Assembly (NCBI RefSeq): GCF_001402945.1
Contig: NZ_LKBG01000264.1
Span: 1 to 32,390, forward strand
Origin: Acidiplasma aeolicum
Lineage (GTDB): Archaea; Thermoplasmatota; Thermoplasmata; Thermoplasmatales; Thermoplasmataceae
Length of the DNA: 32,390 nt
Reading direction: 5' to 3'
This document shows, piece by piece, positions 1-32,390 of this stretch (position 1 is the first letter of the stretch; each line of letters starts with the position of its first letter). The position numbers and the translations under genes were made by a program. The notes under the pieces were generated by a model, which was not told the DNA's origin, did no database searches, and saw only the letters and a list, made by a program, of their open reading frames with translations.

Positions 1-2
1 AA

Positions 3-668
3 AAAATTAGGATAAGCGAACCACCAGAGGAGGCAAAAAAGCTTGTTGCAGGCAAAAACTATCTTAGAGATTTTGAGGCAATGAAACTTATGGAAATTTA
101 TGGGATTAAAACACCAAAATGGAAAACTGTTGAAAATGAGTCAGATCTTGACGCAGCCGCAGATTATGTTGGGTATCCACTTGTAATGAAGATATCACCT
201 GATGAGCCGGTGCATAAAACCGATGTTAACGGTGTTATAATGAATGTACAGAAGGAAAATCTTCATGAGGCTTTTAAACAGCTTAACTATAAAAGAGTAT
301 TGCTTCAGGAACAGATATCCGGGGCAGAGATATTCATAGGGGGCATTAAGGACCCTGTTTTTGGTTACACTGTGGTGTCAGGTGTTGGCGGCATATACAT
401 GGAGGTTTTAAAGGATTTAAGCTACGGTCTTGCACCTGTATCAGAAAATGAGGCAATGTATATGATGGATGAAAGCAAGGTTACAAAAATGCTTTCTGCC
501 AGAAAAAGAAACTATGATAGACTTTCCTTAATCAGGGCAATAACAAATATATCAAGGTTAATAGTTGATCTTGATGTTAGCGAGATGGATATAAATCCGG
601 TGATAGTAAATCAGAATGGCGCCTACGCTGTGGATGTCAGAATACTGTTAAATTCAAAACAGGAATAA
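3..668 (+). CDS. ADP-forming acyl-CoA (acetyl-CoA) synthetase, ATP-grasp/beta part, 5' end cut by window
   Basis: The frame is open from the first complete codon at base 3, so the true start lies outside the window; the ATG at 81 is internal. About 221 residues are visible. They begin with the entry typical of the ATP-grasp half of acetate-CoA ligase (ADP-forming): an EAMKLMEIYGIKTP segment, then PLVMKISPDEPVHKTDVNGV, and near the end SEMDINPVIV, which carries the Asp-x-Asn-Pro metal-site motif of the fold. The enzyme family converts acyl-CoA + ADP + Pi to acid + CoA + ATP in archaeal fermentation and amino-acid degradation. Separate beta subunits are roughly 230 residues, so either only a few residues are missing or this is the C-terminal half of a fused alpha-beta chain; the window cannot decide. 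It converges on the ABCE1 gene. Confidence 0.85.
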   Translation, partial: KIRISEPPEEAKKLVAGKNYLRDFEAMKLMEIYGIKTPKWKTVENESDLDAAADYVGYPLVMKISPDEPVHKTDVNGVIMNVQKENLHEAFKQLNYKRVLLQEQISGAEIFIGGIKDPVFGYTVVSGVGGIYMEVLKDLSYGLAPVSENEAMYMMDESKVTKMLSARKRNYDRLSLIRAITNISRLIVDLDVSEMDINPVIVNQNGAYAVDVRILLNSKQE

Positions 669-685
669 TAATTTTTAATAATATT

Positions 686-2455
686 TTATTGGGAATAATA
701 ATATTCCCCCTTTAATTTCTGTTCTCTATCAAGTGCACTGTTCAGTTTATTGATTCTTGGACGCTTTGTAAGCTCATCCCTTCTAAATGTTATTCCGAGG
801 CCTTTTAAAAACTCATTCATGCCTGTCCTCATATCCATGGGACCCTTACTGCAACCTTTAATTCCCTGCTGCCCTGTGAAAACAATCAGGGCATCTGAAA
901 TTAGGTCTATTAAATATATATCATGATCAACAACTATTGCACTTTTTTTATTATTTTCCATAACCCTCCTTATTATTTTTGCCACATTCATCCTGTAGGC
1001 TGAGTCCAGATGGGCAGATGGTTCGTCTATAAGATATATATCAGCATCTGTTGATAATGTAAGTGCAACCGATGTTCTCTGCAATTCACCTCCAGAGAGA
1101 TCATTAACATTTTTATCATATAGTTCCTCAACATCCAGCGGGCCAATTATCTCATTTTTTATGAACTGGTCTTCCATTTTTTCCTTCATGGTTGTTGAAA
1201 AGAGTTCATAAACAGTACCGTCAAAATCCGGTGATATGTACTGTGGTTTGTATGCCACCCTTAACTGGTTCTCAACCTGGCCGGAATCTGGCTTTATTGT
1301 TCCTGAAAGCATTTTTATAAATGTGGTCTTGCCAAGTGCATTCTGGCCCAGTACACCGATAATCTCCTCCTTATTTATGTATCCTGACCCAACATGAAGC
1401 TCAAAGTTTTCAAATTTTTTTTCAAGGTTGGTCCAGGAAGTTATTTTGGTTGTAACTGTTGTTCTTTTACTTGATTTTACATTAAAATCTATTGATGTTG
1501 GTCTTATTCTTACATTTTCCTCCCTTAAATAACCTGATAAAAACGCGTTTATTGCCTTATTTGTTGATTTTTCTTTTGTAATTACACCGTATGCACCGGG
1601 ACTTCCATATACCAGATTAATCTGATCTGCAATTTTATCCAGAAGTGCAAGATCATGTTCCACAACCATTACTATTTTGGTTTCAGCCAGTTTTCTAATA
1701 ATTTCAGATATCCTTATTCTTTCATTAATATCCAGATAGGATGAGGGTTCGTCAAACAGGTATATGTCTGCATCCTTCATCAATGCCATTGCTATGGCAA
1801 GTTTCTGGAGTTCACCACCTGATAAATCCCTGATATCCCTGTGCAGTGATGATTCCATTGATAATTCCGATACAACAAAATCAAGATTTCCGTTATCATT
1901 ATTTTTTAATATATCTATTACTGTACCTGAAACAACCCTAGGAATTAAATCCACATACTGATTTTTCAGCACTGCCTTTTTATTTCCATTGTACAGATCC
2001 TTAAAATACTGCCCCATCACACTTTTGGAGAATCTTGATATAACCTCATCACGGTTATCCTTAACATTGTAATTACCAAAGTTTGGTATCAATATTCCTG
2101 ATAAAATATTCATGGTTGTGGTCTTGCCAAGTGCATTCTGGCCAAGAAGTGCTGTTACCCGGCCAGCCGATAGGGATGGCAGTGAATAGAGCCTGAAGGA
2201 ATCCAGACCGTACTGATGAACTATATTTTTATTTAGTTCATCTGGTATGCTGACTATCTTAATAGCATTAAATGGGCATCTCCTAACGCATATGCCACAG
2301 CCAATACAAAGCGATTCTGTAATAACAGGCTGTGCATTTGCATCGGGAAATTCTATAGTTTTTGTTCCATTCCTCACAGGTGGGCAGTAATACTGGCATT
2401 CGTGATTGCATCTTTTCGGATGGCATTTATCCTTATCTAGAATGGCTATGTGCAT
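686..2455 (-). CDS. abce1: ABCE1 / RNase L inhibitor homologue, ribosome-recycling ATPase
   Basis: This is a soluble twin-ATPase that splits ribosomes after termination. An N-terminal ferredoxin-like domain has eight Cys (C11, C16, C20, C24 and C50, C53, C56, C60), as expected for two [4Fe-4S] clusters. Two ABC ATPase domains follow, each with a Walker A reading GQNALGKTT, signature motifs LSGGELQKLAIAMAL and LSGGELQRTSVALTL, Walker B motifs ending in FDEPSSYLD and IDEPSAHLD, and switch histidines in VVEHD and VVDHD. The length of 589 residues and the start (MHIAILDKDKC) match the family. Unusually, both Walker A loops have Gln-Asn-Ala-Leu where I would expect a Gly-Ile core, and both are encoded by the same 27 bases. 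The gene lies 27 bases after a small unknown gene and may be cotranscribed with it. Confidence 0.97.
   Translation of the reverse strand: MHIAILDKDKCHPKRCNHECQYYCPPVRNGTKTIEFPDANAQPVITESLCIGCGICVRRCPFNAIKIVSIPDELNKNIVHQYGLDSFRLYSLPSLSAGRVTALLGQNALGKTTTMNILSGILIPNFGNYNVKDNRDEVISRFSKSVMGQYFKDLYNGNKKAVLKNQYVDLIPRVVSGTVIDILKNNDNGNLDFVVSELSMESSLHRDIRDLSGGELQKLAIAMALMKDADIYLFDEPSSYLDINERIRISEIIRKLAETKIVMVVEHDLALLDKIADQINLVYGSPGAYGVITKEKSTNKAINAFLSGYLREENVRIRPTSIDFNVKSSKRTTVTTKITSWTNLEKKFENFELHVGSGYINKEEIIGVLGQNALGKTTFIKMLSGTIKPDSGQVENQLRVAYKPQYISPDFDGTVYELFSTTMKEKMEDQFIKNEIIGPLDVEELYDKNVNDLSGGELQRTSVALTLSTDADIYLIDEPSAHLDSAYRMNVAKIIRRVMENNKKSAIVVDHDIYLIDLISDALIVFTGQQGIKGCSKGPMDMRTGMNEFLKGLGITFRRDELTKRPRINKLNSALDREQKLKGEYYYSQ
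691..708. terminator. Possible hairpin between convergent genes
   Basis: A perfect 7-base inverted repeat (GGGAATA / TATTCCC, loop ATAA) lies 22 bases after the acyl-CoA synthetase stop and inside the last codons of the convergent ABCE1 gene. AT-rich, T-containing sequence flanks it at 669-690. Archaeal termination depends mainly on T tracts, so a terminator role is only a possibility. Confidence 0.25.
1322..1348. repeat. 27-base exact direct repeat, copy 1 (NBD2 Walker A of ABCE1)
   Basis: This segment is identical base for base to 2117-2143. It encodes the nine codons GQNALGKTT of the second ATPase domain. All third-codon positions agree, while neighbouring sequence and the two signature motifs differ freely. 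Confidence 0.9.
2117..2143. repeat. 27-base exact direct repeat, copy 2 (NBD1 Walker A of ABCE1)
   Basis: This is the partner of 1322-1348 in the first ATPase domain, in the same orientation and reading frame, 795 bases away. Identity ends sharply on both sides. Confidence 0.9.
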
Positions 2456-2482
2456 ATTTTTAACCTAATAATTATTAATATT

Positions 2483-2902
2483 TTAATTTGCCTTCCAGTA
2501 TTCATCGGGAATTTCATTGTAGATATCGAATGTTGAATCATCACTATTTGTCTGTATATTCATTTCTGAGAGTTCTATAACGCGATTAACATTCAAAATC
2601 CAGTAATGAATGCGCCATTCCCTTCCATCAAAAAGTGTTGTTTCTTCTCTTTCTGTTTCAAGAATTCCAAGATCCTCCATAGTATAGAAGACATCACGAT
2701 CCTCCGGCTCAAGCATATTATCAATAACCCGGGTGCCGTACCCAAAGAAGTTAATAATATGTTCCGCTGATGACTGCGCCTCCTCTGACCCCATCTTTCT
2801 CTGCTGCAAGCTTAAACCGTTGCTTATTGCCCTTGCAAGCTCATCTATCTTCACATAGTTTCTGGACCTTACCTTTTCTATTTCCACATCGCTTATCGCC
2901 AT
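2483..2902 (-). CDS. Small soluble protein of unknown function, probably conserved in Thermoplasmata
   Basis: An acidic protein of about 139 residues with no membrane segment or Cys motif. The first part (LARAISNGLSLQQRKMGSEE and the following helix to FFGYGTR) looks helical. The middle (VFYTMEDLGILETEREE) has the helix-turn look of a small winged-helix unit, and the C-terminal part contains WRIHYWILN. It may belong to a Thermoplasmata-only DUF (I think of DUF6015), but I cannot confirm that. Start: ATG at 2902 has a GGTGAT site at 2907-2912 four bases upstream, the same register as other genes here. A GTG at 2911 in the same frame is the alternative and fits a TATA-like TTTAAAAT at 2933-2940 with a leaderless mRNA. 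It precedes ABCE1 on the same strand. Confidence 0.7.
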   Translation of the reverse strand: MAISDVEIEKVRSRNYVKIDELARAISNGLSLQQRKMGSEEAQSSAEHIINFFGYGTRVIDNMLEPEDRDVFYTMEDLGILETEREETTLFDGREWRIHYWILNVNRVIELSEMNIQTNSDDSTFDIYNEIPDEYWKAN

Positions 2903-3014
2903 TTCAATCACCTTGATAACATACCATATTACATTTTAAATAATAAGGTTATTCAATTAATTAAAATATGGCTTAAATTATATTTAAATTTTATTATAAT
3001 TCATGTAATTTTGT

Positions 3015-3040
3015 CTATATATCTTATATAGAATATATAG
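3015..3040. repeat. TATATAG repeats / inverted repeat upstream of the MFS gene promoter
   Basis: CTATATA (3015-3021) and TATATAG (3025-3031) form a perfect 7-base inverted repeat around TCT; TATATAG recurs at 3034-3040, one helical turn further on. The block sits immediately upstream of the probable TATA box at 3042-3053, where an archaeal activator would bind. It is so AT-rich that chance is possible. Confidence 0.35.
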
Positions 3041-3041
3041 G

Positions 3042-3053
3042 TTATATTTATAA
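3042..3053 (+). promoter_or_regulatory. Probable TATA box for the MFS transporter
   Basis: TTATATTTATAA, centred about 29 bases before the GTG at 3077, predicts a transcript starting at or just before that codon. Confidence 0.5.
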
Positions 3054-3076
3054 TAAATAGGAAAATAGAGAAAATA

Positions 3077-4486
3077 GTGGCAAAGATGACTACTGTGGAC
3101 GAGGCCTTGGATAATGCAAAATCCTCAAAGTTTCATTATAAGGTTTTATTTGTGTCAGGTCTTGGATTCTTTACAGATGCATATGACCTTTTCATAATTG
3201 GTGTTGTTATACTTATACTACCACTTGCTGGATGGAATAATATATCAATTTTTTATAAGGGATTAATAACATCCACCGCTTTATTATCCGCCATTATAGG
3301 GTCAGTTACATTTGGAAGGCTACTAGACTATTTAGGTAGAAAGGAGATATATGGGCTTGAGCTGGTAATGCTAATAGCTGGTGCGCTTGGAAGTGCATTT
3401 TTAACACCAACCAACAACATTCTGGTATTTATATTATGGAGATTTCTCCTTGGTGTGGGCATAGGTGGAGACTATGCAACCAGTTCAACAATAATGACAG
3501 AATACTCAAATACATTAAACAGGGGCAAATTTGTTGGCACAATATTTTCAATGCAAAGCTTTGGGCTTCTTGCAGGACCATTAATTTCAATATTGTTTTT
3601 AACAAGTGGTTTAAGCCCATCATTAACATGGAGGCTACTGCTGGCCATCGGGGGTATACCTGCCATGCTTGTCATATATTTCAGAAGAACCATGCCTGAG
3701 CCCCCAAGGTATACTGCAGACGTTCGTGGCGATATTAAAACTGCAGAAAAAAATTTAAGGAGCTACACGGGAATAGATGCCCAATCTAAAAGAGCAGAAA
3801 AGGTAAATGCAAAATGGTATGATTTATTTAAGGATAAAAAATTTCTTATAACATTAATAGGCACTGCAGGGACATGGTTTTTAATGGACTGGGCATTTTA
3901 TGGAAACTCAATTATGTCAAATAGCATTTTATCATTCCTTGTTCCAAGCGGTTTAAACGGAATTAATGCAATTATACTAACAAATAAATATTCAGCGTTA
4001 ATATTCGGGATAGCAGCCTTTCCTGGATACTGGGTGGCTGTTTTTACACTCGATAAAATTGGCAGAAAAAAAATACAGATTACAGGATTTTTAATGATGG
4101 CAATTTCATTTGGTATCATAGCATTGTTTCCAGGGATAATAAGCGCAGCCTATGTTTATTATTTTTTAATGATTTATGGCATTAGCTACTTTTTTATTAT
4201 GTTTGGGCCAAATGTAACAACGTTTGTCTACCCACCAGAGGTTTTTCCAATATCAACAAGGGGTTTCGGTACTGGCATTTCTGCAGCAGGTGGTAAAACA
4301 GGCGCCTTCATAGGAACATTTGCAGATACATTAATACTTGCGTTTACAAATTTAAGCTTCTTAATGTGGATACTCTCAGTCCTTGCAATTTTGGGCTGTG
4401 CCATGACAGTTTTTCTTTTGCCAGAAACAAAGGGTAAAACATTGCGTGAATCATCTGGAGAAAACAGATACATGAATCAAACTTAA
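3077..4486 (+). CDS. MFS transporter, phosphate/organic-acid (PHS-like, sugar-porter superfamily) type
   Basis: A 469-residue integral membrane protein with about 12 hydrophobic helices. The first helix carries GFFTDAYDLFIIG, typical of the PHS/metabolite:H+ symporter branch. The loop between helices 2 and 3 has GRLLDYLGRKEIYG, and the second half has the matching DKIGRKK. A cytoplasmic loop of about 55 residues (PPRYTADVRGDIK to FKDKK) separates the two halves, and the C terminus ends in the PETKGKTLRE motif of the sugar-porter superfamily. The substrate cannot be read from sequence; phosphate or a carboxylate driven by protons is plausible. The start is GTG 3077 or ATG 3086 (three codons later); both suit a near-leaderless message. 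Confidence 0.88.
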   Translation: MAKMTTVDEALDNAKSSKFHYKVLFVSGLGFFTDAYDLFIIGVVILILPLAGWNNISIFYKGLITSTALLSAIIGSVTFGRLLDYLGRKEIYGLELVMLIAGALGSAFLTPTNNILVFILWRFLLGVGIGGDYATSSTIMTEYSNTLNRGKFVGTIFSMQSFGLLAGPLISILFLTSGLSPSLTWRLLLAIGGIPAMLVIYFRRTMPEPPRYTADVRGDIKTAEKNLRSYTGIDAQSKRAEKVNAKWYDLFKDKKFLITLIGTAGTWFLMDWAFYGNSIMSNSILSFLVPSGLNGINAIILTNKYSALIFGIAAFPGYWVAVFTLDKIGRKKIQITGFLMMAISFGIIALFPGIISAAYVYYFLMIYGISYFFIMFGPNVTTFVYPPEVFPISTRGFGTGISAAGGKTGAFIGTFADTLILAFTNLSFLMWILSVLAILGCAMTVFLLPETKGKTLRESSGENRYMNQT

Positions 4487-4516
4487 AATTTTTAAGGTTT
4501 TTTAGCATAATGCATT

Positions 4517-5512
4517 ATGAATATTTTATTTCCGTCAAGGAATAATAAAAGAAGTGTTGAAATTTTTACAGAGGATTCCGCTGGAAATACTGTTATCAAT
4601 GGAAAAAGATTTAATAAATTATATGCAAAAATGGACAGGTCTTTTATAAAGGACTTTCTGGAAGAAAATAAGATATTTTCTGGCTATGAGGATAAAATTT
4701 CTGAAAATATGGTAAATAAGATTGATAATAAAAAAACAGTGATTATGGGGATTTTAAATGCAACCCCGGATTCTTTTTATGCCGGTTCAAGGATTCTGGA
4801 TAAGAGCAGAATAGATTCAATGCTTGATGAAAAACCTGATATAATTGATATAGGGGGTGAAAGTACAAGGCCGGGCAGTCTTCCTGTGCCACCAGATATT
4901 GAGACTGAAAGAATAAGACCTGTTATTGATTACATAAAATCTGTATCAAACATACCTGTATCAATTGATTCAAGAAATTATGATACAATAAAGGCTGTTA
5001 TTAGCATGGATATAGATTATATAAATGATATATCAGGTTTCTCTGATGAAAGAATGATAAAAATTGCATGCGATTATAATGTTAGGGCTATTGTAATGCA
5101 CATGATAGGCACACCACAGACAATGCAGAACTTTACTGAATACGATGACATTATATTTGAGATAAATAATTTTTTTTATTCCAGGATAAATAAAATGTTA
5201 AAATTTGGCATAAAACCAGAGAATATAATAGTGGACCCTGGCATAGGTTTTTCCAAGGATACCAATGGAAATATTACCATATTAAGGTCTCCATGGTCTT
5301 TCTTTCTTGGCTTTGACACACTGTTTGGCACATCAAGAAAAAGATTCATAGGCACATTAACCGGATCTGATGTTAATGATAGACTGGGTGGAACAATAGG
5401 AACATCAATTTATTTGAGTGAGAATGGGGTTGATATACTTAGGGTTCATGACCCTGCCCAGAACAGGGATGCAATAAATGTATTCAGAAAATTAACGTCC
5501 ATCGACGAATAA
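4517..5512 (+). CDS. folP: Dihydropteroate synthase
   Basis: This enzyme condenses hydroxymethyl-dihydropterin pyrophosphate with p-aminobenzoate in folate synthesis. The motifs are all present in order: MGILNATPDSF (77-87), DIGGESTRPG (111-120), SIDSRN, INDISGF, VMHMIGTPQTMQ, VDPGIGFSKD and GTSRKRFIG. The family TIM barrel needs about 265 residues; this chain has 331 because of roughly 70 extra N-terminal residues with no recognised motif, apparently a lineage-specific extension. The gene starts 30 bases after the MFS stop. An AT-rich TTTTTAA element near 4489-4495 is about 25 bases before the ATG and could give it its own promoter. Confidence 0.93.
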   Translation: MNILFPSRNNKRSVEIFTEDSAGNTVINGKRFNKLYAKMDRSFIKDFLEENKIFSGYEDKISENMVNKIDNKKTVIMGILNATPDSFYAGSRILDKSRIDSMLDEKPDIIDIGGESTRPGSLPVPPDIETERIRPVIDYIKSVSNIPVSIDSRNYDTIKAVISMDIDYINDISGFSDERMIKIACDYNVRAIVMHMIGTPQTMQNFTEYDDIIFEINNFFYSRINKMLKFGIKPENIIVDPGIGFSKDTNGNITILRSPWSFFLGFDTLFGTSRKRFIGTLTGSDVNDRLGGTIGTSIYLSENGVDILRVHDPAQNRDAINVFRKLTSIDE

Positions 5513-5535
5513 TTTTCTTTGTTTTTTACGTATAG

Positions 5536-5545
5536 TTTAAATATA
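5536..5545 (+). promoter_or_regulatory. TATA box of the lipA-OADHC-lipB operon
   Basis: TTTAAATATA is centred 26 bases before the lipA ATG, placing the predicted transcription start on the start codon, so the operon message is likely leaderless. Confidence 0.65.
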
Positions 5546-5565
5546 TTTCTGCGATTAATCATATA

Positions 5566-6435
5566 ATGATTAAGGTACCGTACAGTGTGAAACTGCCTTC
5601 TGGCGAGAGATATTCATTTATAAAAAATACATTAAAATCACGTACACTGTATACAGTATGTGAGGAGGCACACTGTCCAAATATGGGGGAATGCTGGGAG
5701 AGTGGTACAGCAACTTTTATGATTCTTGGGTCTAACTGCTCGCGTGGGTGCAGATTCTGTGCGGTTACCCATGGAAAAATGCTACCAATTGATCCAGATG
5801 AACCACAGAAGGTTTATGAGGCTGTAAAATTAATGAGGCTGGATTTTGTTGTCATTACCTCTGTTGACCGTGATGACCTTCCAGATAAGGGGTCACAGGC
5901 TTTTGCCAATGTAATATCTAAACTTAAAACAGCTAATGTTAAAATAGAGGTTTTAATACCAGATTTTAGCGGAATCCATGAGTTTATTGATAAAATAATA
6001 AATGCCGCCCCTGACGTCATTGCACATAATATAGAGACAGTACGCAGGCTTACGCCACACGTAAGGGACCCAAGGGCCGGGTACGATCAGAGCCTAAACG
6101 TTCTTAAATATGTTAAATCCGTTAATAAAAAGATGATTACAAAGTCATCAATAATGATTGGACTTGGAGAGACTGATGAGGAGGTCATTGAGGCCATGAA
6201 GGATCTTAGGAATGCGGGCGTTAACATTTTAACTGTGGGGCAGTATCTAAGGCCAACAAAAAAACAGCTCGAGGTAGTGGAATATTCCCCAATTGAGAGA
6301 TTTAAATATTTCGAGGAAAGTGGATATAAAATGGGTTTTGATTACGTTGCCTCAGGCCCGTTGGTAAGAACATCCTACAGGGCAGCGGAGGCGTACGTAA
6401 AGGGAATGCTGAATGGAGGTGGAAATTATGATTGA
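5566..6435 (+). CDS. lipA: Lipoyl synthase (radical SAM)
   Basis: LipA inserts two sulfurs into protein-bound octanoyl groups. The auxiliary-cluster cysteines are C32, C37 and C43 (CX4CX5C) and the radical-SAM cysteines are C58, C62 and C65 (CSRGCRFC). The C-terminal SGPLVRTSYRA segment corresponds to the conserved R-S-S-Y motif, whose Ser completes the auxiliary cluster; here the first Ser is Thr. At 289 residues it is somewhat shorter than bacterial LipA, with a short N terminus. It is the first gene of the six-gene operon. Its last eight bases overlap the next start (ATGATTGA at 6428-6435), which couples its translation to E1alpha. The target should be the E2 lipoyl domain encoded three genes on. 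Confidence 0.96.
   Translation: MIKVPYSVKLPSGERYSFIKNTLKSRTLYTVCEEAHCPNMGECWESGTATFMILGSNCSRGCRFCAVTHGKMLPIDPDEPQKVYEAVKLMRLDFVVITSVDRDDLPDKGSQAFANVISKLKTANVKIEVLIPDFSGIHEFIDKIINAAPDVIAHNIETVRRLTPHVRDPRAGYDQSLNVLKYVKSVNKKMITKSSIMIGLGETDEEVIEAMKDLRNAGVNILTVGQYLRPTKKQLEVVEYSPIERFKYFEESGYKMGFDYVASGPLVRTSYRAAEAYVKGMLNGGGNYD
6415..6422 (+). promoter_or_regulatory. Shine-Dalgarno site that fixes the E1alpha start
   Basis: GGAGGTGG, inside the end of lipA, lies five bases before the ATG at 6428. The alternative in-frame ATG at 6413 would begin upstream of this site, so 6428 is preferred. Confidence 0.75.
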
Positions 6436-7459
6436 AGAGGCAGATATTAGTAATGAAAAGGTGTTGGAGGCTTACAGGAATCTTGTAATGGAAAGAATGC
6501 TGGATAAAAAGATGCTAAATGCAAGCAGGCAGGGGTTTTTGCCGTTTTACATACCACTGATGGGGCATGAGGCCATACATATTGGTATTGGCCTTGCATT
6601 GAGGAATATTGATTATTTTTATCCATACTACAGGGATTTTGGTGCACTGGTCCAGCTTGGAATTCCCATGGATATGATAATGTCCCAGGTTTTTTCCAAT
6701 GCATCAGATAATGAGCTTGGCAGGGATATGCCGGATCATGTCTCATTTAAAAAATACAATATAGGGGCTGTAATAACACCCGTGGCAGGACACCTCATGT
6801 CGGCTGCCGGAATTGCATATGCAAAGAAATATAGAAAGTCTGATGGAGCGGTATTGACAACCTTTGGAGATGGGGCAACATCAACACCAGATTTCCATGT
6901 TGCAATGAACTTTGCAGGTGTTTATGACCTTCCTATGGTATTTTTGTGTGAAAATAATGGATTTGCAATATCTGTGCCAACATATCCAAATGAGGAGGGG
7001 CAGTCAGATGCATACGAGGAGACAAGAGGCCCAATATATAAAAAGGCGGAGGCCTATGGTTTTGAGGGCATAAGAATTGACGGCACAAGCTTTTTGGAGG
7101 TTTATAAGCAAACAAGAAAGGCGCTTGAAAATGCTTCCAATGGGCCAGTGCTGATAGAGGCAATGACATACAGAATGGGGCCGCACTCCACTGCTGATGA
7201 TCCCAATAAATACAGAAAGGACGAGGTTCCAGAGGGGAGTGATAAGGATCCTCTTATTGTAAACCAGAAAATATTGAAGGACATGGGTATTCTCACGGAG
7301 AAGAAAATTCAGGATATAAACAATGAAATTGATGATTTGACAAGCAAACTTGTAGACAAATATGAAAAAGCACCAAAACCTGATAAAAAAACAATACTGG
7401 ATAATTTATATGAAACAGACCCATGGTATATAACTGAGGAAAGGGGTGATATAGAATGA
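6428..7459 (+). CDS. 2-oxoacid dehydrogenase E1 alpha subunit (branched-chain type)
   Basis: E1alpha, with E1beta, decarboxylates a 2-oxoacid using thiamine diphosphate and passes the acyl group to lipoyl-E2. The ThDP/Mg motif runs from GDG (147-149) to NN (176-177). The loop at 247-263 reads TYRMGPHSTADDPNKYR, closer to the mammalian branched-chain enzyme (GHHSTSDD) than to pyruvate dehydrogenase (HGHSMSDP). The length is 343 residues from the chosen start. The Thermoplasma acidophilum homologues are known to form an active branched-chain 2-oxoacid dehydrogenase complex, so that substrate class (and perhaps pyruvate) is the best inference. It overlaps lipA by 8 bases and E1beta by 4 bases (ATGA). 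Confidence 0.95.
   Translation: MIEEADISNEKVLEAYRNLVMERMLDKKMLNASRQGFLPFYIPLMGHEAIHIGIGLALRNIDYFYPYYRDFGALVQLGIPMDMIMSQVFSNASDNELGRDMPDHVSFKKYNIGAVITPVAGHLMSAAGIAYAKKYRKSDGAVLTTFGDGATSTPDFHVAMNFAGVYDLPMVFLCENNGFAISVPTYPNEEGQSDAYEETRGPIYKKAEAYGFEGIRIDGTSFLEVYKQTRKALENASNGPVLIEAMTYRMGPHSTADDPNKYRKDEVPEGSDKDPLIVNQKILKDMGILTEKKIQDINNEIDDLTSKLVDKYEKAPKPDKKTILDNLYETDPWYITEERGDIE
7443..7450 (+). promoter_or_regulatory. Shine-Dalgarno site of E1beta
   Basis: GGGGTGAT ends five bases before the ATG at 7456, inside the E1alpha coding end. Confidence 0.7.
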
Positions 7460-8424
7460 CCACAATGACAATGGTAAAGGCACTTAACAGTGCGCTTGAC
7501 AATGCAATGGAAAGGGATGATTCAATAATTTTAATGGGAGAGGATGTTGGCGTAGATGGCGGTGTCTTCAGGGTAACTGATGGGCTTCTGGCAAAATATG
7601 GAAAGGAAAGGGTTCTGGATACACCACTTGCAGAACTAGGAATAGTTGGGTTTGGAATTGGAATGTCCATGGCCGGCCTAAAGGCAATACCTGAAATACA
7701 GTTTCAGGATTTTATATACACAGCAATGGATCAGATAATAAACCAGATGGCAAAGCTAAGGTACAGAACCAATGGAGATTACACACTTCCAATGGTTCTT
7801 AGAACACCCTACGCTGGGGGTGTTCACGGCGGGCCCTACCATTCACAGGCTGGAGAGGCATACTTTGCCCACACGCAGGGTTTAACTGTTGTAACACCAT
7901 CAAATCCATATGACGCCAAGGGTTTATTATTATCATCGATAGAGCTTAATGATCCGGTTATATTTTTGGAGCCTAAAAGGCTTTATTATGCAACAAAGGG
8001 GGATGTCCCGGACGATTACTATACAGTTGACCTAAGAAAGGCTAATATTTTAAAGGAGGGTGATGACCTTACAATTATAACATATGGACCAACAGTTCCG
8101 CTTGTCATGGATACTGTAAACAAGAACAATGTAAATGCGGATGTTATTGATTTAAGAACAATAAACCCCTTTGATGTTGATGCCATTTTAAATAGTGTGA
8201 AAAAAACCTCAAGGGCGGTTATAGTTACAGAATCCCCAAGGTTATTTGGCGTAAGTGCTGAAATTTCTGCAACCATAGCGGAAAGGGCAATTGATTATCT
8301 TGCAGCACCAATATTAAGAGTTTCAAGCCTTGATATACCTGTGCCATTCGCGCTTGAGGATTATTATGTGCCAAATGAGCAAAAAATAATGAAAGCAATA
8401 AATAAAGTTTTGCAATACAGGTGA
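7456..8424 (+). CDS. 2-oxoacid dehydrogenase E1 beta subunit
   Basis: The 322-residue transketolase-like beta chain completes the alpha2beta2 E1. It shows the expected features: [15 protein letters not shown] near the N terminus with the ThDP-activating Glu, [17 protein letters not shown], the [16 protein letters not shown] segment, the conserved THPYGGGVHGG-like stretch here reading [36 protein letters not shown], and the C-terminal transketolase domain with [11 protein letters not shown] and VPFA. The family length is about 325. Start and stop overlap the neighbours: ATGA is shared with E1alpha, and its TGA stop lies inside the Shine-Dalgarno site of E2. Alpha and beta are therefore probably made in a fixed ratio. 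Confidence 0.95.
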
Positions 8425-8425
8425 T
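8419..8425 (+). promoter_or_regulatory. Shine-Dalgarno site of E2, overlapping the E1beta stop
   Basis: AGGTGAT contains the E1beta TGA stop (8422-8424) and ends three bases before the E2 ATG at 8429. Confidence 0.7.
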
Positions 8426-8428
8426 GTT

Positions 8429-9598
8429 ATGTATACATTAAAATTACCACCAATCGGCGAGGGGATACAGGAAGGAGAAATAGTAAAATGGGATGTTAAG
8501 GAAGGAGATACCATAAAAAAGGATCAGGACATTGTTGAGGTTATGACTGATAAGATTACTGTGAGAATACCTGCCCCGGTATCAGGAAAGATTTCAAAAA
8601 TTCTGGTTCCAGAGGGCAAAACAGTAAATATCGGTGATCCGATAGTCCAGATAGATTCACCGGATGAATCAAATGAGGTAACCACGGAGAATAAACCAGT
8701 GGAGGAACAGCCAAAAACTGAACAGGTATACTCTGTTAATAATGAGAACATACCGTCTGTGAAGGCCACACCATCTGTAAGGGCCTATGCCAGGTCAAAA
8801 AATGTTGATATATTAAAGGTAAAACCAACCGGTCCTGATGGCAGAATAACAAAGGACGATATTGACGCATACCTTAAAAATACCACTGCGCAGAAAACAG
8901 AGGTAAAAAAACCGGAAAATCCTGCTGCAGGTGATGAAATTTTCAATGTAAGTGGCATCAGAAAGGTAATTTTTGATAAAATGACAAAATCAAAACAGAT
9001 AATGCCACATTTCACTGTAACTGATTTTGTGGAAACCCAGGAAATACAAAAAACCATAGAATATTATGCAAAAAAGGAGTATCTGAGTTTTACGTCATTC
9101 TTTGTTAAGGCATGCACCATTGCATTTAAGGATTTTCCAAAATTAAATGCCATATACAATGAGAATGACAAAAATTATACCATTAAAAAGGCATACAATA
9201 TAGGTGTTGCTGTGGACTCACCGTATGGTTTAACTGTTGTGGTGATAAAGGATGCCGATAAAAAGGATTTGTTTACAATCTCAAAGGAAATTAAGGACCT
9301 TGCTGAAAAGGCCAGAAATAATACACTTACACTGGATGAGGTGCGTGGTTCCACATTTTCAATAACCAATATAGGTGCAATAGGCGGTATTATGTCAACA
9401 CCTGTAATAAATTATCCGGAGGTTGCCATACTTGCAGTAAACTCCAGAACAACAGCAATAATCAACAATGAAATGAAAACAGGTCTGTATCTAACCCTGG
9501 CATGTGATCACAGGTTAATCGACGGTGCTGAGGCGGCCAGATATCTTCAGAGGGTAAAGGAAATACTTGAGCACCCCATGGCATTTATTGGTGATTAA
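8429..9598 (+). CDS. Dihydrolipoamide acyltransferase E2, one lipoyl domain
   Basis: E2 is the core of the complex; it carries acyl groups on a lipoyl arm and transfers them to CoA. Domain order over 389 residues: one lipoyl domain (about 1-78) with the modified Lys in VMTDKIT at K42; a linker rich in Glu, Thr and Pro (about 80-112); a peripheral-subunit-binding domain (about 113-150, [14 protein letters not shown] to [10 protein letters not shown]); a second linker; and the catalytic acyltransferase domain (about 168-389), ending with the active-site motif H361-R-L-I-D365-G366. A single lipoyl domain is usual for branched-chain E2. The K42 site is the presumed substrate of the LipB and LipA encoded at the two ends of this operon. 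Confidence 0.96.
9590..9595 (+). promoter_or_regulatory. Shine-Dalgarno site of E3
   Basis: GGTGAT at the very end of E2 lies five bases before the E3 ATG at 9601, the same register as in E1beta. Confidence 0.65.
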
Positions 9599-9600
9599 AA

Positions 9601-10887
9601 ATGGATTATGAGGTAATAATTCTTGGTGCAGGTGCAGGTGGTTATCTTGCTGCCCTGCATCTGGCCAAAAAAAAGAAAAAGGTTCTTATTATTGAGAAAG
9701 AGAAATTCGGTGGTGAATGCCTAAACTATGGGTGCATACCATCAAAGGCATTAATAGAACTCTCTGAAAATATATTTTACCTAAAAAATATGCCTGGCAT
9801 GACCCTTGATTATAAACTCAACATGAAGGACTGGCAGGCATGGAAAGATTCAATGATAAAGAAAATTACAGGCGGTGCTGAGGGTGCATGCAAGGCCAGC
9901 GGCGCCACTGTGCTTTACGGGGAGGGAAAAATAGTCAATAAAAATACGGTTAATGTAGATGGTAAAAATTATACTGCAGATTATTTAATTCTTGATACCG
10001 GTTCTGTACCTGTAAAAATAAAAGGTATAGATGATGTTTATTATAACCGTGAAATTCTCGCAATAGACCATATACCAGAAACACTTGTTGTTATTGGTGG
10101 CGGTTATATAGGCATTGAGATGGGTACGGCATTCAGGAAACTTGGTTCTGATGTATATATTGTTGAAATGAAGGATAGGATACTTCCTGAGGTTGATGAA
10201 TATCTTTCTAGGGCAGTTGATAAAAGGCTCAGAGATCTTGGAATAAAAATTTTAACCAGTAGCAGGGTTCTTGGTGTGAAAAAGAACAAGAATTATACTG
10301 TAAAAATAGAAAATTCCGGCGATATAATTGCGGAAACCGTTTTAATGGCCGTTGGCAGAATGCCAAATACACAGGGATATGGCCTAGAAAACCTCAATCT
10401 TGAAATGGATGGGCGGTTTATAAAAACGGACCAGCATAAAAGAACAAGTGTGGATAATGTTTATGCCATAGGCGATGTTTCAGGAATGCCCATGCTTGCA
10501 CATAAGGCATTTTATGATGCCTATGTTGCATCTGAAAATATTCTTGGCAATGATACAGTGGTGGATTATAAATCCATGCCAATGGTGGTTTATACAGACC
10601 CGGAAATAGCATTTACAGGTAAAACAACAGATAAATATAAGCAGATACCTGCCATGGCAAATCCCAGAACACTGACAATGAACCAGCAGGATGGCTTCTT
10701 TAGGGTATATTACAATGATGATGGGACAATAAGTGGTGCGGGTATCGCAGCGCCAAGATCCTCAGAGATTATAGCTGAAATTGGGCTGGCCGTTGAATCT
10801 GGTTTAACACTGGATGATATGTTTATGACCGTACATCCCCATCCCACGGTATCTGAGGGCATTAAGGATGCATGCGAAAATGATTAA
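9601..10887 (+). CDS. lpdA: Dihydrolipoamide dehydrogenase E3
   Basis: E3 reoxidises the lipoyl arm with FAD and NAD+. Evidence: an N-terminal FAD Rossmann motif GAGAGG (9-14); a redox disulfide C40/C45 in [13 protein letters not shown]; a second Rossmann motif [10 protein letters not shown] followed by IVE, an acidic residue that favours NAD over NADP; the FAD motif VYAIGDVSG; and the catalytic His-Glu pair H414/E419 in HPHPTVSEG. At 428 residues it is about 30-40 shorter than typical E3, with loops trimmed in the interface domain around [12 protein letters not shown]. It begins two bases after E2, and its last eight bases overlap the lipB start. Confidence 0.96.
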
Positions 10888-11518
10888 TTATTATATTGAT
10901 TTAAAACGCATGGATTATGAGAAATGCCTTCGATTACAGTACCACCTTGTGGAATTAAGAAAAAATGATAAAATACCAAATACCGCACTTTTTGTTGAGC
11001 ATAACAGCATATACACCATAGGAAGAAAGGCAGACCCAAAAAACTATGAAAATGTTAATGTATATAAAACTGACAGGGGTGGCGATGTTACATATCATGG
11101 CCCCGGCCAGATAGTAAATTATTTTATCTTCGATGTAAATATTGATGGCAGGAGGGAAATCAGGAAATTCCTTGAAAATATTGAAAATGCATACATTAAG
11201 ATGCTGGGTTCCTTTGGGTATTCGGCCATGCTGGATGAGGAGCCCGGTATATGGATAGAAACTGAAAAGGGAAAAAAGAAGGTTGCCTCAATTGGACTCG
11301 CAGTAAAAGATAATATTTCATATCACGGTATTGCCCTAAATATAGGACAGGAGGCTGTCAATGGCTTTAATCTAATAAACCCCTGTGGACTTGATAACAG
11401 CGTTATGTCCTATGTTGATATACCAAGAGATAAGGCCATAGAGGCAATAGTTTCGTCACTGGCTGACTACTTTGGGGAATTCCAGAAAATAAATATAGAC
11501 GACATCAAATTATTATAA
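10880..11518 (+). CDS. lipB: Octanoyl/lipoyl-protein transferase
   Basis: LipB moves an octanoyl group onto the lipoyl-domain Lys before LipA adds sulfur. The family signature [14 protein letters not shown] is present, as are the catalytic Lys in KKVASIG (K134) and the catalytic Cys in NPCG. Counting from ATG 10880 that Cys is residue 169, the same number as in E. coli LipB. An in-frame ATG at 10868 would add four residues. I prefer 10880 because the 8-base overlap with the E3 stop (ATGATTAA) mirrors the lipA/E1alpha junction. It is the last gene of the operon. The bacterial donor is octanoyl-ACP; archaea generally lack ACP-based fatty-acid synthesis, so the donor here is unknown. Confidence 0.93.
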
Positions 11519-11563
11519 AAGCCATAAGGTCTACATTTAAGAAATAATTTATATATAATATTT

Positions 11564-12097
11564 CTATGAGGTTCTTTTAATATCCCAAATTCTCTCCTCA
11601 ATGCCAAGCCTTTTGTTCGATGCAAGTGCATGCATAAAAAGAAGTGATGAAAGTCTGTTTAAATAAATTAAAATATATTTATTTACCTGCATTTTCTTGG
11701 ATACATATACTGCAAGCCTTTCTGTTCTTCTGGCAACGGCCCTTGCCATATGAAGTGAAACTGCGGAAATATCACCATCTGGAACAATAAAAAGGTGTAT
11801 TTTACCAATTTCTTCACGGTATTTTTTCACAGATTCCTCAAGCCACCTTACATCCTCATCCTTAATTGTTCTGTGGGTGCTTTCTGCAGTTATATCCTCA
11901 CCAATAACAAAGATGTCGTTCTGAATTTTTTTTAGATCATTTTTTATGTCTTCCCATTTTGAATTTATGAGGGCAAAACCAACAAATGTGTTTAATTCAT
12001 CAAGGGTTCCCTCGAGGTCCACCATGGGGGAATCCTTACCAACCCTTATTCTCAGGCCGGTATCGGTTTCCCCGGAATCGCCACGTCTTGTAAACAT
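11564..12097 (-). CDS. ATP:cob(I)alamin adenosyltransferase, PduO/MMAB type
   Basis: This enzyme transfers the adenosyl group of ATP to cob(I)alamin to make coenzyme B12. The 177-residue trimer-type protein has the N-terminal ATP motif TRRGDSGETDT, the core VDLEGTLDELNTFVGFA, the conserved RRTER stretch and YLNRLSSLLF near the C terminus. The T. acidophilum homologue (Ta1434) is structurally characterised, and in that genome it lies next to the 2-oxoacid dehydrogenase genes. Here it is convergent with that operon, 45 bases away. An AT-rich TTTAATATT at 12120-12128 is about 27 bases before the ATG, suggesting its own leaderless message. A B12 requirement for methylmalonyl-CoA mutase or ribonucleotide reductase is a plausible use. 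Confidence 0.95.
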   Translation of the reverse strand: MFTRRGDSGETDTGLRIRVGKDSPMVDLEGTLDELNTFVGFALINSKWEDIKNDLKKIQNDIFVIGEDITAESTHRTIKDEDVRWLEESVKKYREEIGKIHLFIVPDGDISAVSLHMARAVARRTERLAVYVSKKMQVNKYILIYLNRLSSLLFMHALASNKRLGIEERIWDIKRTS

Positions 12098-12174
12098 AAT
12101 AGCATATAATATGCACAGATTTAATATTTTTTAGTTTTAATTTTGACAAAAATATATATAAATAATAATATTTT

Positions 12175-12348
12175 TTATTCTTTTCTTTTTATGGTAATTG
12201 GTATAACATTGTTATTAAATTCACACATTGCAATTTCAATGGGATCAATGATGTCAGGGGAAATATCTATAATCACAGGTGCACCCATTGCAATTTGCAA
12301 TGCCCTGGCACCAATTATTCTCGCCTTTTCAAATTTTGTCAACATCAT
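12175..12348 (-). CDS. rpoK: DNA-directed RNA polymerase subunit K (Rpo6, RPB6/omega homologue)
   Basis: This small assembly subunit of archaeal RNA polymerase is easily missed because of its size. It contains the family signature KFEKARIIGARALQIAMGAP, followed by DPIEIAMCEFNNN and the C-terminal VIPITIKRK. Of the in-frame ATGs (12357, 12348, 12345) I prefer 12348 or 12345: a TATA-like TATTTAAT at 12374-12381 predicts transcription from about 12352, which would exclude 12357, and family members start only a few residues before the KFEKAR motif. It lies between metG and the adenosyltransferase gene, all on the minus strand with gaps of about 80 bases. Confidence 0.93.
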   Translation of the reverse strand: MMLTKFEKARIIGARALQIAMGAPVIIDISPDIIDPIEIAMCEFNNNVIPITIKRKE

Positions 12349-12433
12349 AAAAATCATTTAAAGCATAAACTGTATTAAATAATATTACATAAATGTTTCG
12401 AATATTATGATAAATATATATTATTTTTATAAA

Positions 12434-14080
12434 TTAATTGTTAATAACCTCGCCAAAATCAAGTTTTGTAAATGGTGGATTCTGTTTTTTTATTGCAAAT
12501 TCATCTATTGAAAGTAATTTTTCAAATGTACTGCCCTCTATTTTCACTGTATTATTTATCATTGACCAAACCTCAGAGGCACCCGTTGGGACATATGGAT
12601 AAATCATTAATATGAGGTACTGTGCGATCTTTAATGATGTATAAAGTATATCATTGCATTCCTCCTTATTCTCTTTTATTATCTTCCATGGCTGCGCGTT
12701 ATTAAAATACTGATTTGCGGATATAACCAGTTCAAGCCATATTTGAAGGCCCCTCTTTATATGTATTTCATATAACTCCTGGCTGTACTGATCAAATTTT
12801 TCCTTAAACATATCAAGGATTTTTTTATTTTCCCCGGATAACTTTTCAGGTTTATGTATGCTTAACTTATTTTTATCAATAAAGCTTATAAGCCTGTAAA
12901 TATAATTGCCAAACTTGTCCACCAGTTCCGAATTAACCTTGTCCTGAAATTCCCTCATGGAAAAATCAGAATCCCCTGTTTCAGGGAGTATTGATGCCAT
13001 ATAATATCTTAATGAGTTTTTATCCGCTATCTTTAAAATTTCATTTACAGTAAAACCTATGCCCCTGCTTTTAGAAAACTGTTCACCCTGGAATCTGAGA
13101 TACTCATTTGCCGGAACATTATAAGGTAGATTATAATCTCCATGGGCTATTAGCATTGCAGGCCAGATAATTGTATGAAATGGTATGTTATCCTTGCCAA
13201 TAAAATAATATGATTTTATATTCTTATCAAGCCAGAATGATTTCCAGTATTCAGGGTTGCCAATTTCCGTGGAATATTCCCTTGCACCTGTGATATAGCC
13301 TATTAAAGCCTCAAACCAGACATATATTTTTTTATGTTCATAACCATTTATTGGTATTGGGACACCCCAGTCAAGATCCCTTGTAATTGCCCGTGGCTTG
13401 AGACCATCACTTACAAAATTCTTTGTATATTTTAACACATTTGGTTTCCAAAAATCCTTGGTACCAAGGTATTCAAGAAGTGAGTCCTGAAGTTTATTTA
13501 GCATTAAAAAATAATGCTCTGTTTCCCTGAATTCTGGCCTTTCCCCACCAATTTTGCACACAGGATCAATAAGTTCTATTGGGTCAAGTGTACGTCCACA
13601 GTTATCACACTGGTCGCCCCTGGCCTCCTTATAACCACAGTATGGGCATGTTCCCTCTATATACCTGTCCGGCATAAACCTATTTGATTTTCTGCAGTAT
13701 GGTGATACCATATATCTTTTTTCAAGAAATCCCTTCTCCAGAAGGTTCATAAAAAATTCATCAACGTCCTTAACATGTTCAGCGTCTGTTGTTCTTGTAA
13801 ATTTATCGAAGATAATATCAACATTTCTGAATGTTTCCATATGTTCTGAATGATATTTATCTGCTATTTCCTGTGGTCTTTTATTATTTTTTTCGGCTGT
13901 TATTGTAATGGGAGTGCCGTATTCATCACTGCCAGATATGAACATTACCTCTGTACCCGATAACCTGCTGAAACGTACAAATATATCCGCACCAAGATAT
14001 GCACCTGCCAGATGTCCGAGATGCAGTGGCCCGTTGGCATAGGGTAATGCACAGTTAACCATAATTTTTTGTTCATTCAT
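12434..14080 (-). CDS. metG: Methionyl-tRNA synthetase
   Basis: This class I synthetase charges tRNA(Met). The HIGH-type motif is HLGH (20-23), the KMSKS-type motif is FSKSRG, and IKSYYFIGKDNIPFHTIIWP is cut here to its key parts: FIGKDN and HTIIWPA. One zinc knuckle is complete (C145, C148, C158, C161 in CPYC...CDNC). The second, which in many archaeal and bacterial enzymes has four Cys, keeps C129 and C175 but has Ser at 132 and Gly at 178, so it probably binds no zinc. At 548 residues it ends after the anticodon-binding helical domain and lacks the C-terminal EMAP/Trbp111-like domain, as is common in archaea where that domain is separate or absent. Confidence 0.96.
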   Translation of the reverse strand: MNEQKIMVNCALPYANGPLHLGHLAGAYLGADIFVRFSRLSGTEVMFISGSDEYGTPITITAEKNNKRPQEIADKYHSEHMETFRNVDIIFDKFTRTTDAEHVKDVDEFFMNLLEKGFLEKRYMVSPYCRKSNRFMPDRYIEGTCPYCGYKEARGDQCDNCGRTLDPIELIDPVCKIGGERPEFRETEHYFLMLNKLQDSLLEYLGTKDFWKPNVLKYTKNFVSDGLKPRAITRDLDWGVPIPINGYEHKKIYVWFEALIGYITGAREYSTEIGNPEYWKSFWLDKNIKSYYFIGKDNIPFHTIIWPAMLIAHGDYNLPYNVPANEYLRFQGEQFSKSRGIGFTVNEILKIADKNSLRYYMASILPETGDSDFSMREFQDKVNSELVDKFGNYIYRLISFIDKNKLSIHKPEKLSGENKKILDMFKEKFDQYSQELYEIHIKRGLQIWLELVISANQYFNNAQPWKIIKENKEECNDILYTSLKIAQYLILMIYPYVPTGASEVWSMINNTVKIEGSTFEKLLSIDEFAIKKQNPPFTKLDFGEVINN

Positions 14081-14166
14081 TGCAACTATATAATAAAATG
14101 AAATTTAACTTTTTATTAATAAAAAATGCAGCGTATTTATATTTTTAAAAAATTTATGTGCATGAA

Positions 14167-15228
14167 TTATATTTTTCCTGACCTAGCAAAGCTCATTTTT
14201 GCAAGATTTCTTGATACGTTTTTATAGTATGTATTTCCATTTAATATCTGTTTATAAAAATCAATGGCAATATCATAATCATGTATGTTAACAGGCTTTG
14301 GGACTCCATCCTTACCGCCCAGACAGAATGAGAACTTAACAGGATCTGTAAATGAGGGTTTATCGCCATATACAAGTTCAGCAAGATATGACAGAGCCCT
14401 AATGGTGGATTTATCCACCCCTTTTATGTTTATTAGTTCTCCAAAGTTATCAGGATTGTATTCATAAAGCATCTTCATTTTTTCCCAGTTTATCTTAAAA
14501 TTTAAATCAAGAACGGGGCGTGATTCCATGTAATTATCAAGTGTTCTCTGTCTCATATAGTTAACTGGATTCTCCTTAATCAATGAAATAATATCCTTCC
14601 TATTCTGCTCACTTTTTGACGTTGAAAGATCAAGTATGTTTGAATTTTCAAAACCGGCAATTCCATTCCTTTTATCGCTGTAAAAATCGATATTATTTTT
14701 AATCCAGTGATAGCGCCTGGCCAGACCAATTTTTTGATTCATGCCCTGGTTAATAACAGCATAATTGCCATTATAATCCAGAATAATAAACTGCATGTAA
14801 AGATCAAATCCATCCTGAAGAACCTTATTGTCTATTTTTCCAATAATCCTTGAATCCTCACGGATCTTAGATAAAATGCCTGATTTAATATTCCCATCCT
14901 GTTCAAGTTTATCAAATTCCTCTCTAATAGAGTTTAGATGCCTGCCCTTCCCTCCCAGGATTTTAACCTCATCCTTTTTATTTAGATATTCCTTAAGTGC
15001 ACTCAGCGTTGCAGTGGTTGTACCACTCGAATTCCAGTCAAAGCCTATGGCAAGTGAAAGTGAGTGAAACCAGAATGGATCGGCAAGTTTTTCAAGGAAA
15101 AAATCTGTGCTATAATTTTCTATCATAATATCTGATATTATGCCACCAAGCTCAACCATTCTTTTATAAAGGTATTCAGGCGGGTGGCCATAGTGAAGCG
15201 GCATTATTGAGCTACCATTATTTCTCAT
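14167..15228 (-). CDS. DUF763 family protein
   Basis: The 353-residue protein matches the DUF763 layout: a start of the form M-R-x-x-G then MPLHYGHPPEYLYKRM (9-24), DPFWFHSLSLAIGFDWNSSG (50-69), TTATLSALKEYL, and LGGKGR (91-96). A C-terminal helix-hairpin-helix-like stretch reads ELINIKGVDKSTIRALSYL, a feature often associated with nucleic-acid binding. The biochemical function is not established to my knowledge; a nucleic-acid role is inference from this motif. A TATA-like AATATATTA at 15252-15260 lies about 27 bases before the ATG, so this start fits both the family alignment and a leaderless message. Confidence 0.85.
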   Translation of the reverse strand: MRNNGSSIMPLHYGHPPEYLYKRMVELGGIISDIMIENYSTDFFLEKLADPFWFHSLSLAIGFDWNSSGTTTATLSALKEYLNKKDEVKILGGKGRHLNSIREEFDKLEQDGNIKSGILSKIREDSRIIGKIDNKVLQDGFDLYMQFIILDYNGNYAVINQGMNQKIGLARRYHWIKNNIDFYSDKRNGIAGFENSNILDLSTSKSEQNRKDIISLIKENPVNYMRQRTLDNYMESRPVLDLNFKINWEKMKMLYEYNPDNFGELINIKGVDKSTIRALSYLAELVYGDKPSFTDPVKFSFCLGGKDGVPKPVNIHDYDIAIDFYKQILNGNTYYKNVSRNLAKMSFARSGKI

Positions 15229-15251
15229 TATAGATAAATATGAATATTAAC

Positions 15252-15260
15252 AATATATTA
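15252..15260 (-). promoter_or_regulatory. TATA box of the DUF763 gene
   Basis: On the minus strand the element reads TAATATATT and is centred about 28 bases upstream of the start codon at 15228. Confidence 0.45.
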
Positions 15261-15357
15261 TTTTCCATAGCGATTTATAAAAGTTTTTGAAAGGTTTATT
15301 TATAAAAATAAATGAAATTCTTTTTGTTTTTATAATTTTTATATTTAAACATATAAT

Positions 15358-15373
15358 GAGATTTTTTAATCTC
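15358..15373. terminator. Small hairpin between the CoaD fusion and DUF763 genes
   Basis: GAGATT and AATCTC pair perfectly around a TTTT loop, 17 bases beyond the stop of the CoaD-NTPase gene. T-rich stretches follow on either side. It could mark the end of that transcript, but the stem is short. Confidence 0.25.
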
Positions 15374-15389
15374 TGGTAAATTGGTATTT

Positions 15390-16376
15390 TTATTTCATCC
15401 ATCTAAAATCAAATATATTATAAAGGTCCGGCCTGAATCTCACTATAAAGGCATTTCTAATGGATTCCATTATAAGGTCATACCTTTTTATATTGTAATT
15501 TGATATTAAACCTATAATACCCTCCCTTTTACCGATATCAGGTATATTATATATCTCCTTTATTGCATCGGATACGGACAGGCCTGACCTTACCACATCA
15601 ACAATATCTTCAGGCAGTTCAAATCCACTGCTTACGCCTGTGGTTATTCTGCTATAACGGTCTATTACAGCACAGTAATGGAAATCATAATAAACATTGT
15701 TTATTTTATTATAAAACAATCCAGATTCTATGCCAATGGAATAATCATTATCCCTTAAACCCTTCATGGCACGGAGCCTTGCGAGCCTTGGCGTATCGTC
15801 ACCGTATGGCTGATCTGTATCGGTTTCATACTCATGATTCTCAATAACATCAAAATTTTTCATGAATTTATTTAAAAAATCCCTAAGCGCCATTGTTTTT
15901 AAACTATTATTTGTGGATATTGAGATTTTAATTGGATTTTTCCTCTTGCCTGTTCTTGTTATTTCACCATATTCAATTCTTGTGGAGCTAATTGGAAAAA
16001 AATCCTCTGCCAGAACAAAGGGCACCTTAATTATGTTTAATGGCCTCATATTCATTTCATTGCGTTTATTATTAATATAAATCGCGGTTGAATATGTTTC
16101 CGGAGAAACAATGAGATTTGCCTCTTTTATTTTTAATGTCTCGCCAAATTTATCATTTAGTTCATGAATTTCGTAATTATCTGTATATTTATCCATAAAT
16201 TTTTTTAGCCTTTTTAGCCTTGTTCGATATTTTATTATAAATTCCTTGTTTCCAATGACATAATCATCACTGGTAAGGCCTATAATCACCCTGCATCCGG
16301 TATCTATTGCTGTTCTGAGCATTAATTCATGGCCCTTATGAAAATGGTTAAAGGTGCCACCCACCAAAGTATACAT
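15390..16376 (-). CDS. coaD: Bifunctional fusion: phosphopantetheine adenylyltransferase (CoaD, archaeal) + inosine/xanthosine triphosphatase (YjjX/DUF84)
   Basis: Two complete domains in one 328-residue chain. Residues 1 to about 147 are a nucleotidylyltransferase: GGTFNHFHKGH (6-16) holds the HxGH ATP site and ISSTRI (129-134) the second signature; this makes dephospho-CoA in coenzyme A synthesis. Residues about 148-325 resemble the YjjX/DUF84 house-cleaning NTPase: ISISTNNSLKTMALRDFL, DTPRLARLRAM, SIGIESGLFY, TTGVSSGFELPEDIVD, and a GIIGL...YDL end; this family hydrolyses non-canonical ITP/XTP. I recall the same bifunctional arrangement being annotated in Thermoplasma. There is no frameshift at the junction (RTGKRKNPIKI), so this is a true fusion. 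A TATA-like element near 16398-16408 suits a leaderless start. Confidence 0.9.
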   Translation of the reverse strand: MYTLVGGTFNHFHKGHELMLRTAIDTGCRVIIGLTSDDYVIGNKEFIIKYRTRLKRLKKFMDKYTDNYEIHELNDKFGETLKIKEANLIVSPETYSTAIYINNKRNEMNMRPLNIIKVPFVLAEDFFPISSTRIEYGEITRTGKRKNPIKISISTNNSLKTMALRDFLNKFMKNFDVIENHEYETDTDQPYGDDTPRLARLRAMKGLRDNDYSIGIESGLFYNKINNVYYDFHYCAVIDRYSRITTGVSSGFELPEDIVDVVRSGLSVSDAIKEIYNIPDIGKREGIIGLISNYNIKRYDLIMESIRNAFIVRFRPDLYNIFDFRWMK

Positions 16377-16453
16377 ATAAGGAAATTAAAAAAACATTAT
16401 TAAAATATCTCTATGTGACATTTAACTCCATCCAATATTTTAAAATTTAAAGA

Positions 16454-17653
16454 TCAGTTTTTAACCTCCTCCTCTATAGTTTTTGCAAGCCTCCTGACAC
16501 CCTCCACTATATCAGAATCAGAGGAATATGTAAAATTAAGCCTCATGGTGTTAATTTCTGGATTGTTTTGATAAAATGCAGAACCTGTAATATATGCAAC
16601 CTTATTTTTTAGTGCCCTTTCAAGCATTTTTGATGTATCTATATTATGGTTAAGTTTTAACCATAGGAACATTCCACCATCAGGCTTTGACCAGACAGCG
16701 TCCTTTACATGTTCATCAAGTGATTCCAGCATTATATCCCTCTTCTTTTTATAGAGTTCTATGGTTTTTGGTATCTGCTTATATATTATTCCCCTGTTAA
16801 GATACTCATATGCTATGTACTGGGATAACGAATCACTTGCCAGATCAAGGGCCTGCTTAAGTATATTGTATCTTGATAGGACCTCAGGCTGTGATACTGT
16901 ATAACCGGTTCTTAATCCGGGTGACATCACCTTTGAGAATGTGCCAAGATATGTAACAATATCATGGTCATCAAGGCTTTTTAATGTGGGAATTTTTGTT
17001 CCAGAATATCTTAAATCACCATATGGATTATCCTCTATGACCGGTATATTATTTTCGTATGCTATCTCCAAAAGCTGTTTTCTCCTATCAAGAGTCATTG
17101 TATATCCTGCAGGGTTTTGAAATGTGGGTATTGTGTATATGAACTTTGGTTTCTTTCCAATGGATTTTAGATATTCAAGCTGTTTTTCAAGTTCTTCAAT
17201 AATCATACCATTTGAGTCCATTTTTACAGATACTGAGTTAACAAGATTGGCATTTAGTGATGATATCATCCCAACGTATGTTGGTGCCTCTGTAATAACA
17301 TAATCTCCAGGATTTGCAAATATTTTTGACAGGGCATAAAGTGATTGCTGTGAACCGGTGGTGACCATTATGTTATCTGTATCTGTTTTTATATTTTCGT
17401 CCCTATCTAGAAATTTCCTTATCTCATTTTTTAACAGCTGTAATCCGTCTGTCTGTCCGTACTGCAGAGCCTGGGATGCATAATTCTCTATAACATCATC
17501 CATAATTTCCTTAAGTTCTGCGGAGGGGAAAGTTTCCGGATTTGGAAGACCCCCACCAAACGATATCATACCGGGCATGGTCACATACTTCAATAGAGAC
17601 CTAATTTCAGAGGATTTCATCTTCCTTAAGTTATCAGAAAATTCAAAACTCAT
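16454..17653 (-). CDS. PLP-dependent aminotransferase, class I/II (2-aminoadipate / aromatic aminotransferase-like)
   Basis: The 399-residue fold-type I aminotransferase carries the Schiff-base Lys at K241 in GTFSKVMSPGLRTGY. Other landmarks are the N-terminal ISFGGGLPNPETFP (30-43), LQYGQTDG (63-70), the NPAGYTM segment with its Asn/Pro, VIEDNPYGDLRY with the PLP-ring Asp, and the C-terminal MRLNFTYSSD carrying the carboxylate-binding Arg. The sequence is closest in style to the LysN/MocR-like subgroup, which uses aminoadipate, aromatic or branched-chain amino acids; substrate cannot be fixed by eye. A strong TATA box lies 24 bases upstream, so the message is likely leaderless. It may supply 2-oxoacids to the dehydrogenase complex, but that is speculation. 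Confidence 0.88.
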   Translation of the reverse strand: MSFEFSDNLRKMKSSEIRSLLKYVTMPGMISFGGGLPNPETFPSAELKEIMDDVIENYASQALQYGQTDGLQLLKNEIRKFLDRDENIKTDTDNIMVTTGSQQSLYALSKIFANPGDYVITEAPTYVGMISSLNANLVNSVSVKMDSNGMIIEELEKQLEYLKSIGKKPKFIYTIPTFQNPAGYTMTLDRRKQLLEIAYENNIPVIEDNPYGDLRYSGTKIPTLKSLDDHDIVTYLGTFSKVMSPGLRTGYTVSQPEVLSRYNILKQALDLASDSLSQYIAYEYLNRGIIYKQIPKTIELYKKKRDIMLESLDEHVKDAVWSKPDGGMFLWLKLNHNIDTSKMLERALKNKVAYITGSAFYQNNPEINTMRLNFTYSSDSDIVEGVRRLAKTIEEEVKN

Positions 17654-17672
17654 GGCTAATTATATTAAGACG

Positions 17673-17681
17673 ATATATAAA
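17673..17681 (-). promoter_or_regulatory. TATA box of the aminotransferase gene
   Basis: TTTATATAT on the minus strand is centred 24 bases before the ATG at 17653. Confidence 0.6.
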
Positions 17682-17742
17682 TTTTTATTATGGGAATAAG
17701 AAAATAAAAAAATATTTTATAATGGTTATTAATTAAAAGCCA

Positions 17743-18240
17743 ATGGTTCAAAAGGCAATTTGGAAGGTCACGGTTACAGGAGCAAAAAATTCGGGTAAAA
17801 GTTCACTAATATCTGCAGCTGTTTATAACTCTGATAAACCTGTGGCACCCAAAGGTTTTATAAGAAAAAAGGTGCAGGGCAGGATAAATGATGATGAATA
17901 TGATATAGACCTCCTTTTTTATGAAACGCCACTTGAATTAAAATCTGATAAATTTATATCAAAATCCACTTTTATTTTGTTAACTGTGGATATAACAGAT
18001 GCAAATAGTCTAAAAATGGCTGGAGATTTTGTAAAGCTGTTTTCAGATTCTGAGATATTCCTGGTTGCAATGAAGTCTGATTTAAGGTATATATCCCAAT
18101 TCTGGATTCCGGAACTTGATAAATTCTACAGAAGCTATGGTGTATCATATTATTTATACAATACAAAGGAGGATTTTTCCCCAATCCTGTCTGAACTTAT
18201 AGAAAAAACATTTAACAAAATTTATAATAAAAATAAGTGA
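17743..18240 (+). CDS. Small Ras-like GTPase domain protein
   Basis: A single P-loop GTPase-like domain of 165 residues. The Walker A is GAKNSGKS (13-20) and the base-recognition motif reads MKSD (110-113) in place of NKxD. A hydrophobic strand FILLTVDITDANSL precedes it, as in Rab/Rho-like folds. The expected DxxG switch II motif is not clear: the corresponding strand reads DIDLLFYETPLE without the Gly, so nucleotide hydrolysis may be atypical or absent. No membrane or lipid-anchor signal is visible. The gene is followed 9 bases later by endA on the same strand, so the two are probably cotranscribed. The cellular role is unknown. Confidence 0.7.
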   Translation: MVQKAIWKVTVTGAKNSGKSSLISAAVYNSDKPVAPKGFIRKKVQGRINDDEYDIDLLFYETPLELKSDKFISKSTFILLTVDITDANSLKMAGDFVKLFSDSEIFLVAMKSDLRYISQFWIPELDKFYRSYGVSYYLYNTKEDFSPILSELIEKTFNKIYNKNK

Positions 18241-18249
18241 TATGCAAAA

Positions 18250-19116
18250 ATGGGAATTTTTTGTGGGAAATTTGAGTTTAAATTAAGAAATATAAGTATA
18301 TCCCAGATTATAAACAAGTATCATATAGGCAAATTCTTAAATGGAGATTTTTTTCTAGATCCATGTGAGGCCTTATACCTGTTTTTAAAGGGTAAAATTG
18401 AATCATTAAATGGTAATGACCTGGATTTTTTTCTAAATAATATCTTTACAGATGATATATACATATACATTGTATATGAAATATTAAAGAATAAGGGATT
18501 TTACATAAAAAGAAATGGAAATAAATTTTATTATAAAAAGACAAAAAAATCGGATTATACAAATTTTGTAATTTTAAAAAGGGAAACAGATATTGTATCA
18601 TTTGAGGAACTATACAATGAAACTCCGGGAATATTTATTACTCTTGATGAGGACCATAGCATCACATATCATATGACAGAACATATAGACCCCATGGGGA
18701 TGGCTGAGAATATGCCTGAAAAAATATGCATTAAAAATGCAGGCAGCATATATTATTCATTAAACACCCCTGAATGGTTCGGGGAAAAATTTTATTCTTT
18801 AAACATATTAAACAACTTTGAAAGAAGATTTGTTGAAAATAAAATTATGACACCTGAGGAAAAACTATATGCTGATTTAATTAAAAGAAATTTTATTGTA
18901 AAAAGTGGATTTAAATATGGAGAACACTTTAGGATTTATTCTGAATCCATGGATATGCATGCCGAATATTTAATTGGTTTAATAGATAAAGAAGAATGGT
19001 ATAAAATTAGCAGGGCTGTTAGGTTATCAGTAAGTGTTAGAAAATCAATGGTTTTTGCCGGCTTTATAAACAATGAAATAAAATATATAGAAATGAAAAG
19101 GATAAAAGATATTTAA
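18250..19116 (+). CDS. endA: tRNA-splicing endonuclease, two-repeat (alpha2) form
   Basis: This enzyme cuts introns out of pre-tRNA at bulge-helix-bulge sites. The C-terminal half holds the catalytic domain: SGFKYGEHFRIY, then HAEYLI and SVRKSMVFAG, giving the triad Tyr (probably Y230), His (H237) and Lys (K265). The N-terminal half (1 to about 180) is a degenerate copy without the triad, so the 288-residue chain fits the homodimeric alpha2 architecture reported for Archaeoglobus and Thermoplasma. The loop between Tyr and His is a few residues shorter than I expect. Its stop codon overlaps the rpsB stop on the opposite strand in TTAA at 19113-19116. Confidence 0.92.
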   Translation: MGIFCGKFEFKLRNISISQIINKYHIGKFLNGDFFLDPCEALYLFLKGKIESLNGNDLDFFLNNIFTDDIYIYIVYEILKNKGFYIKRNGNKFYYKKTKKSDYTNFVILKRETDIVSFEELYNETPGIFITLDEDHSITYHMTEHIDPMGMAENMPEKICIKNAGSIYYSLNTPEWFGEKFYSLNILNNFERRFVENKIMTPEEKLYADLIKRNFIVKSGFKYGEHFRIYSESMDMHAEYLIGLIDKEEWYKISRAVRLSVSVRKSMVFAGFINNEIKYIEMKRIKDI

Positions 19117-19715
19117 ATCTGGACCTCAAAATCATCTATTTTTGCCTGCATGTCGTCATATGTTTTTATGTCGCCGCGATCCTTTAAAACCTCCCTTGCA
19201 AGAAGCCAGTATATCAGGGCAAGAGACATCCTTCCCTTATTGTTTGTTGGAATTATTAAATCAACAAAGTCGGTTTTATTGTTGGCATCGCAGAGTGCTA
19301 TTATGGGTATTCCTATTTTAATTGCCTCCTTCATTGCCTGTGTATCGGCAAGCGGGTCTGTTATCACTATTACCTTGGCGCTTGAATATGATTTGAGCAT
19401 CGGATTGGTTAATGTTCCGGGTATAAACCTGCCTATTATGGAGTTTGACCCAACTATTTCAGAAAATTTAGCAACCGGTCTGAATGCATACTGTCTCTGG
19501 GCCACAACAAGGATATCCTCTGGTTTGTATCTTGCCAGCATTTTTCCTGCTTCTATTATTGCATGATTTGTCTTTTTAATATTTAATATGTATAAACCAT
19601 CGTTCCTAATTTTAAATATATATTTATCCATATCCTTTGATTTGATCTGTGTACCAATATGGACACCAGATTTCTGGTATTCTTCTTCTGGTATCAGTAA
19701 TTGTTCTTCCATCAT
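19113..19715 (-). CDS. rpsB: 30S ribosomal protein S2
   Basis: This small-subunit protein of 200 residues is the length of archaeal S2 (uS2). It has the conserved SGVHIGTQIKSKDM near the N terminus, the LARYKPEDILVVAQRQYAFRPV core, RFIPGTLTNP, VIVITDPLADTQAMKEA, IPIIALCDANNKTDFVDLII and PTNNKGRMSLALIYWLLAREVL. There are two consecutive ATGs (19715 and 19712). An AT-rich TATA-like stretch around 19738-19745 would allow an independent leaderless start. It is convergent with endA, sharing a 4-base stop overlap, and followed on its own strand by no further minus-strand gene until 17653. Confidence 0.96.
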   Translation of the reverse strand: MMEEQLLIPEEEYQKSGVHIGTQIKSKDMDKYIFKIRNDGLYILNIKKTNHAIIEAGKMLARYKPEDILVVAQRQYAFRPVAKFSEIVGSNSIIGRFIPGTLTNPMLKSYSSAKVIVITDPLADTQAMKEAIKIGIPIIALCDANNKTDFVDLIIPTNNKGRMSLALIYWLLAREVLKDRGDIKTYDDMQAKIDDFEVQI

Positions 19716-19758
19716 GTAAATCTACCTATTTTATCTATGATTATAAATTATTATATAA

Positions 19759-20682
19759 TTATTCCCATTCTATTGTTGCCGGAGGTTTATTTGTTATGTC
19801 ATAAACAACCCTGTTAATCTCAGGGATTTCGTCTGTTATTTCTGTTGATATCTTTTCAAGAAGGTTCCAGTCCGGCCTGCTAAAGGTGCCTGTCATTCCA
19901 TCAAGGGTATCAATAAATCTTATTGCAACAGTTTTACCATATGAACGCTGATCACCATGAACGCCGGTTGTATTTACTGGCAGTAAAACGGCAAAGTACT
20001 GCCATGGCCTTTCATGCATGTTCTCCATAACATTTCTCTCAACAATGTCTGTTGCTTTTCTTATCAGATCAAGTTTTTCCTCTGTAACCTCGCCTATTAT
20101 TCTAATTGACAGGCCTGGGCCAGGAAAGGGCATAATTTCAGGGATGCCAAGATATTTTGATACCTCCCTAACCTCATCCTTATAAAGATCTCTTAGTGGT
20201 TCTATAAGCTTTAATTTCATATTTTCTGGCAGTCCACCAACGTTGTGATGGCTTTTAATTGTATCTCTGGACTGCCCGCCACTTTCTATCCAGTCAGGTG
20301 CTATTGTACCCTGAAGCAGATATTCTGCGCCAAAATCTTTTGCAGCCTCCTCAAAAACATCTATAAAGGTTTTTCCCACTATCTTCCGCTTCTGTTCAGG
20401 ATCTGTAATGCCCTTTAAATTTTGAATGAACCTCTGCCGTGCATCAATAATTTTATAATTGATATTATATTTTTTAAAAATTTTTTCTGCATTTTCCACC
20501 TCATGAAGCCTTAATAAACCGGTGTCAACAAAAATAACAAGTATATCCCGTGAAACCATTCCAGCTATTACAGAAAGCAGTGTGCTGTCCTGACCACCTG
20601 AGCATGCCAGTATTCCCTTACCCTTCAGCTGTGATTTAATCTGTAATTTGGCATCCTCTATGAACTGTTCTGGTTTAACCAT
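19759..20682 (-). CDS. guaAb: GMP synthase, ATP-pyrophosphatase subunit (subunit B)
   Basis: It activates XMP with ATP and uses ammonia to make GMP. The PP-loop is SGGQDST (28-34). Other signatures are [58 protein letters not shown] and the C-terminal KPPATIEWE. At 307 residues it has only the synthetase and dimerisation domains; the glutaminase (subunit A) is a separate gene in archaea and is not in this window. GuaB, which makes its XMP substrate, is at 26924-28378. A TATA-like TTTAATAAAA at 20701-20710 fits a near-leaderless start. Confidence 0.96.
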
Positions 20683-20731
20683 GTAGCCTCATGACAAACA
20701 TTTTATTAAAGTTTTCAATAAATAATAATTT

Positions 20732-21040
20732 TTAGGTCTTCATTATGGCGCCAAGGAATATTAACAATCCAATTAAAACGCCAATAATGGACGCTATTAG
20801 ATAAAATACTGTAGGCTCAAGCACCTGGTATACAAATGAAACATGGGCCACGCTTGATGACCCGAATATTGTAAATATACCAATTACAAGTCCAACAATA
20901 AGCAATACAGATCCTACTATCCTGCTTTTGCTGCTGCCAAAATATGCAGTAAGTGCCCCAAAAACAATAAGGGCCAGAGCCAGCAGGGCAAGGATAACCA
21001 TTACAAATGCATCCCAGTTCCAGTTAAAAGAAGTCACCAT
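20732..21040 (-). CDS. Small three-helix membrane protein of unknown function
   Basis: A 102-residue protein with three predicted membrane helices: about 12-33 (FVMVILALLALALIVFGAL), 41-62 (IVGSVLLIVGLVIGIFTIF) and 77-99. A short external loop (GSSSVAHVSFVYQVLEP) separates helices 2 and 3. No family is recognised. Its ATG at 21040 is preceded by a GGAGGTG site, and the stop of the 50-residue upstream ORF overlaps this start (ATGGTGA), so it is very probably translated by coupling from a two-gene message. guaAb follows 49 bases downstream on the same strand. Confidence 0.75.
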   Translation of the reverse strand: MVTSFNWNWDAFVMVILALLALALIVFGALTAYFGSSKSRIVGSVLLIVGLVIGIFTIFGSSSVAHVSFVYQVLEPTVFYLIASIIGVLIGLLIFLGAIMKT

Positions 21041-21186
21041 GTTACAACACCTCCAAAGAGACCTGCACCTAATATCATTTTAAAGGTCATAATAAAACCA
21101 TTTGCTTTTTTTGGTTTTATCATAATTGGTTCTGCAAACTTACCTAGCAGAGCCCGAATCCCTTTAAAGTTAAAACCTTCAGGCAT
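21034..21186 (-). CDS. Candidate unannotated 50-residue small protein, first gene of a two-gene operon
   Basis: Reading the minus strand from ATG 21186 gives 50 codons and a TGA at 21034-21036. The N terminus MPEGFNFKGIRALLGKFAEP is followed by a basic patch (KPKKANG) and a hydrophobic C-terminal segment (FIMTFKMILGAGLFGGVV) ending in TW, so it looks like a tail-anchored membrane peptide. Support comes from its signals: a TATA box centred 26 bases before the ATG (leaderless start), and its stop lying inside the start of the next gene with that gene's Shine-Dalgarno site in its own last codons. The size and single-helix layout recall archaeal Sec61-beta, but I do not see that family's consensus. 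Confidence 0.6.
   Translation of the reverse strand: MPEGFNFKGIRALLGKFAEPIMIKPKKANGFIMTFKMILGAGLFGGVVTW
21048..21054 (-). promoter_or_regulatory. Shine-Dalgarno site of the three-helix membrane protein
   Basis: GGAGGTG on the minus strand, seven bases before ATG 21040 and within the end of the 50-codon ORF. Confidence 0.75.
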
Positions 21187-21207
21187 TAGAAGTTAAAAGT
21201 AAAAATG

Positions 21208-21217
21208 GATATAAATT
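21208..21217 (-). promoter_or_regulatory. TATA box of the small ORF / membrane protein operon
   Basis: AAATTTATATCC on the minus strand is centred about 26 bases before ATG 21186, which argues that transcription begins at the small ORF rather than at the 102-residue gene. Confidence 0.6.
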
Positions 21218-21244
21218 TTTCCTAAATGATTGATTGATAAATTA

Positions 21245-22519
21245 TTATAATAATTTATAAAATTCTTCCTCTTCGATTGTTTTCTGCTCACCGGTCTTCA
21301 TATCCTTTAATGTTACTGTTCCTGATTTTACCTCGTTTTCTCCAATTATTAATGCAAAATCAAATTCGGCTGCGCTCTTTATCTGCGATGATAATTTTCT
21401 ACCTGTAATGTCCACCAGTGCAATTCTATTACTTTTCCTTATTTTTGATGCCAAATTAATTGAATATTCAATAAATTGGGATCCCAGATTGCATATATAA
21501 TATGACTGCTTGCGCATGTATTTCTCCCAGAGATTGTATTTTTTCAATAATATTTCAAGAACTGCATCGCCTATGGCAAAACCAATGGCTGGTATATTTT
21601 CATCAGAGAATAGTGTTGAAAGCCCATCATAGCGGCCTCCACCAAGTATTGCACGGAGTTCACCAACCGAGTCAAATGCCTCAAATACTATGCCTGTATA
21701 ATATGATAATCCCCTGACAACTGAAAAATCATATTTTATATCACTTTTTGTATAAAAACTTATATATGAAAATGTTGTTTTAAGCCTTTCAATACGGTTT
21801 TTTAATCCATCAAAATTATTTAATATACTTTTTAATTTTTTCTCGAAGTCTTTAATATCAAGCCTTTCAGAAAGAAGATCAAGTATCTTTTCGGTATTTT
21901 TTTTATCCACGTTAATCTCAGCCATCATGGAAATAAACTGTTCTCTTGTTATTTTTCTGTATTTATCTATTACTGAAAATGCCTCATGGATATTTTGTAT
22001 GTTCATATCATTAAGTATATATTCCATCACCTGTCTGTCATTTATATTTATTTGATACTTACCTGAAAGCCCGAGTTCATCAAGTATCTGTGCGGCAAGA
22101 CCTATGATCTCAGAATCAGCCTCTGCAGAATCCAGACCAAACATGTCTGCATTAAATTGATAGTGCTCCCTGAATCTGCCTTCCTGGGGTTCTTCATATC
22201 TCCATACCTTTGGCAATGAATACCATCTTACCGGCCTTGGTATATCCTTTCTTGCTGTTAGAAGTCTTACAGTTGATGGTGTTGCCTCCGGTATCATTGT
22301 AACCTCCCTTCCACCCTTATCTGTGAATGAAAAGGTCTGGCTAACAAGTTCGCTCCCAGATTTCTGTTTGTACATTTCAAGATATTCAAGGCTTGGAAAA
22401 TCTATTCTCTGGTATCCAAAATTCTCAGCAACGTTTGTTATTCTGGTAAAAACTGAATAGCGTATTTCCATATCCTCAGGATAATGATCCCTGAAACCTT
22501 TAATCCTTTCTATCTTCAT
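21245..22519 (-). CDS. hisS: Histidyl-tRNA synthetase
   Basis: This class II synthetase charges tRNA(His). Visible landmarks are the N-terminal KGFRDHYPEDM, motif 2 in GRFREHYQFNADMFG, the His-specific motifs VRGLSYYTGIVFEAF and LRAILGGGRYDGL, motif 3 in PAIGFAIGDAVLEILL, and a C-terminal anticodon domain with RIALVDITGRKLSSQIKSA. Starting at ATG 22519 gives 424 residues, beginning MKIERIKG; the frame also allows GTG at 22528. I prefer the ATG because of the family N terminus and a weak AGTGTT Shine-Dalgarno-like site four bases upstream. It begins 9 bases after the stop of the DUF1059 gene, so the two form an operon. Confidence 0.96.
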   Translation of the reverse strand: MKIERIKGFRDHYPEDMEIRYSVFTRITNVAENFGYQRIDFPSLEYLEMYKQKSGSELVSQTFSFTDKGGREVTMIPEATPSTVRLLTARKDIPRPVRWYSLPKVWRYEEPQEGRFREHYQFNADMFGLDSAEADSEIIGLAAQILDELGLSGKYQININDRQVMEYILNDMNIQNIHEAFSVIDKYRKITREQFISMMAEINVDKKNTEKILDLLSERLDIKDFEKKLKSILNNFDGLKNRIERLKTTFSYISFYTKSDIKYDFSVVRGLSYYTGIVFEAFDSVGELRAILGGGRYDGLSTLFSDENIPAIGFAIGDAVLEILLKKYNLWEKYMRKQSYYICNLGSQFIEYSINLASKIRKSNRIALVDITGRKLSSQIKSAAEFDFALIIGENEVKSGTVTLKDMKTGEQKTIEEEEFYKLL

Positions 22520-22528
22520 ATTAAACAC

Positions 22529-22729
22529 TTAAATTGGAAGATCGTCTCTTCTCTCTCCCTCGGTAATGACACTGTCAATTTTTTTCATCATTTCATCGCT
22601 AATTTCATTTGTTGCATGTGCATAGTGAAAATGTATTCTTATCCTTGGATAAAGATCCTCCCTTTTTTCAGCATGATGCTCAAATGAACAATCCCATCCC
22701 AAATCCCTGCATTTGAAGTAATATGTCAT
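22529..22729 (-). CDS. DUF1059 family small protein
   Basis: A 66-residue soluble protein opening with YYFKCRDLGWDCSFEHHAE, the characteristic DUF1059 N terminus (aromatic-x-F-K-C-x-D-L-G-x-D-C). It continues with a His-rich stretch (IRIHFHYAHATNEIS) where the family usually has a helix containing HA..H. The conserved Cys and His suggest metal or redox interaction, but no function is established. It lies directly upstream of hisS with a 9-base gap and shares a short divergent promoter region with the epimerase gene. Confidence 0.85.
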   Translation of the reverse strand: MTYYFKCRDLGWDCSFEHHAEKREDLYPRIRIHFHYAHATNEISDEMMKKIDSVITEGERRDDLPI

Positions 22730-22748
22730 GGCTAGTAATTTGTTTAAG

Positions 22749-22758
22749 ATATAAAAAG
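22749..22758. promoter_or_regulatory. TATA-like element between divergent DUF1059-hisS and epimerase genes
   Basis: GATATAAAAA is the best TATA candidate for both directions: centred about 24 bases before the DUF1059 ATG (22729) and about 35 before the epimerase ATG (22788). The 58-base gap leaves little room for separate promoters. Confidence 0.4.
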
Positions 22759-22787
22759 AATTATCATTTACTTATTTATATAGGTTC

Positions 22788-23744
22788 ATGGAAAACAAAA
22801 ATATTCTAATAACAGGTGGCGCTGGATTTATAGGATCAAACATGGTTGAGAAACTAATAAATGATAACAATATCACTGTTATTGATAATCTTAATAACCA
22901 TGTTGGTGAAAGGTTTATCAAAAGATTTTATGGCAATAAAAATTTTAAATTTATAAATGGCGATCTGTTAAAATATGATCTTGAATCCCTTAATGACATT
23001 GACATTATTATTCACTTCTCCGCAAATTCGGATGTTAGATATGGATCAGAGGATCCAATAAAGGATTTTAACAATAATGTTATAGTTACACAGAATATAC
23101 TTGAATACATGAGGAAAAAGGATGTAAAGGAAATATTATTTGCATCGTCATCAACGGTTTATGGTGAGGCAAATATCATGCCAACACCTGAAAACTATGG
23201 ACCGTATTTGCCGATATCATCATATGGAGCATCAAAAATGGCCAATGAGGGGTTTATAAGTGCATATTCACATTATTATGGAATAAGGGGGACGATATTC
23301 AGATTTGCAAATATTGTTGGCAGGAATTCTACACACGGCGTAATATATGATTTTATACATAAACTATTAAAAAATAATAAAGAACTAGAAATACTTGGTG
23401 ATGGAACACAGGAAAAATCATACATGCATGTTACTGACTGTGTTGACTCAATGATTTATGTGCATGAAAATTTAAGTAGAACGGATATAATAAACCTTGG
23501 AAATGATGAAACAACATCTGTAAGAAAAATTGCTGATTATGTTGTAAGCGGTATGGGACTAAAAAATGTTAAATATATTTTTACCGGAGGAATTAATGGC
23601 AGGGGCTGGAAGGGCGATGTGAAGAAGACATACCTGGACATAACAAAGTTAAAAAAACTGGGCTGGAAAAGCAGGTATACAAGCGATCAGTCTGTTGAGG
23701 TCGCCGTAAAAGAAACTCTGGAGCAGATTAAGGCCATGGAATAA
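22788..23744 (+). CDS. NAD-dependent epimerase/dehydratase (UDP-glucose 4-epimerase-like)
   Basis: An extended short-chain dehydrogenase of 318 residues that acts on nucleotide sugars. The NAD site is GGAGFIG (10-16) with an Asp at the end of strand 2 (VIDNLNN), the catalytic Ser/Thr region is SSSTVYGEA (120-128), and the catalytic Tyr/Lys pair is Y146/K150 in SSYGASK. Substrate-side motifs RFANIVGRNSTHGVIYDF and GDGTQEKSYMHVTD are those of GalE-like and dTDP-glucose dehydratase-like archaeal enzymes. Likely products are sugars for glycolipids or glycoproteins of the cell surface; the exact sugar cannot be assigned. Confidence 0.9.
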   Translation: MENKNILITGGAGFIGSNMVEKLINDNNITVIDNLNNHVGERFIKRFYGNKNFKFINGDLLKYDLESLNDIDIIIHFSANSDVRYGSEDPIKDFNNNVIVTQNILEYMRKKDVKEILFASSSTVYGEANIMPTPENYGPYLPISSYGASKMANEGFISAYSHYYGIRGTIFRFANIVGRNSTHGVIYDFIHKLLKNNKELEILGDGTQEKSYMHVTDCVDSMIYVHENLSRTDIINLGNDETTSVRKIADYVVSGMGLKNVKYIFTGGINGRGWKGDVKKTYLDITKLKKLGWKSRYTSDQSVEVAVKETLEQIKAME

Positions 23745-23783
23745 TTAATAAACTATTTTAAATATAAATTTATTAAATTAATA

Positions 23784-24284
23784 ATGTTTAATTTTAAAAA
23801 ATATGAAATTTTAATTAAAAATCACATAATTCCGGCAATATTTATTGGAATAACTGTATCAATAACAATCTTTATTCTGTCAGTAACGCATATATATTTT
23901 GTACCGTTTGCAAAATTTATAGTGTTTTCTTCATTTGCATCAACTTCCTTTTTACTCTTTATGATGCCCGATAATAAATCGGCAAAAATAGATAAATTTT
24001 TGAAAAGTTATATTATAGCTGGAATAGTTGGAGTTTTAGGATTTTATATGGCATTTTTTATTTCAATATATTATGTGATTGCCCTTGTGGAGACCTTAGT
24101 TGCCATACTGCTTGTTATTTTCCATTCTGAACATCCGCCGGCAATGGGCATAGGCATTGTTTTTATTCTGCAAACTATCAGTTATTTTGCAATATTTTTC
24201 TTGATAACTGGCATGGTTATAATAGCAGCTCTTGATTTTCTTTTAAAGAAATTCGTCATTGTGATTGAAGAAGATTTACAATAA
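23784..24284 (+). CDS. HPP family integral membrane protein
   Basis: A 166-residue protein with about four membrane helices (about 14-33, 40-58, 76-98 and 120-150). It carries the family-defining SEHPPAMG stretch in the third to fourth helix region and the FSSFASTSFLLFMMPDNKSAK segment matching the HPP pattern of Phe-x-Ala-Ser/Thr followed by a Pro-Asp loop. Some HPP proteins in plants and cyanobacteria transport nitrite; whether this one does is unknown. A TTTTAAATATA element at 23756-23766 lies about 24 bases before the ATG, so it likely has its own leaderless message. Confidence 0.8.
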   Translation: MFNFKKYEILIKNHIIPAIFIGITVSITIFILSVTHIYFVPFAKFIVFSSFASTSFLLFMMPDNKSAKIDKFLKSYIIAGIVGVLGFYMAFFISIYYVIALVETLVAILLVIFHSEHPPAMGIGIVFILQTISYFAIFFLITGMVIIAALDFLLKKFVIVIEEDLQ

Positions 24285-24302
24285 TTTAAACACATAAATA
24301 TG

Positions 24303-24310
24303 TTTAAATA
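24303..24310 (+). promoter_or_regulatory. TATA box of the MIP18-family gene
   Basis: TTTAAATA is centred 26 bases before ATG 24333. This supports that start and argues against the in-frame ATG at 24300, which would lie upstream of the promoter. Confidence 0.6.
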
Positions 24311-24332
24311 TTTAATTATAATATTTTTAAAT

Positions 24333-24632
24333 ATGGTAACAAAGGAGGAAATTTTGGAGGTATTAAAGCAGGTATCAGATCCGGAAATTGGCATGGATGT
24401 GGTTAACCTTGGACTTGTATATGATGTACAGATAAACGGGGATCGCGTTTATATTAAAATGACTATGACGGCCCCCACCTGTCCGGTAACACCGTGGATA
24501 CTATCTGAGGCACAAAAGGAGGTCGAAAGCCTTGAGGGGGTTGAGGCTGCCGATATAGAGCTTGTATGGGAGCCGCAGTGGACTCCGGACATGATGAGTG
24601 ATTATGCCAAGGAACAGTTAAACATGTACTAA
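24333..24632 (+). CDS. MIP18/DUF59 family Fe-S assembly protein (SufT/PaaD-like)
   Basis: A 99-residue single-domain protein. It shows the family order: an N-terminal helix EEILEVLKQVSDPEIGMDVV, the NLGLVYDVQI strand, the MTMTAPTCPVTPWILSEAQ stretch with the conserved TxxxCP motif (Cys exposed before a helix), and a C-terminal LVWEPQWTPDMMS with the WxPxWxxDxMS signature. Family members help mature iron-sulfur proteins. Possible clients in this window include LipA and ABCE1, which is inference only. The start at 24333 was chosen over 24300 because of the TATA box position; the longer reading would add a hydrophobic non-conserved tail. Confidence 0.9.
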   Translation: MVTKEEILEVLKQVSDPEIGMDVVNLGLVYDVQINGDRVYIKMTMTAPTCPVTPWILSEAQKEVESLEGVEAADIELVWEPQWTPDMMSDYAKEQLNMY

Positions 24633-24718
24633 AATGTTGATGTTTCATGGTTATTCAGGTTTATAATAAAAAATATTTATTCATATTTTATAAAATTTTA
24701 CATTAAAAAATTAAAACC

Positions 24719-24727
24719 TTTATATAT
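24719..24727 (+). promoter_or_regulatory. TATA box of the tbp gene
   Basis: TTTATATAT is centred about 31 bases before the tbp ATG, predicting a leader of only a few bases. A second AT-rich element (TTAAATATAA, 24731-24740) lies closer but too near the start to be the main box. TBP could bind here and regulate itself. Confidence 0.5.
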
Positions 24728-24753
24728 CCTTTAAATATAAAGAATGGATAAAT

Positions 24754-25308
24754 ATGAGTGAAATGGAGAAAATTACAATTGAAAATATAGTTGCATCAAC
24801 ATCACTTGCTGAACACCTTGACCTTAGCAAAATTGCCCTTGCCTTGGAGGGATCGGAATACGAGCCGGAACAGTTTCCTGGTTTGATTTATAGGCTTAAG
24901 GAACCAAAGACAGCGGTGCTTATTTTTAGAAGCGGAAAGGTAAACTGCACCGGTGCAAAAAATTTGGAAAATGTTAAAAAAACAATAGACATAATAATTG
25001 AAAAATTAAAAAAGGCCAGTATAGAGGTTTATGATAACCCTGATATTATAGTTCAGAATATTGTTGCTGTTTATGATCTTGAATCTGATCTAAACCTTAC
25101 AGATATAGCAATGTCTCTTGGCCTTGAAAATGTCGAATATGAGCCTGAACAGTTTCCGGGGCTTGTATACCGTGTTGAGGAACCAAAGGTTGTTCTGCTC
25201 CTTTTCGGATCCGGAAAGGTTGTATGCACCGGGGCCAAGGAGGAGAGTGAGATAGAACAGGCTGTTATAAAGGTCAAAAAAGAATTGCAGAAGGTTGGCC
25301 TTATCTAA
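24754..25308 (+). CDS. tbp: TATA-box-binding protein
   Basis: This general transcription factor recognises archaeal promoters. The 184 residues form two direct repeats of about 90, each with N-I-V-A, then EYEPEQFPGL(I/V)YR, EPK, a hydrophobic strand ending F(R/G)SGK, and V-x-CTGAK. These are the saddle-shaped TBP core repeats. Unlike some archaeal TBPs there is no long acidic tail. The repeated ten-residue EYEPEQFPGL is encoded with different synonymous codons in the two halves, as expected of an ancient duplication. The stop overlaps that of the convergent truD gene in CTAA at 25305-25308. Confidence 0.97.
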   Translation: MSEMEKITIENIVASTSLAEHLDLSKIALALEGSEYEPEQFPGLIYRLKEPKTAVLIFRSGKVNCTGAKNLENVKKTIDIIIEKLKKASIEVYDNPDIIVQNIVAVYDLESDLNLTDIAMSLGLENVEYEPEQFPGLVYRVEEPKVVLLLFGSGKVVCTGAKEESEIEQAVIKVKKELQKVGLI

Positions 25309-26555
25309 AAATCCTCATTTTTTAATATTTCCCTTAACAGTGAGGTTGCATATATCCCCCTGCCAAGGGAAAATTGCAGTTTATTTTTTCCTATTATTGA
25401 GAAATTTACAGGGAGTGCCGATGCTATTCTGAGATCTCCTGATGAGCTTAACTCAGGATAATCCTTTATTTTAAAATCATTAAATGAGATATTCTCTGAG
25501 CACATTATCTTTTTTTCTATTTCACCCTCAATACCGGATGATAATTTTGTGTTATAACCTATTACAGGAATTGCAGCCCTTATTTTATTTTCCTTTGAAA
25601 GAAGATTTAACTTTTCCTGATTGTATTTATCGGCCCTCATTATATTATTTTTATCAGGATTAAAATATTTATCAACAGGCATAAAATAATCCCCGTCAAT
25701 AATCTCATTTAACTTTTCTATGATTTTCATTCTCTCCGATAAAATCCTGTTGTATAAAAATGATTGATATGAATGTATAAAGAGCATTGCAAGATTTTTT
25801 GGCAGCACATTAAATGCACCTGCATATGTTTTATGCTCTTTAATATAACCAAGAATGGATCTTTCAAATGAAAGATATTTTGGAAAATTTTTTAATGCCT
25901 CATCAACATTTTGACTCTGAAAAAAGTCTATTCTATAATATTCCTTATCAAACTCAGGATCGTAAAGGTAAAGCTTTACAGCGTCCTCATACCTGCCCTG
26001 CAGGATCAGCCTGCCTATTCTGTGTGTGTTCATTCTAAATGAACCAAACCTTTGATACCCAAAGAAATTTGGAAATCCACCATTTTCAAAGATTTCCTTC
26101 ACTGTACTGTTTATATTTTCATTATTATCGTAATCTGATTTGATTTCTACAATAAACTCATTTCCGATCAGGTCTCCAAGCCTTATCATATGATTTGACC
26201 TAAATACTTCCATCACCTCGGCATCCTTAATATTTAAATTAAAATAATCAATAGTGTTTTTATTCTCAATATTAATACAGAAATACTGGGTTGTTATAGC
26301 AGTTTTATCCTTTGTTCCACCGTAAGTTATCCTTTTTTTACTTATATGCAGTAATTTTGAGAGAAATATTACAAATTTATTTGTATCCCAGTTCCTTAAT
26401 TTTACCTTTAAAATTGTATATTTCCCATTTATATCTTTCTGAATATCAGCAGGTATTTCATTTACAATAAAACTTTCAGGATTGAATTTTATTATACCGT
26501 TGATTTTAGGAGTGTGCGTTGAATAACCATGTATTCCTATATATGTTTCATTCAT
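25305..26555 (-). CDS. truD: tRNA pseudouridine synthase D (archaeal TruD)
   Basis: It makes pseudouridine in tRNA (position 13 in bacteria; also 35 in eukaryotic Pus7 relatives). The N-terminal motif NPESFIVNEIP is followed by the catalytic Asp in GGTKDKTA (D83). NFFGYQRFGSFRMNTHRIG is the family's central NxFGxQRFG signature, and AMLFIHSYQSFLYNRILSER follows. The long insertion domain between FDKEY and YFMPVD and the C-terminal DLRIASALPVNFSI match archaeal members. The length of 416 is normal for archaea. A TTAATATAT element near 26575-26583 gives a leaderless start at 26555. Confidence 0.93.
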   Translation of the reverse strand: MNETYIGIHGYSTHTPKINGIIKFNPESFIVNEIPADIQKDINGKYTILKVKLRNWDTNKFVIFLSKLLHISKKRITYGGTKDKTAITTQYFCINIENKNTIDYFNLNIKDAEVMEVFRSNHMIRLGDLIGNEFIVEIKSDYDNNENINSTVKEIFENGGFPNFFGYQRFGSFRMNTHRIGRLILQGRYEDAVKLYLYDPEFDKEYYRIDFFQSQNVDEALKNFPKYLSFERSILGYIKEHKTYAGAFNVLPKNLAMLFIHSYQSFLYNRILSERMKIIEKLNEIIDGDYFMPVDKYFNPDKNNIMRADKYNQEKLNLLSKENKIRAAIPVIGYNTKLSSGIEGEIEKKIMCSENISFNDFKIKDYPELSSSGDLRIASALPVNFSIIGKNKLQFSLGRGIYATSLLREILKNEDF

Positions 26556-26593
26556 GAATCAGAATATTTATTTCATATATTAACATAATAAGA

Positions 26594-26842
26594 TTATTTT
26601 ACAAAATAATAAATGTTCTCTATAATGCCGTTTGATTTCTTTTTTGTACCTATTTTACCTGACGTAACAAGTTTATTGATCATAAATTCTATTTTATTTT
26701 CCAGCAGAATCTGTGATCCTATACGGATATAATCTGCATTGGTGCCACCCACCATATCTGGTGTGCCAAGAAAGAATTCTATTATTTCCTCCTTTGTCAT
26801 TTCCCTACTGGACAGTGCCTTTGTTATATCTGATTCATCCAT
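26594..26842 (-). CDS. Small hypothetical protein, possible winged-helix fold
   Basis: An 82-residue soluble protein, no family recognised. The N-terminal helix (ESDITKALSSREMTKEEIIEFF) and the helix ILLENKIEFMINKLVTSGKIG, ending in a strand-turn-strand (KKKSNGIIENIYYFV), give the look of a small winged helix-turn-helix, where the wing would be the KKKSNG turn. This is a structural guess. It has its own probable TATA box (TTTATAAAAT at about 26862-26871, 24 bases upstream), so it is likely expressed. It lies between truD and guaB on the minus strand. Confidence 0.6.
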   Translation of the reverse strand: MDESDITKALSSREMTKEEIIEFFLGTPDMVGGTNADYIRIGSQILLENKIEFMINKLVTSGKIGTKKKSNGIIENIYYFVK

Positions 26843-26923
26843 GATTATAAATAAGAAATTATTTTATAAATATTTTGAGTAAATAGTGGCCAATTTCCAT
26901 GGCCAATTCGCTTTATTTCAGGC

Positions 26924-28378
26924 CTAGTAATTGAAATTCTGATAGTTTGGCGGCTCCGAAACTATTCTTATATCGTGGGGATGGCTTTCCTTTAGACCAT
27001 TATTTGTTATCCTGATAAACACAGAATTTTTCCTTAATTCATCAAGGTTATGTGCACCAATATAACCCATGCCAGTTTTTATGCCCCCAACGAACTGGAA
27101 GAGATTTTCTGACACATGTCCCCTGTACGGGACTGATCCCTCAACACCCTCCGCTATAAATTCATTGTTTCCAAGCTTACCATACCTATCCGATTTCCCG
27201 GCCTTAATTGCACCTATTGATCCCATGCCCCTGTATGATTTGTATTTTCTTCCGTTTATTATCATTTCAACTCCGGGGCTTTCCTCTGTACCTGCCAAAA
27301 GTGATCCAAGCATAACAGTGGATGCACCTGCAGCAAGGGCCTTAACCATGTCACCAGAGTACCTTATTCCGCCATCGGCTATAACAGGAATGTCATGCTT
27401 TACAGCAACATCAGCAACACTGGAAATGGCTGTTAGCTGTGGGACACCAACACCTGCCACTATTCTGGTTGTGCATATTGAACCGGGGCCAATGCCAACC
27501 CTTAGACCATCAACGCCTGCAGATATAAGGTCCTCAGCAGCCTCTGCAGTGGCTATATTTCCAGCAATTATATCTATTGATAATTCCTTTCTAATTTTTT
27601 TTAATGATGATATTACATTGCAGTTATGTGCATGTGCAGTGTCAATAACAACAAAATCCGCCCCTGCCTTTTCCAGATTAATTGCGCGATCAATATCATA
27701 GGCGCCTATGGCCGCACCAACCATCAGCTGCCCGTTTGTATCCCTTGATGCATTGGGATATTTTTCCCTCGTTTTAATATCCTTTGCCGTGATAAGTCCC
27801 TTTAATTTACCAGCCTTATCAACAAGCGGAAGTTTTTCTATCCTGTTTTTATAAAGTATGTACTTTGCATCCTCTATTGATACGTTTTCATCTGCAGTTA
27901 TCACATTTTTTGTCATTATGTCCCTTATTTTACCTGAGGAATCCGAAAATTCAAGATCCCTTTTTGTTAAAATACCAACAAGCTTCCCACCAGAAACCAC
28001 AGGTAGGCCGGCAATATTTTTGGTAATCATTATGGTCCTTGCAACGTTTACTGGCGTTTCAGGATCAACAGATATAACGTTTCTTATAATTAGTGTTTCC
28101 TCCTTTTTCACCTTTTTAACCATCTCAATTTGCTCGTTTGTTGACATATTTCTGTGTATAACACCAACAGCACCATACCTTGCCATGGCTATTGCCATCT
28201 GATCCTCTGTAACAGTATCCATTGGTGAGCTTACAATTGGGACACCCAAACGTATATGCCGTGATAGTTTTGTTGAAACGTCCGCCTCCCTTGGTTCTAT
28301 TGGCGATTTAATGGGCTTTAATAATACATCATCAAATGTATATCCTTCTTTAATTTCTGAGAATTTTTGGCTAAACAT
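26924..28378 (-). CDS. guaB: Inosine-5'-monophosphate dehydrogenase with CBS pair
   Basis: It oxidises IMP to XMP with NAD+, the first committed step to GMP. The 484-residue chain has the TIM-barrel start YTFDDVLLKP (13-22), the PIVSSPMDTVTE segment, a two-CBS Bateman insert (about 93-205, with IMTKNVITADENVSIEDA), the GVDGLRVGIGPGS loop leading to the catalytic C302 in SICTTRIVAGVG, VIADGGIRYSGD, and the flap residues YRGMGSIGAI and EGVEGSVPYRG carrying the Arg/Tyr catalytic pair. All key residues are present. A clear TATA box sits 25 bases before the ATG. Confidence 0.97.
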   Translation of the reverse strand: MFSQKFSEIKEGYTFDDVLLKPIKSPIEPREADVSTKLSRHIRLGVPIVSSPMDTVTEDQMAIAMARYGAVGVIHRNMSTNEQIEMVKKVKKEETLIIRNVISVDPETPVNVARTIMITKNIAGLPVVSGGKLVGILTKRDLEFSDSSGKIRDIMTKNVITADENVSIEDAKYILYKNRIEKLPLVDKAGKLKGLITAKDIKTREKYPNASRDTNGQLMVGAAIGAYDIDRAINLEKAGADFVVIDTAHAHNCNVISSLKKIRKELSIDIIAGNIATAEAAEDLISAGVDGLRVGIGPGSICTTRIVAGVGVPQLTAISSVADVAVKHDIPVIADGGIRYSGDMVKALAAGASTVMLGSLLAGTEESPGVEMIINGRKYKSYRGMGSIGAIKAGKSDRYGKLGNNEFIAEGVEGSVPYRGHVSENLFQFVGGIKTGMGYIGAHNLDELRKNSVFIRITNNGLKESHPHDIRIVSEPPNYQNFNY

Positions 28379-28398
28379 TGTGAAGTAAGATTTAAACA

Positions 28399-28407
28399 GT
28401 ATATAAG
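28399..28407 (-). promoter_or_regulatory. TATA box of guaB
   Basis: CTTATATAC on the minus strand is centred 25 bases before the ATG at 28378, giving a leaderless message. Confidence 0.55.
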
Positions 28408-28517
28408 ATTATTGATTAACAGTCAAATTTATATTTAAAAAACCTGATAATATATAATAAATTGAATTTATGAATTATAACCGATTAACATTTAAGTAAG
28501 TATGTATTAATCCATTA

Positions 28518-29924
28518 ATGGAATTATTTAATGACAAGGCCAGGATACTTGAATATTTTCAAAAGCACGGAATTCTGGTAACAAAGGAGGCAATGGACAT
28601 TATACTTGAAAGAAGCATGGGCGATCTTATACCAAGCATGATCAGTGATGAGGTTATTCAGAGCGGGTATCTTACTGAAAATGATGTCCTTAAACTAATA
28701 AGCACACCAAAAAGGGAAAAAATGGATTTCGAAGTTTATATTCCAGATATTAAATCACACAGTTCGGTTGAGGATTTTAGAAAAATGTTTGTTGATCGCT
28801 ATGAGAGAATTAGAAAAATGATAATACAATCAAGTGAAATGCGTGGTACATACAAAATCAGCACTGCAAAAAAGACATATGGCAAGGTAAAGATTGTTGG
28901 AATGGTAAGCGAGGTAAGCACCACCAAAAATGGCCATAAGAAACTATTGCTTGAGGATCTTGATGATAATATAAACGTATTCCTGCTGAAAAATAAGGGA
29001 TTAAATAATGAGTTAATAATAGAGGATGAGGTAATAGGGGTAATTGGATCTGTTTCAAATTCCGGAAGGGAAACTGTATTATTTGCAGATGAAATTATAA
29101 GGCCTGACATACCGTACAAAATGATTGATGAACAGAAAAAACCCCCTGTGTATGTGGCATCCATTTCTGATATACATGTTGGGAGCAAAACATTCAGGGA
29201 AAATGATTTTAAAAAAATGATCGCATGGATAAAAAAATCCATGGATGAGGCGGAATCGTTAAAGTACCTTATACTTAGCGGTGATGTTGTTGATGGCATA
29301 GGTGTTTATCCTGGCCAGGAAAATGATCTTGACGTTCTTAATCCTCTTGAACAGTATGAAAAACTGGCAGAATATATAGACGAAGTGCCTGAGGATGTAA
29401 ATGTGTTTATCATGCCTGGAAATCACGATGTTGTGAGGCTTGCCGAGCCACAGCCGATTTTTTCAAAGAAAATAAGCAGTTTTTTTAAGAGTAATACTGT
29501 TATGCTTCCAAATCCATATAATTTAAGGCTCGAGGGAAAAAACGTGCTTGTATACCATGGAATGTCTTTAAATGATATGATAGAACTTGTGCCAGGGGCA
29601 AGCTATGCAAGCGTGGGATCTGCTCTGGAAGAACTCCTAAAAAGAAGGCATCTGGCACCGCGTTATGGTGGAAAAACACCAATAATTCCATCTGAAAGGG
29701 ACTACCATGTAATAGATGAGGTACCCGATATTTTTATAACGGGTCATATCCATTCATATTCACAGGGCAATTACCGTGGTGTAAGATATATAAATGCGTC
29801 CACATGGCAGTCCCAAACAGAATATCAGAAGATGATGAATTTTTCACCAAATCCTGCAATAATGACACTTTTTGACCTTAATTCAAATACAACAATAGTA
29901 AAGGACTTTAAATCGGAAGATTAG
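28518..29924 (+). CDS. polB: DNA polymerase D (family D) small subunit DP1, 3'-5' exonuclease
   Basis: DP1 is the proofreading subunit of the euryarchaeal replicative polymerase D. The chain has an N-terminal helical region (about 1-65), an OB-fold (about 115-195: GKVKIVGMVSEVST to FADEIIRPDIP) and a Mre11-like phosphodiesterase domain (about 210-468). The metal motifs are SDIHVG (D218, H220), SGDVVDG (D256), GNHD (301-304), YHGMS and GHIHS (409-413). It is shorter than many DP1 proteins, which carry longer linkers. DP2 is not in the window. The promoter is less clear than others: the best element, near 28489-28498, is CATTTAAGTA. Confidence 0.94.
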   Translation: MELFNDKARILEYFQKHGILVTKEAMDIILERSMGDLIPSMISDEVIQSGYLTENDVLKLISTPKREKMDFEVYIPDIKSHSSVEDFRKMFVDRYERIRKMIIQSSEMRGTYKISTAKKTYGKVKIVGMVSEVSTTKNGHKKLLLEDLDDNINVFLLKNKGLNNELIIEDEVIGVIGSVSNSGRETVLFADEIIRPDIPYKMIDEQKKPPVYVASISDIHVGSKTFRENDFKKMIAWIKKSMDEAESLKYLILSGDVVDGIGVYPGQENDLDVLNPLEQYEKLAEYIDEVPEDVNVFIMPGNHDVVRLAEPQPIFSKKISSFFKSNTVMLPNPYNLRLEGKNVLVYHGMSLNDMIELVPGASYASVGSALEELLKRRHLAPRYGGKTPIIPSERDYHVIDEVPDIFITGHIHSYSQGNYRGVRYINASTWQSQTEYQKMMNFSPNPAIMTLFDLNSNTTIVKDFKSED

Positions 29925-29963
29925 TTCTCTATTTTCATAGATATAATAAATACCATAATTATT

Positions 29964-30305
29964 TTACAATGTCCTTTTGATTATCTCATCTATTTCATTT
30001 TTAAACGTATTAAGGAAATCGTTGATGGCCTCGTCCTTAATATTTTTGGGAGCACTTAAAATGCCTATTTTTGCTGTTATTTTTGCCATTTTTGCCATTG
30101 AATCGTATTGTTTAATTCTGGCCTCCATGAATTCTTCCAGAACATCCTCGATCTGCCTTTTTAAATCTTCATCTTCATTTATTTTTTTTCTAATATATTC
30201 CTTGATTAAATCCTTAAATACATCACGCACCGCCTCTATATACATTTCTTCGGATGGTGCCGTTTCCAGAATGCTTTTTATGTAATTATCTATATCATTT
30301 TTCAT
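29964..30305 (-). CDS. Small helical protein of unknown function
   Basis: A 113-residue, highly charged, mostly helical protein with Lys/Glu-rich heptad-like stretches (KDLIKEYIRKKINEDEDLK and IEDVLEEFMEARIKQY) that could form coiled coils. There is no membrane segment, Cys or recognised motif. A minus-strand AAAATTATTTAC element near 30325-30337 is placed about 26 bases before the ATG, so it is probably expressed alone. It converges on DP1 with a 39-base gap. Confidence 0.6.
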   Translation of the reverse strand: MKNDIDNYIKSILETAPSEEMYIEAVRDVFKDLIKEYIRKKINEDEDLKRQIEDVLEEFMEARIKQYDSMAKMAKITAKIGILSAPKNIKDEAINDFLNTFKNEIDEIIKRTL

Positions 30306-30448
30306 AATTAGTTAATCCATACAGGTAAATAATTTTAACCATAGCCTTTGAAATAAAATTTATAGGATTAAAACGTAAGATGGTGAGATTAGATTAATAG
30401 TTATCAGAATTGATTGCATTATGGCTTTGCTAATTAGATGTGGGAAAA

Positions 30449-30456
30449 TTTAAATA
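30449..30456 (+). promoter_or_regulatory. TATA box of the secreted/membrane-anchored protein gene
   Basis: TTTAAATA is centred 26 bases before ATG 30479. The remaining upstream intergenic sequence (30306-30448) shows no RNA gene or ORF I can support. Confidence 0.6.
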
Positions 30457-30478
30457 AAATCTTTATCATATTGAATTT

Positions 30479-31030
30479 ATGAATAAAAAGATAGTGTCTA
30501 TAGGGCTAATTATTCTTGTTATAGGTGCGGCCCTATTCATTGTTGGATCATATGAATCAGGCTTAAATGTTCAAAAATATACACACACTGAAGTTAGTCT
30601 TTATAAAAAAGGAGAATATATTACAGAAAATATGACATTAAAAAGTGGCTATGAAATATTAATTGAGGGGGGCCCATCAAATGCAGGTCTTATTAATTCA
30701 AAAAATCTGAGCCAGGTCAATTCAACCAATCTAGTGAAATATGAATATGGATCAAAGTATTATGAGGCGGTTGGATCGGACAAGGTTTTTGGTAATATGC
30801 CTGCAGGCACATACACCTATGTTATGTTCAATTCCACAAAGCCTTCTTTAAAGTATGAATATGCACCGGTATCTGCCATAGAGGGGTATGGGGTTATGGT
30901 TATAATAGGCCTTATAACAGGTTTAGCCGGTTTTATAATATTAATAGTAGGTGTAATAAAAAAACCAAAAAGACCACAGAAGGACATATACGATATAGAT
31001 AATCTTGATGATCTAAATAACATAAAGTAA
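30479..31030 (+). CDS. Membrane-anchored extracytoplasmic protein of unknown function
   Basis: A 183-residue protein with an N-terminal hydrophobic helix (about 5-24, uncleaved signal anchor), an outward domain of about 105 residues, a second membrane helix (about 135-158: GVMVIIGLITGLAGFIILIV) and a cytoplasmic tail that is first basic (KKPKRPQ) and then acidic (DIYDIDNLDDLNN). The outer domain contains four Asn-x-Ser/Thr sequons (in ENMTL, KNLSQ, VNSTN and FNSTK), consistent with N-glycosylation at the cell surface. No family is recognised. The final stop lies 5 bases from the stop of the convergent MFS gene. Confidence 0.65.
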   Translation: MNKKIVSIGLIILVIGAALFIVGSYESGLNVQKYTHTEVSLYKKGEYITENMTLKSGYEILIEGGPSNAGLINSKNLSQVNSTNLVKYEYGSKYYEAVGSDKVFGNMPAGTYTYVMFNSTKPSLKYEYAPVSAIEGYGVMVIIGLITGLAGFIILIVGVIKKPKRPQKDIYDIDNLDDLNNIK

Positions 31031-31035
31031 TAAAT

Positions 31036-32145
31036 TTAATGTTTTATAATATTTTTTGATAATATTATGTTTTTCCAGAATTTAGAACCCGTTTCAAATT
31101 TTGTAAAAATTATTGTTGCAATACCAAATAAGATTACTGTTGCTATAATATTAATGTATTCAATTCCGATTGGAAGTATGACAGGAAGCAGAAAGCCACT
31201 TACGGCCGCAAAATTCATGCTTGGACCTATTTTTTTAGGCTCAACATTCAGGTTCCGGCTTATTATGGGAAGCAGTGATATCATACCAAGGCCAAAGACA
31301 GTAAATATTACAGCAAGTACAATATCGTCTGTAAGGAAGAAGATAATTCCACTTAATGATACTATAACAACTGAGGCATAAAATATCTTATATATTGATA
31401 TCCTGTTAATTAAATATGGAAGTATTATATATGCAGGAACTGCAAAAGAATATGCAATTATTGACTCATATAGGGATGCCGAACCAAGAAATGATGGAAC
31501 AACTTCAAGTATATATGCTGGAGTGAAGCCAAGAATGAATAAAATAAAGATTTTAAATGAAAAATCAAACTGAAACTTCTTAACAAGTGGGGATATAACA
31601 TTATGTTTTTTAGAAAATATTATGGCGGGTACAAAGACAATTCCTATTAGGGAAACCAGAGACCATGATTTCAAAAACATAAAGAATACGGCAGCGATAA
31701 GCCATCCTATGGCCCATCCACCCATGGTTAATCCTATGATTATTCTGTTTTTTGTAATGGATGAAACCTCTATTGCTGCAGATGTCGCAGTTCCATAAAA
31801 TATTCCTATTAAAAACCTGCTTATGAACATCTCCGGAAAGGTTTTTTCATATGAAATTAAAAAGGATATTATGGACATCACACTTATTGAGAAAAGGGCC
31901 AGCCTCGGCACACCCATGCGGGCTAGTGGTGCATAGATAAATGGTGTAAACATTCTTCCAATAAAGGGTATGCCAAGTAAAATAAATGCCTCAAGATATG
32001 TAAAATGCAAGAGATCAACAATATTATCTATAAAAAATGCAAAGTCCATTAAAAAGAATGTTGCCACTGAATATGAAAAAACTGGTAATATTTTATTGAA
32101 ATTAAATGTTACAATGTTGATGTTTTTTTTATATAATCCAATCAT
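31036..32145 (-). CDS. MFS transporter, short form
   Basis: A 369-residue integral membrane protein with about 11-12 hydrophobic helices. MFS features include the loop 2-3 region GRMFTPFIYAPLARMGVPRL, the helix-4 FISRFLIGIFYGTATSAAIEV (Arg before a Gly-rich helix), and the second-half counterpart GLGMISLLPIISRNL. It has no long central loop and is shorter than the first transporter in this window. The substrate is unknown. Its start at 32145 is supported by a TATA element about 26 bases upstream, which is itself inside an imperfect inverted repeat (32159-32182). Confidence 0.8.
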   Translation of the reverse strand: MIGLYKKNINIVTFNFNKILPVFSYSVATFFLMDFAFFIDNIVDLLHFTYLEAFILLGIPFIGRMFTPFIYAPLARMGVPRLALFSISVMSIISFLISYEKTFPEMFISRFLIGIFYGTATSAAIEVSSITKNRIIIGLTMGGWAIGWLIAAVFFMFLKSWSLVSLIGIVFVPAIIFSKKHNVISPLVKKFQFDFSFKIFILFILGFTPAYILEVVPSFLGSASLYESIIAYSFAVPAYIILPYLINRISIYKIFYASVVIVSLSGIIFFLTDDIVLAVIFTVFGLGMISLLPIISRNLNVEPKKIGPSMNFAAVSGFLLPVILPIGIEYINIIATVILFGIATIIFTKFETGSKFWKNIILSKNIIKH

Positions 32146-32158
32146 GTTTTTACGAATT

Positions 32159-32182
32159 GCTTATGTATATTTATATGTAAGC
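32159..32182. promoter_or_regulatory. Imperfect inverted repeat over the MFS gene TATA box
   Basis: The left arm GCTTATGTATA and the right arm TATATGTAAGC (reverse complement GCTTACATATA) match at 9 of 11 positions around a TT centre. The block covers the expected TATA position (about 26 bases before ATG 32145), where a dimeric repressor would block TBP. Confidence 0.4.
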
Positions 32183-32390
32183 ATTTATATTATTATTTAT
32201 ATAGTAATTTGTTCTAATTAATATTAATTTTGTATCATAAACTTTAGTAGCATATAATGGTAGAGATAAAGCACTATATTAAATTATTGTGAATAAAACA
32301 TACAATGATGCCCTGAAATGAGTTCCCTAATAAAGTTATTGCTTTTCATATAACGTATCTTCCTTTTCTCCATATGCCGTTGATGGTGTT
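32183..32390. other. AT-rich right-edge region without a supportable gene
   Basis: No RNA gene or full ORF is visible. On the minus strand two frames run in from the window edge: one for 17 codons to a stop at 32336-32338 (reading TPSTAYGEKEDTLYEKQ), another to a stop at 32284-32286. Either could be the C-terminal end of a gene beyond the window, but the tails are too short to recognise. Confidence 0.3.

Follow-up and report, generated by a model that had tools for sequence, protein, structure and literature searches.

A conserved Thermoplasmatota operon joins lipA and lipB to 2-oxoacid dehydrogenase genes in genomes with no detectable acyl carrier protein

Analysis of a 32,390-nucleotide window, the whole stretch of Acidiplasma aeolicum DNA studied here, revealed six coupled genes in the order lipA-E1α-E1β-E2-E3-lipB (5566-11518, forward strand), with all active-site residues intact. 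We consider it probable that this is a standard Thermoplasmatota operon, in which an aerobic-type 2-oxoacid dehydrogenase is encoded together with its own cofactor machinery and octanoyl-CoA is the likeliest octanoyl donor. The features of the locus are as follows.

5536-5545, forward strand: TATA-like box TTTAAATATA, a putative promoter read from the sequence
5566-6435, forward strand: lipA, predicted lipoyl synthase of 289 residues (TIGR00510, 366 bits against a cut-off of 310)
6428-7459, forward strand: E1α, 343 residues from the ATG at 6428, with a longer reading from 6413 (PF00676, 211 bits)
7456-8424, forward strand: E1β, 322 residues (PF02779, PF02780)
8429-9598, forward strand: E2, 389 residues, with lipoyl domain, E3-binding domain and acyltransferase core (PF00364, PF02817, PF00198)
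9601-10887, forward strand: E3, dihydrolipoyl dehydrogenase of 428 residues (TIGR01350, 428 bits against a cut-off of 409; CLNYGC)
10868-11518, forward strand: lipB (LipB1), predicted octanoyltransferase, likely start 10880 (TIGR00214, 115.7 bits against a cut-off of 83.55)
11564-12097, reverse strand: pduO-type cob(I)yrinate adenosyltransferase, a convergent neighbour outside the operon (TIGR00636, above cut-off)

Profile searches gave strong family assignments to all six open reading frames, in agreement with the sequence-only reading that had singled out this gene set. The spacings it listed between the genes are exact with the ATGs at 6428 (E1α) and 10880 (lipB) as start codons, but become larger overlaps with the earlier ATGs of the mechanical list of open reading frames (6413 and 10868, respectively). 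The start at 6428 is plausible because a ribosome-binding, Shine-Dalgarno-like GGAGGTGG precedes it at 6415-6422, and the start at 10880 because it fits the conserved start in the closest orthologues. The TATA-like TTTAAATATA lies ~26 bases upstream of the lipA ATG (5566), a position consistent with a putative leaderless transcript start at lipA, and the six genes are probably co-transcribed. The pduO-type gene also stands downstream of the operon in related loci and marks the locus.

LipA has the six cysteines claimed for it, verified residue by residue, at positions 32/37/43 (CX4CX5C) and 58/62/65 (CX3CX2C), in addition to an R(S/T)S(Y/F) motif at 268-271, which completes the set of motifs that define the family. 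This last motif, as defined in PMC13232139, allows the RTSY variant; here RTSY replaces RSSY, and the serine ligand of the auxiliary cluster is retained. The protein shares strong sequence similarity with LipA/LIAS homologues of solved structure and is the single LipA match in the source genome (1.78 Mb in 296 contigs, 99% complete). LipB1 possesses the expected Lys/Cys pair, K138 and C173, confirmed by direct inspection, and an RGG loop at 70-72 (numbering from 10868). The catalytic lysine and cysteine, the RGG loop and a conserved threonine and histidine are invariant among 12 orthologues, and the solved LipB structures 2qht and 1w66 are strongly similar to it in sequence.

The dehydrogenase genes encode a full complement of subunits: E1α, E1β, a lipoylatable E2 with an E3-binding domain and an acyltransferase core, and E3. 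E2 has a single lipoyl domain, the lipoyl lysine of which is K42, in line with the earlier claim of one such residue; it matches E2 chains in solved structures, including the 77-residue lipoyl-domain entry 2l5t. The redox motif of E3, also inspected directly, is CLNYGC. The closest solved structures to E1α are the 2-oxo acid dehydrogenase of Thermus and the human branched-chain E1, and its score falls below the cut-off of the pyruvate dehydrogenase E1α model; our guess is that the complex acts on branched-chain or mixed 2-oxoacids.

The arrangement is no peculiarity of this organism but is standard among LipA-bearing Thermoplasmatales and also found elsewhere in the phylum. Of 117 genomes of the order, 85 have a LipB match and 82 a LipA match. 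A distance of 4.41-4.71 kb separates lipA from the operon-type lipB, on a shared contig and strand, in 72 of the 82 genomes with LipA; the others either have the two genes on different contigs or gave no operon-type lipB. Thermoplasmatota yielded 36 loci: 31 carry the complete six-gene series in this order, and five are truncated within the operon by a contig end. The former include Ferroplasma acidarmanus Fer1 (NC_021592; L077), a member of the same family but a different genus in the genome grouping used, which differs in nothing essential. The complete order recurs in distant families of the phylum (L187, L201, L203, L204), and E1α-E1β-E2-E3-lipB is present in loci of family f7. The arrangement is thus widespread, and conservation of the whole gene order across many genera excludes a chance arrangement; the operon is an old feature of this phylum. 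Transfer from bacteria was considered and rejected: the nearest LipB proteins outside Thermoplasmatota are ~30-41% identical and stand in a different gene order, between the E3 and E2 genes in Acidobacteriota and beside lipA in the others, and the trees place no donor. Viral contigs yielded a single weak relative.

The sequence-only reading had pointed to the missing acyl carrier protein (ACP) as the puzzle of this locus. No ACP (PF00550) scored above cut-off in the source genome and 25 relatives, whereas 11 of 14 control genomes were positive, although a too divergent ACP would escape this model. Ketoacyl synthase (PF00109) matches across the same set of genomes are partial, each spanning a short stretch of the model. 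The three in the source genome were rejected as ketoacyl synthases, since they fall in thiolase-type open reading frames, one of them confirmed by Pfam as a thiolase. Within the limits of these models, the ACP and ketoacyl synthase searches therefore found no ACP and fatty-acid synthesis gene set. Nor did LplB (PF10437, Lip_prot_lig_C) give any match in the source genome. LipS1/LipS2 perform the same sulfur insertion as LipA; other families of this order have LipS2, but none scored above cut-off in the source genome, and the only match there is a weak cross-match of LipA itself (28.7 bits against a cut-off of 270). Two proteins of the genome have the LplA/LipB fold (PF21948), and both exceed the LipB equivalog cut-off, which rejects a LipM-type transferase. 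Since no ACP, LplB, LipS2 or true ketoacyl synthase was detected, the metabolic interpretation of the sequence-only reading holds. The locus resembles the LipB/LipA pathway of E. coli in having all catalytic residues of both enzymes and the E2 lipoyl lysine. It differs in that no ACP or fatty acid synthase was found and in that the lip genes lie in the dehydrogenase operon; in E. coli K-12, a single gene separates lipB from lipA.

The donor question is narrower than had been claimed, as bacterial LipB reportedly prefers octanoyl-CoA (PMC9307952). In that work, E. coli LipB uses octanoyl-CoA in preference to octanoyl-ACP and recognises chiefly the phosphopantetheine arm, and mouse LipT2 accepts C8-CoA; the RGG loop and the lysine involved are invariant among LipB1 orthologues. 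This preference, together with the lack of a detectable ACP in the genome, makes octanoyl-CoA the likeliest donor. PMC9307952 also cites poor use of C8-CoA by Bacillus subtilis LipM, so one cannot assume the same donor preference throughout the superfamily, and our literature search found no biochemical assay of LipB from any archaeon. The source genome encodes an acyl-CoA ligase above the cut-off for long-chain fatty-acid-CoA ligases and seven acyl-CoA dehydrogenase matches. It also has β-oxidation clusters, one of which (L160, 4316-11172) contains a fatty acyl-CoA ligase, a thiolase, a 3-hydroxyacyl-CoA dehydrogenase/enoyl-CoA hydratase and two acyl-CoA dehydrogenases. We propose that octanoyl-CoA would be made from free octanoate by the acyl-CoA ligase and/or arise as an intermediate of the β-oxidation enzymes. 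LipB1 would then transfer the octanoyl group to K42 of E2 via an acyl-enzyme involving Lys138 and Cys173, LipA would add two sulfurs to the E2-bound octanoyl chain, and the E1-E2-E3 complex would oxidise a 2-oxoacid.

Two other explanations bear on this proposal. LipB1 might use an unrecognised octanoyl carrier, be it an ACP of divergent sequence or a different carrier with a phosphopantetheine or thiol group, for example coenzyme M. Canonical bacterial LipB has indeed been described with octanoyl-ACP, and Tanabe (2023), in the portion of the paper accessible to us, reports that LipB and LipA occur in archaea, which generally lack ACP, and puts forward coenzyme A or M as a possible alternative donor (PMC10332631). 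However, the count of zero ACP-positive genomes out of 26 and the way in which E. coli LipB reads its substrate argue against such a carrier, and we consider it unlikely. Alternatively, lipB and lipA might serve mainly in salvage, with LipB1 or a second LipB (LipB2, see below) moving lipoyl, instead of octanoyl, groups from ligase-made lipoyl-CoA. Acyl-CoA ligases in the source genome and the scavenging of lipoate by Thermoplasma with LplA/LplB fit this scheme, but an intact LipA is kept in one operon with LipB1, and LplA-bearing genomes of this order do without LipA, which renders salvage highly improbable. Octanoyl-CoA thus remains our preferred donor.

The Thermoplasma genus provides a comparison locus. 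The 2-oxoacid dehydrogenase operon of one Thermoplasma genome (G099) shares with the window the order E1α-E1β-E2-E3 followed by a convergent pduO, but has no lipA before it and no lipB after it. LipA and LipB are absent from all five genomes of the genus (g15); instead, G099 carries adjacent lplA and lplB genes, as expected of the bipartite lipoate ligase known from T. acidophilum, whose LplA of solved structure is a close match to that of G099 (532 bits). Since other members of the family and phylum possess the operon, the simpler reading is a loss in Thermoplasma, and the comparison suggests that lipA and lipB disappeared there and were replaced by the scavenging ligase. The earlier suggestion of a route distinct from this ligase is borne out in the source genome, which has genes for de novo LipB/LipA lipoylation and no LplB.

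The operon is, nevertheless, not the whole lipoylation system, and calling it self-contained was too strong, because the source genome encodes another LipB and two lipoyl acceptors besides E2. LipB2 (G000:C231; L044, 8359-8997, reverse strand) lies outside the operon and scores 136.1 against TIGR00214, above the LipB cut-off; its catalytic lysine and cysteine and the RGG loop are kept in eight of eight LipB2 proteins. At least two LipB matches occur in 77 of the 85 LipB genomes, a few of these matches being pieces of one gene, and in two families of Thermoplasmatales almost all genomes with LipA have a second, distinct LipB. A phylum-wide search found two copies in these two families only, apart from one genome with a contig-end piece. 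In a quick tree, LipB1 and LipB2 form separate groups with supports of 100 and 99, and are neighbours with a moderate support of 88; in a broader tree, a single clade of the two is not rejected (p-AU 0.96), the rooting being uncertain because the bacterial LipB sample was drawn with LipB1-type patterns. The three acceptors are E2, GcvH and a 78-residue lipoyl protein that adjoins a fused E1 and a detached E2 core.

A division of labour, which would extend rather than strictly oppose the octanoyl-CoA proposal, is worth weighing: LipB1 may modify the E2 of its own operon and LipB2 GcvH and/or the 78-residue protein, with one LipA acting on all. Such a split of targets is attractive in view of the two LipB proteins per genome in both LipA-keeping families, the placement of only LipB1 in the dehydrogenase operon, their well supported separation in the tree, and the presence of three acceptors and one LipA match. 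On the other hand, none of the ten LipB2 loci read has gcvH or the gene of the standalone lipoyl protein next to it, GcvH is almost universal, so that its co-occurrence with LipB2 cannot test specificity, and E. coli LipB serves several targets. On balance, we regard the split as plausible but somewhat short of an even chance. A recurrent neighbour of LipB2, in five of the ten loci, is presumably an aldehyde dehydrogenase and has no evident tie to lipoylation. The joint picture, in which lipoylation proceeds without ACP from octanoyl-CoA, two old LipB paralogues have separate targets (LipB1 acting on E2, LipB2 on GcvH and the standalone lipoyl protein), and Thermoplasma lost both enzymes and scavenges, can be offered only tentatively.

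The operon type, the pattern of LipA, LipB and E2 and the missing-ACP puzzle are already known, as is evident from the accessible portions of two papers (PMC3904984, PMC10332631). In one of them, Borziak (2014) reported nine archaea in which LipB, LipA and E2 occur together, with F. acidarmanus LipB (S0AQU0) as a query (PMC3904984). The same portions hold no description of the operon order or the second LipB. To this we add the negative searches over the whole genome, a measure of how deeply the operon is conserved, the Thermoplasma locus as a comparison and LipB2 as a paralogue; the latter points we did not find described in the literature accessible to us, supplementary tables aside. Altogether, the data narrow the choice of likely donor down to octanoyl-CoA and reveal two LipB paralogues. 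The published puzzle of LipB without ACP in archaea (PMC10332631) thereby becomes directly testable in a group for which Ferroplasma acidarmanus serves as sequenced reference strain, and Thermoplasma offers a comparison in which this operon, next to the shared convergent neighbour, lacks lipA and lipB.

The full lipA-E1alpha-E1beta-E2-E3-lipB operon is also present in f44, a family distant within the phylum (loci L201, L203 and L204), and in the tree the LipB of this family lies far from LipB1, the lipB product of the window operon. In another Thermoplasmatota family, f7 (loci L189-L193, L196 and L206), about 1.2 kb of additional sequence separates E2 from E3, leaving room for one more gene.

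The window's genome also encodes a second LipB paralogue outside the operon:
8359-8997 of locus L044 (G000:C231), minus strand, LipB2
In this genus the LipB2 gene has an aminotransferase-like gene beside it; in five other genera it lies beside a gene for a putative aldehyde dehydrogenase.

In addition to the main operon, this genome carries a split cluster resembling 2-oxoacid/acetoin dehydrogenases, at 5663-9472 of locus L162 (G000:C89), within which lie:
fused E1alpha-E1beta, 678 aa
standalone lipoyl protein, 78 aa
E2 core without a lipoyl domain, 261 aa
alpha/beta hydrolase
Three relatives likewise have short lipoyl/biotin-domain proteins.

Two further genes of the window:
4517-5512, plus strand, folP, dihydropteroate synthase (TIGR01496)
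24300-24632, plus strand, FeS-assembly protein (PF01883)
The folP gene ends 53 bases before lipA, and its position beside the operon was seen only in Ferroplasma and close relatives. The FeS-assembly protein, encoded 13 kb away, is a candidate iron-sulfur source for LipA.
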